Part shown: positions 1-64,000 of the stretch, piece after piece
How positions within the stretch are numbered: the stretch's first letter is position 1
Layout: each line of letters begins with the position of its first letter
NCBI RefSeq assembly: GCF_008761635.1
Contig: NZ_CP044344.1
Coordinates: 992,001 to 1,056,000 of the forward strand
Length of the DNA stretch: 64,000 nucleotides
From: Nocardioides cynanchi
GTDB taxonomy: Bacteria; Actinomycetota; Actinomycetes; Propionibacteriales; Nocardioidaceae
Reading direction: 5' to 3'
Translations under genes and position numbers: made by a program
The notes under the pieces: model-generated
What the model was told of the DNA's origin: nothing
The model's database searches: none
What the model saw: only the letters and a program-made list of their open reading frames with translations

Positions 1-220
1 GCAGGACCCCGTCGGAGGACTTGACCAGGCTCGGCATGAAGATGCTCTGGACGCCGCCCGTCGACACCTTCGTCCAGTGCCCGGGACCGCCCTTGCCGAC
101 GGCGGCGGTCTGCCGGTGCGAGGGGGCGGCACCGCTGGCCGTGCTGGCGGTCGTCCCGGCCACCGCGGCGGTCAGGGCGCCGGTCAGGGCCAGAGCGGCG
201 AGAGCGGGTGTACGGATCAT
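1..220 (-). CDS. Secreted beta-propeller protein, N-terminal part only (runs off the window)
   Basis: Only the first 73 codons are present. The start ATG at 220 opens a typical signal peptide (MIRTPALAALALTGALTAAV, ending near an AxA site), followed by GKGGPGHWTKVSTGG. This closely matches the start of the next gene (GKG/KGSPGHWTKISS after the signal peptide), so the two are tandem paralogs. The upstream DNA is also similar: a GGCCC-N4-GGGCC inverted repeat lies 59 bp before the start in both. A sialidase-like propeller is inferred from the paralog. The function of this gene itself cannot be read from this fragment. Confidence 0.75.
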   Translation of the reverse strand, partial: MIRTPALAALALTGALTAAVAGTTASTASGAAPSHRQTAAVGKGGPGHWTKVSTGGVQSIFMPSLVKSSDGVL

Positions 221-278
221 GCGACCCTCCGGGGTTGGCGAAGGGTCCAGCCTGCCCTGTCGTGGCCCCCAGGCACAT

Positions 279-292
279 GGCCCCAACGGGCC
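279..292. promoter_or_regulatory. Inverted repeat GGCCC-CAAC-GGGCC upstream of the first secreted gene
   Basis: A 14-bp inverted repeat centred about 65 bp upstream of the start codon at 220. The same kind of repeat occurs at 1823-1836 and 61930-61943 in front of other secreted-protein genes, and in opposite phase at 30326. Such GC-rich palindromes resemble operators of NarL/DosR-type response regulators in actinobacteria. That assignment is inference. Confidence 0.35.
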
Positions 293-326
293 GTTGACAG
301 ACGCTGCCTCGGTCGGTGCAGGTTCG

Positions 327-1763
327 TCAGCGCACCTTGAGGGTCACGATCGCCTTCGCGTACCCCTTCCGGGAGGCGGTGGCGTTGTGCTTCCCGGCCC
401 CGAGCGTGCGCGGGAAGGTGATCGCGCAGGTGCCCCTGTTCCCGGTGGTGCAGCGGCTGGAGCCGACCTTGACGTTGGCGTTCTTCACGGCCGCGTGGGC
501 GTCGGTGACGGTGAACACCACCCGCTGACGGCTGCCGTGCCGCCACTTCGACGGCGACGCGTGCAGGGTGAGGCCGGCGAAGACCTGGGTGTGCCAGAAG
601 CCGTCGCCCACGTTGACCACGATGTCGCCTCGCCCGCGGCTGCCCTCGAGCACGAGGCTGTAGACGGAGGGGTGACCGCTGGGGATCCCGACGTTCTGGA
701 CGGCGCCCATGGCCAGGCCGTTGACTCCCGTGCGCACGGCCCGCACCTTGGGCAGGTTGTCCGACCACGCGACCCAGAGTCGACCGGACGGTCCCGCCGA
801 GAGGGCGACGGTCTCGGCCAGGTGGCTGTGGGGCACGTCGGCCGTCTTGCTGGTGCCGACCTTCCAGACCCGCACCTTGCTGCACGTGGCGTAGCCCACG
901 CAGTACGCCTCGTACACACCGCCGCCGGCCCGCGCAGCCAGGGCCACCCGGCCGAGCTTGAGGGTGTTCGTGCCCTGGCTGGAGCCGGGGGCCTTCAGCA
1001 CGGGTCCGACGCTGGGAAGGATCTGGCGGGCGAAGATCCCGGTCGTCGCGGCGGTCGAGCCGTAGGCGAACCAGCCGATCCACACGTTCGAGCCGTCCCG
1101 GACCATCGTCGTGTCGTAGAGCGAGGCGCCCGGCACCGAGAAGGACCCGTCGGCGCCGGGACCGGTCCCGACGTGCCAGGTGATCGTCTCGTTCAGCGGG
1201 AACGCCGCCACCGGCGTGCCGTCGGCCAGCTCGACGGCGCTGGTCCCGTAGGAGCCGTACGCCGCGTTGCTGACCCCGACGTTCTGCGCGGGCAGGGTCC
1301 ACGTGGCGCCCGAGTCGGAGGTGGCGTCGGCCATGAACATCCGGCCGCTGTCGAAGAAGCCGGAGGCGGTGTCGAGCTGGCCACCGAAGATCACGTGCGG
1401 TCCGCTCGCGCCGTTGACCACGACGGGCGCGTTGTCCATCGTCGCCCAGCCGGTGGGGAGCACGTCGTTCTGCCGGATGGTCGCTCCGTTGCTGGTGAGC
1501 GAGGTGTGGGCCAGCGTCACCGGGTTGCCCGCCGCTGCGGTCTTGCGCGGGTAGACCACGTGCAGGACGCCGTCAGCGGTCCGCACCATGGAGGCCTCGT
1601 AGATGGTGTCGACGGTGCTCGACGAGATCTTGGTCCAGTGGCCGGGCGAGCCCTTGGCGATCGACCGGTCGAGAGCCGGCGCCCCGAGGGCGGACGTGCC
1701 GGCGACGGCGACACCGAGGGAGACGGTGAGCCCGAGGGCGACGAGAGCGGGCATGCGGTTCAT
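327..1763 (-). CDS. Secreted sialidase-like beta-propeller protein with C-terminal Ig-like domain
   Basis: 478 aa from the ATG at 1763, chosen because GGAGGG sits 4 nt upstream; a longer frame to 1793 lacks a good ribosome site. Signal peptide at residues 1-28. The middle holds repeated short blades and one clear Asp-box (SDSGATW, about residues 149-155), the hallmark of BNR/sialidase-fold repeats. Residues about 400-478 look like an Ig-like beta-sandwich (alternating strands, a CTTGNRGTC disulfide loop). Secreted and probably a carbohydrate- or surface-binding protein; no catalytic residue set can be assigned. It is a tandem paralog of the gene at 1-220. Confidence 0.75.
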   Translation of the reverse strand: MNRMPALVALGLTVSLGVAVAGTSALGAPALDRSIAKGSPGHWTKISSSTVDTIYEASMVRTADGVLHVVYPRKTAAAGNPVTLAHTSLTSNGATIRQNDVLPTGWATMDNAPVVVNGASGPHVIFGGQLDTASGFFDSGRMFMADATSDSGATWTLPAQNVGVSNAAYGSYGTSAVELADGTPVAAFPLNETITWHVGTGPGADGSFSVPGASLYDTTMVRDGSNVWIGWFAYGSTAATTGIFARQILPSVGPVLKAPGSSQGTNTLKLGRVALAARAGGGVYEAYCVGYATCSKVRVWKVGTSKTADVPHSHLAETVALSAGPSGRLWVAWSDNLPKVRAVRTGVNGLAMGAVQNVGIPSGHPSVYSLVLEGSRGRGDIVVNVGDGFWHTQVFAGLTLHASPSKWRHGSRQRVVFTVTDAHAAVKNANVKVGSSRCTTGNRGTCAITFPRTLGAGKHNATASRKGYAKAIVTLKVR

Positions 1764-1822
1764 GGGACCCTCCGGAGTGGTGGAGGACTCCACCCTCCCG
1801 CGACTCCGCCCGGGCTCGATAT

Positions 1823-1836
1823 GGCCCGAACGGGTG
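1823..1836. promoter_or_regulatory. Inverted repeat GGCCC-GAAC-GGGTG upstream of the second secreted gene
   Basis: Near-perfect copy of the 279-292 repeat, 60 bp before the start at 1763 and therefore in the same relative position. It lies between the divergent genes 327-1763 and 1868-3586, so it could serve either. Confidence 0.35.
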
Positions 1837-1867
1837 GTTCGCGGCGGCCCGGCCCTACTGTGGATCC

Positions 1868-3586
1868 ATGCCCCCGGAGACCTCTCCGCTGATCGACCTG
1901 ATCCGGGCGTCCGTGATCGGCGACGACCACGTGATGACGACGCCGTACGGTCATCGGCGGGTCACCTACGCCGACTACACCGCGTCGGGTCGTGCCCTGG
2001 CGTTCCTCGAGGACTTCATCCGGGAGCAGGTGCTGCCGGGCTACGCCAACACCCACACGGAGTCCAGTGGGACCGGCCTGCAGACGACCCGCCTGCGCGA
2101 GGAGGCGCGGGCGATCATCCGCGACGCGGTCGGCGGGGACGACGACACGATCGTGGTGTTCGCCGGCTCGGGCTGCACCGGAGCGATCGACAAGCTGATC
2201 GGCATCCTCGGCCTCCGCATCCCGTCGGTGCTCGAGGACCAGCACCACCTGTCCGCCCACATCCCGCCGTCCCAGCGCCCGGTGGTCTTCCTGGGCCCCT
2301 ACGAGCACCACTCCAACGAGGTTCCCTGGCGCGAGACGGTCGCCGACGTGGTCACCATCCACGAGGACGCCGACGGCCACATCGACCGCACCGAGCTGGT
2401 CGAGCAGCTGGAGAGGTATGCCGACCGGCCGCTGAAGATCGGCTCCTTCTCGGCAGCGTCCAACGTCACCGGCATCGTGTCGGACACGTTCGCGATCTCC
2501 GAGGTCCTGCACCAGCACGGCGCCCTGTCGTTCTGGGACTTCGCCGCGGCGGCGCCGTACGTCGAGATCCGGATGGGGGCGCCCGACGGACGGCCGCAGG
2601 CGCACAAGGACGCGATCTTCCTGTCGCCGCACAAGTTCATCGGCGGCCCGTCGACGCCCGGGGTGCTTGTGGCCCGGCGGGCGCTGTTCGCCAACCGGGT
2701 GCCCGACGTGCCCGGCGGCGGCACGGTCGCCTACGTCAACACCGACGAGCACCGCTATCTCGAGGATCCGGCGCACCGCGAGGAGGGGGGCACCCCGGCG
2801 ATCATCGAGGCGGTCCGCGCCGGACTGGTGTTCCAGCTGAAGGAGGCCGTGGGCACCGAGACGATCCGGGCCGCCGAGTCACGGCTGCTGCGCCGTGCGG
2901 TGACCGCCTGGCGCGACGAGCCGGCGATCGAGCTGCTCGGCAACCTCGACGCCGAGCGGCTCTCGATCGTGTCCTTCGTCGTACGGTCGCCGTCGGGGCG
3001 CTACCTGCACCACAACTACGTCGTCGCCCTGCTCAACGACCTGTTCGGCATCCAGTCGCGCGGAGGCTGCTCCTGCGCCGGTCCCTACGGCCACCGGCTG
3101 CTCGGGATCGACCTCGAGCGCTCCCACGAGTTCGAGCGGGAGATCACCGGCGGCTGCGAGGGCATCAAGCCCGGCTGGGTGCGGGTGAACTTCAACTACT
3201 TCGTCTCCGACGTGGTCGTCGACTACATCGTCGACGCGGTCCGCCTGGTCGCGCGCGACGGGTGGCGGCTGCTGGACGACTACCGCTTCGACATCGCCGG
3301 CGGCCGGTGGCGGCACCGGGACGGCCTGGTCGAGCCACCGATCAGCCTCCGCGCGATCTCGTACGCCGGCGGGCAGCCGCACTTCCCCTCCGAGCGGATG
3401 ACCGGGGGAGAGGACCTCCTCGCCAGCCACCTCTATGACGGTGCCGCGATCCTGTCCGCCGCCACCGGGCCCGACCTCGCCGCCCACCCCGGCCAGGTCA
3501 GCCCGGACTTCGAGCACCTGCGCTGGTTCGACCTCCCCCCGACCTGCCTGGAGGGGGTGGCGGAGGTTTCACCGGTGCACCGGTGA
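1868..3586 (+). CDS. Class V aminotransferase (cysteine desulfurase-like PLP enzyme)
   Basis: 572 aa. Fold-type I PLP enzyme of the class V/SufS-CsdA family. FAGSGCTGAIDKLI is the cofactor-binding GSGxT region, and SPHKFIGGP carries the Schiff-base lysine (Lys256). GGCSCAGPYG (about residues 398-407) is the typical cysteine-containing loop near the C-terminal domain. The protein is about 150 residues longer than housekeeping SufS, with a C-terminal extension (after about residue 470) of unknown role. No suf/isc partners lie nearby, so the substrate is unassigned. The stop codon falls inside a 28-bp palindrome, so the last residues (SPVHR) are probably encoded by that repeat. Confidence 0.85.
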   Translation: MPPETSPLIDLIRASVIGDDHVMTTPYGHRRVTYADYTASGRALAFLEDFIREQVLPGYANTHTESSGTGLQTTRLREEARAIIRDAVGGDDDTIVVFAGSGCTGAIDKLIGILGLRIPSVLEDQHHLSAHIPPSQRPVVFLGPYEHHSNEVPWRETVADVVTIHEDADGHIDRTELVEQLERYADRPLKIGSFSAASNVTGIVSDTFAISEVLHQHGALSFWDFAAAAPYVEIRMGAPDGRPQAHKDAIFLSPHKFIGGPSTPGVLVARRALFANRVPDVPGGGTVAYVNTDEHRYLEDPAHREEGGTPAIIEAVRAGLVFQLKEAVGTETIRAAESRLLRRAVTAWRDEPAIELLGNLDAERLSIVSFVVRSPSGRYLHHNYVVALLNDLFGIQSRGGCSCAGPYGHRLLGIDLERSHEFEREITGGCEGIKPGWVRVNFNYFVSDVVVDYIVDAVRLVARDGWRLLDDYRFDIAGGRWRHRDGLVEPPISLRAISYAGGQPHFPSERMTGGEDLLASHLYDGAAILSAATGPDLAAHPGQVSPDFEHLRWFDLPPTCLEGVAEVSPVHR

Positions 3587-3644
3587 AACCTGCGGTTATC
3601 GGCCGAAATGTCGCGGCAGAACGTCAGGTTTCGCGCGAGAACCT
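3564..3644. repeat. Palindrome pair overlapping the 3' end of the aminotransferase gene
   Basis: Positions 3564-3591 form a perfect 28-bp palindrome (arms AGGTTTCACCGGTG). A second imperfect palindrome with the same outer arms (AGGTT...AACCT) lies at 3626-3644. The linker contains TCGGCCGAAATG, resembling the linker of the GTTTGG repeat family found from 32 kb on. It may act as a terminator hairpin, although no T-run follows. Confidence 0.5.
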
Positions 3645-3791
3645 CCTGGCATGCGGCCCCCACCGGGGTGGTGGACGTCACCCTGATTCTGGTTCGGAGC
3701 GCGCCAATACAGACGTAGAATGTAAGAGTCGCACCAGCGACAGAGTCCATTACACCAACCTCGGTCCAGGACGGGCCGGAGAGAGAATGAC

Positions 3792-3929
3792 ATGAACACC
3801 CAGCTGTACCTCATGGGGGGCCTCGTCGAGGGCCGCGTCCGGTCTGACCGGGACCTGGACCAGGCACGCACCGCGCAGAACATGCGCCGCGCCGCGCGCG
3901 CCGCGCGCCGTTCAGCCGTCCGGCGCTGA
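3792..3929 (+). CDS. Small basic protein, 45 aa
   Basis: ATG at 3792 with GGAGAG 8 nt upstream; TGA at 3927-3929. The product starts MNTQLYLMGGLVEGRVRSDR and ends in an Arg/Ala-rich helix (RRAARAARRSAVRR). The ribosome site and high third-position GC support translation. Not recognised as a named family. It lies alone between the aminotransferase and the OsmC gene, with a possible -10 (TAGAAT) near 3716. Confidence 0.5.
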   Translation: MNTQLYLMGGLVEGRVRSDRDLDQARTAQNMRRAARAARRSAVRR

Positions 3930-4000
3930 CCCAGCCGACGGGAGCGGCCGCCGACAGGGGAGTGGGGCGGCCGACCGTCAGCGGCACTAACGTGGCCGGC

Positions 4001-4432
4001 ATGGACGAGAAGCTGGACGACACGCTGCGCTCACTCGACCTCACCCAGATCGGCGAGGGCCGCTTCAAGGCGGTCAACCGGCGTGGGGGAGTGCTGCCGA
4101 TCGGCTCGGGCGACGATCCCGACTTCACGCCTGTCGAGCTGCTGCTCGCGGCGCTCGCCGGGTGTACGGCGATCGACGTCGGCTCGATCACCGGCAAGCG
4201 CTCCGCGCCGGAGTCGTTCGACATCCGCACCACCGGCCACAAGATCCGCGACGACGACGGATCCCACCTCGTCGACCTCGACGTCTCGATCTCGATCACC
4301 TTCCCCGAGGGGGAGGCGGGTGACCGGGCTCGCGAGGTGCTGCCCCGCGCCGTACGCCAGACCGCCGACCGGATCTGCACCGTGGGCCGCACCCTCCAGC
4401 TCGGCACCACGATCGGGTACGACGTGAAGTGA
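4001..4432 (+). CDS. OsmC/Ohr family protein
   Basis: 143 aa from the ATG at 4001 (MDEKLDD); an in-frame GTG at 3962 would add 13 residues. The OsmC core is visible: GDDPDFTPVELLLAALAGCTAIDV holds the first redox-site cysteine in the PxELLLAALAGC motif, followed by a strand pair and the C-terminal swap region. A second cysteine in RICTVGRT is in the expected place. The family reduces organic hydroperoxides or handles thiol stress in the cytoplasm. TAACGT about 10 nt before the ATG would fit a leaderless transcript. A peroxidase (5208) follows within 1 kb. Confidence 0.8.
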   Translation: MDEKLDDTLRSLDLTQIGEGRFKAVNRRGGVLPIGSGDDPDFTPVELLLAALAGCTAIDVGSITGKRSAPESFDIRTTGHKIRDDDGSHLVDLDVSISITFPEGEAGDRAREVLPRAVRQTADRICTVGRTLQLGTTIGYDVK

Positions 4433-4441
4433 GCGCCGGGC

Positions 4442-5113
4442 TCAGCCTCCGCTGGTCACCTTCGTGATCGTGACCGGCTGCTTGGGCGCGCCGTCGCCGG
4501 GGCCGAAGGAGTTGTCGCTGCCCTTGGCCGCGACCTTCTGCACGGCGGCCAGGCTCGCCTTGTCGAGCTGGCCGAAGACCGTGTAGATCTTCTGCAGGTT
4601 GGCCGTGGAGTCCTTGTAGACGATGAAGAACTGCGAGCCACCGCTGTTCGGCTGCCCGGTGTTGGCCATCGCCAGGGTGCCCGGCGCGTACGCCTCGGCG
4701 CCGTGCAGCTCGTCGGGGATGGTGTAGCCCGGGCCGCCGTTTCCGGTGCCGGTCGGGTCACCGCACTGGAGGACGTAGATGTGCTCCGTGGTCAGTCGGT
4801 GGCACGGCGTGTTGTCGAAATAGCCCTGGCCGGCCAGCGCGACGAACGAGGTCACCGTGCAGGGCGCGGCAGTGGCGTCCAGGGTGGCCTTCAGGGTGCC
4901 GATGTTGGTGTCGATGGTCACCGGGACCGACCCGGTCTGGGTCGACGTCGGGCCGGGGACCGTCACCTTCCTGACCGCGGGTGCCCCCTTCGCCCAGGGG
5001 CACGGCGTACCGCCGGAGTCTGCTGCCGGCGTCGACGAGCTGCTTGCGCCGCAGGCGGCCAGGGTCGGGACGAGCACGAGCGTGGCCGCGAGGGCAGCGA
5101 GTCTGGTCAGCAC
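4442..5113 (-). CDS. Lipoprotein cyclophilin-type peptidyl-prolyl cis-trans isomerase
   Basis: 223 aa from the GTG at 5113. The signal peptide ends in a lipobox (TLAAC, Cys21), followed by a Ser/Ala linker. The cyclophilin domain covers about residues 60-220: FVALAGQGYFDNTPCHRL, LAMANTGQPNSGGSQFFI and YTVFGQLDK match the conserved FxNTPCHR, SGGSQFFI and FG blocks. Anchored outside the membrane, it probably assists folding of exported proteins. Convergent with the OsmC gene. Confidence 0.88.
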   Translation of the reverse strand: MLTRLAALAATLVLVPTLAACGASSSSTPAADSGGTPCPWAKGAPAVRKVTVPGPTSTQTGSVPVTIDTNIGTLKATLDATAAPCTVTSFVALAGQGYFDNTPCHRLTTEHIYVLQCGDPTGTGNGGPGYTIPDELHGAEAYAPGTLAMANTGQPNSGGSQFFIVYKDSTANLQKIYTVFGQLDKASLAAVQKVAAKGSDNSFGPGDGAPKQPVTITKVTSGG

Positions 5114-5207
5114 GGGCTCGATGGTAGAAGGCGCACGGTGAGCTGGACCTCCCGGGCCGCCGGCACCTCGCAGGCACCCGGTGGGGACCACCTGCTAGAC
5201 AGGGCGC

Positions 5208-5705
5208 ATGGCTACCACTGCGCTCGGGGACAACCCCGCCCACACCGTCGGTGACCTGCCCCAGCCGGGCAGCACCGCACCGTCGTACACCCTGACCGGC
5301 ACCGACCTCGCCGAGGTCGCCTCGGAGTCCTTCGCCGGACGGCGGGTCGTCCTCAACATCTTCCCCAGCGTCGACACCGGCGTGTGCGCCGCGTCCGTAC
5401 GCCGGTTCAACGAGCTCGCCGCGGGCCTCGACAACACCACGGTGGTCTGCGCCTCCGCGGACCTGCCGTTCGCGCTCCGCCGGTTCTGCGGCGCCGAGGG
5501 CATCTCCGACGTCGTCGCGGCCTCGAGCTTCCGCAGCAGCTTCGGCGCCGACTTCGGAGTGACGCTCGTGGACACCCCGATGCGCGGGCTGCTGGCCCGT
5601 TCGGTGGTCGTGGTGGACACCGACGGCACGGTGCTGCACACCGAGCTGGTTCCAAGCATCGGGATCGAGCCGGACTACGACGCCGCCGTCGCGGCCCTCG
5701 GCTGA
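5208..5705 (+). CDS. tpx: Thiol peroxidase, atypical 2-Cys peroxiredoxin
   Basis: 165 aa, full length for Tpx. Peroxidatic Cys60 lies in FPSVDTGVCAASVRRFN and resolving Cys94 in FALRRFCGAEG, the Tpx spacing. Cytoplasmic, thioredoxin-dependent peroxide reduction is known for the family. Upstream DNA is shared with the divergent cyclophilin gene. A membrane protein gene follows 12 bp downstream and may be co-transcribed. Confidence 0.93.
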   Translation: MATTALGDNPAHTVGDLPQPGSTAPSYTLTGTDLAEVASESFAGRRVVLNIFPSVDTGVCAASVRRFNELAAGLDNTTVVCASADLPFALRRFCGAEGISDVVAASSFRSSFGADFGVTLVDTPMRGLLARSVVVVDTDGTVLHTELVPSIGIEPDYDAAVAALG

Positions 5706-5717
5706 CCGGTCCGACCG

Positions 5718-6047
5718 ATGACCCGCACCCTGCGCCGCGTCGTGCTGTTCGTCGCGGGCCTGGTGCTCATCATCACCGGCCTGGTCCTGATCGTCCTGCC
5801 CGGACCGCTGACGATCCCGCCGATCCTGCTCGGGCTCTGGCTGTGGTCCCTGGAGTTCGAGTTCGCCCGGCACTGGCTGCGGCCGGTGCAGGCGCGGGGC
5901 TCGCAGGCGTGGGACCTGGCCCGGGAGAAGCCGGTGCACACCACCGTGGTCACCACGCTGGGGCTGGTCGGCGCCGGCGTCGCGATCTGGATGACCCTGC
6001 GCTACGACCTCCTCGACCGGGGCCGGGAGCTCGTCGGTCTCGGCTGA
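5718..6047 (+). CDS. Small membrane protein, PGPGW/TIGR02611-like
   Basis: 109 aa. Two hydrophobic segments near the N-terminus (about 8-45) surround the conserved LVLPGPLTIPPILLGL turn typical of PGPGW transmembrane proteins; a third segment lies at about 75-95. Function unknown in the family. It follows tpx by 12 bp and is followed by a strong terminator. Confidence 0.75.
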   Translation: MTRTLRRVVLFVAGLVLIITGLVLIVLPGPLTIPPILLGLWLWSLEFEFARHWLRPVQARGSQAWDLAREKPVHTTVVTTLGLVGAGVAIWMTLRYDLLDRGRELVGLG

Positions 6048-6071
6048 CCCCGGCCCCGGCTGGAGACGCGA

Positions 6072-6105
6072 ACGACCCCGGCAGCCTGCTGGCCGGCGGG
6101 GTCGT
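6072..6105. terminator. Stem-loop between convergent genes
   Basis: ACGACCCC at 6072-6079 pairs with GGGGTCGT at 6098-6105, extended inside by further GC pairs. It lies between the ends of the genes at 5718-6047 (+) and 6129-6410 (-), so it can serve both strands. There is no U-tract, as is common in actinobacteria. Confidence 0.6.
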
Positions 6106-6128
6106 CCGTAGCTCGGGTCAGGGCTGGT

Positions 6129-6410
6129 TCACAGCTGGGGAGCCAGGGCGAACTGCACCCGGCCATCCTCGGCCACGGCGGCGTCGAGGATCTGGTCGTC
6201 CAGCTGCTCGGAGGCGGTCGGGTCCAGGTAGACGGTGGCTCCGTCGCTGACCACCGTGGCGTCGCCCGGCTCGGGCTGCCCGGTGGCGGTCACCATCAGG
6301 CCGACGGACGGGTCCTCGCTGCTGATCCGCAGCCCTGTGGTGTCGGGGCCACCCTGCTGGGCGGCGATGTCCTTGACGATCGTGCTGGCGTTCTCGGTGA
6401 GGCTGAGCAT
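6129..6410 (-). CDS. HesB/IscA-like small protein
   Basis: 93 aa from the ATG at 6410, preceded by GGAGAG at 7 nt. The sequence MLSLTENASTIVKDIAAQQGG...GLRISS has the HesB/IscA-type fold pattern (N-terminal helix, then strands). The family's cysteines are absent (no Cys in the whole protein), so iron-sulfur binding is not expected. This cysteine-free variant is common in actinobacteria and its role is unknown. Confidence 0.7.
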   Translation of the reverse strand: MLSLTENASTIVKDIAAQQGGPDTTGLRISSEDPSVGLMVTATGQPEPGDATVVSDGATVYLDPTASEQLDDQILDAAVAEDGRVQFALAPQL

Positions 6411-6512
6411 CGCGCTCTCCTTACGTCGGTTGCTGGCAGGAAGCCGTCCACCTTTCCGGTCCGGCGCGTCGTACGCAAACCGACGGCGCGTCGGTCGGCC
6501 ACGCGCGAGAGG

Positions 6513-7163
6513 ATGACGAGCGTGAAGAAGTACCTCCTCCTCGATCACGACGGCGTCCTGGTGGACACCGAGCCGTGGTACTTCAGGGCTGGGCAGCGTG
6601 CCCTGGCCGAGATCGGGGTCGGTCTCGACCCGGACCTGTACCTGGCCGACATGGCCAGGGGAGCGGGCACGTGGGCGCGGGCCCGGGCGGCCGGTGTGGA
6701 CGAGGGCACCATCGACCGGGCGCGCGAGGCGCGCAACGACTACTACCGGGACTACCTGCGCACGGAAGCGATCGAGATCGACGGGGTCCTCGACGCGCTC
6801 GCGGAGCTGGCGACTCACGCCCGGATGGCGATCGTCACCACCGCGAGGGGCGTGGACTTCGACCTGATCCACGAAGGGCGGCAGATCAGGCGGTTCATGG
6901 AGTTCGTGCTGGTGCGCGAGGACTACACCAACGCCAAACCGCACCCGGAGCCCTACCTGACCGGCCTGGAGCGCTTCGGGGCCGCCAGGGACGAGACCCT
7001 GGTCGTGGAGGACTCGTCGCGAGGCCTGCAGTCCGCCGTCGCGGCCGGCATCGACTGTGCCGTCGTCCTCAACGAGTTCACCCGAGGCCAGGACTTCTCG
7101 CTGGCCACCCACCGGATCGACACGCTGACCGAGCTGACGGACATCGTCCGCGACGGCACCTGA
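6513..7163 (+). CDS. HAD-superfamily hydrolase, beta-phosphoglucomutase/phosphatase type
   Basis: 216 aa. HAD motif I is DHDGVLVDTE (nucleophile Asp11, acid/base Asp13), motif II is IVTTARG, motif III the lysine in NAKPHPEPY, motif IV VVEDSSRGLQSA. The cap is an alpha-helical C1 domain (about residues 20-85). The substrate cannot be told from sequence. GAGAGG lies close upstream of the ATG. It stands alone between two minus-strand genes. Confidence 0.88.
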   Translation: MTSVKKYLLLDHDGVLVDTEPWYFRAGQRALAEIGVGLDPDLYLADMARGAGTWARARAAGVDEGTIDRAREARNDYYRDYLRTEAIEIDGVLDALAELATHARMAIVTTARGVDFDLIHEGRQIRRFMEFVLVREDYTNAKPHPEPYLTGLERFGAARDETLVVEDSSRGLQSAVAAGIDCAVVLNEFTRGQDFSLATHRIDTLTELTDIVRDGT

Positions 7164-7205
7164 GACGATCGGGGCCTCGGCCGCCTCCCGGGTTGCGCGA
7201 GGTGG

Positions 7206-8228
7206 CTACTCCAGGGCGAACGGCAGGCCGTCCACGAGGTTGCGGCAGTACCCGGTCGCGAACCGGTGCACGTTGGTGTGGAACAGCGTCGAGGTGCGCT
7301 GCGCCGGGATGGAGGACTGGAAGGCGAGGTTGGCCAGCGCGGCGGCGCAGACGAAGACCTCCAGGGCGAGCGGCGGTGTCACCAGCCCCGGCCGACCGTC
7401 GCGGTATCCCGCCACCAGTGCTCGGCGCACCGCGGCGTCCTGGTAGGAGTACTGGTAGAGGGCGACGCCGACGTCCCAGAGGTACGGAGCCACGACCAGC
7501 TGGGCGAGGTCGATGAACTGGACGGCGCCGTCGGCGGCGACGATGACGTTGTCGGGGTTCAGGTCGCCGTGCACCACGCCGTACACCTCAGCGGACGTCC
7601 CGATGGTGTCGATCACGCTGCCGGCCAGGGCGGTTGCCTGCTCGATCGTGTGCCAGGACTCGTCCGTGACGGCGCCGGTGGCCTCCAGGACGCGCAGATC
7701 GTCGAGCATCCGCTCGAGGTAGCGGCTGTCATAGGTCACGGCGCCCTCGGCGGTCCCCACCCGTCGCTCGGAGCACGCGTGCCACCGCCCCATCAGGTCG
7801 CCGACGGCTCGGGCCTGGGCGGGGGAGAGCTCCTCGACCTGGTGACCGTCCAGCCACCGCTGGAGCGAGCACGGAAGCGGTACGCCGCGGAAGGACACGG
7901 TCGGCAACAGGGCACCAGTCGGATCCGGGACGGGCTCCTGCACGGGTACCTGCGCCACCTCGGCGATCGTGGCCAGCCAGGCGAGGCCGCCAAGAACGGC
8001 GCGCTCGGTCAAGGCCTCGCTCTCGCCCTGAGGAGCGTGGACCTTGAGCAGCAGGCGCCGCCCATCGGCAGCCTCGATCCGGAACGCGGCCCCGGAGTTG
8101 TGACCCAGGAAGAGCACCTCGTGCGCGGCCACCCCGAAGACCTGGAGGGCGGCGTCCGCCAGCTCGTCGTAGACGGCACCGCGGTCGGCCTCCGCCTGCT
8201 CGTTCACCAGGTCACTGAGAGCACTCAC
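7206..8228 (-). CDS. Aminoglycoside phosphotransferase-like kinase (APH/choline-kinase fold)
   Basis: 340 aa. The kinase-like fold is shown by the LLLKVHAP ATP lysine, the catalytic loop HGDLNPDN (residues 220-227) and the metal-binding FIDLAQ (Asp240). The family includes aminoglycoside, homoserine and fructosamine kinases, and the substrate here is unknown. It starts with GTG at 8228, only 66 bp from the dif site, so it is the last ordinary chromosomal gene before the terminus array. Confidence 0.85.
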   Translation of the reverse strand: MSALSDLVNEQAEADRGAVYDELADAALQVFGVAAHEVLFLGHNSGAAFRIEAADGRRLLLKVHAPQGESEALTERAVLGGLAWLATIAEVAQVPVQEPVPDPTGALLPTVSFRGVPLPCSLQRWLDGHQVEELSPAQARAVGDLMGRWHACSERRVGTAEGAVTYDSRYLERMLDDLRVLEATGAVTDESWHTIEQATALAGSVIDTIGTSAEVYGVVHGDLNPDNVIVAADGAVQFIDLAQLVVAPYLWDVGVALYQYSYQDAAVRRALVAGYRDGRPGLVTPPLALEVFVCAAALANLAFQSSIPAQRTSTLFHTNVHRFATGYCRNLVDGLPFALE

Positions 8229-8293
8229 GCACCCACCCTGCCGGAGATCCTCGCTCAGCGCTCACTGTGCGGAGGAGGAGGTCCCTCTGTGTC

Positions 8294-8321
8294 ATCTGAC
8301 ATAATGTCAGTTATCGGCGAA
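8294..8321 (-). other. dif: dif, chromosome dimer resolution site (XerC/XerD target)
   Basis: On the minus strand the 28 bp read TTCGCCGATAA (XerC arm), CTGACA (centre), TTATGTCAGAT (XerD arm). The two arms form the expected imperfect inverted repeat. Compared with the actinobacterial dif consensus as I know it (TTCRCCGATAAT, two variable bases, then ACATTATGTCAAGT), only about three positions differ. This is the only one of four related sites in the window with a good XerD arm. It marks the replication terminus and is the presumed entry point of the elements to its right. Confidence 0.88.
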
Positions 8322-8397
8322 TCTGCCAGGCGTGGGAAGGGGGGTGTTGGGTTGCACCCTTCCGGGTGACGCGACTCAAAACCTACCCCCGTGTTAC
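8305..8397. repeat. 93-bp direct repeat, copy 1 (attachment arm of element 1)
   Basis: Identical over 93 bp to 11092-11184 and similar for a further 14 bp. It contains the dif centre, the XerC arm, an octamer GGGAAGGG (8334-8341) and an imperfect long hairpin. The hairpin has outer GGGGGT/ACCCCC pairing and an inner CACCC-TTCC-GGGTG stem at about 8355-8369. One copy lies at the left end of each of the first two elements. Confidence 0.9.
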
Positions 8398-8552
8398 TAG
8401 CCGGGGGCTCGACCCCAAGCGACCTCTCATGCCGATGAGCGTGCGGACTGTTCCGGCTAGGTCCACACTCGTCCACAGGGCGTGGAACGGATCAGTTCCT
8501 GGCCGCGTCACACGGGTGTGCGGATACTCACCGCCGCCGACGGGAGCAGGTC

Positions 8553-8948
8553 ATGAGGCGTGGCATAGCGACGGTCGCGATCGTGGCTTTCGTCTTAGGT
8601 CTCGTCGCCTTCGGCGCGGCCGTCGCGAAGCCTCGCCACGCATCGTCCGCTGCCCACCTGCCGAGCGGGTTCGCTAGCCAGATGCAGGACATGAACATCA
8701 CATATTCGGACGTAGCGGTTGTTAGCGACCAGGTCAGGTCGGCGGCCTTGCGCTCAGCCGCACGAGGGTCCTCGCCACTCACCGGTAAGGATGCGCGGGC
8801 TGTTGTAGTCCGAGTGACGTTCACCGACGACGGGTACCGCGACCACGGTCGGCGCATCTACGTCGATCGACCGGCCTTGATGTTGGTCTACCCCGACACG
8901 CCTATGGCCCTCAGCGGCCCCCCCCCGGGACGCCAAACGGCACCGTGA
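8553..8948 (+). CDS. Small exported protein of element 1, probably frame-disrupted at a 9-C run
   Basis: ATG at 8553 with GGAG 8 nt upstream. Signal peptide at residues 1-25 (MRRGIATVAIVAFVLGLVAF, then AKP). The frame as written stops at 8948 after SGPPPGRQTAP. The nine Cs at 8918-8926 precede this tail. With ten Cs the frame continues to the TGA at 9047-9049, giving a credible ending (GTPNGTVKSTLVDFIDPDSM and onward), so either the sequence has an indel or the tract switches the C-terminus. Not recognised as a coat protein. It occupies the same place in element 1 as the lipoprotein at 12696 in element 2. Confidence 0.65.
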   Translation: MRRGIATVAIVAFVLGLVAFGAAVAKPRHASSAAHLPSGFASQMQDMNITYSDVAVVSDQVRSAALRSAARGSSPLTGKDARAVVVRVTFTDDGYRDHGRRIYVDRPALMLVYPDTPMALSGPPPGRQTAP

Positions 8949-9089
8949 AGTCGACCCTTGTCGACTTCATTGACCCCGACTCCATGCAGGGCCTCCATGC
9001 CGTTTCGTTCGCTACCTCAACGCATGTCGACCAAACCACCGGGGAATGACAGAACGCACGCACATGCCGCTGCCCGCGCTTTCGACTGC

Positions 9090-9881
9090 TCAGGTCCAGA
9101 TGCGGGTGATCCAGGGCGAGTGTTCTCCGGTGGCCTCTGAGAGGGCTTTGAGTGACTGGACCTCGGCTCGGCGTACGCCGTCTGGGAAGAAGCCTCGGGA
9201 GAAGTGTCCGACGCGGCCGCCGTTGAGCCGGAGGGCGTCGTCAGCATCGGTCCGGTAGCCCTTGACGGCGTAGGTGGCGAAGCCCTTGCCGACGTAGGAG
9301 GAGAACTCTGCGCCGGACTTGATCCGGGCGTAGGTGAACCTGCCAGCGAACCCGGCTGACACGAGTCGTCGTCGGAGCCAGTCGAAGTCGATGCGGTGGC
9401 CGTCCTTGACGACGATGTGGGCGTGGGTCATCCCGTTGGCGCTGCCCTGCTCGACGTAGGTTCCGAACGCGCCCAGCGCGACCTGGTCGCGTCTCGCTGC
9501 CTGCCTGAGCACCCGAAGCCGGTCCTGTACCTCGGGCCACGGGAGATCGGCTCGGTGCAGGTCCGTGGTGGTGACTGTCAGCTCGTGCGTGGGTTCGATG
9601 TAGCGCACCGCCAAGGAGCGTCGCCAGGCGTTCACCCCGATGCAGTCCGGGCACCCGTTGCGCTGGCACCGCATCGGGCGAGTTTCGCCGGTCTCGACGT
9701 TGATCATCACCACGTCACCGACCTGGATGGGACGCGACATGCACGGCAGTCGGTTGAGCCACTGACGAGCCGTCGGCTCGTCTGTCGGCTCTGTGAGCGT
9801 TTGGTCTGTTAGGACAAGGAAAGGGCCGGCTTCGCCGGTCTCCCCCGTCGCCGCAGCGCCGTAGGCTTGTTCCGTCGTCAT
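9090..9881 (-). CDS. rep: HUH-type rolling-circle replication initiator (Rep) of element 1
   Basis: 263 aa from the ATG at 9881, with AGGGG 7 nt upstream; the longer frame runs into the leader hairpin. A Cys cluster (RCQRNGCPDC, 71-80) precedes the HUH motif THAHIVV (His153, His155), and the catalytic YxxK follows as SYVGKG (Tyr196, Lys199). These are the conserved RCR motifs 2 and 3. The N-terminus (MTTEQAY) matches that of the element 2 Rep (MPTVQAY), but the rest diverges. It should nick its own origin to start single-strand rolling-circle synthesis. Divergent from the HTH gene at 10139. Confidence 0.85.
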   Translation of the reverse strand: MTTEQAYGAAATGETGEAGPFLVLTDQTLTEPTDEPTARQWLNRLPCMSRPIQVGDVVMINVETGETRPMRCQRNGCPDCIGVNAWRRSLAVRYIEPTHELTVTTTDLHRADLPWPEVQDRLRVLRQAARRDQVALGAFGTYVEQGSANGMTHAHIVVKDGHRIDFDWLRRRLVSAGFAGRFTYARIKSGAEFSSYVGKGFATYAVKGYRTDADDALRLNGGRVGHFSRGFFPDGVRRAEVQSLKALSEATGEHSPWITRIWT

Positions 9882-9904
9882 CAGTAGCCCCTGATGTCGT
9901 CCAC

Positions 9905-9943
9905 GACCCCGAGGAGTTGACGCTCCTGCGGGGTCTCTTTTTT
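9905..9943 (+). terminator. Intrinsic terminator hairpin just upstream of rep (element 1), antisense orientation
   Basis: GACCCCGAGGAG (9905-9916) pairs with CTCCTGCGGGGTC (9923-9935) and is followed on the plus strand by TCTTTTTT. It ends plus-strand transcripts 24 bp before the rep start codon. Element 2 has an equivalent hairpin at 11657-11695 in the same place. A short antisense RNA across the rep leader, as in copy-number control of rolling-circle plasmids, is an inference. Confidence 0.65.
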
Positions 9944-10047
9944 CAGTTGAATTGACCCGGACATCGGGTCGCGTAGACGTACGTAAACACCGGGAGTCGG
10001 AATGTCGCCGGAAGGCGCGCCGATTGAGGCTTTTCTTGGACACGTTT

Positions 10048-10066
10048 GCTTGCAGCAGTTAGCAGG
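10048..10066. other. Conserved inverted repeat in the rep-HTH intergenic space (candidate double-strand origin), element 1
   Basis: GCTTGCAGCAGTTAGCAGG at 10048-10066 aligns with GCTTGCTGTTGTTAGCAGC at 11802-11820 in element 2, in otherwise diverged DNA. Flanking conserved blocks are AGGCGCGCCGA on the left and GTCAAT on the right. Position and structure fit a Rep nick site, but no nick position can be assigned. Confidence 0.4.
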
Positions 10067-10138
10067 CTTTGGCGCGTCAATCGGTATTGACCCGATCGCG
10101 TCGTTAGGTGTCCGCGGTGGGTGCCAATATCCGTTGAC

Positions 10139-10486
10139 GTGAGCACCGAAGAGGGCAGCCATGCGCGGCTGCGGACCCGCTGGGTGGTCGAGAACCTCGC
10201 CGGAACTCTGCGCGGCCCTCAGAGGCCGTTGGACGCCCTGCAGGAGGTGCGACACGCCCAAGAGGGGTTGGCAGAGGTACGCGATTTGTTGACCTGCGCT
10301 GCACGCCGCGACGGCGCTACCTGGGCCCAGATCGGACACGCCCTCGGCATCAGCCGGCAGGCCGTCCACCAGGCCGACCAGCGGCGCCGGCGCCACGAGC
10401 TCGAGCGGCAGGACGCCAGCGTGTGGCGCATGCCGATGCCGAGGCGGCGCCGTCGGTTCCGATGGTGGCGGAATCGGAGCGCGTAG
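10139..10486 (+). CDS. HTH DNA-binding protein of element 1
   Basis: 115 aa from the GTG at 10139; the GTTGACGTGAGCACCGAA start context is identical in element 2 (11893). The helix-turn-helix is GATWAQIGHALGISRQAVHQ (about residues 57-76), similar to sigma-region-4-like HTHs. The tail is very basic (RMPMPRRRRRFRWWRNR). Shared with element 2: GSHAR, GPQRPLD, RHAQE, ISRQA and WRMP blocks. Transcribed away from rep, it is a likely regulator of rep or of lysogeny; this role is inferred. Confidence 0.75.
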   Translation: MSTEEGSHARLRTRWVVENLAGTLRGPQRPLDALQEVRHAQEGLAEVRDLLTCAARRDGATWAQIGHALGISRQAVHQADQRRRRHELERQDASVWRMPMPRRRRRFRWWRNRSA

Positions 10487-11091
10487 GAGCCAGCGATGGT
10501 CCAGGCACCCGCGCGGCTCACTGATGGCGGGTGTGGGTGGCCTTGCGGCTTCCGGGGCCCCCTCACGGGCTCGCTGCGCTCCCCCGCGAGCCTCGGGGCC
10601 CCTCCAGCCACCCGAGAGAGGCCACCCACCCCCACCCGCCGCGCGGGCCGTGCAGGTGGTGGGGAGCAGCGCAGAAGAAGCAGGACGAACAGTCGTCAAC
10701 ATCGGGGGCGGATTCCCTCCGGTCAGGAGGTCCGCCATTCCTATTTTTGGACAGACCTCTCGGAGGCCGTCCGCCCATCACGCTCAACCCACGCTGGCTC
10801 TGTTCACAGACGAACAGGTTGACTCGCAACGAGCCTCGGCTCGGAGAGGCCCGTCGCCCGCGTCCTCACATCACTGACGGTTGCTACGCATTGCCGATAG
10901 ACCGGAGGAAGCGCCCGAGGGCTGCTCAGTCGCGACGGTACAGTCCCGCGCCGACACCGGCGGCGAGATCCGAGCGCGTGTCGCTGCCAGGGCCCGCCGT
11001 GCGTCCTCGGCGCTCCGCGCCGTCCGGGCGCGCGCCAGCCCCCGCCAGCGAGCCGCGCATCGTCTCCTCGACGTCCGGGGTCAGGTCCCGG
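10487..11091. other. 600-bp region without a convincing gene (element 1 right end)
   Basis: Open frames here have no ribosome sites and irregular codon use. The region holds the large hairpin at 10526-10641 and runs into the dif-like site at 11081-11108. In the circular form it would lie between the HTH gene and the exported-protein gene. Confidence 0.6.
10526..10641. repeat. Large GC-rich hairpin of element 1
   Basis: GGCGGGTGTGGGTGGCC at 10526-10542 pairs with the reverse complement at 10621-10641, apart from a 4-nt bulge. Inside, GGGGCCCC arms and GGGCTCGC/GCGAGCC arms pair again. Such a structure in single-stranded DNA could be a single-strand origin or packaging signal. Element 2 has a shorter counterpart at 12507-12569. 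Confidence 0.6.
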
Positions 11092-11108
11092 TGTCAGTTA
11101 TCGGCGAA
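11081..11108 (-). other. dif-like site 2 (XerC arm and centre conserved, XerD arm degenerate)
   Basis: Minus strand: TTCGCCGATAA, CTGACA, then CCGGGACCTGA instead of a XerD arm. The XerC arm and centre are identical to dif. This is the product expected if XerC-mediated recombination joined the right end of element 1 to the XerC-arm side of element 2. Confidence 0.75.
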
Positions 11109-11635
11109 TCTGCCAGGCGTGGGAAGGGGGGTGTTGGGTTGCACCCTTCCGGGTGACGCGACTCAAAACCTACCCCCGTGTTACAGGTCGGGGGCTCGGC
11201 AGCCGCGTAGACGGCCAGGTGAAGGTGCGGGACGCCTCGACGCTGCCACTCCACGACCCAGTGCCACCGGAGCAGCCCAGCCCGCCTCAGACGCTGCTGC
11301 AGGACCTTCACGAGCCGTGTCCAGTCCTCAGAGGTCGGAGGGCAGTCCAGCAGTGTCAGTGTGACCGCCGCGCCGATGCCGTCGAGCTGCGTGGTGTCGA
11401 CCGACCGGAGCCAGGCCGTGTGCCGGCGCACCGTGCCGGCCGACCAGCCGGTGACCTCACCGCGTTTGGCCGGCGCGTGAGCGCAGCACAGGACGCGGGA
11501 GCCCGTCAGACACTCGCAGCCTTCACGGTGGCAGCACCCCGGGCCCAGGTAGACCACTGAGCCCCGTTGGCATGGCTCCCGGCCTCCGGCCCATCCCAGG
11601 GTGAGCCCGTTCTCGTACGCTTGAACTGTCGGCAT
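11081..11635 (-). CDS. rep: Rep of element 2, N-terminal half (gene interrupted by integration)
   Basis: 184 aa as integrated; the first 181 codons (to 11093) are element-derived. ATG at 11635. Paired cysteines (CCHREGCEC, VLCC) precede the HUH motif PHLHLAVY (His137, His139). The frame crosses the 93-bp repeat and the dif core, then stops at once (TGT and stop) in element 1 DNA, so the catalytic tyrosine is missing. Joining the dif cores at 11092 and 14015 continues the same frame into 13494-14015, giving a 354-aa Rep with both motifs. Confidence 0.8.
   Translation of the reverse strand: MPTVQAYENGLTLGWAGGREPCQRGSVVYLGPGCCHREGCECLTGSRVLCCAHAPAKRGEVTGWSAGTVRRHTAWLRSVDTTQLDGIGAAVTLTLLDCPPTSEDWTRLVKVLQQRLRRAGLLRWHWVVEWQRRGVPHLHLAVYAAAEPPTCNTGVGFESRHPEGCNPTPPFPRLADSPITDTGT
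11092..11184. repeat. 93-bp direct repeat, copy 2 (attachment arm of element 2)
   Basis: Identical to 8305-8397. In this copy the minus strand is open and in frame with rep, encoding the stretch from about NTGVGF to PITD. The GGGAAGGG octamer is at 11121-11128. Confidence 0.9.
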
Positions 11636-11656
11636 CAGCGAACACCTGATCCGTCC

Positions 11657-11695
11657 AAGCCCCGAGCGGTTGCAGCCGCGTCGGGGCTTCTTCTT
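11657..11695 (+). terminator. Intrinsic terminator hairpin just upstream of rep (element 2), antisense orientation
   Basis: AAGCCCCGA (11657-11665) pairs with TCGGGGCTT (11681-11689), with an inner GCGG/CCGC stem, followed by CTTCTTT on the plus strand. It is 21 bp from the rep start codon, matching the placement in element 1. Confidence 0.6.
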
Positions 11696-11801
11696 TGGTT
11701 GTCACCAGCACCCGGTCGGGAGCCGTGTGCTGATATGTGACTACTAATCAAGAAGGTGGTCCCGGCAGGCGCGCCGACGACGGCCCCGAAAGAATGCAAA
11801 T

Positions 11802-11820
11802 GCTTGCTGTTGTTAGCAGC
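11802..11820. other. Conserved inverted repeat in the rep-HTH intergenic space (candidate double-strand origin), element 2
   Basis: Counterpart of 10048-10066. TGCT and AGCA arms flank TGCTGTTGTT. It lies upstream of the HTH start, in the DNA that a longer alternative HTH frame (from 11737) would translate; its conservation as DNA argues for the shorter HTH start. Confidence 0.4.
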
Positions 11821-11892
11821 GTTATCACCGTCAATAGTCGTTGTCGCCGAACCGGTCCCAGGAATGGTCAGACGGTGGCAACCTGCGTTGAC

Positions 11893-12246
11893 GTGAGCAC
11901 CGAAACCGGCAGCCATGCCCGGTGGCTGATGGGCCGAGCCGCCGCAGACCTCGACCACGCCAGGTCCGGCCCACAACGCCCCCTGGACCACCTCAAGGCC
12001 GCACGACACGCCCAAGAGCGCATCCACGACGCAATCGGGCTCCTGGTGCTGGCCGCCCGCGACGAGGGCCACAGTTGGGGCCAGATCGGCACCGCCCTGC
12101 AGATCAGCCGACAGGCCGCCCGTCAAGCGCAGCTGCGACGCGACCAGGTCGACCGGCAGCGCCAAGAAGACCGACAGTGGCGGATGCCCAGCAAGCAGCG
12201 ACCACGACGACTGAGATGGTTGAGGAGTCGGCTCAAAGCCGGATGA
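11893..12246 (+). CDS. HTH DNA-binding protein of element 2
   Basis: 117 aa from the GTG at 11893, homologous over its length to the element 1 protein. HTH at GHSWGQIGTALQISRQAARQ (about 59-78); basic C-terminus (RMPSKQRPRRLRWLRSR). Divergent from rep. Likely repressor or accessory replication factor of the element (inferred). Confidence 0.75.
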   Translation: MSTETGSHARWLMGRAAADLDHARSGPQRPLDHLKAARHAQERIHDAIGLLVLAARDEGHSWGQIGTALQISRQAARQAQLRRDQVDRQRQEDRQWRMPSKQRPRRLRWLRSRLKAG

Positions 12247-12695
12247 GCAGAACACGGGACGACGGCCTTCCGGACGCACGGGAGTGGACTGCTTCCCGTG
12301 CAGAAGACCTAGTTGTGCGTCCGCTCGATGCGGCCTACCTCTGCCTTCCGCCGCACCTGCACCCGGGCTGGACGACTCTCAGGTCAGTCCCGGGCCTCTC
12401 GTATATGTCATCGGCCGGGCTCTCCCCGGTCCCTTCGAAAGCCCCCTCAGGATGCCAGAGCCCACCGACCGCATCCCGGGACCAACGCCCTGCGTGTCTC
12501 ACCACCGGGGCCGGGCGCGCCGCTCATCGCTCCCCCAACCGCGCTCCTCCGTCGCGCGCCCGGGGCCCCTGCGACCCGAGAGCCCAGCAGCACCCCCGGC
12601 CCCTCCCAGACGCGCACGGACAGCGGCATGAGCGGACGCTTCGCGGAACTCACTCGAAGCGGCGACCGTCACAATGGTCGATGAGGGGGTTTCCG
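12247..12695. other. 450-bp region without a convincing gene (element 2)
   Basis: Lies between the HTH and lipoprotein genes and contains the hairpin at 12507-12569. Proline/arginine-rich open frames here are typical of non-coding GC-rich DNA. Confidence 0.55.
12507..12569. repeat. GC-rich hairpin of element 2
   Basis: GGGGCCGGGCGCGC (12507-12520) pairs with GCGCGCCCGGGGCCCC (12554-12569). The loop carries CGCTCCCCC, as does the element 1 hairpin loop, so the two are probably related structures. Confidence 0.5.
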
Positions 12696-13037
12696 ATGCA
12701 GACGCTTGTTCTTCTCTCCGTGCTGGCGCTGGCGGTCTCCTGCTCGGCTGACGACAGAAGCGCGACACCCGAAACGTCCGTGAGCATCACTGTGAAGCGG
12801 GACGTGGTGATGCAGGTCGGCAACCTCATCCAGAAGGAACTAGCGCCTGGTGACATGGTTGAGGCCCTGTGCATCGCCCCGCCGCCGGATGGCTACCCGG
12901 GACCAGTCGTCAAGGTGCGTTCGGGTTCCACGGTCGGGTACGCGACCGTGGAAGCCGACGGGTTGCACTACTTCGATACGTCAGCGGCCGAGTTGCAAGA
13001 ACGCCTACCCGACTGCGGTCCCACAGGACTTACGTAG
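12696..13037 (+). CDS. Small lipoprotein of element 2
   Basis: 113 aa. GAGGGGG lies about 8 nt before the ATG. Signal peptide MQTLVLLSVLALAVS with Cys16 as lipidated residue (LAVSC), then an acidic/polar mature part with two further cysteines (ALCIAPPP, LPDCGP). No known family recognised. Same position as the exported protein in element 1; a surface role such as superinfection exclusion is only speculation. Confidence 0.65.
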   Translation: MQTLVLLSVLALAVSCSADDRSATPETSVSITVKRDVVMQVGNLIQKELAPGDMVEALCIAPPPDGYPGPVVKVRSGSTVGYATVEADGLHYFDTSAAELQERLPDCGPTGLT

Positions 13038-13069
13038 CCATCCGCTCATCGGCATGTGAGTGCGTTGGC

Positions 13070-13237
13070 TCAGGTCTGGAGCCAGTCGCGTCGACAGCCG
13101 GGGCAGACCTCGCCGTAGAGCCGTTCGGGCCACACCCGTTCCAGGCAGATCCGGCACGGTTGCGGTAGGCAGCGCCAGGCGTGCCGCGCGCTTCGCTTGC
13201 CGCGGCCCGCCTGGCGCTGCCTGACCGGATCCGTCAC
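13070..13237 (-). CDS. Small Cys-rich protein, 55 aa (element 2 rep operon)
   Basis: The GTG at 13237 overlaps the previous stop (GTGA). Product VTDPVRQRQAGRGKRSARHA, then a four-cysteine ribbon (CLPQPCRICLE...CPGCRRD). Probably binds zinc. Third gene of the reconstituted rep operon. Function unknown. Confidence 0.55.
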   Translation of the reverse strand: MTDPVRQRQAGRGKRSARHAWRCLPQPCRICLERVWPERLYGEVCPGCRRDWLQT

Positions 13238-13497
13238 GGTCCGACCTCGAGCGGGCCGAAGACGCCGACTTCCCCACAGTCGAGGCACCGCCACGCGTCG
13301 AGCTCGAGCAGCCCAGGCCCGGCACCCATGCCGACACCCTGCGCGACCTGGATCAACCAGTCGTCGGCGTCCTGGTGCGCATCGACCAGGCGGGCGACTT
13401 CGTCACCGACGCTCCCCCAGCCCAACTGCCCAGAGCCGCAGACCGTGCACGTGCTGCGGAACAGCCGCGCGAAGCCCACCCCATCGAAGCCGTTCAC
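13234..13497 (-). CDS. Small Cys-rich protein, 87 aa (element 2 rep operon)
   Basis: The GTG at 13497 overlaps the rep stop codon (GTGA), indicating translational coupling. Two CxxC pairs (CTVCGSG near residue 17 and CLDCGEV near residue 76) flank a helical middle, a treble-clef/zinc-ribbon arrangement. Function unknown; possibly a replication accessory protein. Confidence 0.6.
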   Translation of the reverse strand: MNGFDGVGFARLFRSTCTVCGSGQLGWGSVGDEVARLVDAHQDADDWLIQVAQGVGMGAGPGLLELDAWRCLDCGEVGVFGPLEVGP

Positions 13498-14015
13498 GCC
13501 ATCACTCCGTCCCATCCGGCCGCGAGCGCGAGCCCCACGGCGATCTCCTGGCTTCCCCATTCCGACACTCCCCGGCACGCGCCCAGCACCCGATCCGATG
13601 ACTTGAGCATGCCCCGCAGGTACGACACCCGGTCCCACTCACCGGCAGCCTTGACCATCTGTCCGGCCCGCTCATGGCTGATCGCCTTCGCCCGAGCATC
13701 CGCAATCGCGTATCGCCTCACCAGCCGCCGGAACCGATGCCCCTGCTGAGTCGTCAGGTCCATCTGCAACGGAGCCACTACCGGCCACCCGCTGCTCTTG
13801 CCCCACAGTCGGCCGGTCCGCTCCCAACCTGCAGGCTTGCCCTGGCGCTGGTAGTGCCGCACCCCACGCGCTGCGTGCTTGGACAGGTACTTCAGCCAGC
13901 CCACCGGCCCGGTGATCGGCGTGACCTGCTGCCCCCTCAACCCCGGCTGATACTCCGAGGCGATCTCCCGCCACTGCCCCACCACCCACCAGCCGACGGC
14001 CGACGCAGCGGAACT
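13494..14015 (-). CDS. rep: Rep of element 2, C-terminal half (gene interrupted by integration)
   Basis: 173 codons plus stop, without its own start signal; a GTG at 13985 exists but has no ribosome site. It carries GPVGWLKYLSKHAARGVRHY, the RCR motif 3 with YxxK (Tyr224 and Lys227 of the joined protein), typical of actinobacterial plasmid/phage Reps. It lacks the HUH motif, which is on the other half at 11093-11635. Codon phase matches that half exactly when the two dif cores are joined. Confidence 0.8.
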   Translation of the reverse strand, partial: SSAASAVGWWVVGQWREIASEYQPGLRGQQVTPITGPVGWLKYLSKHAARGVRHYQRQGKPAGWERTGRLWGKSSGWPVVAPLQMDLTTQQGHRFRRLVRRYAIADARAKAISHERAGQMVKAAGEWDRVSYLRGMLKSSDRVLGACRGVSEWGSQEIAVGLALAAGWDGVMA

Positions 14016-14031
14016 GTCAGTTATCGGCGAG
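14004..14031 (-). other. dif-like site 3
   Basis: Minus strand: ACTCGCCGATAA (XerC arm), CTGACA (centre), GTTCCGCTGCG (degenerate XerD arm). It ends element 2. The XerC-arm side belongs to whatever lay there before element 2 arrived. Confidence 0.7.
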
Positions 14032-14705
14032 TTGGGCGCAGCCTGACGGTACGGCTCTCATATGCCGATGTGAGTCCAGGGTCACGGCTGTAGCGAAGGC
14101 GGCGAAGATGCCCGGATCATCACAACGGCGAAGTCCGACCTGGGGCGATCCGCCGTCATGATGTCACGCGAGGAGCGCTTCGGTCAGGGTGCCCGCCCGG
14201 TGTCAATCGAGGTGATCGACGAAGGGACTTTGGTCCTTATCGGGACCCCTCCCCCGGCTGATAACTTCACCGGTGGGTGTGGATAGACGCCTGGTTCAGA
14301 CGCCGAGGCCGGCAAGGCATCGGCGGCAGCCATCACCGCTCCGTGAAATCCACCGGAGTCGAGCATGCGCCAGGCTTACGCAGCCAGCAGTTCCACTCTG
14401 ATGACGAGTGACACGGCGCGCGTGTATGGACAGGTGCCACTCCTCGTGCCGACGCGAGCCCTCAATCGGGGGGTGGGGACTCGCGTCGGCCGCACCACTG
14501 GACAGGGTGAACTCTGATGGACCGGCTTTTGGCTCCGCAGATCAGCGACAGCGCCGCGTCCCGAGCCCGCGGGGAGATCGCAGACCGCGACACCTGCCGG
14601 AACGAGCTGTCATCGCTTACGGGATTGCCGCGCTCTCAGCCAGGTGTTGGTGCAGATGCAGGGACCCGGTTGTTGCCCGCCAACGCCTTCGGCGCCTATA
14701 ACGCG
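14032..14705. other. Region with no confident gene; holds a DosR-like box
   Basis: About 670 bp. GGGACTTTGGTCC at 14224-14236 resembles the DosR/DevR box core (GGGACTTTNGTCCC). An 18-bp sequence GGGTGTGGATAGACGCCT at 14275-14292 recurs at 16820-16837. A longer start for the next gene (ATG at 14517) is possible but has a weak ribosome site and lower third-position GC. Confidence 0.5.
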
Positions 14706-14993
14706 ATGACGACTTCCCCTGTCGAAGCAACCCTCGACTCTGGGTGGTGGGCTACCGGGAGCACGCGTGTAGAACCCGGCACTCCTGGGCAGCAGGATCG
14801 ACAGACGCTGTCGGATCCTGCTCCCCGTCGCCTGGCCGCGAAAACGGTGTCAATGGGCATTGCCGTCTTGATGGCGTGGGGGATCGTTACCGGCCTGATC
14901 GCCGGGCTTGTCCTGGTGCATCTGCTTGGCTGGCTGGGTATGCCGGTGGATATGGGGACTGGGTCCCTATTGAAAAGTGCGTTCTGGCTATGA
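14706..14993 (+). CDS. Small single-pass membrane protein
   Basis: 95 aa if started at the ATG 14706; a start at 14517 would give 158 aa. One strong transmembrane helix near the C-terminus (MGIAVLMAWGIVTGLIAGLV). The stop overlaps the next start (ATGA), so the pair is translationally coupled. Codon use is less GC-biased than in the flanking chromosome, suggesting acquired DNA. Not recognised. Confidence 0.45.
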   Translation: MTTSPVEATLDSGWWATGSTRVEPGTPGQQDRQTLSDPAPRRLAAKTVSMGIAVLMAWGIVTGLIAGLVLVHLLGWLGMPVDMGTGSLLKSAFWL

Positions 14994-15274
14994 CGACTCG
15001 CCCGGGTCCGAGCAGCTGTTATCCAGTCGCCGTGCACAACGAGCTGATGTCGCTGATGCTGCGCATGGTCGAGATGTACCCCGGACTGCCGGCCGGTTCC
15101 GTGATGCGCAGCGTCGCCCGGACTGTTCGCCGCGCACGGGTGGCGGGGGTCGAGTTGGAGGCCCTCCCGGTCCGAGCCGAGCACACCGCCCACGAAGTTC
15201 TAGCCGCACGGTTGGCTGCAACGGGACCCGGAGCACATGGCGATCACCAGGACCGGGCAACCGGCGGCCGCTAG
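14990..15274 (+). CDS. Three-helix-bundle dimerization (DUF3562-like) protein
   Basis: 94 aa. HNELMSLMLRMVEMYPGLPAGSVMRSVAR follows the pattern of the short actinobacterial three-helix dimerization domain (helix, aspartate/tyrosine-proline turn, helix), which is found in proteins linked to dormancy-type loci. Function unknown. Coupled to the membrane protein gene by a 4-bp overlap. Confidence 0.5.
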   Translation: MTTRPGPSSCYPVAVHNELMSLMLRMVEMYPGLPAGSVMRSVARTVRRARVAGVELEALPVRAEHTAHEVLAARLAATGPGAHGDHQDRATGGR

Positions 15275-15485
15275 GGGCAGCCTCGGCGTCCGGGCTATGA
15301 CCACCATGAGGTACGCGTCAGGAACTCGCAGTGCCGATCGTCGAGCTGCCTGGCTGGATACGGGAACCATGAGTCCGGAGGGAGCGGGAGGGGTTCGGCG
15401 CATCGTGGTCGGCGCCGTCATGTCGAGGTGCAGGGCGCGCGCGACCCGCTGCTGACGCGGCGGGCTGGCGACACAAGAACTCAAC

Positions 15486-16637
15486 CTAGGCTTCCAGCCC
15501 GCTGATCGACCTCTCGGCAAGAGCCTGGACGAAGAGTGCGGGTGACACTGTTGAGCCGAAGAGTCGCCGCTGGCGCTCGGCGCCGCCCCCTGCTAGACGG
15601 AGACGGTCGAGTGTCGACACGACCGTGACGTCGTCCCCGTGAGCTCGTAGCTGCGTTTGCACCTGCTCGAGCATCCGATCGATGAATTCCCACGGCTCCA
15701 AGCGCTCATCGGTCAAAGGATCTGTCGTGCTCCCGCTCAAACCGGAGAGGGCGGCGAGTCGGCAAGACTCGCGAAGCCGTGCTTGCGGCACCCACGCAGC
15801 TGGATGACCGTGAGCCTCCTCGTCCAATGCGGTCGCCACTAGTGCTCGGACCAGGCCCGCGTAGCAGGCTGCCTCGTCGACTGACAGGCTGACGTCGGCG
15901 AGGCGGACCTCGACGGTCGGGTAGCGCGGGGACAGTCGGGCCAGGAAGTAGATGCTGCGCGCGTCCAGAGCGCGCCCGGACGACACGGTCGAACGCAGGA
16001 GCTCGTCGTACGCCTCGGCTGACTCAACGGGCGGCGCCGGCGCGGCGGTCGGCCACCGAGAGATGAAGACCATCCGCCGACTTGCCCAACGGGTGTCGTG
16101 TCCGCGCCACACGGGCGAGTTCGCGGTCAGCGCGATGAGGGCCGGTAACCAGCGACGGATGCGAAGGAGCACCTCGACTCCGAGTTGCCTGTTCGGGACC
16201 GCGACGTGAACATGGCATCCACATGTCCCGGCGGTACTCATGGCCAATGGAAAACGTTGAACGAGTTCGATGTACCGCGGGTCCCTCGTGATCGCGGGCG
16301 GACTCGGCACTCCGAAGGGGGCTACGCCTGAGGCGACCATCAAAGCCCCGTGCCCGCGGGCGACAGCTGCGACGTGGTGACGGTGCGTTCTCAGCGACTG
16401 GGCGACTTCTCGCAGGGTATGGCACACAGGTGTTCGAGTCTCGATCATGTAGCTCATGCACTCGGGTACGATTCCCGCCGCGTCGCTGCAATCGCGCACC
16501 ACGTCCGGTGCTCGGCAGACGACCCGGCCCGTCCCGGGAGCCAGAAGCGCGAACTCCTCCTCGACCCCCACAGTTACGTCGCTTGGTGATAACGGCCTCA
16601 GGTCCTGGGCGACGGGGGTCGTGATGACGGTGTCCAT
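15486..16637 (-). CDS. GCS2-family carboxylate-amine ligase (glutamate-cysteine ligase-like, YbdK type)
   Basis: 383 aa, usual length for the family. ATG at 16637 with GGAGAGGGAG directly upstream. VTVGVEEEFALL is the family's N-terminal metal/ATP signature, GTCGCHVHVAVP the conserved HVHV strand, and YFLARLSPRYPTVEVRLADVSL the core substrate-binding region. Members form a gamma-glutamyl or similar amide bond with ATP; the substrate here is unknown. Monocistronic. Confidence 0.85.
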   Translation of the reverse strand: MDTVITTPVAQDLRPLSPSDVTVGVEEEFALLAPGTGRVVCRAPDVVRDCSDAAGIVPECMSYMIETRTPVCHTLREVAQSLRTHRHHVAAVARGHGALMVASGVAPFGVPSPPAITRDPRYIELVQRFPLAMSTAGTCGCHVHVAVPNRQLGVEVLLRIRRWLPALIALTANSPVWRGHDTRWASRRMVFISRWPTAAPAPPVESAEAYDELLRSTVSSGRALDARSIYFLARLSPRYPTVEVRLADVSLSVDEAACYAGLVRALVATALDEEAHGHPAAWVPQARLRESCRLAALSGLSGSTTDPLTDERLEPWEFIDRMLEQVQTQLRAHGDDVTVVSTLDRLRLAGGGAERQRRLFGSTVSPALFVQALAERSISGLEA

Positions 16638-17059
16638 CTCCCTCTCCTGAGCACAGGCAGTCGAGTCGGCTACGCCTCACTATGTCGACACAGCTCCGAG
16701 CTGGGCAGGGCCGGACGGCCCTCGCCCGGAGACTTCCGGATCGCTGCTGCACCGAACGCCAGTCCGCCCAGAAACGCAAGCTCTGTCGTCCTGACTGGGA
16801 TGTTGCTACGCTCGACATCGGGTGTGGATAGACGCCTCTGGTGCTCGACGACTGAGCTGCGAGAGAACCGCAAGTCCCACGCCAGCGCCTGTGTGAACGT
16901 CGCCCGAAGCCAGAGTGCGCCGATGGAAGCCCCAAGGAGGCGACCGGTATGAAGGCGCACTAGGGGCCGCGTCCAGCGCTCCCGATGTGGTCGCTGGCGG
17001 GTCCTCGGAGCCGCGACCCGGCACGCGCTTGGGCGAACCCTGACAGATGAGGTCGCCAA
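16638..17059. other. Intergenic stretch with no confident gene
   Basis: A minus-strand frame ending at 16670 has one hydrophobic segment (ELAFLGGLAFGAAAI) but no ribosome site. The second copy of the 18-bp repeat lies at 16820-16837. Confidence 0.45.
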
Positions 17060-17299
17060 TTGAACTGGCTGGCGGTGATGACACTGCCCGACGGCACCGC
17101 GATCGAGATCCCGATGCCCTCACCCGAAGACACTTGTCAAGCCGACCACGTCCATGGCTACCGCGTACGTGGACCCTCTGGCACCACCACGTTCGCGACC
17201 CTGACCGAAGCCGCCGACTACGTCATGGGCCTGCCGGACCATGCGTGGCGACGCCCGTCATCAGGGCAAGTCAGGACATCCCGGTCCTCAGGCGCGTGA
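17060..17299 (+). CDS. Small hypothetical protein, 79 aa
   Basis: TTG start at 17060 with GAGG 9 nt upstream; an ATG at 17078 is the alternative. High third-position GC across MTLPDGTAIEIPMPSPEDTC and GPSGTTTFATLTEAADYVMG supports coding. The fold looks like a short beta-meander with a C-terminal helix. Not recognised. Confidence 0.5.
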   Translation: MNWLAVMTLPDGTAIEIPMPSPEDTCQADHVHGYRVRGPSGTTTFATLTEAADYVMGLPDHAWRRPSSGQVRTSRSSGA

Positions 17300-17328
17300 C
17301 GCACCACTTCGCCTCAATGCTTGTCTCG

Positions 17329-18117
17329 TCATCCGGATGAGTAGCCGGACGGGCGCTGTGTGAGGGGGCGGGGGGGTTCGGGTGGGTGACCGGTCGCGCT
17401 CTCGATGAGCTCGGCGGCGATCGTGCTCACCTTGCGGTTTGTGGTCTGGGAGGTGTGACGCAAGATCTCGAAGGCGTCATGGGCGCCGATCCTGCGGCTG
17501 ACCATGAGGATGCCGAGCGCTTGGTCGATGACTGCCCGGGTGGCCAGGGCGTCACGCAGCTCCTCATCGAGTGTGGCGCGGGCGGCATGGCGCAGCAGGA
17601 TCGTCAACGCGGTGGCTGCTTGGGCGGTGAACGCCTCGGCCCGGGCGATGTCGTTGGCACTGAAGGCATGTGGGACGGTGGCGAACAGGTTCAGGGCCCC
17701 GAGGGTCGTGCCGTCGAGTTTCAGCGGCAGCGAAGCGACGCTGTGGATGCCGTTGGCGAGCGCGTGGCCGGCGTAGTCGCCGAATCGCGTCTCGGCGGCC
17801 ATGTCAGGCACCTCGATCCGTGTCCCCTCGTCCAAAGCCGCCAGGCATGGCCCGCGTCCGCGGAGGTACTGGACCTCGTCCATCCGCATCGCCACCGCGT
17901 CGCTGCTGACCGCGGTGGCGACCTGACCGTCGCGCCGCATGGTGATGCCGCAGTGGGTGCCCGGCACGATCGAGGACGCCAGCACCGCCAGCTGTTGCAG
18001 GAACTCGGTGACATCCGGTCCGTCGAGGATGAGGTGCTGCAACTCGGCGTAGGCCGCGGCGAGGTCGAGTGGCTCTGGGCGCCCAGGCGTCGTCGACTCG
18101 CCCGGATCATGCGTCAC
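17329..18117 (-). CDS. GAF-ANTAR RNA-binding antiterminator regulator
   Basis: 262 aa from the GTG at 18117 (GAAGG 5 nt upstream). The GAF sensor domain spans about residues 20-170 (GTHCGITMRRDG, YLRGRGPCLAALDEG, VASLPLKLDG, GALNLFA). The ANTAR domain is C-terminal (ATRAVIDQALGILMVSRRIG, AFEILRHTSQTTNRKVSTIA), with the conserved alanines and aromatic/hydrophobic pattern. It should bind dual stem-loop RNA antiterminators in response to a small ligand. The targets are not visible. Confidence 0.85.
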   Translation of the reverse strand: MTHDPGESTTPGRPEPLDLAAAYAELQHLILDGPDVTEFLQQLAVLASSIVPGTHCGITMRRDGQVATAVSSDAVAMRMDEVQYLRGRGPCLAALDEGTRIEVPDMAAETRFGDYAGHALANGIHSVASLPLKLDGTTLGALNLFATVPHAFSANDIARAEAFTAQAATALTILLRHAARATLDEELRDALATRAVIDQALGILMVSRRIGAHDAFEILRHTSQTTNRKVSTIAAELIESATGHPPEPPRPLTQRPSGYSSG

Positions 18118-18649
18118 CTTCGGGTCCCGTCTGCACCCACGGTGGGTACGCTTGTGAGCGCCGAAGGCGGTGCCGCGCTCTGGACGACACACTGAAAGCC
18201 CTCAGTGACGCCTACGCTATCCCGCCGCAAGGGCGGCCAACAGTCCGTTGGTCCTGTCGGGGAGGGTCCGAAGTCGGGAACGCCCCCGGGCGGCCCGGGC
18301 CGAAACGCCGGGCACTGCTCACCGGACGTGAACGTAGACGTGGGTCGGCCCCCGCTCCGCTTCCTGAACCGGGGGCCTCAGCCCTCACCGATCTGCAGCG
18401 CAGTCAGAACCTTGCTCCACGTTAACACTGATTCGAGCGCGAGCGTCTTCGCGTGAGTCGATCATGACGCGCCTCGGGGATCGCCGTGGCCGATGCCGCC
18501 GACCGAGCCAGGCCGGGCCAGGCCAGCGACCAGGCACCGGGTGCCAGTTATCGGCGCTATTCGCAGGGCTCAAGTCAGGCTGCGAGAGGGGTACGGCGCG
18601 GCTCGCCGATGAACCTCCCCGGCGGCGACGGTTGGTCTACCGTTTCACC
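18118..18649. other. 530-bp intergenic region containing dif-like site 4
   Basis: No frame with a credible start, and no tRNA found. It contains GC-rich inverted repeats (for example CCCCCGGGCGGCCCGGGCC near 18290) and the XerC-arm site at 18531-18558. Confidence 0.5.
18531..18558 (-). other. dif-like site 4
   Basis: Minus strand: AGCGCCGATAA (XerC arm), CTGGCA (centre, one change), CCCGGTGCCTG (no XerD arm). CAGTTATCGGCG is shared with sites 1-3. If real, the DNA to its right is the original chromosomal XerC-arm flank of dif. Confidence 0.45.
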
Positions 18650-19099
18650 ATGTCCTTCCGCGCAGCCATCTTGCACCGCATCGCCGACTGGGTGCCGAGC
18701 GACGAGGCGCGGTCCAAGGTGTACCGCGCCTCGGGACTGACCATGGGCAAGGACGTCTTCATCGGCGAGGGCTGCCTGTTCGACAAGCTGGTCCCGGGCA
18801 ACGTCGTGATCGGCGACCGGGTGGCGATCGGCGCCCGCAGCGTGATCACCGCCCATCAGACGACGGTCACCGCCCGGGACCTGTCCGTGCTCTATCCCGA
18901 CAAGGAGTTCACGACCACGATCGAGCACGACTGCTGGCTGATGCCCGGTGTCACGATCACGCCGGGCGTGACCGTCGGCCACCATTCCGTGATCGCGACC
19001 GGCGTGGTGGTCCACAAGGACGTCCCGCCGTACAGCGTGGTGGTCGGACCCGGCTTCCGGATCGCCAAGACGCTGAGCCCCGAGGACCTCCACGCGTGA
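18650..19099 (+). CDS. Left-handed beta-helix (hexapeptide repeat) acyltransferase
   Basis: 149 aa from the ATG at 18650, possibly leaderless (TACCGT about 7-12 nt upstream). Hexapeptide repeats ([LIV]-G-x4) run through GKDVFIGEGCLF, GNVVIGDRVAIGARSVI, GVTITPGVTVGHHSVIATGVVV, ending PPYSVVVGPGFRI as in CysE/maltose acetyltransferases. Stop and next start overlap (GTGA), so it forms an operon with the deacetylase. A cell-surface glycan modification role is inferred. Confidence 0.85.
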   Translation: MSFRAAILHRIADWVPSDEARSKVYRASGLTMGKDVFIGEGCLFDKLVPGNVVIGDRVAIGARSVITAHQTTVTARDLSVLYPDKEFTTTIEHDCWLMPGVTITPGVTVGHHSVIATGVVVHKDVPPYSVVVGPGFRIAKTLSPEDLHA

Positions 19100-20232
19100 T
19101 CAGTACTGCGTACGCCCGCTGGACGCCCGACCCGGCAGCCCGGCAGCGCGTGGCGAGCCACATCGTCGAGCACGAGGGAGACGAGCTCCGGCTCTGGGTC
19201 GAGGACGGTGCCGTGCACACCGCACTGCCGTGGTGGGAGTTCGAACGCCGGACTCTGCTCGAGACCGGCCTGCCCACCCAGCAGCCGACGTACTCCCGCT
19301 CGGTGATCCCCTACACGGCGATCCCGTTCACCCTGCGGGCGAGGCTCAACCGGGTCCGGATCGCCGCCCTGCGCCGGCGCTCCGAGGACTCCGGCTTCCC
19401 GGCCGACCCGGTGGAGACCGGGGTCGACCGGTTCCGGGAGTCGCTGTGGACCCAGGCGGCGGAGCTGGCCGGGGTCCCGCTCCACGCTCCCGAGACAGCC
19501 AGGACCCTGGTCCTGACCCACGACGTGGACGAGGAGTACGGCTGGCCGGGCATCGAGACGCTGCGCAGGATCGAGCGTGACCTGGGAGTCGCCTCCGCGT
19601 TCGGCGTCCTCTCGCAGCGGTACACCGCCGCCGAGCGGGACCTCCAGGCCCTGATCGACGACGGCTGCGAGGTGTTCTCCCACGGCTACCTGCATGACGG
19701 CACGCTCGCCTTCCTGCCGGCCGACGAGCTGCGGCGTCGCCTGCACCACTTCTTCGAGGTCTACCCCTCGATGCGCGGACAGGTGCGCGGCTTCCGGGCC
19801 GGCCAGCTGGTCAGGTCGCGGTCGATGTTCGAGGTCGTCGCCGAGGTCTTCGACTACGACCTCACCCCGCCCACCGTCGAGCTCGGGGGCCCCCACGGCT
19901 GGCGGACGGGGTGTGCGACCACGATCCCGTTCGTGGACGAGCACGGCCTCGCCCACCTGCCGCTGACCCTGCCCCAGGACTACTTCCTGGCGTTCATCGA
20001 CCGGCTGCGGCCCGACGAGATCGCCCGCCGGTGGCTCGACGCGGCCGAGGCGGTGTGGTCGGTGGGCGGCACCGCCGTCCATCTGGTCCACCCCGACAAC
20101 GTACGACGGCGCCCGGCCTTGGCGGCGGCCTACCGGACCTTCCTGGAGCAGGCCCTCGACGCCGGCGCCCGGGTACGGCTTCCCCACCAGGTGATGGCCG
20201 CCGACCTGCCCAGCGCCCCGGAGCCGACCTAG
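19096..20232 (+). CDS. Polysaccharide deacetylase-like (NodB-fold) protein
   Basis: 378 aa. TLVLTHDVDEEYGW holds the motif-1 TxDxD-type metal site, EVFSHGYLHDG the SHxxxH metal ligands, and VRGFRAGQLVRS the conserved RAP-like turn. There is no signal peptide, so it is probably cytoplasmic, as for deacetylases acting on lipid-linked or nucleotide sugars. Coupled to the acyltransferase; the pair probably modifies one glycan. Confidence 0.8.
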   Translation: MISTAYARWTPDPAARQRVASHIVEHEGDELRLWVEDGAVHTALPWWEFERRTLLETGLPTQQPTYSRSVIPYTAIPFTLRARLNRVRIAALRRRSEDSGFPADPVETGVDRFRESLWTQAAELAGVPLHAPETARTLVLTHDVDEEYGWPGIETLRRIERDLGVASAFGVLSQRYTAAERDLQALIDDGCEVFSHGYLHDGTLAFLPADELRRRLHHFFEVYPSMRGQVRGFRAGQLVRSRSMFEVVAEVFDYDLTPPTVELGGPHGWRTGCATTIPFVDEHGLAHLPLTLPQDYFLAFIDRLRPDEIARRWLDAAEAVWSVGGTAVHLVHPDNVRRRPALAAAYRTFLEQALDAGARVRLPHQVMAADLPSAPEPT

Positions 20233-20272
20233 CCCGGGGGCCCCTTCGCTCCCGACGTACGACGCCAGCCGG

Positions 20273-22471
20273 TCAGGCCTGTGGTCCGAGAAGGCTGACC
20301 GTGTCGGTGAGGAACCACGCGTTCGCGTTCAGGCCGGGACTGTAGATCAGGTAGTCGAGGTGGTCTCCGTTGCCGAGGGTCGTGTAGGGCACCTGCAGCT
20401 GGTGCCAGGCAAGGTCGCTGAACGTCAGGCTGCGGCTCGCCGAGCCGACGAGGACTCCGGCAGGGCTGACCTCGTTGATCTGGACGACGACCGTCTGGGA
20501 CTGCCCGGTCTTCTGGCCCCGGACCCAGGCGCTGGCGTTGAAGTCGGCGTTGCTGGAGGTGGCCGGAACGAATCCGGGCTTCGAGACCACGCCGGCGGCG
20601 CCTGGCGTGGTCGTGTTGCGGATGACCTTGAGGCTGTAGTGACCGTCGTGCTGGGCCTTGGCGTAACGCGCGGTCTTGGACAGGCTGTTGTACAGACCCG
20701 TCCACCCGGTCTTGCTGGACTCGAAGCCGGTGTTGGTGACGTACTCCTTGGTCGGCGACGACGACACGATCTGGTCGGCGTCGGTCGCCGTGCACACGCT
20801 CCCGGGGGTGGCACAGGCGTTGTCGGCCGTCCGGGCCTGAAGCGACACGCTGACGGTGTCCCCCGGACTGCCGGACGTCACCTGCGTCGTGACGGTCCGG
20901 ATGACGCTCTGCCCGCCCGTCAGGTCCCCCACGTCCCAGGTCAGCGTGCCGCCGGCGACGGTCGCGCCGTCGGGGTCGAGCACGGTGAGATCGGCGGGCA
21001 CCGTCAGCGAGATTCCCACCCCGACCGCCGTCGAGCCGGACCGGGTGTTCTGCACCGTGGCCCGGTAGGTGACGGTGTCCCCGACCTGGACGCCGGACAC
21101 GCCCCCGTCACTGAGGGTGGTGCTCAGCTGAGGGTCCGGCGGGGTCGGGTTGCCCTGGTAGCCCTGCAGGGTCTGGCTGTACAGGACGGCCCCTTGGGTG
21201 CACGCGTCCAGGCCCGGGCTCGGCGGGTACGGCGGGCCGCAGATGAAGTCCAGCGTCATCTGATCGCCGCTGAACCTCACCCGCAGGTGCTCGAAGTGGT
21301 TGGTCAGCCACAACGTGCCCGGGTTCTGGTTGACGTTGGTCTCCTCGTCGCCGCCGCCGCCGTCGATCACGTGCAGGAGCCCGTGCTTGGGCGAGAGGAC
21401 CTGACCGTTGTGCACGTGGTGAGCGACGTTGACGACGTACTTGCCGTCCGGGCGAGCGGCCGGTGAGTACGTCTCTGCCAGGGCGTCCAGGATGGGCTGC
21501 AGCGTCGTGTCGGAGACCCCGGCGTTCGAGTACGCCGGCCGGTGCCCGAAGGTGACGATGAAGTAGATGTCGGGGTCCGCCTCTGCCTGGGCCATCAGGG
21601 CGTCCGCGGCGGTGTGCCAGCTGGCGAACGCGCCGGACCAGGGCTCGGGGTAGCTGATGAAGAGGGTGTGCCCCGCGGTGAAGTAGCCCCAGTCGTCGCC
21701 CTGGCAGCCGTTCACGCTCGGGTTCGTCGACGAGGGGCACCCGGGGCTGGTGACCAGGCTGGTGGAGTCGATCGGGATCGCCTGGGCGTTGGGTGCGTTG
21801 AAGCGACCCTTGTAGTTGGCGATCGAGTCGCCGCCCGCCGACTCGTGGTTGCCCCACGCGTACTCGATGGCGGTCTGGGTCGCCAGGGGGGCGATGTCGT
21901 TCCAGTACTGGTGGACCGACGGGGTGCCGCAGGAGTTCGCGTAGGTGATGTCGCCGCCGTGGGTGACCAGGTCGGGGTGCTCGTCCGCGAGCTGCTGCCA
22001 GACCTGGCTCATCCACGGCTTGACGCATCCACCACCGCTGTAGGTGGTGCCGGTGTCGCCGATGTCGTCCCAGACGAAGTCGCCGGTCGGAGCGGTCCGG
22101 AACGTGTGGTCGAGGCCGCTGCTGCCGATCCGGTAGTGGTACGTCGTGCCGGGTGCGAGGTTGGCCAGCCGCACCTGCCAGAGGCCTCCGAGGTCCTTCG
22201 GCGTGATGGTGGGCCGACTCGCGGTCGCTGTGTCGCCGTACGACGCGTCGAGCCCGTACTGCACGACGTCATCGGGTCCGTGCCAGTAGAGCCACATCTG
22301 GCTGCTCGTGTCACCGAGACTGCTGTGGATCTCGTCGTCCGGCTCGGTCGTGGCACTGGCGAGCGCGTGCGGAGGGGCCACCAGCGTCGCGCCGGCGAGC
22401 GCCGCACCAGTGCAGAGGAGCAGCAGCCGTCGCAGCAGCCGATGTCGTCGCAGGCGGACATGCTGGGTCAT
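20273..22471 (-). CDS. Secreted purple acid phosphatase-like metallophosphoesterase with DUF11 domain
   Basis: 732 aa. Signal peptide at 1-39 (HALASA cleavage). Fibronectin-like PAP N-domain at about 45-130. Metallophosphatase core at about 130-415: DIGDTGTTY, HGGDITYAN, WGNHESAG, FGHRPAYS and NVAHHVHNG are the five metal-ligand motifs of the purple acid phosphatase group. A DUF11/CARDB-like beta-sandwich follows (about 445-575), then a carbohydrate-binding-like jelly-roll domain (about 590-732). It probably scavenges phosphate from extracellular esters. Monocistronic. Confidence 0.87.
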   Translation of the reverse strand: MTQHVRLRRHRLLRRLLLLCTGAALAGATLVAPPHALASATTEPDDEIHSSLGDTSSQMWLYWHGPDDVVQYGLDASYGDTATASRPTITPKDLGGLWQVRLANLAPGTTYHYRIGSSGLDHTFRTAPTGDFVWDDIGDTGTTYSGGGCVKPWMSQVWQQLADEHPDLVTHGGDITYANSCGTPSVHQYWNDIAPLATQTAIEYAWGNHESAGGDSIANYKGRFNAPNAQAIPIDSTSLVTSPGCPSSTNPSVNGCQGDDWGYFTAGHTLFISYPEPWSGAFASWHTAADALMAQAEADPDIYFIVTFGHRPAYSNAGVSDTTLQPILDALAETYSPAARPDGKYVVNVAHHVHNGQVLSPKHGLLHVIDGGGGDEETNVNQNPGTLWLTNHFEHLRVRFSGDQMTLDFICGPPYPPSPGLDACTQGAVLYSQTLQGYQGNPTPPDPQLSTTLSDGGVSGVQVGDTVTYRATVQNTRSGSTAVGVGISLTVPADLTVLDPDGATVAGGTLTWDVGDLTGGQSVIRTVTTQVTSGSPGDTVSVSLQARTADNACATPGSVCTATDADQIVSSSPTKEYVTNTGFESSKTGWTGLYNSLSKTARYAKAQHDGHYSLKVIRNTTTPGAAGVVSKPGFVPATSSNADFNASAWVRGQKTGQSQTVVVQINEVSPAGVLVGSASRSLTFSDLAWHQLQVPYTTLGNGDHLDYLIYSPGLNANAWFLTDTVSLLGPQA

Positions 22472-22581
22472 GGCGATCCCGACCTCGGGTGTGCGGCCAC
22501 AGGGCCTACGCCACGCTAGGAAGGAGGGCCGCCCGCCGCCTCTCCCGAATTGATGAAACCCGCACCGACAGTCCCCCGGAC

Positions 22582-24960
<2,379 letters not shown>

Positions 24961-24963
24961 CGG

Positions 24964-25383
24964 CTAGCGCAGCTCCTGGATCCGGACCAGGTTGCCGGCC
25001 GGGTCGCGCAGTGCGCAGTCGCGGACGCCGTACGGCTGCTCGGTCGGCTCCTGGACCACCTCGGCGTCTCCGGACTGGACCTTCTCGAACGTGCCGTCGA
25101 GGTCGCGGGTCGCCAGGAGCAGCGTGCCGTAGGTGCCCTTGGCCATCATCTCGGCGATCGTGCGCTTCTCCTCGTCGGTCAGGCCCGGGGTCGCCGTCGG
25201 CGGGAAGAGCACGATGCTGGTGCCGGGCTGGTCGGGAGGGCCGACCGTGATCCAGCGCATCGTGCCCCGGCCGACGTCGAGGCGCACCTCGAAGCCCAGG
25301 GTGTCGCGGTAGAAGGCGAGGGACGCCTCCGGGTCGTCGTGCGGCAGGAAGCTGGAGTGGATGGTGATGTCCATGGAGGTCAC
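24964..25383 (-). CDS. VOC-superfamily (glyoxalase/bleomycin-resistance fold) protein
   Basis: 139 aa from the GTG at 25383, which overlaps the AraC stop codon (GTGA); MDITIHSSFLPHDD from the ATG at 25374 is the alternative. Paired beta-alpha-beta-beta-beta modules: DDPEASLAFYRDTLGFEVR and ATRDLDGTFEKVQSGDAEVV, ending CALRDPAGNLVRI. No antibiotic substrate can be assigned. The AraC gene directly upstream is its likely regulator. Confidence 0.82.
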   Translation of the reverse strand: MTSMDITIHSSFLPHDDPEASLAFYRDTLGFEVRLDVGRGTMRWITVGPPDQPGTSIVLFPPTATPGLTDEEKRTIAEMMAKGTYGTLLLATRDLDGTFEKVQSGDAEVVQEPTEQPYGVRDCALRDPAGNLVRIQELR

Positions 25384-25829
25384 GGTAGGCGCGCCTCGGT
25401 CAGGAGTGCTTCTCGGTTCCTGACCGGTCTGGTCACCTGCTTGACCACGCACATGGGCATCCCCTCCGTGGTGCGGCCGACCTCGCGCCGGTAGGTGCTC
25501 GGCGACATCCCGACCAGCTCGGTGAACCGCGTGCTGAACGTGCCGAGCGACTGGTAGCCGACGGCGAAGCAGACCTCGGTGACGCTGAGGTCGCCGCGTC
25601 GCAGCAGGGCCATCGCGCGTTCGATCCGCCGGGTCATCAGGTACGCGTACGGCGTCTCGCCGTACGCCGCGCGGAACTGCCGGCTCAGGTGCCCCGACGA
25701 CATGTGGACCCCGGCGGCCAGCTCCTCGAGGTCGAGCGGCTGCGCGTACTCCCGGTCCATCCGGTCGCGGACCCGCCGGAGCAGCACCAGGTCGCGCCGC
25801 CGCTGCTCGTCGACCGGGTTGCTGCTCAC
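25380..25829 (-). CDS. AraC-family transcriptional regulator
   Basis: 149 aa with a GTG start at 25829. The DNA-binding double HTH occupies about residues 15-115: LEELAAGVHMSSGHLSRQFRAAYG and VTEVCFAVGYQSLGTFSTRF, then the GMSPSTYRR signature. There is no separate ligand domain, so it is a short MarA/SoxS-like regulator. Translationally coupled to the VOC gene. Confidence 0.88.
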   Translation of the reverse strand: MSSNPVDEQRRRDLVLLRRVRDRMDREYAQPLDLEELAAGVHMSSGHLSRQFRAAYGETPYAYLMTRRIERAMALLRRGDLSVTEVCFAVGYQSLGTFSTRFTELVGMSPSTYRREVGRTTEGMPMCVVKQVTRPVRNREALLTEARLP

Positions 25830-25889
25830 GCGCCCGATCGTGCCACGCCACCTCGACCTCCCGCTCGGCCGGACCCGCAGCCCAGGCCG

Positions 25890-26345
25890 TCACCCCACCG
25901 GCACGGGGTCGGGCTGCGCAGGCTGCCCGTCCTGCTCGGCCCGTGCGTCGCCGTACAGAAGGGTCAGCGCGATGGCCCCGAGCGGCGTCAGGGCGACCTC
26001 CACCACGAGCGTGACCAGCGAGATCACCCACAGGGGCGGGCCGGTCACGATGATCAGCGCGAGCAGCCCGAGGAGGACGCCGACCAGGTGGATCCCCGAC
26101 CAGATCAGGAACACGAAGAGCGCGGTGTGCCACCACCGGTGTGCCACCAGACGCCCACTCCTGTGCAGGGCTCGGAGCCCCCGCTCCTCCTCGATCATCA
26201 CGACCTGGCCGACGAACTGCCACCGGACGGTGAGCCAGGCCGCGACCGGCGCGCCCACGACGGTCAGCTCGAGCAGGATCAGCAGCACCAGCGACGGGCC
26301 GAGGAACGACCACGGCGCCTCCTCGTCGGAGATGGTGGGCGTCAC
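25890..26345 (-). CDS. Integral membrane protein, 151 aa
   Basis: Three to four predicted membrane helices (SLVLLILLELTVVGAPVAAW, TALFVFLIWSGIHLVGVLLG, LWVISLVTLVVEVALTPLGA), a cytoplasmic loop with EEERGLRALHRSG, and a polar C-terminus. Similar proteins occur beside regulators in actinobacteria. Function unknown. Confidence 0.7.
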   Translation of the reverse strand: MTPTISDEEAPWSFLGPSLVLLILLELTVVGAPVAAWLTVRWQFVGQVVMIEEERGLRALHRSGRLVAHRWWHTALFVFLIWSGIHLVGVLLGLLALIIVTGPPLWVISLVTLVVEVALTPLGAIALTLLYGDARAEQDGQPAQPDPVPVG

Positions 26346-26379
26346 CGTAGTGAGGTCCCGATCACCTCGACAAGGGCCG

Positions 26380-27336
26380 TCAACCCGCGGGTGGCCGGGA
26401 CGCCTCGTCGAGCCGGGCGGCCAGCGCGGCCAGCTCGTCGCGCAGCCCCTGCGGGCGTACGACGTGGAACGGCGCGTGCACGAACGACAGCATCTCGGCG
26501 TACCACGCCAGGTCGTCGGTGCTGGCCAGCAGCCTGGTGCCGCCGTCGGTCTCCTCGAGCCGGCCGATGCTGCGCGGGATCCACCACGAGACCCGTTCGA
26601 GCGGAGCCTCCACGATCACCTCGATCTCGTGCGTCCAGCCCTGCGAGAGCTGCTCCTCGAGCATCCGCACCGGATCCAGGTCCGGCGGTGGCGTGAACCG
26701 GTCGGGCAGCCGCTGCACGTCCAGCGCGCGATCGATCCGCAGGGCACGGCGCGCGTCGGCGGTGTAGGACCAGCACAGCAGGTACCACAGCCCGTGCCGC
26801 ACGACCACGGCCCAGGGGTCGAGGTCGACCACGATGGTGCGTCCGGAGGCCGTGCGGTAGTCGAGCCGGACCCGGTGGCCGGACTCGCGGGCCTCGACCA
26901 GCTCCGCGGTGAGCTCCGGGTCCGGTGCCGTCTCCTCGGGACGCCGCCCCGGGGAGGCCACCTGGCCGACCGCCCGGGCCGGGCCCGCGACCCGCTCCGG
27001 CAGCACCCGGATGATCTTGGCCAGAGCGCTGCCGACCGGTTCGGTGGTGTCCGACGCGCCACGCCCCTCCACAGCGGCCATCACCAGGCCGAGCGCCTCG
27101 GCCGAGGTGAACATCAGCGGCGGCAGGCGCAGGCCGCGACCGACGCGGTACCCGCCGTACCGGCCCCGCTCGGACTCGATCGGGATCTCGGCCTCGCGCA
27201 GGATGGCGACGTAACGGCGCACGGCTCGGTCCGACAGCCCCAGCCGCTCGGCGAGCACGAGTGCGGTGACGCCCGGGCTGTTCTGGATCATCTCCAGGCA
27301 CAGCAGCGCGCGGGCCGTCGGGCTGGTGTCGTGCAC
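26380..27336 (-). CDS. WYL-domain transcriptional regulator with N-terminal HTH
   Basis: 318 aa from the GTG at 27336 (VHDTSPTARALLCLEMI). DeoR-type winged HTH at about 3-60 (VLAERLGLSDRAVRRYVAIL). WYL domain at about 130-215 (VRLDYRTASGRTIVVDLDPW...GLWYLLCWS), then a WCX extension. The family senses ligands or single-stranded nucleic acid through WYL. Targets unknown; divergent from the fluC pair, with 110 bp between. Confidence 0.87.
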   Translation of the reverse strand: MHDTSPTARALLCLEMIQNSPGVTALVLAERLGLSDRAVRRYVAILREAEIPIESERGRYGGYRVGRGLRLPPLMFTSAEALGLVMAAVEGRGASDTTEPVGSALAKIIRVLPERVAGPARAVGQVASPGRRPEETAPDPELTAELVEARESGHRVRLDYRTASGRTIVVDLDPWAVVVRHGLWYLLCWSYTADARRALRIDRALDVQRLPDRFTPPPDLDPVRMLEEQLSQGWTHEIEVIVEAPLERVSWWIPRSIGRLEETDGGTRLLASTDDLAWYAEMLSFVHAPFHVVRPQGLRDELAALAARLDEASRPPAG

Positions 27337-27446
27337 GTCGCCAGTCTCGCGCACCAACCGGATGCATGTCGTCCGCAATGACCGGCGGCTCCCGCGTCAG
27401 CGCGCTGCCGGGCTGCGCTAGCCTGACGCGGCACGCGAGGAGTCCT

Positions 27447-27962
27447 GTGTCGTCCGACGAGCCTTCCCACCCGCCGCAGGGTCGGCATCCCGACCGCCAT
27501 CCGGGGTTCCCGATCGACCCCGACGTCACCGCCGACGACGTACGCCGGGGCCCCGGGCCGGCGGTCCGGCTCCTGGTCGAGCGGCGCGACATCCTGTTGG
27601 CGATCGCTGCCGGTGGCGCCCTCGGTGCCGTGGCGCGGTGGGGCCTGGTCGAGGCGCTCCCCCACGACCCGGACCAGCTGCCCTGGGCGACGGTGCTCGC
27701 CAACCTCAGCGGCTGCTTCGCGATCGGGGTCCTGCTCGCCGTCCTGGCGGAACGACGGCCCGACAGCCGGCTCCTCCGGCCGCTGCTGGGCACCGGCGTG
27801 CTGGGCGGCTACACGACGTTCTCGACCTATGCGCTCGACACCCGCGACCTGCTCGCCGCCGGGAGGCCGGCCCTCGCGGCGGCCTACCTGTTCGGGACCC
27901 TTCTGGCCGGGCTCCTCGCGGTGGTGGCGGCGATCCGGCTGACCGAGCGGTGGCTGCGGTGA
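27447..27962 (+). CDS. crcB: FluC/CrcB fluoride channel subunit 1
   Basis: 171 aa from the GTG at 27447, chosen for the AGGAG just upstream; an N-terminal extension of about 55 residues precedes the channel. Four membrane helices. GGALGAVARW, LANLSGCFAIG and GGYTTFSTYALD carry the conserved Asn and the Phe-box/TTFST fluoride-track motif. Pairs with the next gene as a dual-subunit channel exporting fluoride. No fluoride riboswitch was recognised upstream. Confidence 0.87.
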   Translation: MSSDEPSHPPQGRHPDRHPGFPIDPDVTADDVRRGPGPAVRLLVERRDILLAIAAGGALGAVARWGLVEALPHDPDQLPWATVLANLSGCFAIGVLLAVLAERRPDSRLLRPLLGTGVLGGYTTFSTYALDTRDLLAAGRPALAAAYLFGTLLAGLLAVVAAIRLTERWLR

Positions 27963-28321
27963 CGGTGCTGCTGGTGCTGCTCGGCGGTGCGGTCGGCGCC
28001 CCGACCCGCTACCTGACCGACCTCGCCGTGCAACGGCTCCACGGCACCGTCTTCCCCTGGGGCACCTGGAGCGTCAACGTCGTCGGCAGCCTGGTGCTCG
28101 GTGTCGTCGCCGGGGCGAGCCCCCCGGCGTGGCTGCTGACCCTGGTCGGCACCGGCTTCTGCGGCGCCCTCACGACGTTCTCCACGTTCGGCTTCGAGAC
28201 CGTGCGCCTCGTCGAGGACGGCGACCACGCCGCGGCCGCCTGGAACGTCGTGGGCAGCCTGGCCGTCGGCCTCGCCGCGGTCACGGTCGGGTGGGTCGTC
28301 GGCAACGGCCTGGGTCAGTAA
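27959..28321 (+). CDS. crcB: FluC/CrcB fluoride channel subunit 2
   Basis: 120 aa. The GTG at 27959 overlaps the previous stop (GTGA). GGAVGAPTRY, SVNVVGSLVLG and CGALTTFSTFGFE are the FluC motifs. Two adjacent crcB genes are usual where the channel is an antiparallel heterodimer. Confidence 0.88.
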   Translation: MTVLLVLLGGAVGAPTRYLTDLAVQRLHGTVFPWGTWSVNVVGSLVLGVVAGASPPAWLLTLVGTGFCGALTTFSTFGFETVRLVEDGDHAAAAWNVVGSLAVGLAAVTVGWVVGNGLGQ

Positions 28322-28334
28322 CCTCTCGGAGATA

Positions 28335-28350
28335 TACAAGCGCTCTTGTA
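28335..28350. promoter_or_regulatory. Palindromic operator in front of the ArsR-type regulator
   Basis: TACAAGCGCTCTTGTA is a perfect 6-4-6 inverted repeat, 33 bp before the ATG at 28383. Palindromes of this size over the promoter are typical self-operators of ArsR-fold repressors; autoregulation of the regulator/MFS pair is inferred. Confidence 0.6.
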
Positions 28351-28382
28351 CGACAGTTCTCCCGGGCCGCATGCTGGGCGCC

Positions 28383-29033
28383 ATGACGCGTCGTACCGCT
28401 GCCGAGCGCCACCTCGAGTCGGCTCCCGCGGCTCCGGCACCCGGCTCCGACCCACGTGCCGACGCCCTGGCCGACCTGCTGGTCGCCTACCACCACCCCG
28501 TCCGCCGCTGGCTCAGCGAGCTGCTCGCCGTCGAGGGGCCGGCCAAGGTCGGGCAGCTCGCGGCCCGGACCGGGCTGGCGGTGGGTTCGGTGAGCCACCA
28601 CCTCAAGGTGCTGCACCGCCAGGGGCTGGTCGAGCCCGCCCCGGAGCTGGCCCGGGACACCCGGGAGAGCTGGTGGCGGGTGCGCTCGCAGCCGCTCAGC
28701 TGGAGCGTCGAGGACTTCGAGGAGGGCTCCCTCGGCCGCCGGGTCGCCCAGGCGGCCGAGGGTGAGAACGTCCGGCACCAGCTGCGCGCCCTGCGCGCCT
28801 GGATGAACCAGGCCGCCTCCGACGACCCGGCCTGGCGCCAGGCGGCGGAGTCGGTCGACACGCTGGTCTTCGCGACCGTCGAGCAGCTCGACGAGCTCGG
28901 TGACCGTCTGACCGCCCTGGTGGTCGACTGGTCACGCGCGTGCGCCGCCGACGCCGAGGCCCGTCCGGACGTCGTACGCCGACCGGTCCGCGCGATCGCC
29001 CGGGCCTTCCCCAGCGGGCCGGTCCGGCCGTGA
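28383..29033 (+). CDS. ArsR-type winged-helix regulator
   Basis: 216 aa; the ATG at 28371 is an alternative start. The HTH spans about residues 25-90: VRRWLSELLAVEGPAKVGQLAARTGLAVGSVSHHLKVL. The C-terminal half is helical (WRQAAESVDTLVFATVEQLDELG), a possible ligand or dimer domain, and has no metal-binding cysteines. The stop overlaps the MFS start (GTGA), so it probably controls that transporter. Confidence 0.85.
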   Translation: MTRRTAAERHLESAPAAPAPGSDPRADALADLLVAYHHPVRRWLSELLAVEGPAKVGQLAARTGLAVGSVSHHLKVLHRQGLVEPAPELARDTRESWWRVRSQPLSWSVEDFEEGSLGRRVAQAAEGENVRHQLRALRAWMNQAASDDPAWRQAAESVDTLVFATVEQLDELGDRLTALVVDWSRACAADAEARPDVVRRPVRAIARAFPSGPVRP

Positions 29034-30274
29034 GCGCGCCGCCGGTCGGGGCCACCGACCCGGAGCTGATCGGGCCCCCTCCCCCGCGGGTCACCCGCGA
29101 CCCGATGGCGCTCACCTGGCTGGCTGCGGTCGGGCTCTCGTGGTTCGGCGACTACGCCTGGAACGTCGCGCTGGCCTGGACCGCCGCGCACACCCTGCGC
29201 CCGGTGGTGGCCGGCGTCGTGCTGGGAGCGGAGATGCTGCCCCAGGCGGTGCTGATCCTGGTCGGCGGTGTGCTCGCCGACCGCTACGACCCGCGCCGCC
29301 TGCTCGTCGCAGGGCAGCTCGGACAGGCGATCGTGCTCGTGCTCGGCGCGCTCGCCTGGACGTCGGGGATCCGCGGCGCACCGGTCCTCCTGGCCATCGC
29401 CCTGTGCTTCGGGGTCGCTGCCGGCCTCACCATCCCGGCCGGCGCCACCCTGATCCGCCAGCTGATCGCCGGCGACGACCTCGGGACCGTGCAGGGCTGG
29501 AGCCAGATCAGCAACCGGGCCTCGCGGCTGGTCGGCGCCCCGGCCGGCGGCATCCTGGTCGCCTGGGGTGGGATCGTGCTGGTGATGCTGCTCGACGCCG
29601 CGACGTTCGTGGCGATCGCGATGGTGCTGCTGGTCGTGGTCCGGCCACGCTTCCGGCTGCCGCGGGCGCTGCACGAACGCTGGCGCGACTCCTTCGCGGA
29701 CGGGATGTCCTACCTGCGCCACCACGACACCGCGATGCTCTTCGTGGTCGGCCTCACCGCCCTGAACGTCTTCGTCTCGCCCGTCACCGGGCTCGGGGTC
29801 GCGCTGCGGGTCAGCGGCTCGGGCTGGGGCGCGCACTGGCTCGGGATCGCGGACGCCTGCCTGGCCGCGGGCGCGATCGCGGGAAGCGTCGTCGGCATCC
29901 GCTGGCGACCGACGTACGCCGCGGCCACGGCCTTCCGGATGCTCGTGCTGCAAGGCGTCGCGATCGCCGGCGTGGGCCTGGCCACCCGGCCCTCCCTGGT
30001 GGTGGCGATGGCGGTCCTGGGCTTCACGGCGGGCTCCGCGTCGGTATGGCTGAGTGCGACGTTCATCCGGGTGATCGACCCCTCGCACCTGGGGCGCGTC
30101 TCGTCGGTGACCAGTCTGGGCGACATGATCCTGATGCCGCTGTCGGTGCCGCTCTTCGGAGCTGTGGCCGGCCACACGGGTGTCCTCACGGCGACCGCCG
30201 GTTTCGGGCTCTCGATGTCGGCCCTGTGCCTGTGGTTCGCCACCCGCCGCGCGCTCCGCACCCTGCGGGTGTGA
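29030..30274 (+). CDS. MFS efflux transporter
   Basis: 414 aa, about 12 membrane helices. The MFS motif A-like loop GGVLADRYDPRRLL lies after helix 2, and a second GxxxR-type loop is found in the C-half. Resembles enterobactin-exporter/MFS-3 family members. Coupled to the ArsR-type regulator by a 4-bp overlap, suggesting drug or metabolite export. Substrate unknown. Confidence 0.85.
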   Translation: MSAPPVGATDPELIGPPPPRVTRDPMALTWLAAVGLSWFGDYAWNVALAWTAAHTLRPVVAGVVLGAEMLPQAVLILVGGVLADRYDPRRLLVAGQLGQAIVLVLGALAWTSGIRGAPVLLAIALCFGVAAGLTIPAGATLIRQLIAGDDLGTVQGWSQISNRASRLVGAPAGGILVAWGGIVLVMLLDAATFVAIAMVLLVVVRPRFRLPRALHERWRDSFADGMSYLRHHDTAMLFVVGLTALNVFVSPVTGLGVALRVSGSGWGAHWLGIADACLAAGAIAGSVVGIRWRPTYAAATAFRMLVLQGVAIAGVGLATRPSLVVAMAVLGFTAGSASVWLSATFIRVIDPSHLGRVSSVTSLGDMILMPLSVPLFGAVAGHTGVLTATAGFGLSMSALCLWFATRRALRTLRV

Positions 30275-30325
30275 CCGGCTCACCCCTCGCTCCGGCGAAC
30301 CAGAGCCCGACGTGCCCCGCGGGGT

Positions 30326-30370
30326 GGGCCGTTCGGCCCCGATGCCTGGTCCCCTCGGGCCATTTCGGCC
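30326..30370. promoter_or_regulatory. Two GGGCC/GGCCC inverted repeats upstream of the Cys-rich 51-aa gene
   Basis: GGGCC-GTTC-GGCCC at 30326-30339 and GGGCC-ATTTC-GGCCC at 30356-30370, 82-126 bp before the ATG at 30452. Similar palindromes precede three secreted-protein genes in this window. A DosR/OsdR-like response-regulator operator is a reasonable guess. Confidence 0.4.
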
Positions 30371-30451
30371 CTGATCCCATCCGTCGGGGCGCGACGCGGG
30401 TCACGATGGGTCCACGCCCTCGGGAACGAGACTCAGGAGACGGAGGCAGCC

Positions 30452-30607
30452 ATGTGGGACTCGGTCAGCGACAACGACCAGCACCTCTCCCACGACCTGC
30501 CCTGCCCTCGGTGTGGTCATGGGGTCCACACCTACCTGGCCTGTGACGAGGGCTGTGACTGCGCCCCCTGCGTGATGCCGGGCAGCCAGCTGGCCCACGT
30601 CGGCTGA
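30452..30607 (+). CDS. Cys-rich small protein, 51 aa (zinc-ribbon-like)
   Basis: ATG at 30452 after GGAGACGGAGG. CPRCGHGVHTYLACDEGCDC then APC gives six cysteines and several histidines, compatible with one or two zinc sites. Not annotated by any family I recognise. Flanked by palindromes upstream, monocistronic. Confidence 0.6.
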   Translation: MWDSVSDNDQHLSHDLPCPRCGHGVHTYLACDEGCDCAPCVMPGSQLAHVG

Positions 30608-30825
30608 GCAACCCGCTGCTGGGCCGCTCGGGCCCGCCCGGCGTTGAGCCGCTCCAGCTCTGAGATGGAGCACACCCTCTCCCCGCGTCGTACGGCGTGC
30701 CTGCGGGCTCGTCCCGGCGACCTCGTGGGACGGCGACGTCGGCCGGCCTTGATCATCGAGCGGGCACCGGTAACGTCATGCCGGACATCCTCCCCGAGGA
30801 CACCCCCGACCGAGGAGCGCAGCGC

Positions 30826-30843
30826 TATCTCACAGATGAGATA
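30826..30843. promoter_or_regulatory. Inverted repeat TATCTC-N6-GAGATA at the XRE-MurA promoter
   Basis: TATCTCACAGATGAGATA lies 11 bp before the ATG at 30854 and overlaps a likely -10 region. Its symmetry and position fit binding by the XRE domain encoded by the gene itself. Confidence 0.55.
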
Positions 30844-30853
30844 TTCTGAGACC

Positions 30854-32380
30854 ATGACCGAGGACTTCAAGGGCCGGATCGGCAATCTCATCCGCGACGC
30901 CCGCACCCATCGCGGGCTGACCCAGCAGCAGCTGGCCGAGCGCCTGTCGACCAGCCAGAGCGCGGTCAACCGGATCGAGAAGGGCCACCAGAACCTCTCC
31001 CTGGAGATGGTCGCCCGGATCGGCTCGGCCCTCGACTCCGAGATCGTCGCGCTGGGCGCCGGTCCGACCCACCTGCGGGTCACCGGACCGACCACCCTGT
31101 CCGGCGACATCGAGGTGAAGACCTCCAAGAACGCCGGGGTCGCCCTCCTGTGCGCCTCGCTGCTCAACCGCGGGAAGACCACCCTGCGCAAGGTGGCCCG
31201 GATCGAGGAGGTCAACCGGCTGCTCGAGGTGCTCGGCAGCCTCGGCGTGCAGACCCGCTGGATCGGCGACGAGGGCGACCTGGAGATCATCCCCCCGGCC
31301 GAGCTGGACCTGAGCGCGATCGACGAGGCCGCCGCACGTCGTACCCGCTCGGTGCTGATGTTCCTGGGCCCGCTGCTGCACCGCGCGGCCACCTTCGACC
31401 TCCCCTACGCCGGCGGCTGCAACCTGGGCACCCGCACCGTCGAGCCCCACATGTCCGCGCTGCGGCCGTTCGGCCTGGAGATCAAGGCCAGCGACGGCTT
31501 CTACCACGCGACCGTGAACCCCGCCGTCGAGCCGAGCCGGCCGATCGTGCTCACCGAGCGCGGTGACACCGTCACCGAGAACGCCCTGATGGCCGCGGCC
31601 CTCCACCCGGGCACCACGATCATCCGCAACGCTTCGTCCAACTACATGGTCCAGGACCTCTGCTTCTACCTCCAGAAGCTCGGCGTCGACATCGAGGGAA
31701 TCGGCACCACGACGCTGACCATCACCGGGACCGCCGACATCGACGTCGACGTCGACTATGCCCCCAGCGAGGACCCGATCGAGGCGATGTCGCTGCTCGC
31801 CGCCGCGATCGTCACCGACTCCTCGATCACGATCAAGCGGGTGCCGATCGAGTTCCTCGAGATCGAGCTGGCGCTGCTGGAGGACATGGGCTTCAAGTAC
31901 TCCCGCTCCGAGGAGTACGTCGCCCGCAACGGCCACACCCGCCTCGTCGACGTCACGACGTACCGCTCCCACCTGACCGCGCCCCTCGACAAGATCCACC
32001 CGATGCCGTTCCCCGGCCTCAACATCGACAACCTGCCGTTCTTCGCGGTGATCGCGGCCGTGGCCGACGGGCAGACCCTGATCCACGACTGGGTCTACGA
32101 GAACCGCGCGATCTACCTCGTCGAGCTCAACAAGCTCGGCGCCCAGGTCAAGCTCCTCGACCCCCACCGGGTCATGGTCGAGGGCCCGACCCGCTGGACC
32201 GGCACCGAGATCGTCTGCCCGCCGGCGCTGCGCCCGGCGGTGGTGATCCTGCTGGCGATGCTCGCGGCCAAGGGCACCTCGGTGCTCCGCTCCACCTACG
32301 TCATCCACCGCGGGTACGAAGACCTCGCCGAGCGCCTCAACCAGCTCGGCGCGCAGATCGAGACCTTCCGCGACCTGTGA
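30854..32380 (+). CDS. XRE HTH fused to UDP-N-acetylglucosamine 1-carboxyvinyltransferase (MurA-like)
   Basis: 508 aa. XRE HTH at about residues 8-62 (RGLTQQQLAERLSTSQSAVNRIE). MurA/EPSP-synthase fold at about 68-505, with SKNAG (Lys92, Asn93) for the substrate loop and AGGCNLGTRTVEPH carrying the active-site cysteine (Cys189), matching Cys115 of the E. coli enzyme. The catalytic loop is therefore intact. This fusion type is known in actinobacteria as a second MurA. DNA-binding self-control by a peptidoglycan precursor enzyme is plausible, given the palindrome upstream. Confidence 0.85.
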   Translation: MTEDFKGRIGNLIRDARTHRGLTQQQLAERLSTSQSAVNRIEKGHQNLSLEMVARIGSALDSEIVALGAGPTHLRVTGPTTLSGDIEVKTSKNAGVALLCASLLNRGKTTLRKVARIEEVNRLLEVLGSLGVQTRWIGDEGDLEIIPPAELDLSAIDEAAARRTRSVLMFLGPLLHRAATFDLPYAGGCNLGTRTVEPHMSALRPFGLEIKASDGFYHATVNPAVEPSRPIVLTERGDTVTENALMAAALHPGTTIIRNASSNYMVQDLCFYLQKLGVDIEGIGTTTLTITGTADIDVDVDYAPSEDPIEAMSLLAAAIVTDSSITIKRVPIEFLEIELALLEDMGFKYSRSEEYVARNGHTRLVDVTTYRSHLTAPLDKIHPMPFPGLNIDNLPFFAVIAAVADGQTLIHDWVYENRAIYLVELNKLGAQVKLLDPHRVMVEGPTRWTGTEIVCPPALRPAVVILLAMLAAKGTSVLRSTYVIHRGYEDLAERLNQLGAQIETFRDL

Positions 32381-32421
32381 GCCGGGCCGCCCGCGGTCGC
32401 ACCCGTGGTTGCTGTTCGGGT

Positions 32422-32484
32422 CGCCGTTTGGTCCCAAACCGCAACTTTTCGGGTCGTTTCTCTGCGGTTTGGGACCAAACGGCG
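32422..32484. repeat. GTTTGG palindrome pair, locus 1 (inverted)
   Basis: Copies at 32422-32443 and 32463-32484 in opposite orientation, core GTTTGG-TC-CCAAAC, centres about 41 bp apart. Between murA-like and MFS genes. Confidence 0.85.
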
Positions 32485-32564
32485 GGTACGACGACCGGCC
32501 GGGGTGACCGCGGAGGGCCCTCGGCGGCCCGCCGGCGCGGGTGGCCGGACGGAGCGGGGGGCAC

Positions 32565-33944
32565 GTGAGCGACCAGCGGGGCATCGCCGACCTCGAGCCG
32601 CTGTGGCGCTCGAAGGAGCAGAAGGCGTGGTACTGGTACGACTGGGCCAACTCGGCGTTCTACACCACGGTCCTCAGCGTCCTGTTCGCGCCGTACCTGA
32701 TCACCGTGGCCGGCCGCGCAGCCGGGTGCGGGAGCTCGGCGGACGAGACCTGCTCCCGGACCGTGACGGTCCTCGGGCTGCACCTCGCCGCGGGATCGCT
32801 GCCGTTCTACCTGACCAGCTTCGCGACCATCAGCAGCGCCTTCGTGCTCCCGGTGGTCGGCGCGATGGTCGACCGGTCGGGGCGCAAACGGTGGCATCTG
32901 GCGGCGTTCGCCTGGTCCGGCTCGTTCTTCGCGGCCCTGCTGTTCTTCATGCGCGGCGACCAGTGGCAGCTGGCGGCGTTCGCGATCGTCGCCAGCAGCA
33001 TCCTGGGCGGCTGCTCGCTGGTCAGCTACTACGCGATCCTGGTCGACATCTCGACCGAGGCCGAGCGCGACCACGTCTCCTCGCGCGGTTGGGCCTGGGG
33101 TTACCTCGGCGGCGGCCTGCTCCTGGCGCTCAACCTGGTCGTGGTGCTGCTGCACGACACGTTCGGGCTCGACAAGGAGCTCGCCGTCCGGCTCTCCCTG
33201 CTGTCGGCGGCCCTGTGGTGGGCGGGCTTCACGCTGATCCCGTTCCGCGGGCTCCGCGACCGCGCCCCCACCGGGGTGGTCCCGGAAAGAGGCGGTCTCG
33301 TGCGCCGCAGCTTCGGCCAGCTGGCCACCACTCTGCGCGAGATGCGGGCCTTCCCGATGACGCTGACCTTCCTGCTGGCGTTCCTGTTCTACAACGACGG
33401 CATCCAGACCGTGATCAACGTGGCGTCGACCTACGGCTCGAAGCAGCTGGGGTTCGGCGACAGCGTGCTGATCGCCACGATCCTGCTGATCCAGTTCGTC
33501 GCGTTCGGAGGCGCCTTGGTGTTCGGTCGCCTCGCCGCGTCGTACGGCGCCTACCGCTGCCTGCTGTGGGGCACCTACGCCTGGATGGTCATCGTGGTGC
33601 TGGCGATGTTCCTCCCCCGCGAGAACGTCGTCGCCTTCCTCCTGATCGGGGTCGCGATCGGCCTCGTGCTGGGCGGCACGCAGGCCCTCTCGCGCTCGTT
33701 CTTCAGCCTGCTGATCCCACGCGGCCGCGAGGGTGAGTACTTCGCCCTGTACAACGCGTGCGAGCGTGGTACGTCGTGGTTCGGCACCTTCCTCTTCGGC
33801 GTCGTGTTCCAGGTCACCGGCTCCTACCGGCCGGCGATCGTCGCGCTGATCGTGTTCTTCGTGCTCGGCGCGGTCTTCCTGCTCAGGCTCGACGCACGCC
33901 GCGGCATCCTCGAGGCGGGGAACACGCCGCCTCCCCGGGTGTGA
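32565..33944 (+). CDS. MFS transporter of the UMF1/Atg22-like family
   Basis: 459 aa from the GTG at 32565 (GGAGCGGGGGG upstream). About 12 membrane helices; the N-terminus WYWYDWANSAFYTTVLSVLF is the UMF1 hallmark. The yeast relative exports amino acids from the vacuole; in bacteria the substrate is unknown. The next gene on this strand is rbpA, transcribed separately. Confidence 0.85.
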   Translation: MSDQRGIADLEPLWRSKEQKAWYWYDWANSAFYTTVLSVLFAPYLITVAGRAAGCGSSADETCSRTVTVLGLHLAAGSLPFYLTSFATISSAFVLPVVGAMVDRSGRKRWHLAAFAWSGSFFAALLFFMRGDQWQLAAFAIVASSILGGCSLVSYYAILVDISTEAERDHVSSRGWAWGYLGGGLLLALNLVVVLLHDTFGLDKELAVRLSLLSAALWWAGFTLIPFRGLRDRAPTGVVPERGGLVRRSFGQLATTLREMRAFPMTLTFLLAFLFYNDGIQTVINVASTYGSKQLGFGDSVLIATILLIQFVAFGGALVFGRLAASYGAYRCLLWGTYAWMVIVVLAMFLPRENVVAFLLIGVAIGLVLGGTQALSRSFFSLLIPRGREGEYFALYNACERGTSWFGTFLFGVVFQVTGSYRPAIVALIVFFVLGAVFLLRLDARRGILEAGNTPPPRV

Positions 33945-33965
33945 CGCGCCTCGCGTGCTGCTGGA

Positions 33966-33991
33966 GGAACATCAGGCCCACGGCGTACGTT
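33966..33991 (+). promoter_or_regulatory. SigR/SigH-type promoter candidate for rbpA
   Basis: GGAAC at 33966-33970, an 18-bp spacer, GTT at 33989-33991. This matches the thiol-oxidative-stress sigma factor consensus (GGAAT, 18-19, GTT), and rbpA is a known SigR target in Streptomyces. The resulting leader would be about 105 nt. Confidence 0.45.
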
Positions 33992-34104
33992 GGAACACAC
34001 GACGCAATCCGTAGACGCGTGCCATCACGAATCTCGGGTACGGACGTCTTGTTCGTGTACGCCTCGGTGGCGTATCGGGGGTCAACGACTTGGAGGTGAA
34101 CCTC

Positions 34105-34493
34105 ATGGCAGAGCGCACACTGCGTGGAGCGCGGCTGGGGGACAGAGTTTCGAGGACGAGCGCGGCATCGAGTTCGCCGCCCGTCAGCAGAGTGGCTATC
34201 GCTGTGTCAACGGCCACGAGTTCGAGGTCACGATGTCGATCGAGGCCGAGGTGCCGGCCGTGTGGGAGTGCCCGCGCTGCGGCGCCGAGGCGCTGAGCAC
34301 CTCCGGGATCGTGCAGGAGGAGAAGGCCGAGAAGCCGGTGCGGACCCACTGGGACATGCTCCTCGAGCGTCGCTCCGAGAAGGAGCTGGAAGACATCCTC
34401 AAGGAGCGCCTCGAGCTGCTCCGGGGTGGCGAGATCGGTCCCGCCCACCTGCACCGCGCCAACGCCAAGCGCCGGGTCAAGTCGAACGCGTAA
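34105..34493 (+). pseudogene. rbpA: RNA polymerase-binding protein RbpA, one-base frameshift as written
   Basis: The ATG at 34105 starts MAERTLRGARLG, the canonical RbpA N-terminus. The frame is lost in the five Gs at 34137-34141. With one extra G it reads GQSFEDERGIEFAARQQ and continues unbroken to 34493 (YRCVNGHEFEV, WECPRCG, EKPVRTHWDMLLERRS), including the zinc-site cysteines. RbpA binds SigA/HrdB and stabilises the RNA polymerase holoenzyme. An indel in the read consensus is the likely cause, since everything downstream is perfectly conserved. Confidence 0.85.
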
Positions 34494-34550
34494 GCCGGCT
34501 CCAACCGCCGGTCGAGGTGACGCGCGGAGGCGTCACTCGTCGACCACTTC

Positions 34551-34588
34551 GCCCCGGACCACGGGTCCTGACTACCCGGGTCCGGGGC
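34551..34588. terminator. Stem-loop between rbpA and fxsA
   Basis: GCCCCGGACC (34551-34560) pairs with GGTCCGGGGC (34579-34588), with TTT following on the plus strand. It overlaps the last codons of the convergent fxsA gene. Confidence 0.7.
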
Positions 34589-35015
34589 TTTGGCGTGGGG
34601 CCGCGAGCAGGCGACGGCTGACCACGCGGGTCAGCGCAGCCCGGGCGAACGGACGGGTGAACGGCAGGATCAGCACGATTCCGAAGGCGTCGGTGACGAA
34701 GCCGGGGCTCAGCATCAAGGTGCCGCCGATCAGGATCAACGCCCCGTCGGCCAGCTCGCGCGACGGCATCCGGCCCGACGACAGGGCCACGGTGAGAGCC
34801 TGCCAGGCCCGGCGCCCCTCGTGGGCGATCAGCCAGCTGCCGAAGATGCTGTCGGCGACCAGCAGCAGGATGGTCCACCACGGCCCGATCGCCTGACCGA
34901 CCTGGATGATCACGTAGATCTCCACGATCGGCACCGCGACGAAGGCCACCACCAGCAGCCACCACGGCCAGCTGCGCCGGCGGAGGCGGCGGCGTCGGAG
35001 CGGACCGGTGGTCAT
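34572..35015 (-). CDS. fxsA: FxsA-family membrane protein
   Basis: 147 aa. Membrane segments WWLLVVAFVAVPIVEIYVI, GPWWTILLLVADSIFGSWLI and GALILIGGTLMLSPGFVTDAFG carry the conserved PxxE and SPGxxTD signatures of FxsA (suppressor of F exclusion of phage T7 in E. coli). Cellular role unclear. The start overlaps the stop of the mannosyltransferase gene upstream (35012-35015), so the three genes ppm1-lnt-fxsA form one transcript. Confidence 0.85.
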   Translation of the reverse strand: MTTGPLRRRRLRRRSWPWWLLVVAFVAVPIVEIYVIIQVGQAIGPWWTILLLVADSIFGSWLIAHEGRRAWQALTVALSSGRMPSRELADGALILIGGTLMLSPGFVTDAFGIVLILPFTRPFARAALTRVVSRRLLAAPRQSPGPG

Positions 35016-35785
35016 CGGCGTCCCCGACTGCCGAACAGCTGCTCGCGCCGCTCGCGCAACCCCCAGGACGTGATCCGGCGCAGCGACTCGCTGGCGACCT
35101 TGCCGCTCATCTTCGAGTCGCCGCGGACCCGCTCGACGAACTCGATCGGCACCTCGCGCACCCTCAGCCCGCTGCGCAGGCAGCGCACCACCATGTCGGT
35201 CTGGAAGACGTAGCCGGTGCTCTCCACCGCGTCGAGGTCGATCGTCTCGAGGGTGCTCCGTCGGAAGAGCCGGTAGCCGGCCGTGGCGTCGCGCACGCTC
35301 ACCCCGAGCAGCATCCGGACGTAGAGGTTGCCGCCGCGCGAGAGCGCCTCGCGGCGCCGGGGCCAGTTCACCACGCTCCCGCCCGGGACCCAGCGGGACC
35401 CGATCACGAGGTCGGCGTCGGCGAGGGCCTCTCGGAGCAGGTGGAGCTGCTCGGGCTGGTGTGACCCGTCCGCATCCATCTCGCCGATCACGTCGTACCC
35501 GGCCGCGAGAGCGAGCGTGAACCCGTGCTTGTACGCCGCACCGAGACCTGCCTTGACCGTGCGGTGCACCACCTGGATCGCCTCGTCGCCCGCGGCCAGC
35601 TCGTCGGCGAGCCTGCCGGTGCCGTCCGGAGAGCCGTCGTCGACCACCAGGACGTCGACGTCCGGCTGGGCAGTCCGCAGCCGGCCGACGATCCAGGCGA
35701 GGTTGTCGGCCTCGTTGTAGGTCGGCATCACCATCACCGTGCGGCCGGGTGGCACCGGGCGCAGGGTCGGCTGGTCAGTGGTCAC
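35012..35785 (-). CDS. ppm1: Polyprenol-phosphate mannosyltransferase (GT2, Ppm1 domain)
   Basis: 257 aa. GT2 DPM1-like enzyme: MVMPTYNEADNL, VVDDGSPDGT and EMDADGSHQPEQL give the DxD-type nucleotide-sugar site. It transfers mannose from GDP-mannose to polyprenyl phosphate at the inner membrane face, feeding lipoglycan and protein O-mannosylation. In mycobacteria this domain is fused to Lnt; here it directly follows lnt with a 4-bp overlap. Confidence 0.88.
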   Translation of the reverse strand: MTTDQPTLRPVPPGRTVMVMPTYNEADNLAWIVGRLRTAQPDVDVLVVDDGSPDGTGRLADELAAGDEAIQVVHRTVKAGLGAAYKHGFTLALAAGYDVIGEMDADGSHQPEQLHLLREALADADLVIGSRWVPGGSVVNWPRRREALSRGGNLYVRMLLGVSVRDATAGYRLFRRSTLETIDLDAVESTGYVFQTDMVVRCLRSGLRVREVPIEFVERVRGDSKMSGKVASESLRRITSWGLRERREQLFGSRGRR

Positions 35786-37326
35786 GCGTAGGTCCTGTCG
35801 TCGGATGAGATCGGCACCTCAGGTGCGGGAGCCGGTCGGCGGGAACGACGATACTGACCCCGCTGCAACCCCCAGGCCAGCAGCCACCCGGCCACCACGA
35901 GGAGGACGCAGCCGCGTCCCACCGACGGGCCGATCAGCACGGCCGGGGTGACCGCGTCGATGAGCCCGACCCGGGCCTCGACGTAGGAGCGGGTCTGGAG
36001 CGGGGCGCTGGTCACGAGGGTGCCGTCGGGGGCGATCACGCCGGTGACCCCGTTGATCGCCGCCACCACGACGTAGCGGTCGGTCTCGAGGGCACGGAGC
36101 CGGCTGATCGCGAACTGCTGGTCGATCTGGGCGGTGTGGATGAACATCGCGTTGCTGGTCTGGACCACGATCAGCTGTCCGCCGTGGGAGAGCTGGGCGT
36201 ACAGGCCGTCGTCGTAGGCCACGTCGAAGCAGATCGCGTCGGCGACGTGGGTGCCGGCGATCTCGAGGGGGGTGACCCGGGTGCCACGCACCATGTCGCG
36301 CCGGACCTGGGCGAGCTCGGGGAGGTGGGAGCCGAACACCGACCGCCACGGGACGTACTCGCCGAAGGGGACCGGATGCCACTTCGTGTACCGGTCTCCG
36401 GCACCGGTGACGGGGTCGAAGACGATCCCCTGGTTGAGCACGTGCCGGGGCCCGTCGGCGACGACCACGCCGGCCAGGAGCGGCACGTCCACCGCGGAGA
36501 CCGCTGCGGTCAGCTCGGCGCCCATCGAGGGGTCGAGGAACGGGTCGACCGCGGTGGAGTTCTCGGGCCACACCACGAAGTCGGGTCGGGGCGTGGCGCC
36601 GGTCGCGACGTCCCGGGCCAGCCGTTCGGTCTCGGCGGTGTGGCTCGCGGTGATCTCCCGGTAGTGCGCGAGGACGTCGGTGCCGTCGCCCGGCACGTTG
36701 CCCTGCACCGCGGCGACCCGGATCGACGACACCGGGCTCGCGTCGTACGGCGCCACCTGGGGCACCAGGCCCAGCGCGAGGACAGCGCCCAGTGCGGCGA
36801 CGACCACGACGCGGGCCCTCCCCCGCTCGGTGCAGGTCGCGGCGAGGAGTGCCCCGACCAGGGCCAGCACGAGGCTGACCCCGGTGGCGCCGACGTAGGG
36901 CAGCAGCCGCGCCAGGGGCGTGTCCACGACGGCGTAGGACAGTCGGCCCCACGGCATCCCACCGGCCGGCCAGTCGGTGCGGAGGTTCTCCATGGCCACC
37001 CAGGCCACCGCTAGCCACACCGGTGCCGCCGGCAACCGGCGCAACGGCACCGCTGCCGCGCCCAGCAAGCCGTACCAGAGCGCCTGGGCCGCTGCGAGCC
37101 CCAGCCACGGAAGGGTGCCGACCACGTGCAGCCACCAGAGCAGCGTGACCTGGAAGGCGGCACCGAACGCCAGGCCGGGCAGCCAGGCCGTGCGCGCGGG
37201 CAGGCCGCCGGTGAGCACGAAGAAGGCAGCCACGGCAAGCGGCAGCAGCAGCCAGACGTGCGTCGGCTGGAAGGGCAGCGAGAGACCGGCCCCGGCGAGG
37301 AGCGCCAGGAGGATGCGAGCCGGCAT
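35782..37326 (-). CDS. lnt: Apolipoprotein N-acyltransferase
   Basis: 514 aa, about eight N-terminal membrane helices (1-200), then a nitrilase domain facing the outside (about 225-470) and a last helix. Catalytic triad visible: Glu in VVWPENST, Lys in YTKWHPVPFGEYVPWR, Cys in ADAICFDVAY. N-acylates the lipid-modified cysteine of lipoproteins, of which several are encoded in this window. Confidence 0.9.
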   Translation of the reverse strand: MPARILLALLAGAGLSLPFQPTHVWLLLPLAVAAFFVLTGGLPARTAWLPGLAFGAAFQVTLLWWLHVVGTLPWLGLAAAQALWYGLLGAAAVPLRRLPAAPVWLAVAWVAMENLRTDWPAGGMPWGRLSYAVVDTPLARLLPYVGATGVSLVLALVGALLAATCTERGRARVVVVAALGAVLALGLVPQVAPYDASPVSSIRVAAVQGNVPGDGTDVLAHYREITASHTAETERLARDVATGATPRPDFVVWPENSTAVDPFLDPSMGAELTAAVSAVDVPLLAGVVVADGPRHVLNQGIVFDPVTGAGDRYTKWHPVPFGEYVPWRSVFGSHLPELAQVRRDMVRGTRVTPLEIAGTHVADAICFDVAYDDGLYAQLSHGGQLIVVQTSNAMFIHTAQIDQQFAISRLRALETDRYVVVAAINGVTGVIAPDGTLVTSAPLQTRSYVEARVGLIDAVTPAVLIGPSVGRGCVLLVVAGWLLAWGLQRGQYRRSRRPAPAPEVPISSDDRTYA

Positions 37327-37728
37327 GAGCAGACGGTAACCGCTCTGGCCTGACCGGAGGGGTGGTCGGCCCTTCGGGCCGACCGGGTCACGACTGGCTG
37401 CCGCAGCCCCGGAAGTTGTCTAGGGGGACCGACTCCCCCTCCGGTCTCGCTCTCGAGCTGCAGGGTCCGACTCCGCCGACCAGCCGCCACCGGTGGGCGG
37501 CCTCCCACCGGGCGAGCCGGTCACCCGGACGTCGGTCCCGCATGCCCGAATGCCAAAGCGATCGACACGCACTTTCGGGTGTGGCCGACCTGGTTGTCAA
37601 CCAGCCGCTGACCTGCGATGACGCGGAAAAGCGCAGGTCAGCAGGCATCCGGATACCAGGAATTTTCCGGGATTTGTCCTGCTGGAGCGGCGTGTCCGCC
37701 GCCGACACACCGCCGGGGTGAACGCTCG
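37327..37728. other. 400-bp intergenic region with two strong inverted repeats
   Basis: GGTCGGCCC-TTC-GGGCCGACC at 37364-37384, upstream of lnt, and an 11-bp-arm stem (GCTGACCTGCG...CGCAGGTCAGC) near 37607-37642, which can end transcription of the kam operon coming from the right. No gene with a ribosome site was found. Confidence 0.55.
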
Positions 37729-38136
37729 CTAACCGGGGACGACGACGGTGCCGGTGGCGGTCGTGGCGACCAGCGGCGGCTCGAGCACCTCGGCCGCCCC
37801 GGGACGCTCCTCGGTGGCGGCTCCGCGGGCCACGACGTGGACCGCGAGCTCCAGCACCCGGCTGCGGTTGCCGGCGCGGACCAGCTCGCAGACGACCTCG
37901 AGCACGTCGCCGGCCCGGACCGGGGCCTTGAACTGGACGTCGGAGTACGACGCGAACAGGCCCTCGTCGCCGTCGGTGCGGATGCACATCTCGGTGGCCA
38001 CGTCGCCGAACAGGGCCAGGCTGTAGGCGCCGTCGACGAGGTTGCCCGCGTAGTGGGCGTGGGAGTAGGGCACGTAGCGGCGATGCACCACCCGGGTCCC
38101 TACGACCGGTCCGCCGGTCGGGCCTGTCGAGACCAT
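37729..38136 (-). CDS. kal: 3-aminobutyryl-CoA ammonia-lyase-like hotdog protein
   Basis: 135 aa, single hotdog fold. The sequence RRYVPYSHAHYAGNLVDGAYSLALFGDVATE matches Kal of the lysine pathway, which removes ammonia from 3-aminobutyryl-CoA to give crotonyl-CoA. The ATG overlaps the kamE stop by one base (TGATG). The last gene of the kam operon on this strand. No 3-keto-5-aminohexanoate cleavage enzyme (kce) is found adjacent. Confidence 0.82.
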   Translation of the reverse strand: MVSTGPTGGPVVGTRVVHRRYVPYSHAHYAGNLVDGAYSLALFGDVATEMCIRTDGDEGLFASYSDVQFKAPVRAGDVLEVVCELVRAGNRSRVLELAVHVVARGAATEERPGAAEVLEPPLVATTATGTVVVPG

Positions 38137-38909
38137 CAGCCTGCCTTCCTGTTCGTCACTCGGTGGACCAGGAACGAGGCCACCTCGCCGGGCGTCGTAC
38201 CTCGTCCGAACACCCGGTCGACGCCGAGCTGGTCGGCCATGTTCTCGTCGAAACGGGGGCCGCCCACGATCAGCAGGGGCCGGGTCGAGGCCGGGTAGGA
38301 CTCGCGGAACGCCGCCGACATCTCGCGGGTGTTCAGGAGGTGGGCGTCGCGCTGGGTGACGACCTGGGAGACCAGGACGGCGTCGGCCTTCTCCTGGCGG
38401 GCCCGCTCCACGAGCTGCGGGACGCTGACCTGGGCACCGAGGTTCACCACCTTGAGCTCGCGGTAGTACTCCAGGCCCTTCTCGCCGGCGAAGCCCTTGA
38501 TGTTGAGGATGGCGTCGATGCCGACCGTGTGGGCATCGGTGCCGATGCAGCCCCCGACGACGACCAGACGGCGGCGCAGGCTGCGCTTGATCGCGGCGTT
38601 CGCCTCCTTGGGGGTCAGCAGCGGGTAGTCCCGCTCCACGACCACGACCGACGAGGGGTCCACGAGGTGGTGGACGCGGCCGTAGACGACGAAGAACGTG
38701 AACCCGTCCCCCATCGGCTTGGCGTGCACCACCAGCGCGGGATCCATGCCCATCTTGTTGGCCAGCTGGGCGGCGGCGCCTTCCGCGATCTTGGAGTGCG
38801 CGATCGGAAGGGTGAAGCTCAGCTGGACCATGCCGTCGCCGGTGGTGTCGCCGTACGGGCGGATCGGGCCGGTCCCGCCGCTGGTCGAGCCGGCCGAGGC
38901 CTTGCTCAT
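38136..38909 (-). CDS. kamE: Lysine 5,6-aminomutase beta subunit
   Basis: 257 aa. B12-binding DxHxxG motif is DAHTVG (Asp125, His127). Lys138, eleven residues after that histidine as in the clostridial enzyme, is the expected PLP-binding lysine. Moves an amino group between carbons 6 and 5 of lysine using adenosylcobalamin and PLP. ATGA overlap with kamD ensures coupled synthesis. Confidence 0.92.
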   Translation of the reverse strand: MSKASAGSTSGGTGPIRPYGDTTGDGMVQLSFTLPIAHSKIAEGAAAQLANKMGMDPALVVHAKPMGDGFTFFVVYGRVHHLVDPSSVVVVERDYPLLTPKEANAAIKRSLRRRLVVVGGCIGTDAHTVGIDAILNIKGFAGEKGLEYYRELKVVNLGAQVSVPQLVERARQEKADAVLVSQVVTQRDAHLLNTREMSAAFRESYPASTRPLLIVGGPRFDENMADQLGVDRVFGRGTTPGEVASFLVHRVTNRKAG

Positions 38910-40480
38910 CGTCCCTCCTCCAGGATCTCGCTGGCCGGGTTGAGGTAGCCCGGCGCCTTCTCGGCGACGCCCTCGAGTCCGCGGCCCTGATCGGCGGGCC
39001 GCTTCATCAGGCCGAACGTGCCGTCGGCGATCGCCTCCAGCAGTGGCGCGCGTCCGGGCTCGGCCGCGATCTGCTCGAGCAGGTCGATCGTCTCGGCGAG
39101 CACCGTGCGGGCCCGCTCGGCGATGAAGCCGTCGGGTGCGGGCCGGAAGTCCTCGCGCAGGTTGCCGGCGGCGTTCATCACGTAGCGGACGTTCTGCAGG
39201 GCCAGGTCGCGGTCGGAGAGCCACGGCGTCACCACGGCCTCCGTCATCATCCCGACCAGCAGGATGCCCTGCCCGGTCAGCGCCCCCACGAGGTTGAAGA
39301 AGCCGTCGAGGAGGTAGCCCTTGAACACGTCACCGGTCATGTGCCGGGTCGGCGGCATCCACTTCAGCGGCGCGTTCGGGAACAGGTCGCGGGCCAGCAT
39401 CGCGTGCGCGAGCTCCAGCCGGAACGAGTCCGGGATGTCGGGGTCGATCTCGAACGCGTGGCCGAGGCCGAGCTGCCAGTCCTCGAGACCCGCCTCCTTG
39501 GCGAAGTACTCGTTGAGGAGCTGGCTGGTGGTGACCGTGTGCGCCGCCTCGACGGCGTCGGCCGTGGTCAGGTAGTTGTCCTCACCGGTGTTGATGATGA
39601 TGCCGGCGCGGGCGTGGACCTGGCGGCTGAAGCGCTGGTCGACGAACGTCCGGATCGGGTTGATGTCGCGGAAGAGGATCCCGTACATCGAGTCGTTGAG
39701 CATCATGTCGAGCCGCTCGAGGCCCGCCAGCGCCGCGATCTCCGGCATGCACAGTCCGCTGGCGTAGTTGGTCAGCCGGACGTAGCGGCCGAGCTCACGC
39801 GAGGTCTCGTCGAGGGCCGCCCGCATCAGCCGGAAGTTCTCCTGGGTGGCGTAGGTGCCGGCGAACCCCTCGCGGGTCGCCCCCTCGGGCACGAAGTCGA
39901 GCAGGCTCTGGCCGGTGGACCGGATCACCGCGATCACGTCGGCGCCCTCACGGGCGGCGGCCTGGGCCTGCGGGATGTCCTCGTAGATGTCGCCGGTGGC
40001 CACGATCAGATAGATCCACGGCTGTGCGGGTGCGTCGCCGATCCGGGCGATCAGCCGCTCGCGCTCCTTGCGGCGCTGGTCGATCCGCTTGATCCCGGCT
40101 CCCACCTGGCGCCTGGCGGCGTTCCCGGCGCGGGTCGCGTCCTGGCCCTCGGGGATCCGGAAGCGCACGGAGCCCGCCGAGGCCTTCTCGGCGAGCTCGC
40201 GGAGGTCGGCCCCCTCACCACGTCGTACGGCGTCCCAGACCGGCAGCGAGACCCCGTGCTCCAGCCCGACATCGGCGCGCACACTGTCCACGAGCCGGTT
40301 GACCCACGGCGTGCCCTCGGCGTCGGCGCCGTCGAGACCGGCGAGCCGCAGCGTGGCGCGCTCGACCGACACGGTCGTGTGCCGCTGGGCGATCCTGACG
40401 ATCGGGCGGCCGACCTTGCGGGCCAGCGAGCGCGCCTGGCGGACGGTGGCAGGGTCGAGCTCGAGCTTGCCGCGTGACAT
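38906..40480 (-). CDS. kamD: Lysine 5,6-aminomutase alpha subunit
   Basis: 524 aa, normal length for the alpha subunit, TIM-barrel. Conserved blocks WIYLIVATGDIYEDIPQAQA, GVIAVIRSTGQSLLD-type region and YATQENFRLMR. Forms the catalytic complex with KamE. Starts directly after the kdd stop (TAG then ATG). Confidence 0.92.
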   Translation of the reverse strand: MSRGKLELDPATVRQARSLARKVGRPIVRIAQRHTTVSVERATLRLAGLDGADAEGTPWVNRLVDSVRADVGLEHGVSLPVWDAVRRGEGADLRELAEKASAGSVRFRIPEGQDATRAGNAARRQVGAGIKRIDQRRKERERLIARIGDAPAQPWIYLIVATGDIYEDIPQAQAAAREGADVIAVIRSTGQSLLDFVPEGATREGFAGTYATQENFRLMRAALDETSRELGRYVRLTNYASGLCMPEIAALAGLERLDMMLNDSMYGILFRDINPIRTFVDQRFSRQVHARAGIIINTGEDNYLTTADAVEAAHTVTTSQLLNEYFAKEAGLEDWQLGLGHAFEIDPDIPDSFRLELAHAMLARDLFPNAPLKWMPPTRHMTGDVFKGYLLDGFFNLVGALTGQGILLVGMMTEAVVTPWLSDRDLALQNVRYVMNAAGNLREDFRPAPDGFIAERARTVLAETIDLLEQIAAEPGRAPLLEAIADGTFGLMKRPADQGRGLEGVAEKAPGYLNPASEILEEGR

Positions 40481-41779
40481 CTAGAGCCTCCGCTCGAAGA
40501 GGCTGCGTACACCGGCGTCCGCACGGAGAAGCTCGAGCGCGTACGCCGCGTGGCCGGGCGTGTAGCCGTTGCCCACGAGCATGGTCACGTCGGCCGCGAG
40601 ACCCTCGGCCCCCAGAGCGGCCGCCGGGAAGGACGTCGCCATCGAGAAGAAGACCACGGTGCCGCCCGGGGCGGTGGCCAGGATGGCGCCACCCTCGCAG
40701 CCGGGCACGTCGACGCAGACGACGGTGATGTCGGCCGCTCCCCCGGTCGCCGCCACGGCGTCGCGCAGGGCGATCGGGTCGCGGGCGTCGGCGACCACGA
40801 CGTCGTCCGCGAGTCCGCTGGCCCGCAGCAGCGCCGCCTCGGCGTCGTTCGGGACCACGCCGACGGTGCGCCGGCAGCCGGCTCGCCGGGCAGCGGCCAG
40901 GCTGAGCGACCCGGACTTGCCCGCGCCGCCGATCACCGCGACCACCGGGCCCTCGGTGGTCGAGCCGGCGTGTTCGGTGGTCGAGCCGGCGTGTTCGGTG
41001 GTCGAGCCGGCGTTTTCGGTGGTCGAGCCGGCGTTTTCGGTGGTCGAGCCGGCGTGTTCGGTGGTCGAGCGGGCGTTTTCGGTGGTCGAGCCGGCGTGTT
41101 CGGTGGTCGAGCGGGCGTTTTCGGTGGTCGAGCGGGCGTTTTCGGTGGTCGAGCGGGCGTTTTCGGTGGTCGAGCGGAGTCGAGACCACTGCGCCACGAC
41201 CCGCGCCGTGAGCGCCGGTGCACCGCAGACGTCCATCACGGCCAGGCTGAGGGCGGGCGGCAGGTCGTCGGGGATCGTGGCTGCGATCGAGCGGCCGAAG
41301 AGCACGGCGTACCCGTCGGCCGGCACCTGCTCACTGAGGCCGTCCCAGCGCTCGAGGCCGTCCTCGATCATCAGGGGTGTCAGGGTCAGCGAGACCAGGG
41401 TGGCCACGTGGTCGCCCTCGTGCAGCCCGAGGGTCGACTCGGGGCCGACCTCCTCGACCGTCCCGATCAGCATGCCGCCCGAGCCGGTCACCGGGTTCTG
41501 CATCTTGCCGCGGGTAGCGACGATGTCGAGCACCTCGCGGCGCACGGCGTCCCCGTCGGTCCGGCCGTCGACCGTGTGCTTGCCCTCCAGCTGGCGGAAC
41601 GACGCGGCGTCGAGGTTGAGCGTCTCCACCCGCACCCGCACCTCGTCGGGCCAGAGCTCCCGGCGGTTGTCGAGCCGCTCGGCGGCCTGCGGCAGCACGA
41701 CCGCGTCGTCGAGCACCCGGTGCAGCCCCGTGGGGTCCGCAGCCCGCGACGCGACCGAATCCGTGCGAGACGCCGTCAT
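40481..41779 (-). CDS. kdd: 3,5-diaminohexanoate dehydrogenase with internal heptapeptide repeat
   Basis: 432 aa against about 350 expected. Zinc-less MDR-type NAD oxidoreductase: N-terminal domain (VETLNLDAASFRQLEG), then Rossmann VVAVIGGAGKSGSLSLAAARRAG. Between them residues about 203-277 are ten copies of STTENAR/STTEHAG-type repeats, encoded by a 21-bp minisatellite. The repeat sits on the loop before the first Rossmann strand, so the enzyme may tolerate it. It oxidises and deaminates 3,5-diaminohexanoate in lysine catabolism. First gene of the kdd-kamD-kamE-kal operon. Confidence 0.88.
   Translation of the reverse strand: MTASRTDSVASRAADPTGLHRVLDDAVVLPQAAERLDNRRELWPDEVRVRVETLNLDAASFRQLEGKHTVDGRTDGDAVRREVLDIVATRGKMQNPVTGSGGMLIGTVEEVGPESTLGLHEGDHVATLVSLTLTPLMIEDGLERWDGLSEQVPADGYAVLFGRSIAATIPDDLPPALSLAVMDVCGAPALTARVVAQWSRLRSTTENARSTTENARSTTENARSTTEHAGSTTENARSTTEHAGSTTENAGSTTENAGSTTEHAGSTTEHAGSTTEGPVVAVIGGAGKSGSLSLAAARRAGCRRTVGVVPNDAEAALLRASGLADDVVVADARDPIALRDAVAATGGAADITVVCVDVPGCEGGAILATAPGGTVVFFSMATSFPAAALGAEGLAADVTMLVGNGYTPGHAAYALELLRADAGVRSLFERRL
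40953..41177. repeat. 21-bp minisatellite inside kdd (ten full units)
   Basis: Plus-strand unit TCGGTGGTCGAGCCGGCGTGT, with variants GCGTTT and GCGGGCG; ten complete units from 40953 to 41162, then a partial one. All units keep the kdd frame. The unit carries GGTGGTCGAGC, similar to intergenic repeats common in Nocardioides-type genomes (known background). Confidence 0.95.
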
Positions 41780-41968
41780 TCTCTGATTATCCTCCGCGAT
41801 CCGGGGTTTGTACGAAAGAATCTGCGGCGTGGCATTGGACTAGCCGCACGTTCTCCGCCTACTCTGACAGAAGCGCACCGGGCGACACAACCGGCACGCC
41901 GACCTGCCCGCACTGCCCGCACCGGCTCTACGCCCCTGGGCTGCCTTGCACCCCGAGGAGACCTCACG

Positions 41969-43423
41969 ATGAGCATCGAGACGTCGACCGGTCTGGAGAC
42001 CGGTCAGCCCTATCCCTACCGCCGCGTGGAGCTGGTGGAGCCCGACTGGACCCGCTTCCCGGGCTGGAAGGACGTCACCGCCGACGACTGGGCGTCGGCC
42101 CAGTGGCAACGCGCCCACTGCGTGAAGAACGTCAAGCAGCTGCGCGAGCTGATGGGCGACCTGGTCGACGACCGGTTCTACGCCGACCTCGAGCGTGACC
42201 AGGCCGAGCGCGCCACCATGTCGATGCTGGTGCCCCCGCAGATGATGAACACGATCGCGCGCTACGACGAGCCGGCCGGCCCGGGCTCGCTGACCGACGC
42301 GTTCTACGCCGACCCCGTGCGGCACTACATGCTGCCCGTCTTCAGCGACCGTCGTACCGACTGGTCCTCCCACCCGCACGCCACCCGCGACTCCCTGCAC
42401 GAGCACGACATGTGGGCGACCGAGGGCCTGACCCACCGCTACCCGACCAAGGTGCTGGCCGAGCTGCTGCCGACCTGCCCGCAGTACTGCGGGCACTGCA
42501 CGCGGATGGACCTCGTGGGCAACTCCACGGCGGTGATCGACAAGCTGAAGTTCGTCGGCAAGCCCAACGACCGGCTCGGCGACATGCTCGACTACCTGCG
42601 TCGTACGCCGGGTGTTCGCGACGTCGTCGTCTCCGGCGGTGACGTGGCGAACATGCCGTGGCCGCGCCTCGAGGCGTTCCTGACCTCGGTGCTCGAGGTG
42701 GAGAACATCCGCGACATCCGGCTGGCCACCAAGGCGCTGATGGGGATGCCGCAGCACTGGCTCCAGCCCGACGTGGTCGAGGGCATGACCCGGATCGGCA
42801 AGATCTCGCGGGAGCGCGGCGTCTCGGTCGCCATCCACACCCACGTCAACCACGCGAACTCCGTGACGCCCCTGGTGGCGCAGGCGACGCGCACGATGCT
42901 CGACACCGGCATCCGCGACGTCCGCAACCAGGGCGTGATCCTGAACGGCGTCAACGCCGACCCGCACGCCCTGCTCGACCTCTGTTTCGCCCTGCTCGAC
43001 GGCGCGCAGATCATGCCGTACTACTTCTACATGTGCGACATGATCCCGTTCTCGGAGCACTGGCGGGTCTCAGTCGCCGATGCCCAGAAGCTGCAGCACG
43101 CGATCATGGGCTACCTGCCGGGTTTCGCCACCCCCCGGATCGTCTGCGACGTGCCCTACGTCGGCAAGCGGTGGATCCACCAGCTCGCGTCCTACGACAC
43201 CGAGCGCGGGATCAGCCACTGGACCAAGAACTACCGCACCTCGATCGAGGCCAGCGACCCCGAGGCGCTGACCCGCACCTACGAGTACTACGACCCGATC
43301 CACACCCTGCCCGAATCCGGCCAGGCCTGGTGGGCCGAGCACGGGCAGCTCGACGAGTCGGCCCTCAAGGCCGCCGAGGTCGCCGAGGCCTCACGTCGTA
43401 CCGCCGCGCTCCAGGCCCACTGA
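41969..43423 (+). CDS. kamA: Lysine 2,3-aminomutase (radical SAM, PLP)
   Basis: 484 aa from the ATG at 41969 (GAGGAG 9 nt upstream). Radical SAM cluster ligands CPQYCGHC (Cys170, Cys174, Cys177); PLP-lysine region DVPYVGKRW near residue 400. Interconverts alpha-lysine and beta-lysine, feeding KamDE. Divergent from kdd across 189 bp, so both directions of the pathway probably share control. Confidence 0.9.
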   Translation: MSIETSTGLETGQPYPYRRVELVEPDWTRFPGWKDVTADDWASAQWQRAHCVKNVKQLRELMGDLVDDRFYADLERDQAERATMSMLVPPQMMNTIARYDEPAGPGSLTDAFYADPVRHYMLPVFSDRRTDWSSHPHATRDSLHEHDMWATEGLTHRYPTKVLAELLPTCPQYCGHCTRMDLVGNSTAVIDKLKFVGKPNDRLGDMLDYLRRTPGVRDVVVSGGDVANMPWPRLEAFLTSVLEVENIRDIRLATKALMGMPQHWLQPDVVEGMTRIGKISRERGVSVAIHTHVNHANSVTPLVAQATRTMLDTGIRDVRNQGVILNGVNADPHALLDLCFALLDGAQIMPYYFYMCDMIPFSEHWRVSVADAQKLQHAIMGYLPGFATPRIVCDVPYVGKRWIHQLASYDTERGISHWTKNYRTSIEASDPEALTRTYEYYDPIHTLPESGQAWWAEHGQLDESALKAAEVAEASRRTAALQAH

Positions 43424-43440
43424 GCGCGCGGTCGGAATCA

Positions 43441-43503
43441 CGCCGTTTGGTCCCAAACCGCAGGTTTCGGGTCCTGAAATCTGCGGTTTGGGACCAAACG
43501 GCG
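43441..43503. repeat. GTTTGG palindrome pair, locus 2 (inverted)
   Basis: Copies at 43441-43462 and 43482-43503, opposite orientation, linker TTTCGGGTCCTGAAAT. Directly downstream of kamA; could also work as a terminator hairpin. Confidence 0.85.
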
Positions 43504-43551
43504 GGTCGACCGAGACGCCTCGGCCACAGACTCCATGCCTAGGGTGGTCGG

Positions 43552-44448
43552 GTGGAGATCCCGCGGCGCTCGGTCCTGGTCGCCGGGCTCGGGGTGCTCG
43601 CCACCGCATGTTCCGGCCACTCGTCCGACGCCAGCGCACCTGCGGGGTGGGTGGCGCCGAGCCGCATCGGCATCGGCTCCTACCCCGCGGACCCCACGAC
43701 GGCGAGGTCCGACCCCACTGCCACCGGGCTGCCGTCGGTCACGCTCTGGGTGCCGGGGCCGGGCGAGCTCGTGCCGGCCTGCAAGGTCGCCGCCGTACGA
43801 CGGGTCGAGGCGGGGGGCAGCGGGGGTCAGACCGCGCTTCAGGTGATCGACGCACAGTACGGCGGCCTGCTCGCCGACAGCGCCAGCGTGCTGGTCGTGA
43901 CCCGGTCGTGGAGCACCGCAACCGGGCGCCTCACCACCGGAGGGCACACCTACGACGTCCGGCTGAGCCGGGCGGGTGCGTCCTGGCGGGTGACCGCCGT
44001 AAACCCGTCGCGACCGGGAGCACCGGCAACACACCTGACCCCCGCCGCGCGTCGCGTCCTCGCCGAGGACCGGATCACTCTGCCACCCGCCGCGGCCGCC
44101 GACATCCGCTCCGGCCGGGTGCACGACTCGGTCCTGACCGCGCTGCTCACGGTCGCCCGTACCCACCGCCCGCACGTCAGCGTCGTGCGCACCGGGCACC
44201 CGCTCCACGTCTTCGGTACGACGCGCCTCAGCGACCACCCGCAGGGCCGGGCGTTCGACACCTGGGCGATCGACGGCCAGTCCGTCGTCGACCCGCGAAC
44301 TCCGCGGACCCCGGTCGAGGACTACATGCACGCGGTGGCCGCCGCCGGTTCCTACAACGTCGGCGGCCCCTACCTGCTCGGCGCGGCTCCGCAGTGGTTC
44401 AGCGACGACACCCACCACGACCACGTGCACGCCGGCTTCACCACCTGA
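43552..44448 (+). CDS. Lipoprotein with C-terminal peptidase M15-like (VanY-type) signature
   Basis: 298 aa from GTG at 43552. Lipobox VLATAC (Cys20). The N-terminal two-thirds are unrecognised. Near the C-terminus LSDHPQGRAFDTWAID matches the SxHxxGxAxD zinc site of D-Ala-D-Ala carboxypeptidases, and FSDDTHHDHVHAGF supplies the HxDHxH part. A periplasm-side peptidoglycan hydrolase or a degenerate relative is inferred. Confidence 0.7.
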   Translation: MEIPRRSVLVAGLGVLATACSGHSSDASAPAGWVAPSRIGIGSYPADPTTARSDPTATGLPSVTLWVPGPGELVPACKVAAVRRVEAGGSGGQTALQVIDAQYGGLLADSASVLVVTRSWSTATGRLTTGGHTYDVRLSRAGASWRVTAVNPSRPGAPATHLTPAARRVLAEDRITLPPAAAADIRSGRVHDSVLTALLTVARTHRPHVSVVRTGHPLHVFGTTRLSDHPQGRAFDTWAIDGQSVVDPRTPRTPVEDYMHAVAAAGSYNVGGPYLLGAAPQWFSDDTHHDHVHAGFTT

Positions 44449-44454
44449 CGGCGG

Positions 44455-44655
44455 CTCACCCGGTGTGGTGCACCTCCTGCAGCCGGTAGACCGGGGTGTC
44501 GTCGAGGCCCCTCGAAGCGGGCCTTGAGCTGGAGGGGGAGGGACAGGGCGTAGTGCCGCGACCGGTGCAGGTTGCCGCCATGCATCCAGAGGTTCGCGAC
44601 CTGGCGGCGAGGCGACGATCAGGTCGGCCTTCTCGGCAGGTCGCAGATCGGTCCC
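44455..44655 (-). pseudogene. Remnant of a flavin-containing monooxygenase, C-terminal end
   Basis: Pieces in three frames, VANLWMHGGNLHRSRHYALS, LQLKARFEG and LDDTPVYRLQEVHHTG, reproduce the C-terminus of FAD/NADPH-dependent monooxygenases. At least two frameshifts in 200 bp and no upstream body remain. A decayed gene left between the M15-like lipoprotein and the Lrp regulator. Confidence 0.65.
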
Positions 44656-44668
44656 CCGCCGCAGCGAC

Positions 44669-45106
44669 TCAGGTGACCGGGCGGTTCTCGTACGGCGTGC
44701 TGAGGACGATCGTGGTCCGTGTCGACACGTTGGCCACCGACCTGATCCGCGCGATCAGCCCCTCCAGCGCGGACGGCGTGGCCACCCGCACCTTGAGGAT
44801 GTAGGACTCGTCGCCGGCCACCGACCAGCACGACTCGATCTCGCGGATGTCGCGCAGCCGGTCCGGGTAGTCGTCGGGCTGAGAGGGGTCGATCGGCGTG
44901 ATCGAGACGAACGCGGTCAGCGCCAGGCCGAGCTCCTCGTGGTCGATCGCGGCGCCGTACCCGGAGATCACGCCACGCTTCTCGAGCCGTTTCACCCGCT
45001 GGTGGACCGCCGAGGTCGACAGCCCGGTCGCCTTGCCGAGGTCGGTGAAGGACATGCGTCCGTCGGCCGCCAGCAGGTGCACGATCGTGCGGTCGGTGTC
45101 CTCCAC
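44669..45106 (-). CDS. Lrp/AsnC-family transcriptional regulator
   Basis: 145 aa, full length. HTH at about 5-50 (RMSFTDLGKATGLSTSAVHQRVKRLEKRGVI); RAM ligand/oligomer domain at about 65-145 (AFVSITPID, CWSVAGDESYILKVRV). Family members sense amino acids. Being 1.2 kb from kamA, it is a candidate lysine-pathway regulator, though no operator could be read. Confidence 0.9.
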   Translation of the reverse strand: MEDTDRTIVHLLAADGRMSFTDLGKATGLSTSAVHQRVKRLEKRGVISGYGAAIDHEELGLALTAFVSITPIDPSQPDDYPDRLRDIREIESCWSVAGDESYILKVRVATPSALEGLIARIRSVANVSTRTTIVLSTPYENRPVT

Positions 45107-45168
45107 GCCGCCGACCCTAGCGCGATCCGGCTCCCCGATGCCGCAGGGATGAGGCAGACTCTCGCCCC

Positions 45169-46095
45169 GTGGTGAGCGAACAGCGACTGATGGTCCTCGA
45201 CTCCGCGTCGATGTACTTCCGTGCCTTCTTCGGGGTGCCGGAGGTGCTGGCAGCCGACGGCACCCCGGTGAACGCGGTGCGCGGCTTCATGGACTTCATC
45301 AGCCGTCTGGTCGGCGACTACCGGCCCACCCACCTGGTCTGCGCGTGGGACAACGACTGGCGTCCGCAGTGGCGCGTCGACCTGATCCCGTCGTACAAGG
45401 CGCACCGCGTGGTGGCGGCGATCCCCGGGCCCAGGCCCGACATCGAGGAGGTCCCCGACCCGCTCGAAGTGCAGGTGCCGGTGATCCTCGAGGTCCTCGA
45501 CGCCTTCGGGATCTGCGTGGTCGGAGCCGACGGCTACGAGGCCGACGACGTGATCGGCACCCTGGCCACCGGTGCGTCGATGCCGGTCGACGTGGTCACC
45601 GGCGACCGCGACCTCTTTCAGCTGGTCGACGACAAGGCGGGCGTGCGGATCCTCTACATCGCCAAGGGCGTCGGAAACCACGAGCGGGTCACCGACGAGG
45701 TCGTCGTCGGCAAGTACTCCGTGCTGCCCGCTCAGTACGCCGACTACGCCACCATGCGGGGGGACGCCTCCGACGGGCTGCCGGGGGTGCCCGGGATCGG
45801 CGACAAGACGGCCGCCTCGCTGCTGCTGAAGTTCGGCGACCTGCGCGGCATCATCGCCGCGGCGACGGACCCGGAGTCGGCGATGTCGCCCGGTCCGCGG
45901 CGCCGGATCCTCGACGCCGCCGACTATCTCGAGGTCGCGCCGACGGTGGTGGCCGTGGCCCGCGACATCGACCTCGCGTCGTACGACGCGACGCTGCCGT
46001 CCGCGCCACGCGACCCGGCGCTGGTCGAGGCGCTGGCCGAGCGGTACAACCTCGACTCACCCGTGAAGCGGCTGACCGCGGTGCTCGCCGGCTGA
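45169..46095 (+). CDS. 5'-3' exonuclease (PolI-type FEN domain)
   Basis: 308 aa. LMVLDSASMYFRAFFG, CAWDNDWRPQWRVDLIPSYKAHR, ADGYEADDVIG, VVTGDRDLFQLV and GDASDGLPGVPGIGDKTA give the acidic metal-ligand set and helix-hairpin-helix of the 5' nuclease domain. Stand-alone form, probably for Okazaki primer removal or repair. Divergent from the Lrp gene. Confidence 0.9.
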   Translation: MVSEQRLMVLDSASMYFRAFFGVPEVLAADGTPVNAVRGFMDFISRLVGDYRPTHLVCAWDNDWRPQWRVDLIPSYKAHRVVAAIPGPRPDIEEVPDPLEVQVPVILEVLDAFGICVVGADGYEADDVIGTLATGASMPVDVVTGDRDLFQLVDDKAGVRILYIAKGVGNHERVTDEVVVGKYSVLPAQYADYATMRGDASDGLPGVPGIGDKTAASLLLKFGDLRGIIAAATDPESAMSPGPRRRILDAADYLEVAPTVVAVARDIDLASYDATLPSAPRDPALVEALAERYNLDSPVKRLTAVLAG

Positions 46096-46114
46096 TGGCC
46101 GCGGGTCGGCGACC

Positions 46115-46177
46115 CGCCGTTTGGTCCCAAACCGCACGTTTTCGGTCCGAAATGCTGCCGTTTGGTCCCAAACCGCA
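46115..46177. repeat. GTTTGG palindrome pair, locus 3 (direct)
   Basis: Copies at 46115-46136 and 46154-46177, same orientation, linker TTTTCGGTCCGAAATG. Between the convergent exonuclease and helY genes. Confidence 0.85.
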
Positions 46178-46190
46178 GACCTGCAGGCGC

Positions 46191-48959
46191 TCAGTCCTCC
46201 AGGGGGGCGACGGCAACGACGCCCCGGCGCACCCGTCGTACGACGTCCCGGGCGGTCTCGCGCAGGGCGCCGGCACCGGCGGCGTCGGCGACCTGCCCGC
46301 TGAGGTCGATCAGCTGCTTGATCCAGCGCACGAAGTCGCCCGCGGTCAGCTCGGTCTCGCCGAGGACCTCGGCAAGGTCGTCGCCCTCGGCCCAGCGGTA
46401 CGCCGCCCAGGCCAGCCCGGGGTCCGGTCGCCGCAGGAAGTCGAGCCGGTGTGCCCGCTCCACCTCGGCCAGGTCGCGCCAGAGCCCCTCGAGCGCCTCG
46501 ATCGCACGACGGGTGTCCCCGCCGGGGATCCGTGGCGACTGCCCCTCCTCGGCCCGCCGCGCCTCGAAGACCAGCGTCGACAACGCCGCGGCGAGAGCGG
46601 CGGTCCCGAGCCCGTCGAGCACCCCGAGCCGGAGGGCCTCGGCGACGACCAGGTCGAGCTCGGAGTAGATCCGGCGCAGCGGACGGCCCAGCTCCGTGAC
46701 CTCGTCACCCGCAAGATAGCCCAGCGTCGCCAGCACCTCACAGACCCGGTCGAACTGGCGGGCCACGGTGTTGGTGCGCTGCTCGACCCGCCGTTCCAGG
46801 GTGCGTGCGTCGCGGTCCAGCTTGTACCAGCGCTCCGACCAGCGGGCGTGGGCTTCCCGCTCTGGGCAGTCGTGGCACGGATGCGCGCGCAGCTCCTGCC
46901 GCAGAGCCTCGACCTCGGGGTCGACCCGCGCCGCGGGCGAGGTCTCGCGGCGGCGGGGCGGCGTGAGGTTGTGGGTGCCGGCCCGCAGCGACGACGCCAG
47001 GTCGCGCCGCGACTGGGGGTTGCGGGCGTTGAACTGCCGCGGGATCCGTACCCGAGTGACGGCCTCGACCGGCGACGGGAAGTCCAGCAGGCTCAAGCGC
47101 CGGGCCTGTCGCTCCGCGGTCAGCACCTGGGGTCGCGGTCCCTCCGGGGACACCCCGGGATCCAGGACGACGGCGAACCCGGCGAACTTGCCCGCCGGGA
47201 TCTCGATCACGTCACCGCGCTGGAGCCGGGTGAGCGACTCGATCACGTCCTCGCGCCGGTCGGCCTTCCGAGCCCGCGCCGCGCCCTTCTCGAGCTCCGA
47301 GACGCGGTGCCGCAGCGCGGCGTACTCCATGAAGTCGCCGCGGTCGCACGTCGCCGCCTCGGCGTAGCCCGCGAGCGCGTCCTGGCTCTTGGTCAGCTGG
47401 CGGGCCAGCCCGACGACGGCCTTGTCCGCCTGGAACTGCGCGAAGGACATCTCCAGCAGCTCCCGTGCCCGCTCCCGGCCGACCTGGGTGACCAGGTTGA
47501 CCGCCATGTTGTACGACGGGCGGAAGCTGGAGCGGAGCGGGTAGAGGCGGGTGGAGGCGAGCCCCGCGACCTCCGACGGGTTGATCCCGGGCTGCCACAG
47601 CACCACGGCGTGACCCTCGACGTCGAGGCCGCGGCGACCGGCCCGGCCGGTGAGCTGGGTGTACTCCCCCGGCGTGATGTCGGCGTGCGTCTCGCCGTTC
47701 CACTTCGAGAGCTTCTCCAGCACGACGGTGCGGGCCGGCATGTTGATGCCCAGGGCCAGCGTCTCGGTCGCGAAGACCGCCTTGCAGAGGCCGCGGACGA
47801 AGAGCTGCTCGACGCACTGCTTGAAGGCGGGCAGCATCCCCGCGTGGTGAGAGGCGATGCCACGGGTCAGGGCGTCGCGGAAGTCGTGGAACCCGAGGAC
47901 CTGCCGGTCGGGATCCGGGAGGTCGGCGCAGGCCTCGTCGACGTACGCCGCGATCTCGTCGCGCTCCTCGACCGAGGTCAGCTTGATGCCCGAGCGCAGA
48001 CACTGCTGGACCGCCGCGTCGCAGCCCACCCGGCTGAAGATGAACACGATCGCGGGGAGCAGCCCGGCGGCGTCGAGCTGCTCGAGCACCTCGACCCGGC
48101 TCGGCACCCAGACGCGCCGGCCGTTGCCGACCGGCCGGCCCTGTCCGCCGGGTCGTCCGCCCGCGCCGCGGCCGCCCTGGGCCCGCCCTCGGGGGGTACG
48201 ACGGTCGCGCATGTGGGTGCTCGCCCAGTCGTCCCGCGCCACGCGCAGCAGCTCGGCGTTGACCGGCGCCCCCTCCTTGACGAACCCGGCCGCCGCATCG
48301 ACGTCGGAGGTGGCGAACAGGTCGAGCATCCGCTTGCCGACCAGCACGTGCTGGTAGAGCGGCACCGGCCGGCGTTCCTCCACGATGGTGGTCGTGTCGC
48401 CGCGCACCGTCTCGAGCCACTCGCCGAACTCCTCGGCGTTGGAGACCGTCGCGGACAGAGAGACCAGGGCCACCGACTCCGGGAGGTGGATGATCACCTC
48501 CTCCCAGACCGCTCCGCGGGAGCGGTCGGCGAGGTAGTGCACCTCGTCCATCACCACGAAGCCGAGACCGAGCAGGGTCCCGGACCCGGCGTACAGCATG
48601 TTGCGCAGCACCTCGGTGGTCATCACGACGATCGGTGCCTCGCCGTTCACCGTCACGTCGCCGGTCAGCAGGCCGACCTGGTCGGCGCCGTAGCGGGAGA
48701 CGAGGTCGTGGTACTTCTGGTTGGACAGGGCCTTGATCGGGGTGGTGTAGAAGCACTTGCGTCCGGTCTGGAGCGCCAGGTGTACGGCGAACTCGCCCAC
48801 CACGGTCTTCCCGGAGCCGGTGGGGGCCGCGACCAGGACGCCCTGTCCCTCCTCGACCACGTGGCAGGCTCGTCGTTGGAAGTCGTCGAGGGGGAAGTCG
48901 TAGAGCCCGGCGAACTCGTCGTACACCGGGTAGCCCCGCGACTGGTGAGAGGCGCTCAC
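46191..48959 (-). CDS. helY: SKI2-like DEAD/DEAH-box helicase (HelY)
   Basis: 922 aa from the GTG at 48959, which overlaps the diacylglycerol kinase stop (GTGA). Walker A AAPTGSGKTVVGEFA, DEVH box VMDEVHYLAD, SATVSN motif III, and GRAGRRG motif VI. C-terminal DSHCT-type domain with EMSFAQFQADK. Probably an RNA helicase. In actinobacteria it regularly neighbours tatAC and the paf genes, as here. Confidence 0.92.
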   Translation of the reverse strand: MSASHQSRGYPVYDEFAGLYDFPLDDFQRRACHVVEEGQGVLVAAPTGSGKTVVGEFAVHLALQTGRKCFYTTPIKALSNQKYHDLVSRYGADQVGLLTGDVTVNGEAPIVVMTTEVLRNMLYAGSGTLLGLGFVVMDEVHYLADRSRGAVWEEVIIHLPESVALVSLSATVSNAEEFGEWLETVRGDTTTIVEERRPVPLYQHVLVGKRMLDLFATSDVDAAAGFVKEGAPVNAELLRVARDDWASTHMRDRRTPRGRAQGGRGAGGRPGGQGRPVGNGRRVWVPSRVEVLEQLDAAGLLPAIVFIFSRVGCDAAVQQCLRSGIKLTSVEERDEIAAYVDEACADLPDPDRQVLGFHDFRDALTRGIASHHAGMLPAFKQCVEQLFVRGLCKAVFATETLALGINMPARTVVLEKLSKWNGETHADITPGEYTQLTGRAGRRGLDVEGHAVVLWQPGINPSEVAGLASTRLYPLRSSFRPSYNMAVNLVTQVGRERARELLEMSFAQFQADKAVVGLARQLTKSQDALAGYAEAATCDRGDFMEYAALRHRVSELEKGAARARKADRREDVIESLTRLQRGDVIEIPAGKFAGFAVVLDPGVSPEGPRPQVLTAERQARRLSLLDFPSPVEAVTRVRIPRQFNARNPQSRRDLASSLRAGTHNLTPPRRRETSPAARVDPEVEALRQELRAHPCHDCPEREAHARWSERWYKLDRDARTLERRVEQRTNTVARQFDRVCEVLATLGYLAGDEVTELGRPLRRIYSELDLVVAEALRLGVLDGLGTAALAAALSTLVFEARRAEEGQSPRIPGGDTRRAIEALEGLWRDLAEVERAHRLDFLRRPDPGLAWAAYRWAEGDDLAEVLGETELTAGDFVRWIKQLIDLSGQVADAAGAGALRETARDVVRRVRRGVVAVAPLED

Positions 48960-49831
48960 GCCAGCACGGTCAGCGCTGCGGGCGCGCACTCGATGGTCAG
49001 CGGGAGCGGGCCGAAGCGCTCCCCGTCGGCGTAGGACACGATCCCGGGCGCCGCCACGGTCACGGTCCTGGCGAGGTGGTGCTCGTACTGCGGGTGCGTC
49101 ACGTGGGTGCCCTTGAACAGCTTGGGGTAGGTCCGGATCAGCCCGGTCTTGGACATCGGCTTGATGATCACGACGTCCAGCATGCCGTCGTCGAGGACCG
49201 CGCCCTCGGTGATCCGCAGGCCACCTCCGAACGACGGTCCGTTGCCGACCGCGACCAGCATCGCGTCGAGCGTGAGCTGCTCGCCGTCGATCTGGAGGGT
49301 GTAGGGCAGTGGCTCGAAGACCCGGAGCTCGGCCAGGGTCGCCAGGTTGTAGCGCATCTGGCCCCTCGGCCAGGACATCCGGTTGGCCCGCTCGTTGACC
49401 ACGGCGTCGAATCCGGCCGCGAGGACGGTCACGAAGTAGCGAGACCCGCTGCGCGCCAGGTCGATCGTGCGCGTCGTACCGGCGATCACCCGATCGGCCG
49501 CGGCGCGGGCGTCCTTGCGCGGGATGTCGAAGTAGCGCGCGACGTCGTTGCCCGTCCCGGCCGGGATGATGCCGAGCGCCGTCGGGGTGGTCGCGACCGC
49601 TTGCACGGCCAGGTGGACCATGCCGTCACCCCCGCAGACCACCAGCGCCTCGACGCCGTCCGCCACGCACTGCTGCGCCAGGTCGGCCGCCTCGTCGACG
49701 TCGCGGCCCTGGAGGTCGCGGACGACCAGGCCGGCGTCGCGGAGCCTGGTCAGGGCCAGGTCCCGGACCTGGCCGGCCTTTCCCTTCCCCGCCGTCGGGT
49801 TGGTCAGCAGGGCGATCTCCCGTGTGGCCAC
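48956..49831 (-). CDS. Diacylglycerol kinase family protein (YegS/DgkB type)
   Basis: 291 aa. ALLTNPTAGKGKA nucleotide loop, VVCGGDGMVH and GIIPAGTGNDVARYF are the GGDG and GTGND signatures of the DAGK catalytic domain; the C-domain begins DGMLDVVIIKP. Phosphorylates diacylglycerol or a related lipid at the membrane. Upstream gene of the coupled pair with helY. Confidence 0.9.
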   Translation of the reverse strand: MATREIALLTNPTAGKGKAGQVRDLALTRLRDAGLVVRDLQGRDVDEAADLAQQCVADGVEALVVCGGDGMVHLAVQAVATTPTALGIIPAGTGNDVARYFDIPRKDARAAADRVIAGTTRTIDLARSGSRYFVTVLAAGFDAVVNERANRMSWPRGQMRYNLATLAELRVFEPLPYTLQIDGEQLTLDAMLVAVGNGPSFGGGLRITEGAVLDDGMLDVVIIKPMSKTGLIRTYPKLFKGTHVTHPQYEHHLARTVTVAAPGIVSYADGERFGPLPLTIECAPAALTVLA

Positions 49832-49859
49832 GCGCGCAGACTATCCGGTCACCGATGAC

Positions 49860-49922
49860 CGCCGTTTGGTCCCAAACCGCAGAAATCCAGACCGAAATGA
49901 CGCCGTTTGGTCCCAAACCGCA
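49860..49922. repeat. GTTTGG palindrome pair, locus 4 (direct)
   Basis: Copies at 49860-49882 and 49901-49922, same orientation, linker ATCCAGACCGAAATGA. Between the diacylglycerol kinase gene and the protein at 49943. Confidence 0.85.
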
Positions 49923-49942
49923 GACCGACCCGGCCCACAGCC

Positions 49943-50362
49943 TCAGCGGCGGTGGTCGCCGCCGGCCCGGAGACGTACGCCGAACCCGCCGGTGGACCCG
50001 ACCGCGTGGGCCAGCCGTCCGACGGCCTCGAGCACCGTCTCGGGGTCCAACCGGGACCCGGGCAGCGCCAGGACCAACCGGTCCGCATCACCGAGCACGA
50101 GCACCTCGCCGTGCCGCCACAGCTGGTGCACCCTGACCCGCAGCGAGTCCGGGGCGACCGGGGCCGGATAGGCGTCGTCGACCGCCAGCAGGTCGCAGCC
50201 GAGCGGCTCCCGCGACTGCGCGGTCAACTCGCCCTCGACGCGGTGGCCGCTCCCGAGGCCGGCCAGGGCCCCCCAGGTCACCGTCTCGACTCCCAGCCAG
50301 TCGGGCAGGTCGAAGGCGTCCACCTCGTCGTACGACGAGGGGTCGGGTTCGCGGGAGCTCAC
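49943..50362 (-). CDS. Hypothetical protein linked to tatC
   Basis: 139 aa. The GTG at 50362 overlaps the tatC stop (GTGA). Contains SYDEVDAFDLPDWLGVETVTW and VRVHQLWRHGEVLVLGDADRLVLALPG; soluble, with no signal peptide. Conserved next to tatC in actinobacteria, as far as I know, but of unknown function. Confidence 0.7.
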   Translation of the reverse strand: MSSREPDPSSYDEVDAFDLPDWLGVETVTWGALAGLGSGHRVEGELTAQSREPLGCDLLAVDDAYPAPVAPDSLRVRVHQLWRHGEVLVLGDADRLVLALPGSRLDPETVLEAVGRLAHAVGSTGGFGVRLRAGGDHRR

Positions 50363-51204
50363 AGGGTCGAGGCCTGGTCGTCGGCCCACTGGTCGGTGCG
50401 GTTGGGTGCATGGGCGCCACGACCGCGCATCCGGTCGGAGACCCGGGCGATGATCTCGGACAGCGCGAACAGCGCGAGCATCGGGACCGCCAGCATCAGC
50501 ATCGAGAACGGGTCGGTGGACGGCGTCGCCACGGCGGCGAAGATCATCGTGCCGATCACGATCCAGGGCCGGTGCCTGCCCAGCGCCTGACCGCTGACGA
50601 CCCCGGCCAGGTTGAGCAGCACCACGAACAAGGGGATCTCCATCGCGATGCCGAAGACCAGCAGCATCCGCATCATGAAGGAGAAGTACTTGGAGAAGTC
50701 GATCAGGTTGGTCACGCCCTTCGGCGTGAACGAGATCAGCACGGTCAGGCCCTTGGGCAGGATGTAGTAGCCCAGCGCGACGCCACCGAGGAAGAGCGGG
50801 CCGGCGACCGCCGCGAACATCCGGGAGTACTTCTTCTCGTTCTCGTGCAGCCCGGGCAGCACGAACGCCCAGATCTGGTACAGCCAGTAGGGGCTGGCTG
50901 CGATCAGGGCGACCATGCCGCACAGCTTCATCTGGAGGAGGAGACCACCGGTGGCGTCGTTGACGACCTGCTCGGTCTTGACGCTGTCGGGGAGGTTCTT
51001 CTGTGCCTGGGTGTACGGGTGCTGCACGACGGTGAGCAGGTGGTCGTAGAAGTAGATGGCGACGAAGAACAGGACGACCAGGATCAGCGTCGAGCGGATC
51101 AGCCGCGCCCGCAGCTCCCGGAAGTGGTCCGACAGGGCCATCCGGCCGTCCGGACCGACCGGGTTGTGCGGTTTGCCGCGCAGGAGGTCGATGACCCCGC
51201 TCAT
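50359..51204 (-). CDS. tatC: Sec-independent protein translocase subunit TatC
   Basis: 281 aa, six membrane helices. MALSDHFRELRARLIRSTLI is the conserved N-terminal twin-arginine-signal binding region (HFRELRxR), and ASPYWLYQIWAFVLPGLHENEKKY the conserved first periplasmic/second helix region. Works with TatA (51223) to export folded proteins. Confidence 0.95.
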   Translation of the reverse strand: MSGVIDLLRGKPHNPVGPDGRMALSDHFRELRARLIRSTLILVVLFFVAIYFYDHLLTVVQHPYTQAQKNLPDSVKTEQVVNDATGGLLLQMKLCGMVALIAASPYWLYQIWAFVLPGLHENEKKYSRMFAAVAGPLFLGGVALGYYILPKGLTVLISFTPKGVTNLIDFSKYFSFMMRMLLVFGIAMEIPLFVVLLNLAGVVSGQALGRHRPWIVIGTMIFAAVATPSTDPFSMLMLAVPMLALFALSEIIARVSDRMRGRGAHAPNRTDQWADDQASTL

Positions 51205-51222
51205 GGATGTGGGGACCGCCGG

Positions 51223-51516
51223 TCAGGCGGTCGTGTCGTCGCGGTGCTCGACCGGGCGGGTCGTGGCCTCGCGCTCGGCGGCCTGGCGGGCCTCGAGCGC
51301 CTCGCGCTCGGCGTTCTGCCGCGCCTCGAGGTCGCGCTGCTCCGGGGTCTTGGTGTCGTCGTCGATGGACGAGACCTCGGCCTTGAAGATGCGCAGGGCC
51401 CGGCCGCTGCCGCGAGCCAGGTCGGGGAGCTTGTTGGCCCCGAACAGCAAGATGACGACGGCGAGGATGAGCAAGAGCTCGGGAGTACCGAGGCCGCCGA
51501 TCAGCAGGGAGCGCAT
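51223..51516 (-). CDS. tatA: Sec-independent protein translocase subunit TatA
   Basis: 97 aa. N-terminal membrane helix ([33 protein letters not shown]) with the FG hinge, then the amphipathic helix and a charged, repetitive Glu/Arg tail. Eighteen bp upstream of tatC on the same transcript. Confidence 0.95.
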
Positions 51517-51554
51517 GGAGAAGTCCTGACGTGAGAAGGAAGTACCGTTTCAGT

Positions 51555-52535
51555 CTAGCCCGCGGGTGTTGCGTACAGGGCCAAAGCCGCGTTGACGGCG
51601 TCGGCGGTTCCCTGGGCGAAGTCCTCCGGCGCGACCACACGTGCGTACGGCGCCAGTCGCAGCAGCAGCCGCTGGAGCCACCGTTCGTCACCCACCAGCA
51701 GATCGACCTCCGACGTACCGTCCGGAGCCGGCCGCGTCGCCTGGACGGCGTAGTACTCCTCGACCCAGCGCGCCTCGCGCTGGAGCGCGAGCGTCACCAG
51801 GGTCGCCTCGTCACCGCTGGTGAACACCCCGTCCGAGAGGTCCCGGGTCTCACCGGCGTCGGTCACGACCGGGGTGTCGAGGACCCTCGCGTCATGAATC
51901 CGGTCGAGCCGGAACAACCGCGGCGCCTCGGCACTGTGGCACCAAGCGTCGAGGTAGTCGACCCCGTGGTGAGTCACCACGGCGTGCGGGTCGACGACCC
52001 GCTCCGACTCCTCGTCCCGCGCCGGCACGTAGTAGGTCAGTCGCACCTGTCGCCCTGCGGCGACCGCACTCTCCAGCTCGGCGCGCAATGCGAGCGTGGA
52101 GGGTACGACGTCTCCTGGGTCGACCAGCGGGGGTGCGACGCCGGAGGCGGCGGCCTCGAGCTTTGACAGCGCCCGGTCCACGACCTCGCGGGTGTCGTCA
52201 CCGGCGCCCGCCCTCAGCACGCGCAGGGCCACGATGATCGCGGTCGCCTCGGTGGGACTCAGCCGCAGCGGCCGGGCCAGGTAGTCGGCGTTGGTCACCC
52301 GGATCATGCCCTCGCCCTCGAGGGCGTCCAGGTCGACGTCGATCAGGTCGTCGGGGTAGCCGCCGGGCAGCCCGCACAGGAACAGCACCCGCAGGTCCTT
52401 GTCGAGCTGCTCGGGCGAGACCGCCAGGACGCGCGCGGCGTCCTCGAGGGAGACCTGCTCGCGACCGTGCAGGTACGGAACCAGCCGGAGCAGACGGCCG
52501 ACCTGGTCCTTGGCGCCACCGGACGACGTGGTCAT
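51555..52535 (-). CDS. pafC: PafC, WYL-domain DNA-damage transcription activator subunit
   Basis: 326 aa from the ATG at 52535 (ATGA overlap with pafB). N-terminal winged HTH (about 10-70: LEDAARVLAVSPEQLDKDLRVL), WYL domain at about 165-240 (VRLTYYVPARDEESERVVDPHAVVTHHGVDYLDAWCH), and a C-terminal WCX region. With PafB it activates the RecA/LexA-independent DNA-damage response, sensing single-stranded DNA via WYL (known in mycobacteria). Confidence 0.92.
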   Translation of the reverse strand: MTTSSGGAKDQVGRLLRLVPYLHGREQVSLEDAARVLAVSPEQLDKDLRVLFLCGLPGGYPDDLIDVDLDALEGEGMIRVTNADYLARPLRLSPTEATAIIVALRVLRAGAGDDTREVVDRALSKLEAAASGVAPPLVDPGDVVPSTLALRAELESAVAAGRQVRLTYYVPARDEESERVVDPHAVVTHHGVDYLDAWCHSAEAPRLFRLDRIHDARVLDTPVVTDAGETRDLSDGVFTSGDEATLVTLALQREARWVEEYYAVQATRPAPDGTSEVDLLVGDERWLQRLLLRLAPYARVVAPEDFAQGTADAVNAALALYATPAG

Positions 52536-53497
52536 GCCAGCGCCTTCGCGGCGGCCTCGAGCCGCGCCACCACGGACGAGCGGAGCGAGGCCGGGGACTC
52601 GACGTACACGTCCGGGCCGAGGGCCAGGAGCTCGTCGTCCTGCGCGCCCCCGGGCAGGGCGAGACGGTCCCACGCGTCGGTGCCGTCGGGGCCGGGAACA
52701 CCGCGGTCCACGTCGGCGGCGAGCCGCCGGAGCGCGGCGCCGGCTCCGGGCCGGACCAGGACGACGGCCGGCTCGCTGGGTGACACCGGTGCCAGCCTGC
52801 GGGCCATCTCACGGACGTCGGTGCCCGGCGGGATCTCGAAGGCACCGGGAGGACCCGAGGCCGTGGCCGGACCGACGACCCGGGACAGGCGGAAGACCCG
52901 CTCCTCGCCGCGGTCGGTGTCCAGCCCGACGACGTACCAACGCCCGGAGAACCGGACCACGCCCCACGGCTCGAGATGACGGGTCAGGGCGGCGTCGTAC
53001 CCGGGGCGGCGGTAGTCGAACGTGACCCGGCGCCGGCTGATCGTCGCCTCCCAGAACGCGTCGAACGACGGCTCGTCGGCGCTCAGCCGCGGCTGGGCGA
53101 TGTCGAGGGCACCGAGGTCGAGGTCGATCCCCGCGGCGGTCAGCTTGGTGACCGCGTCGGTCGTGGCCTCAGCCAGTCGGGCGTGCTCCCAGACCTTGGT
53201 GGCCAAGGCCACCACTGCCGCCTCGTCGGACTCCAGCGAGATCTCCGGCAGAGCGAACTCGTCCGCACGGATCCGGTAGCCCGGCTCGTCGTCGAAGTAG
53301 GCGTCCATCTGGCCCACCTCGATGGGTACGCCGAGGCTGCGCAGCTCCTCCTTGTCGCGCTCGAACATCTTCTCGAAGGCGTCGCTCGACGCGCCCGGGT
53401 AGAGGATCGAACGGATCCGTTCCTTCGGGACGAAGTGCCGCTGGACGAGCAGCATGATCAGGAGGTTGAGCAGACGCTCGGTCTTCGGCGCGCTCAT
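52532..53497 (-). CDS. pafB: PafB, WYL-domain DNA-damage transcription activator subunit
   Basis: 321 aa. N-terminal HTH (KTERLLNLLIMLLVQRHFVPKERIRS...FEKMFERDKEELRSLGVPI), WYL domain (VTFDYRRPGYDAALTRHLEPWGVVRFSGRWYVVGLD). Partner of PafC. Paralogous to it, as usual, and translated first. Confidence 0.93.
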   Translation of the reverse strand: MSAPKTERLLNLLIMLLVQRHFVPKERIRSILYPGASSDAFEKMFERDKEELRSLGVPIEVGQMDAYFDDEPGYRIRADEFALPEISLESDEAAVVALATKVWEHARLAEATTDAVTKLTAAGIDLDLGALDIAQPRLSADEPSFDAFWEATISRRRVTFDYRRPGYDAALTRHLEPWGVVRFSGRWYVVGLDTDRGEERVFRLSRVVGPATASGPPGAFEIPPGTDVREMARRLAPVSPSEPAVVLVRPGAGAALRRLAADVDRGVPGPDGTDAWDRLALPGGAQDDELLALGPDVYVESPASLRSSVVARLEAAAKALA

Positions 53498-53534
53498 GCC
53501 TCCCCCTGCTGCGACGTACGGGCCCTCATCACGC

Positions 53535-54536
53535 TCAGGCGGCCCCGACGATGTCCACCACGAAGTAGAGGGTGTCGGTGCCCTTGATGCCGACCGTGGG
53601 CTGGCCCTTGGCGCCGTAGCCCTCCTTGGGCGGGATGGCGAGCACCACCTCGGACCCTACGTGCTGGCCGACCAGGGTCTTGTCCCAGCCGCTCACGACC
53701 GCGCCGACCCCGATCTGGAACGGCGTCGGTGTCTGGGCGTCGAAGTTCTGGTCGAAGGGCTTGCTGCCCTTGTAGACCTGGCCGAGATAGCGGGCGAAGA
53801 CGGTCTGCCCGGCCTTGACCTTGGGGCCGGTGCCGGTCCGCAGCGCCACCGAGCGCAGCTTCCCGTCCGGCTTGGGCGTCTTCGTGAAGTCCAGGCCGGT
53901 GATCAGGTGCTTCGTCTTCACGATCTTCGGCGCCCACGCCGGGGACGCGTGCTTGGCGCCGTCGGGCTGGGTGACCGGCTGGCCGACCAGGTCGAAGACG
54001 ATCAGCACGTTGTCGGTGCTCTTGATGCCGATCTGCGGGTTGCCCTGCGCGCCGAAGACCGCCGACGCAGGCGTGTAGATCACCACGCGGGAGCCGACCC
54101 GCTGGCCGACCAGGGCGTCGAGGAAGATCGAGCTCACCGACTTGGCGAGGGCGACCACCTGGGGCTGGTGGTCGGTGTAGGAGTTGGCGACCGTCTTCTG
54201 GGTGGAGCCGTCGGCGATCACCGTGTGCACGATCAGGGAGTCACCCTGCTTGAGCTTGGCACCCTTGCCCGTCACCAGCGTCTTGGTCGCGGTGGCGGTG
54301 TTGGTCGTCGCCCCGGTGAACTTCACCGTCGGCGAGCTGCCCACCGGGCCGGTGATCGTCACCGACTCCAGGCCGGGGCCACCCACACTGGCCGAGCTGG
54401 TCGGCGAGCTGCTGCTGCCGGTGCTGCCGGTGCTGGTTGGGGTGCTGCTCGTGCTTCCGCAGCCGGCGAGGACCGCAGCGGTCACCAGCGCCAGGGCGGC
54501 AGGAGCGAGACGGACAGGGGGACGGCGGGTACGCAC
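53535..54536 (-). CDS. Lipoprotein with two FKBP-type peptidyl-prolyl isomerase domains
   Basis: 333 aa. Lipobox AAVLAGC (Cys26), Ser/Thr linker, then an N-terminal degenerate FKBP domain (about 85-190) and a canonical one (about 225-333: VFARYLGQVYKGSKPFDQNFD, VVSGWDKTLVGQHVGSEVVLAIPPKEGYG). Surface-anchored folding helper. It lies between pafB and pafA, a placement often seen in this group. Confidence 0.88.
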   Translation of the reverse strand: MRTRRPPVRLAPAALALVTAAVLAGCGSTSSTPTSTGSTGSSSSPTSSASVGGPGLESVTITGPVGSSPTVKFTGATTNTATATKTLVTGKGAKLKQGDSLIVHTVIADGSTQKTVANSYTDHQPQVVALAKSVSSIFLDALVGQRVGSRVVIYTPASAVFGAQGNPQIGIKSTDNVLIVFDLVGQPVTQPDGAKHASPAWAPKIVKTKHLITGLDFTKTPKPDGKLRSVALRTGTGPKVKAGQTVFARYLGQVYKGSKPFDQNFDAQTPTPFQIGVGAVVSGWDKTLVGQHVGSEVVLAIPPKEGYGAKGQPTVGIKGTDTLYFVVDIVGAA

Positions 54537-54627
54537 AACAGAGCCTTCGGACGTCGGGGTCGGGAGCGTTCACCCTATCCGGCGATCCTGGGTAACCCAC
54601 ACCGACGTGCGCGTGCGGCCGGGAGGT

Positions 54628-54690
54628 TGCGGTTTGGGACCAAACGGCGTACTTCTCCCGGCTGTTGCTGCCGTTTGGTCCCAAACCGCA
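54628..54690. repeat. GTTTGG palindrome pair, locus 5 (inverted)
   Basis: Copies at 54628-54649 and 54671-54690 in opposite orientation. Between the FKBP lipoprotein and pafA. Confidence 0.85.
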
Positions 54691-54712
54691 GCAATCCGGG
54701 GCTCGGCGACGG

Positions 54713-56074
54713 TCACATGCCGTCGATCAGCCGCTGCACCCGTTCGTCGTACGCGCGGAACGGGTCCTTGCACAGGACGGTGCGCTGGGCCTGGTCGTTG
54801 AGCTTGAGGTGCACCCAGTCGACGGTGAAGTCGCGCCGGCGCTCCTGCGCCTTGCGGATGAACTCGCCCCTCAGCCGCGCGCGCGTCGTCTGCGGAGGCA
54901 CGGACTTGGCCCGGAAGATCTTCAGGTCGGTGGTCACCCGCGCCACCGCCCCGCGCTTCTCGAGCAGGTAGTACAGCCCGCGGTCGCGCCGGATGTCGTG
55001 GTAGGCGAGGTCGAGCTGGGCCACCCTCGGATGGCCGAGCGGCAGGCCGTGCTTGGCGCGGTAGCGGTCGATCAGCTTCCACTTGATCACCCAGTCGAGC
55101 TCGCGCTCGACCAGGCCGAGGTCGTCTGACTCCACCGCCTTGAGCCCGCGCTCCCACAGTTCGAGGGCCTGCTCGATCACCGGGGTGGAGATGTCGCGAC
55201 GGTCCACGAAGTTGCGCGCCTTGGAGAGGTACTCGTGCTGGATGTCGAGGGCGCTGGCCTCGCGGCCGTTGGCGAGCCGCACCTTGCGGGAGCCGGTGAC
55301 GTCGTGGCTGATCTCGCGGATCGCCCGGATCGGGTTCTCCATGGTGAGGTCGCGCATCACCACGCCCTCCTCGATCATCCGTAGCACGAGATCGCAGCTG
55401 GCCACCTTGAGCAGCGTCGTGGTCTCGCTCATGTTGGAGTCGCCGACGATCACGTGCAGCCGGCGGAAGCGCTCGGCGTCGGCGTGCGGCTCGTCGCGGG
55501 TGTTGATGATCGGCCGGGACCGGGTGGTGGCGCTGCTGACGCCTTCCCAGATGTGCTCCGCGCGCTGGCTCACGGCGTACGACGCACCGCGCGCGGTCTG
55601 CGTCACCTTGCCGGCACCCACCAGGATCTGCCGGGTGACCAGGAACGGGATCAGGACGTCGGCGAGCCGGTTGAACTCCCCCGCTCGGCTGACCAGGTAG
55701 TTCTCATGGCAGCCGTAGGAGTTGCCGGCGGAGTCGGTGTTGTTCTTGAACAGGTAGGTCTCGCCCTGGATGCCCTCGTCGTGAAGACGCTGCTCGGCGT
55801 CCTTGAGCAGTCCCTCGAGGACCCGCTCCCCCGCCTTGTCGTGGGTGACCAGCTCGGCGACGTCGTCGCACTCCGGCGTCGCGTACTCGGGGTGGCTCCC
55901 GACGTCGAGGTAGAGCCGGGCGCCGTTGCGCAGAAAGACGTTGGAGCTCCGGCCCCAGCTGACCACCTTGCGGAACAGGTAGCGAGCGACTTCGTCGGGG
56001 CTCAGCCGCCGCTGCCCTTTGAACGTGCACGTGACGCCGTACTCGTTCTCAATCCCGAAGATCCGACGGTCCAC
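54713..56074 (-). CDS. pafA: Pup-protein ligase PafA
   Basis: 453 aa, normal length. [18 protein letters not shown] starts the glutamine-synthetase-like fold (metal-binding Glu in IENEYG); [16 protein letters not shown] and [20 protein letters not shown] are the conserved catalytic and ATP-site blocks. Attaches the C-terminal glutamate of Pup to lysines of target proteins. Distinguished from Dop by lacking the Dop insertion loop. Confidence 0.95.
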
Positions 56075-56138
56075 GCCCCCAGCCTAGGCCGCCTGCGCCA
56101 ATCTGTTCCGACCATGTTTGCGCGGCGGATGGCATTTC

Positions 56139-56160
56139 CGCCGTTTGGTCCCAAACCACA
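56139..56160. repeat. GTTTGG palindrome, locus 6 (single, variant)
   Basis: One copy, ending CCAAACCACA instead of CCAAACCGCA. Between pafA and the DUF559-like gene. The partner copy is missing. Confidence 0.75.
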
Positions 56161-56176
56161 GAGGGTTGAGGCCGCA

Positions 56177-57154
56177 TCACGGTCTTCGTGACCAATCGAC
56201 GATCCCCATCTCGCGATGCCAGCGGTTCATGATGCGCGACCTTCCGACCGGGGAGTACAGCGACTGCTCCACCGCCCGACGCCACCGCCGCAGCCGGCCA
56301 GGCTGATGGGTGCGCCCCAGCACCCGGTCCAGCTCGTGCATCGTCACGGCCGGTTGGTTGATCAGGTCGTCCATCGAGAACCCCCGACGGACGTATGGCG
56401 TACTGGCGAGCTTGCGCTCTCGTCGCAGGTCGGAGCGGTGCTGCCCACGGTCGCGGTGACCTGCTCCGTCGTACTCGTGCAGAAGCGAGGTCCCGATGAC
56501 CAGGAGGTCGGCGCGGGCCACGAACCGGCCGTCGCCGTCGCGGACCTCGACCTGGGGTTCCACCGGCACCTCCATGACGTGGTGGAAGATGCGCAGCACG
56601 GTCTCGCCTCCGGACTCCGACCGCGGGTCGGCCGCCACCCAGGCAGCCCGCAGAGCCCGGACCCCGGGCCGACGGCTGGCCAGCAACGCGGCCATGCGAC
56701 CGCTGTCAACGTGACCACAGCGGAGCGCCGAGTCGATCATCACCACGAGATCGAGATGGCCGAGATCGCGTGCACACCGAAGCAGGCATTCTTCGGGGGT
56801 GTCGACCGGTAGTCCGTTGACGACCTCGCGCTTGCTGAGGGTGGCGTCGTCGCGCTCGACGAGTCGCGAGCAGATGAGCCCTGGCCGCCGCGCCCGTCGT
56901 TCGCCGCCATGGACGGCCGCGAACACCGGCACCTGCTCCGGCAGCGGGGGAAGGTGCCAACCTCGGATGCGAGCCGCGGTGACGTGCGTGAACACCGCCT
57001 CGGGAGGAAGCACGCACAGCCACGCGTCGAGGTCGCGGAGAAGCTCCTCTCCTGCGGACAATCCGTCTCGACACCGAACGAACAGGCCGTGCGCGACGCG
57101 ACGGAAGCCGACCTGCCTCACCTCGCCACGGATGGGACTCTCGCGGATGCTCAC
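56177..57154 (-). CDS. AbiEi-like/DUF559 protein with putative Vsr-type nuclease domain
   Basis: 325 aa, GTG start at 57154. N-terminal half resembles AbiEi-antitoxin-like proteins (GLFVRCRDG, FTHVTAARIRGWHLP). The C-terminal part has a PD-(D/E)XK/Vsr-like arrangement: ESGGE, VARADLLVIGTSLLHEYDGAGH, RRERKL. Such genes are abundant and unlinked to toxins in actinobacteria. It interrupts the proteasome locus between pafA and prcA and is flanked by two repeat loci, suggesting later insertion. Catalysis not shown. Confidence 0.65.
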   Translation of the reverse strand: MSIRESPIRGEVRQVGFRRVAHGLFVRCRDGLSAGEELLRDLDAWLCVLPPEAVFTHVTAARIRGWHLPPLPEQVPVFAAVHGGERRARRPGLICSRLVERDDATLSKREVVNGLPVDTPEECLLRCARDLGHLDLVVMIDSALRCGHVDSGRMAALLASRRPGVRALRAAWVAADPRSESGGETVLRIFHHVMEVPVEPQVEVRDGDGRFVARADLLVIGTSLLHEYDGAGHRDRGQHRSDLRRERKLASTPYVRRGFSMDDLINQPAVTMHELDRVLGRTHQPGRLRRWRRAVEQSLYSPVGRSRIMNRWHREMGIVDWSRRP

Positions 57155-57240
57155 CCCGACAGGATGCGCGGTCGGCGGCCGGCGCCGCGTCCGTCACAGA
57201 CTCACCTGTGGAGAACCCCGACGTACGCGCCGCTTGGCCA

Positions 57241-57303
57241 CGCCGTTTGGTCCCAAACGGCGTCGTTTCGGACTCGATCACCGCGGATTGGTCCCAAACC
57301 GCA
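57241..57303. repeat. GTTTGG palindrome pair, locus 7 (direct, variants)
   Basis: Copies at 57241-57262 (ending CCAAACGGCG, a more symmetrical form) and 57281-57303 (GGATTGG variant). Linker TCGTTTCGGACTCGAT. Between the DUF559-like gene and prcA. Confidence 0.8.
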
Positions 57304-57309
57304 GTGTCC

Positions 57310-58161
57310 TCAGCCGGCGGAGTGGTCGCCCGGCTGCTCGGCCGACGGATCGGTCGGGGCCGCGCTGGGCTCGGCGGGCTCGTCCGTGGGCACGTCGGCG
57401 GCGTGTGCGCCCGCTGGGGGCACCTCTTCCGGCCTCGGCTCCGACGGGCCGCGGTCACCGAGCAGGGCCTCCAGCCGCTGAGGGCCGAGGCGGCTGAACT
57501 TGCGGGGCTGGGTCCGTCGGCGGTCGAGCACGGCGACCTCGAGGTCTCCAGGAGGGATCACCCGGTCCTCGGAGCCGCCCGACTCGTCGGGGCTGTGGCC
57601 CAGCGCGGCGACGGCGACGTGCAGTGCCTCGGAGAGCGAGGCGTTCTCGCTGTAGTGGTCCTTGAGGTACGACGCGACCACGTCGTCGGCGCCGCCCATC
57701 ACGGCGTACTGGTGCTCGTCGGTGACCTGCCCCTGGTAGGTGAGACGGTAGATCTGGTCGTCGGCGGCGGTGTCACCCACCTCGGCCACGAACAGCTCGA
57801 CCTCGTAGGGCTTCTCGCCACCGCTGGAGAAGATCGTGCCCAGCGTCTGGGCGTACGCGTTGGCCAGCCCGCGGCCGGTGACGTCGCGTCGGTCGTAGGC
57901 ATAGCCACGCATGTCGGCGAGGCGTACTCCCGCGATCCGGAGGTTCTCGAACTCGTTGTAGCGGCCCACCGCGGCGAAGGCGATCCGGTCATAGATCTCG
58001 CTGACCTTGTGCAGGGCCTGCGAGGGGTTCTCCGAGGCGAACAGCACGCCGTCGGCGTACTGGATCACGACCACGGAGCGGCCGCGCGCGATGCCCTTGC
58101 GAGCGAAGTCCGCGCGGTCCTTCATCAACTGCTCGGGCGAGACGTAGAACGGCATGCTCAT
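57310..58161 (-). CDS. prcA: Proteasome alpha subunit
   Basis: 283 aa. [30 protein letters not shown] is the alpha-ring N-terminal gate segment and core start. The C-terminal 50 residues are an acidic, Pro/Ala-rich tail, typical of actinobacterial PrcA. Forms the outer rings of the 20S core with PrcB and docks the Mpa/ARC ring. Confidence 0.94.
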
Positions 58162-58222
58162 CGGACGACATCCTTGGTTGTCGAGCGGGGTCGTGACACG
58201 CGTGTCGAGGGTGGCCGCGGCA

Positions 58223-59053
58223 TCAGGTCAGGCTCGCTGCCGGTCCGTCCGGCCGACCCATCCGGCCGGCGATCACGGCATCCGCGATCGCGGCGACCTC
58301 GTCGTCCGGGAGCCGGTGGCCGCCGTCGGCGGTGATCACCTGGACGACCGGGAAGATCCGGCGCGCCAGATCCGGTCCGCCGGTTGCCGAGTCGTCGTCA
58401 GCGGCGTCGTACAGCGCCTGCACGATGGCGGTCACGCACTCGTCCTGGCTCAGGTCGTCGCGGTAGAGCTTCTTCAACGAGCCGCGCGCGAACATCGAGC
58501 CGGACCCCACCGAGTGGAACGCGGTCTCCTCGTAGCGACCGCCGGTGACGTCGTAGGAGAAGATCCGGCCGGAGCCGACCGTGAGGTCGAACCCCGCGAA
58601 CAGCGGTACGACCGCGAGGCCCTGCATCGCCATCGCGAGGTTGGCCCGGATCAGGGCTGCGAGGCGGTTGGCCTTGCCGTCCATCGAGAGGGTCATCCCC
58701 TCGATCTTCTCGTAGTGCTCGAGCTCGGTCTGGAAGAGCCGGACCACCTCGACCGCGAGGCCCGCGGTGCCGGCGATGCCGACCGCGGAGTACTCGTCGG
58801 CCGGGAAGACCTTCTCGATGTCGCGCTGCGCGATGATGTTGCCCATCGTGGCTCGGCGGTCTCCGGCCATGACCACCCCGCCGGAGAAGGTGGCGGCGAC
58901 GATCGTCGTACCGTGCGGGGCGAGGTCGCCCGCGTGTCCCTGGGGTACGACGCGCCGCGAGGGCAGCAGGTCGGGAGACTGCACGGCCAGGAAGTCGGCG
59001 AAACTCGAGGTGCCGGGCGTCATGTACGACGCCGGCAGTCGGGATTCGTTCAC
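58223..59053 (-). CDS. prcB: Proteasome beta subunit
   Basis: 276 aa with a 48-residue propeptide cleaved at [23 protein letters not shown], leaving Thr49 as N-terminal nucleophile. [16 protein letters not shown] and YSAVGIAG are conserved core strands. The start overlaps the pup stop (ATGA type), coupling the two. Confidence 0.95.
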
Positions 59054-59247
59054 TGGCCGCCCTTCTGGATGAACGACTTCACGAAGTCCTCGGCGTTGGT
59101 CTCGAGGACGTCGTCGATCTCGTCGAGAATCGCGTCGACGTCCTCGTCGAGCGCTCCCTTGCGTTCGGCCACGTCGGTCTCGGGCTGGACCTCCGCGACC
59201 TCCTCGGACTCGCCCGACTTGCGGGGTTGTTTCTGCTCCTGGGCCAT
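59050..59247 (-). CDS. pup: Prokaryotic ubiquitin-like protein Pup
   Basis: 65 aa, disordered and acidic, with coiled-coil-forming C-half ([25 protein letters not shown]). It ends GGQ, so Dop must deamidate the last Gln to Glu before PafA can use it. In order dop-pup-prcB-prcA. Confidence 0.96.
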
Positions 59248-59316
59248 GCGTTCACCCTAGCCGTTCGATCCACCCGATGAGACTGGTCCTCACCGCTCGG
59301 CGGGGGGCACGGTGGT

Positions 59317-59379
59317 CGCCGTTTGGTCCCAAACCGCATGTTCTGCGCCCGAAACACCGTCGTTTGGTCCCAAACCGCA
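59317..59379. repeat. GTTTGG palindrome pair, locus 8 (direct)
   Basis: Copies at 59317-59338 and 59357-59379, same orientation, linker TTCTGCGCCCGAAACACC. Between dop and pup, so it sits in the region that must contain the pup-prcBA promoter unless dop is co-transcribed. Confidence 0.85.
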
Positions 59380-59423
59380 ACCTCGGAGCGGGACATGCTC
59401 GCCGCGCCTGGTCCGCCCCGGTG

Positions 59424-60932
59424 TCAGCGGGTGAGCGCCCGGAAGAGCTCCTCGGCGGTGTCGCAGCGGTCGATCAGCGCGGCGACGTGGGCCTTGCTGC
59501 CACGGAGAGGGTCGATGGTGGGCACGCGCTGCAGCGACTCGCGCCCGGGCAGGTCGAAGATCACGGAGTCCCAGGAGGCGGCGGCGACGGAGTCGGCGTA
59601 CTTCTCCAGGCAGCGGCCACGGAAGTAGGCGCGGGTGTCCTCGGGAGGATGGTGCATCGCCCACTCGACGGAGTCGTCGTCGAGCAGCCGCTCGATCTTC
59701 CCCAGCTGCACCAGCCGCTGGTAGAGGCCCTTGTCGGGTCGGATGTCGCTGTACTGGTAGTCGATCAGCTGCAGCTTGGCGCTGTCCCAGTCGAGGCCGT
59801 CGCGGTCGCGGTAGGACTGCAGCAGCTTCAGCTTGGCCACCCAGTCGAGCTCGGTGGCGCACAGCATCGGGTCACGCTGCAGCCGGGTGAGCACCGACTC
59901 CCAGCGGTCCAAGACGTCGACCGTCTGCTCGTCGGCGTCGGCGCCGAGCCGGTCGTCGACGTACTTGCGGGCCAGCTCGAGGTACTCCTCCTGGAGCTGG
60001 ATCGCGGTCAGGGTGCGGCCGTCCTGGAGGGTGATCAGCTCACGCAGCGTCGGGTCGTGGGAGACCGCGCGCAGCGCCGCGACCGGCCCGTCGATGCTGA
60101 GGTCGGCGGAGATGAACCGGGCCTCGATCATCGCCAGCACCAGCGAGGTGGTGCCGACCTTGAGGTACGTCGAGATCTCGGCGAGGTTGGCGTCGCCGAT
60201 GATCACGTGGAGGCGGCGGTACTTCTCGGGGTCTGCATGCGGCTCGTCGCGGGTGTTGATGATCGGGCGCTTCAGCGTCGTCTCGAGACCCACCTCGACC
60301 TCGAAGTAGTCAGCACGCTGGCTGAGCTGGAAGCCGTGCTCCCGGCCGTCCTGGCCGATCCCGACCCGGCCGGACCCGCAGACGACCTGACGACTCACGA
60401 AGAACGGCGTCAGGTGGCGGACGATGTCGCCGAACGGCGTCGAGCGGCTCATCAGGTAGTTCTCGTGGGCGCCGTACGACGCCCCCTTGTTGTCGGTGTT
60501 GTTCTTGTAGAGGTGGATGGGCGCAGTGCCGGGCGTCGCGGCGGCCATCCGGGTGGCGTCGAGCATGACAAGCTCGCCGGCCTTGTCCCAGCGGACGATG
60601 TCGAGGGGGGTGGTCACCTCGGGTGTGGAGTACTCCGGGTGAGCATGGTCGACGTAGAGGCGGGCACCGTTGGTGAGGATCACGTTGGCCAGGCCGAGGT
60701 CTTCGTCGGTCAGCTGGCTCGGGTCGGCGACCTGACGGCTCAGGTCGAAGCCGCGGGCGTCGCGCAGCGGCGACTCCTCCTCGAAGTCCCACCGCGCACG
60801 CCGGGCCTTGATCGTGGCGCTGGCGTAGGCGTTCACCACCTGCGAGCAGGCCACCATCGGGTTGGCGTGGGGCTGCCCCTGCACCGAGATGCCGTACTCG
60901 ACCTCGGTGCCCATCACCCGTCGTACCGTCAC
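59424..60932 (-). CDS. dop: Pup deamidase/depupylase Dop
   Basis: 502 aa from the GTG at 60932 ([17 protein letters not shown]); the ATG at 60914 is an alternative. [14 protein letters not shown] gives the metal-binding Glu, [16 protein letters not shown] the catalytic Asp region, and the insertion [20 protein letters not shown] is the Dop loop that separates it from PafA. Removes the amide of Pup-Gln and also strips Pup from substrates. Confidence 0.95.
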
Positions 60933-61059
60933 GGTCCCGAGCCTACGCGCCGACACGGACACCGATCCGGGTCAGCCTGCCCCGACCGCGCCGGGGGACG
61001 CCGAGCGACGCCGCCGAGTCGGCGTGCCTCGGGTGGGCGGAGTCGGCCCCGGGTCACAT

Positions 61060-61095
61060 GGCCCGAACAGGTCGGCCCCCCGGCCCAGATGGGCC
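61060..61095. promoter_or_regulatory. GGCCC-N4-GGGCC repeats between dop and the secreted-protein gene
   Basis: GGCCCGAACAGGTC at 61060-61073 and a perfect GGCCC-AGAT-GGGCC at 61082-61095. About 130-160 bp upstream of dop and just past the end of the gene at 61126. Could be regulatory or part of a terminator. Confidence 0.3.
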
Positions 61096-61125
61096 AGGGG
61101 GCCGATCAAGTGCCCGAGGGACCGG

Positions 61126-61854
61126 TCAGCGTCCGGTCAGGGCCCGGATCGGGCTCCGGGGGCCGATCGTGATGCTCGACCCGTGCTTGAACTGCTGGTT
61201 GACGTTCTGGAAGGTGAAGGTGATCGGGTGGGCGAGAGTCACCACGCCGGCGTCACCGGTCGTGATGCAGCCGAAGATCAGCTTGGCCCCCCTCGGGAAG
61301 TGAGCGAAGCCGGTCTGGTTGATGACCGGTTCGTCCGTGGACGTGCTGGACTTCGAGGTCACCGCGTAGACCTTGGTGATGTCCGAGGTGCTCGTGAGCA
61401 GTCCCTTGTCGATGATCAGGCACTGCATCGTGTCGGCCGAGTTGTCGCTGGTCCACAGGCCGGTCATCGTGAACTCCACGTTGCCCTTCGGCGCGTTGAT
61501 CTGGAACAGGTGCTGGTCGTTGCTCAGCGTCCCCCCCGACGTGCCGAGCCGGTAGGTCGCGATGGCCGGGCTGAGCTGGGCGGCCGTGAACCCACCCACC
61601 TGGTTGGCGTTGAGGTTCTTGACCATCTTGGAGCTGTTCACGACCAGCGGGGGCGAGGACTTCGCCGAGTTCAGGTTCAGTGCCGGGCCACGCCCGAGGT
61701 TCTTCAACGAGGTGGTCCCCGTGGCGGCGTTCGAGTGGCCGAGGATCAGCGGATGCCCGGAGGCGGCGTACGTCGCGAGGTTCGCGCCTCCGACCAGGAT
61801 CGCTGCGGCGGCGAGCGTCGTGACGGTAGCGCGGAAGGTGGGTCGAGCAGACAT
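61126..61854 (-). CDS. Secreted protein of unknown function
   Basis: 242 aa. Signal peptide MSARPTFRATVTTLAAAAIL to about residue 31. The first mature part (ILGHSNAATGTTSLKNLGRGPAL, LVVNSSKMVKNLNANQVGG) is a repeat pattern seen in many actinobacterial exported proteins and in tail-fibre-like stalks. The C-terminal half is a beta-rich domain. It carries the same upstream palindrome as the secreted genes at the left edge. Confidence 0.7.
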   Translation of the reverse strand: MSARPTFRATVTTLAAAAILVGGANLATYAASGHPLILGHSNAATGTTSLKNLGRGPALNLNSAKSSPPLVVNSSKMVKNLNANQVGGFTAAQLSPAIATYRLGTSGGTLSNDQHLFQINAPKGNVEFTMTGLWTSDNSADTMQCLIIDKGLLTSTSDITKVYAVTSKSSTSTDEPVINQTGFAHFPRGAKLIFGCITTGDAGVVTLAHPITFTFQNVNQQFKHGSSITIGPRSPIRALTGR

Positions 61855-61929
61855 CGGATCTCCTTGACGATGTGGGTGGTGGTGGAGGTATCGACAACAT
61901 GAGGCCCGGTCACCGGCCCCAGATACAAC

Positions 61930-61943
61930 CGCCCGAACGGGCC
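61930..61943. promoter_or_regulatory. Inverted repeat CGCCC-GAAC-GGGCC upstream of the secreted-protein gene
   Basis: 76 bp before the start codon at 61854. It shares GCCCGAACGGG with 1823-1836. Confidence 0.35.
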
Positions 61944-61972
61944 ACGGGTCGCGCCGCCGCTAATGTGGCCGG

Positions 61973-62593
61973 GTGGGCTGGTGGAGCGAGCACGTGGTGC
62001 CCCGGGTCACCGACGCGTCACTGCGCGGTCGCGCCCTCGGGGAGTCCCGGAGCCGGGCCTGCGCCGGTTTGACCGGGCGGGTCCTCGAGATCGGCTTCGG
62101 CGGCGGCCTCAACCTCGTCCACCTGCCTGCAGAGGTCACCGAGGTGGGCGCGGTGGAGCCCTCGGACGTCGGTTGGCGGCTCTCGGAGAAGCGCCGGTCG
62201 GCAAGCGTCGTACCGGTGGTGCGGATCGGCCTCGACGGCCAGGCGATCGCCGCTGCGGACGCGTCGTACGACTCGGCGCTGTGCACCTTCACGCTCTGCA
62301 CGATCCCGGATGCGCTGGCGGCGCTTTCAGAGGTACGACGCGTGGTCCGGCCCGGGGGCACCCTCCACTTCCTGGAGCACGGCCTGTCCCCCGACGACCG
62401 CGTCGCCGGCTGGCAGCACCGGCTCGACCCGTGGCAGCAGCGACTGGCCGGCGGGTGTCACCTGACACGTGACGCCGGCGCACTGGTCGAGCAGTCGGGA
62501 ATGACGCTCGAGCTGCTGGAGACCGGGTCGCTGCCCGGATTCAGCGGACCCGCGGCGCTGTCCTTCGGCTTCCTCGGCCGGGCGCGGGTCTGA
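61973..62593 (+). CDS. Class I SAM-dependent methyltransferase
   Basis: 206 aa, GTG start. RVLEIGFGGGLNLVHLP is the SAM-binding motif I, AVEPSD the acidic loop, DSALCTFTLCTIPDALAALSEVRRVVRPGG motifs post-I to III, then HFLEHG. Similar to UbiE/methyltransferase-11 proteins; substrate unknown. Confidence 0.85.
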   Translation: MGWWSEHVVPRVTDASLRGRALGESRSRACAGLTGRVLEIGFGGGLNLVHLPAEVTEVGAVEPSDVGWRLSEKRRSASVVPVVRIGLDGQAIAAADASYDSALCTFTLCTIPDALAALSEVRRVVRPGGTLHFLEHGLSPDDRVAGWQHRLDPWQQRLAGGCHLTRDAGALVEQSGMTLELLETGSLPGFSGPAALSFGFLGRARV

Positions 62594-62603
62594 CGGCGGG
62601 CGA

Positions 62604-62787
62604 TCAGTACGGCGTGCCGTCGCGGAACTGCGCGCCGTTCGCCTGGTTCTGCACGTTGGTGTAGTTCACGCTGGCGTCCGTCGAGATCGGGCCGTTGCCG
62701 ATGCCCGACCCCTTGGAACGCTTTGCGGGCCTTGCGCCAGATGATGCCCACACCCAGCACGAACAATCCGAGAATCACCCAGCCCAC
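62604..62787 (-). pseudogene. Small membrane protein with apparent frameshift, downstream of mpa/arc
   Basis: GTG at 62787 with AGGAG 7 nt upstream starts VGWVILGLFVLGVGIIWRKA, one membrane helix. From about 62715 the credible coding frame (high third-position GC, KGSGIGNGPISTDASVNYTN and onward to a TGA at 62604) is a different one. One indel between about 62710 and 62720 would join them into a protein of about 60 aa. The change may be an assembly error or a real mutation. Confidence 0.5.
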
Positions 62788-62796
62788 GACCGTCTC

Positions 62797-64000
62797 CTAG
62801 AGGTACTGGCCGGTGTTGCCGACCGTGTCGATCGACCGGCCGGGCTCGGTGCCCTGCTTGCCGGTGATCAGCGTTCGGATGAAGACGATCCGCTCGCCCT
62901 TCTTGCCGGAGATCCGCGCCCAGTCGTCGGGGTTGGTGGTGTTGGGCAGATCCTCGTTCTCCTTGAACTCGTCGACGCACGCCTGGAGCATGTGCTGGAC
63001 CCGCAGGCCGCGCTGGTCGTGCTCGAGGAAGTCCTTGATCGCCATCTTCTTGGCCCGGTCGACGATGTTCTGGATCATCGCCCCGGAGTTGAAGTCCTTG
63101 AAGTACAGGACCTCCTTGTCGCCGTTGGCGTAGGTGACCTCGAGGAAGCGGTTCTCCTCGGTCTCGGTGTACATGCGCTCGACGGTGGCCCGGATCATGC
63201 CCTCCACGCAGGACACGCGGTCGCCGCCGAACTCGGCGACGTCGTCGGCGTGCAGGGGCAGCTCGGGGATGAGGTACTTGCTGAAGATGTCACGGGCGGA
63301 CTCGGCGTCCGGGCGCTCGATCTTGATCTTCACGTCCAGGCGGCCGGGACGCAGGATCGCCGGGTCGATCATGTCCTCGCGGTTGGAGGCACCGATCACC
63401 AAGACGTTCTCGAGCGCCTCGACGCCGTCGATCTCGCTGAGCAGCTGCGGGACGATGGTGTTCTCCACGTCGGAGGACACCCCCGAGCCACGGGTGCGGA
63501 ACAGGGAGTCCATCTCGTCGAAGAACACGATCACCGGGGTGCCGTGGCTGGCCTTCTCGCGCGCCCGCTGGAAGACCAGTCGGATGTGCCGCTCGGTCTC
63601 GCCGACGTACTTGTTGAGCAGCTCGGGACCCTTGATGTTGAGGAAGTAGGACTTCCCCTCCTGCCCGGTCTTGGCTGCGACCTTCTTGGCCAGGGAGTTC
63701 GCCACGGCCTTGGCGATCAGGGTCTTCCCGCAGCCGGGAGGGCCGTAGAGCAGGACGCCCTTGGGAGGCTTCAGCTGGTGCTCGAGGAACAGCTCGGGGT
63801 GCAGGTAGGGCAGCTCGACCGCGTCGCGGATCGCGTCGATCTGGCTGCGCAGGCCACCGATCGAGCCGTACTCGATGTCGGGGACCTCTTCGAGGACCAG
63901 CTCCTCGACCTCGGACTTCGGGACCCGCTCATAGGCGTACGCCGCACGACTGTCGAGCAGCAGGGAGTCGCCGGCTCGGAGCGTGTCGGCCTTCAGCGGG
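62797..64000 (-). CDS. mpa: Proteasomal AAA+ ATPase Mpa/ARC, C-terminal part (start outside the window)
   Basis: About 400 codons shown. Interdomain OB end, then Walker [21 protein letters not shown], pore loop region [19 protein letters not shown], Walker [13 protein letters not shown], arginine-finger region [13 protein letters not shown]. The protein ends GQYL, the C-terminal docking motif for the PrcA ring. It recognises Pup through its coiled coils (outside the window) and unfolds substrates into the 20S core. Confidence 0.95.

Follow-up and report, generated by a model that had tools for sequence, protein, structure and literature searches.

The region at 8.3-18.6 kb of the window, by which we mean the whole 64,000-nucleotide stretch of the Nocardioides cynanchi chromosome analysed here, is a series of units bordered by copies of the XerC half of dif, likely the product of small rolling-circle replicons that entered at dif one after another by means of the host recombinases XerC and XerD. 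Two of these units, E1 and E2, look like tiny plasmid-like elements, and the host Xer enzymes likely inserted them. Moreover, relatives of E2 suggest a further step, which we regard as somewhat probable: half of dif would have been recruited as a coding loop of the replicon's Rep, a single Xer crossover would both store the element and cut Rep between its catalytic motifs, array copy number (one for off, two or more for on) would be the switch, and the loop residues would follow the centre of the host dif.

The dif with its array of half-sites, proposed from the sequence in the original prediction, proved real when the entire genome was scanned. One full dif is present (genome position 1,000,294), with no other site within three mismatches anywhere else, and its separation from dnaA (2,990,682) is 49.8% of the chromosome. 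A clear switch in GC skew at dif was not seen in 20 sampled stretches of 20 kb. With at most one mismatch allowed, the 15-base core CGCCGATAACTGRCA has four copies in the 3,998,545-bp genome, all in the window and on a single strand, while the reversed pattern, used as a control, had no match genome-wide. Three cores are identical (TGTCAGTTATCGGCGA, at 8305-8320 within dif and at sites 2 and 3 of Table 1), and the distances from core to core are 2787, 2923 and 4527 bp. The claim of a preserved XerC arm beside unrelated XerD arms at the inner sites also held: at nine inner sites in five genomes 2-4 of the 11 XerD-arm positions match dif, compared with 2.2 +/- 1.3 at random window positions. The centre is that of the same genome's dif at eight of these nine sites, the exception being site 4, which is one base off. 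As predicted, the array extends from dif in the direction of the XerC arm, and the chromosomal XerD arm forms the outer edge.

The elements carry no tyrosine recombinase of their own, again as anticipated: none of the six PF00589 matches in the genome falls in the array, the main array ORFs matched no recombinase family in Pfam, and XerC- and XerD-like genes are present outside it. IMEX (integrative mobile elements exploiting Xer) are marked by integration at dif between dif-like half-sites, by the lack of an integrase of their own and by recombination dependent on XerC and XerD; the present elements show the first two properties, and their dependence on XerC and XerD is putative.

Table 1 Features of the dif-linked array (window coordinates).
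Feature	Position	Strand	Basis or note
Full dif	8294..8321	-	XerC arm TTCGCCGATAA, centre CTGACA, XerD arm TTATGTCAGAT
Element E1, 2787 bp, measured from its core to the following one	8305..11091		core scan
Hairpin CCCCCG-TGTTACTAGC-CGGGGG, candidate nick site	8386..8407		inferred from sequence
Small ORF of E1 with a hydrophobic N-terminus, without family match	8553..8948	+	Pfam and PHROGs scans
E1 Rep, 263 aa if read from the start common to its homologues (ORF 9090-10043)	9090..9881	-	homologues, alignment, model
E1 HTH protein, divergent from rep	10121..10486	+	phrog_686; homologous to E2 HTH; 17 homologues
Element E2, 2923 bp	11092..14014		core scan
Site 2, XerC arm and dif centre without XerD arm	11092..11107	-	arm comparison, core scan
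Second hairpin copy, end of block common to E1 and E2	11173..11194		sequence comparison
E2 rep N-half, HUH motif HLHL; ORF continues through core to 11081	11204..11635	-	PF23343
E2 HTH protein	11737..12246	+	PHROGs scan; homologous to E1 HTH
Small ORF of E2 with a lipoprotein-like N-terminus, without family match	12696..13037	+	Pfam and PHROGs scans
E2 rep C-half, tyrosine motif YLSKHA	13494..13985	-	homologous to C-halves of G108, G033, G066
Segment E3, 4527 bp	14015..18541		core scan
Site 3, XerC arm and dif centre	14015..14030	-	arm comparison, core scan
GCS2-family ligase in E3	15486-16637	-	Pfam
GAF-ANTAR protein in E3	17329-18192	-	Pfam
Site 4, XerC arm and centre CTGGCA, TGCCAGTTATCGGCGC	18542..18557	-	arm comparison, core scan

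The HUH Reps predicted for the elements were found in E1 and E2. The E1 Rep had no Pfam, PHROGs or NCBIfam match, no match among phages and plasmids and no relative in viral_contigs; it has 44 homologues, its HxH and YxxK motifs are invariant in the alignment, and a predicted model together with weak fold matches points to the HUH class. In the E2 family, the HUH and tyrosine motifs are identified by PF23343, the alignment and a model, and the N-half in the window is 49% identical to the Rep of Pf3 over residues 58-159, with P0140 as its orthologue. E1 has a different Rep from that of the E2 family, with att outside the gene. The two elements have in common an end block of 107 bp (97% identity), whose single-strand folding was not more stable than that of shuffled sequences (z -0.14). 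The E2 of the window looks like a decayed copy: the frame of its rep C-half is not open into the core, and E1-type sequence appears to have replaced its dif-side end.

The Rep prediction failed for E3, where scans of the ORFs against Pfam and PHROGs recognised none; as it carries chromosomal-type genes instead, E3 was ruled out as a Rep element. It may be old or captured chromosomal DNA lying between cores, and site 4 is probably the original chromosomal XerC arm. It is also possible, if rather doubtful, that the insertions comprise E1 and E2 only, E3 being ordinary chromosome and site 4 an old, unrelated or rearranged core. Besides the missing Rep, this agrees with the occurrence of the ligase and GAF-ANTAR genes singly elsewhere in the genus (in 8/214 other genomes, E <= 1e-40) and away from dif, on another contig or 53 kb off in the carriers whose dif was located (G011, G025 and G029). 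Site 4 nevertheless matches the 15-base pattern as one of only four cores in 4.0 Mb, and the flanks fetched for 56 other dif loci yielded no copy of either gene; both points argue against this reading.

The same layout recurs in other Nocardioides. We located dif in 57 of 59 sampled members of the genus, and Reps related to those of the window occur in nine other Nocardioides. Rep relatives of at least 45% identity lie on the XerC side in 10/10 genomes, their nearest edge at most 0.8 kb from dif. Four of the nine have an exact second core and two of them tandem arrays, the elements measuring 3143 and 3101 bp (G108, tandem), 2691 and 2691 bp (G033, tandem), 2973 bp (G066) and 1377 bp (G060, a remnant). 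Only exact matches were counted, because the one-mismatch pattern gives chance-level matches (on the XerC side 14 in the orientation of dif and 8 on the other strand; on the XerD side 5 and 2). At eight dif loci, that of the window and seven bearing Reps, seven exact cores beyond dif were found, every one of them on the XerC side and oriented like dif, with none on the opposite strand or the XerD side; contig L129 of G033 has three further exact cores, and 56 sampled dif loci had none beyond dif. A second exact core was not found in G188, G137, G115, G148 and G007, whose Rep copies are partial or remnants; cores with up to three mismatches are too common there for interpretation, apart from two degenerate ones in G188 whose positions match breakpoints of the Rep. 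The region at 8.3-18.6 kb is not syntenic core DNA, as in the fetched flanks of the 56 other dif loci the only traces of the window's element proteins were Rep fragments, at dif in G033 and G007. Across the wider order, with at most six first-look candidates scored per genome, 5 of 391 genomes were positive, every one a Nocardioides (one of 40 genera). The XerC side of dif is variable in this genus, the distance between dif and a UvrA-like gene ranging from 48 bp to 15.5 kb in 39 of the 56 loci.

The original prediction did not include that, in the E2 family, att falls within rep. The att core belongs to the coding region of this gene and specifies a loop, PI[ST]D, that separates the HUH motif from the tyrosine motif. 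When the element is inserted as a single copy these motifs are apart, and in tandem copies the rep frame stays open through the core (333 aa in G108, 291 aa in G033); the gene is also seen joined in intact Reps from metagenomes, and the short contigs of such free Reps may reflect poor assembly. Among 81 scorable database Reps, 15, mutually related, have PIMH, PIMN, PISD or PITD in the linker, which are translations of the XerC arm with dif centres seen in the genus; shuffled linkers gave such a motif in 17 of 18,800 cases. P0122 has PTTD in this place. Linkers with PIxx span 51-63 residues, and those of the 66 relatives without it 43-49 residues in 61 cases. The core centre is that of the genome's own dif in G108, G033 and G066.

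These observations lead us to the following model, whose recombination steps, free circles and silenced replication are deduced from sequence. XerCD would join the att of a free circle, roughly 2.7-3.1 kb long and with an intact rep, to dif. With each insertion dif would be rebuilt, its XerD arm coming from the chromosome and its XerC arm from the incoming element, so that the array would grow at dif; the XerC arm of the present dif would now be a property of E1. After a lone insertion the HUH half of rep would lie next to dif and the tyrosine half at the opposite end of the element; since att lies in rep and insertion splits the gene, this would switch off Rep and with it copying. Once excision had occurred or a second copy had arrived in tandem, rep would be whole again and replication would restart. 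This switch is read from the relatives because the E2 rep of the window is not open across its core. In the integration-dependent immunity of mycobacteriophages, integration itself likewise alters a gene product and hence the state of the element, but there a repressor and a phage integrase are involved, and here a replication initiator and, as proposed, the host Xer enzymes.

Rather unlikely in our judgement is that att lies in rep but acts as no switch, the two halves cooperating in trans or lone copies being dead ends kept by chance. The remnants in G007, G115, G137, G148 and G188 and the decayed E2 of the window would fit such an account, but the intact copies of G108 and G033 and the 15 database Reps preserve both the reading frame and the distance between the motifs across the core, suggesting that selection acts on the gene in its rejoined form.

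As regards the known Xer-dependent systems, the original prediction of a VGJ-type site was not upheld. According to PMC5357621 and PMC4246890, the centre of a VGJ-type attP departs from dif on the XerD side, and TLC and GGI sites have a dif-like XerC arm and centre with a diverged XerD arm. The Nocardioides sites show the latter arrangement and are of TLC/GGI type, because their centre is the host's own and their XerD arm matches at chance level. In the same sources, the TLC satellite of Vibrio cholerae also targets dif, forms tandem arrays and has its own Rep without coat genes, and the GGI of Neisseria uses the same site type (PMC4246890, PMC5357621). Compared with TLC-type IMEX, the present elements have actinobacterial hosts, a size of 2.7-3.1 kb and, in the E2 family, att within rep, their use of Xer being putative. 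The filamentous phages XacF1 of Xanthomonas and RSS0 of Ralstonia also have a dif-type attP within a coding gene, and their integration either splits that gene or makes it shorter (PMC5666396, PMC4076744 and PMC3816273), but the gene described there is a putative regulator (ORF12, ORF13), whereas here a replication initiator is cut between its catalytic motifs.

Nor was a reading of the elements as complete filamentous phages supported: Pfam and PHROGs scans of the array ORFs found no Zot or coat gene, the genome has no Zot match, and unlike XacF1 and RSS0 the Nocardioides elements have no coat or assembly genes among those ORFs, which speaks against membership of the Inoviridae. They are also unlikely to be satellites of filamentous phages in the manner of TLC or RS1 in Vibrio, replicating on their own but relying on a helper inovirus for packaging, even though the E2 Rep resembles that of Pf3, the site type is that of TLC, and a 3.8-kb IMG/VR contig carries a Zot-family assembly ATPase beside a Rep 49% identical to that of G033. 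Zot-family genes occur in 3 of 215 genus genomes (two over the cut-off) and in none of the ten hosts, which gives no sign of a resident helper, though a helper might be non-resident, and tiny proteobacterial plasmids have PF23343 Reps of the same family as E2 and Pf3, most scorable database relatives being without the PIxx linker. Finally, homologous recombination or duplication in place of Xer, to which the 107-bp block of E1 and E2 might be attributed, is highly improbable, as elements whose Reps are unrelated have the core alone in common at the ends away from dif, and in five genomes it is the same core that marks the junction.

A literature search of titles and abstract openings, with subscription journals mostly outside its reach, returned no report of a Xer-exploiting element in actinobacteria or of an attP in a replication initiator. 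If the reading set out here is true, Xer-exploiting elements extend to actinobacteria, and splitting rep would be a simple, repressor-free way to stop replication upon integration. Arrays of this kind may also partly account for the variability of the XerC side of dif in Nocardioides.

The window covers positions 992,001-1,056,000 of a single contig measuring 3,998,545 bp, and in the whole genome only one dif was found at up to 3 mismatches, 1,990,388 bp from dnaA, or 49.8% of the chromosome. GC skew in 20 sampled stretches of the genome gave no clear switch at dif. The four reported core sites (XerC arm plus dif centre) were confirmed as the only ones in the whole genome, all in this array and on one strand even with 1 mismatch allowed; this observation is real and far above chance. 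In the genus, dif was present in 57 of 59 sampled members, and a second dif-like site with 1 mismatch was seen in two genomes, G031 (L095, on the 308-kb contig C1) and G049 (L082/L083). As originally noted, the array holds no integrase, none of the genome's six PF00589 genes lying there. Regarding the expected xerC and xerD genes, one protein was recognised as XerD above the cut-off, and another matched XerC best, yet fell below it.

Features of the array (window coordinates)
Feature	Position	Length
dif (site 1)	8294-8321	
Cores of sites 1-4	8305, 11092, 14015, 18542	
E1	8305-11091	2787 bp
E2	11092-14014	2923 bp
E3	14015-18541	4527 bp
Hairpin in E1	8386-8407	
Hairpin in E2	11173-11194	
Small ORF	8553-8948	
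Small ORF	12696-13037	
Direct repeat in E3	14275-14292 and 16820-16837	18 bp

The layout and its sites can be read directly: rightwards from dif, the elements E1, E2 and E3 are followed by the chromosome, with the complete XerD arm confined to the dif edge of the array. All nine inner sites examined, which come from five genomes, keep the 9-base XerC core, and the XerD arms of these sites are, as originally noted, unrelated to that of dif (2-4 of 11 positions matching, compared with 2.2 ± 1.3 at random window positions). The centre of the inner sites equals the dif centre of the same genome, being CTGACA in the window genome, G066 and G060, GCGACA in G108 and GTGACA in G033; site 4, one base off, is the sole exception among the nine. 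According to PMC4246890 and PMC5357621, such sites, with XerC arm and centre kept and the XerD arm diverged, are of the TLC/GGI kind instead of the VGJ-type attP first proposed. Judged by their anatomy, the elements are putative Xer-exploiting elements with a TLC-type site. Their gene content is not that of filamentous phages. The G+C content of E1-E3 is 66.8-68.1%, against 67-74% in 20 sampled stretches.

E1, which looks complete in the window, encodes a predicted HUH Rep of 263 aa and a divergent HTH gene, while E2 encodes a distinct, Pf3-like Rep and an HTH gene homologous to that of E1. The HUH Reps attributed to the elements hold for E1, by prediction, and for E2; E3 carries genes for a ligase of the GCS2 family and for a GAF-ANTAR protein, which were found singly in 8 of 214 other genomes of the genus (E <= 1e-40). 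E3 also contains an exact direct repeat, GGGTGTGGATAGACGCCT. No family matches were found for the two small ORFs.

Among 215 Nocardioides genomes, the E1 Rep and the E2 Rep each had matches at E <= 0.001 in 9. All ten genomes with a match of at least 45% identity (G000, G007, G033, G060, G066, G108, G115, G137, G148 and G188) have it on the XerC side of dif, the nearest edge at most 0.8 kb away. The remaining matches, at eight places, reach at most 33% identity, and no dif was seen in the stretches fetched for seven of them (G173 left out). Exact second cores delimit tandem elements in G108 (3143 and 3101 bp) and in N. daeguensis 2C1-5, G033 (twice 2691 bp), whose array continues into another contig starting at a core, and single elements in N. 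astragali, G066 (2973 bp), and G060 (a 1377-bp remnant). Seven exact cores lie beyond dif in the eight dif loci counted, that of the window and seven retrieved because of their Reps; all seven are on the XerC side and oriented like dif, and the other strand and the XerD side have none. No exact second core occurs in any of the 56 sampled dif loci, where the only traces of the window's element proteins were Rep fragments, located at dif in G033 and N. furvisabuli (G007). In 39 of these 56 loci (L040-L095) a UvrA-like gene lies on the XerC side at a distance from dif of 48 bp to 15.5 kb (five within 250 bp), so the length of this interval varies widely in the genus.

In G188 (L124), XerC-arm-like sequences with changed centres, at +946 and +1867 from dif, fall at the points where two Rep remnants of the E1 type break off. 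Outside the genus, the chromosome of Bifidobacterium catenulatum subsp. kashiwanohense JCM 15439 encodes a Rep with 34% identity (L150, locus 8001-8774). A very small phage contig (L153, IMG/VR 3300006931_000041, 3814 bp), which may come from an inovirus with a high-G+C host, has a Zot-family ATPase adjoining an E2-kind Rep that lacks the PIxx linker.

In E2 and in the elements of G108, G033 and G066, rep is in two parts: the half with the HUH motif sits at the end of the element facing dif, and the half with the tyrosine motif at the opposite end. Both split and joined frames are directly visible: where tandem copies adjoin, the halves form one open frame through the core, of 333 aa in G108 and of 291 aa in G033, and at dif the HUH half reads into the XerD arm (PI[ST]DIMS) and stops soon after (G108 and G066). 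Homologues of the G033 Rep numbered 457, and among the best 120 of them 81 were scorable for the linker; 15 of these carry PIMH, PIMN, PISD or PITD 10-16 residues past the HUH motif, and 66 lack the tetrapeptide. All four tetrapeptides correspond to a translated XerC arm plus a dif centre known from the genus (TGCACA, TGAACA, GTGACA or GCGACA, CTGACA and others). Shuffled linkers gave such a tetrapeptide in 17 of 18,800 trials, although the 15 real carriers are related to one another; the linker of the database protein P0122 is a near miss, PTTD. The G033 Rep model (mean pLDDT 85) places the PIxx loop after the HUH strand (106-114) and before the helix that follows it (126-137), ahead of the tyrosine helix (156-177), and its fold search returned HUH enzymes among the best matches, none with E below 0.001. 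Since the dif-side end of the window's E2 is E1-type up to the hairpin (97% over 107 bp) and its C-half of rep has no open frame into the core, we infer the switch, in which rep is split by single insertion and rejoined in tandem, from the relatives and not from this copy.

The hairpin, with stem CCCCCG/CGGGGG and a loop starting TGTTAC, marks the end of the block shared by E1 and E2, and is a candidate rolling-circle origin. The same hairpin recurs in G066 (L128), within the element and about +2281 from dif, and was found neither in the eight further element stretches that were scanned (including G108 a and b, G033, E3, G060 and 2.2-kb stretches of G188 and G137), nor in 45 kb of window chromosome; 440 kb of XerD-side sequence, both strands, gave one GTTAC hairpin.

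According to PMC5666396, PMC4076744 and PMC3816273, the attP of XacF1 lies inside the coding gene ORF12 and that of RSS0 inside ORF13, both putative regulators, whereas in the Nocardioides E2 family att lies in the replication initiator rep. Among the titles and abstract openings listed by our literature search there was no report of an attP within a replication initiator, or of such Xer-exploiting elements in actinobacteria.

Contigs bearing free Reps (43 of 44) and HTH proteins (17 of 17) are at most 3.9 kb, compatible with small circles but also with poor assembly. The elements may exist as free circles that XerCD would recombine with dif, and would replicate by rolling circle from the hairpin as putative origin; the HTH protein may control rep. 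In the E2 family, a single insertion would silence Rep, and excision or tandem insertion would reactivate it.
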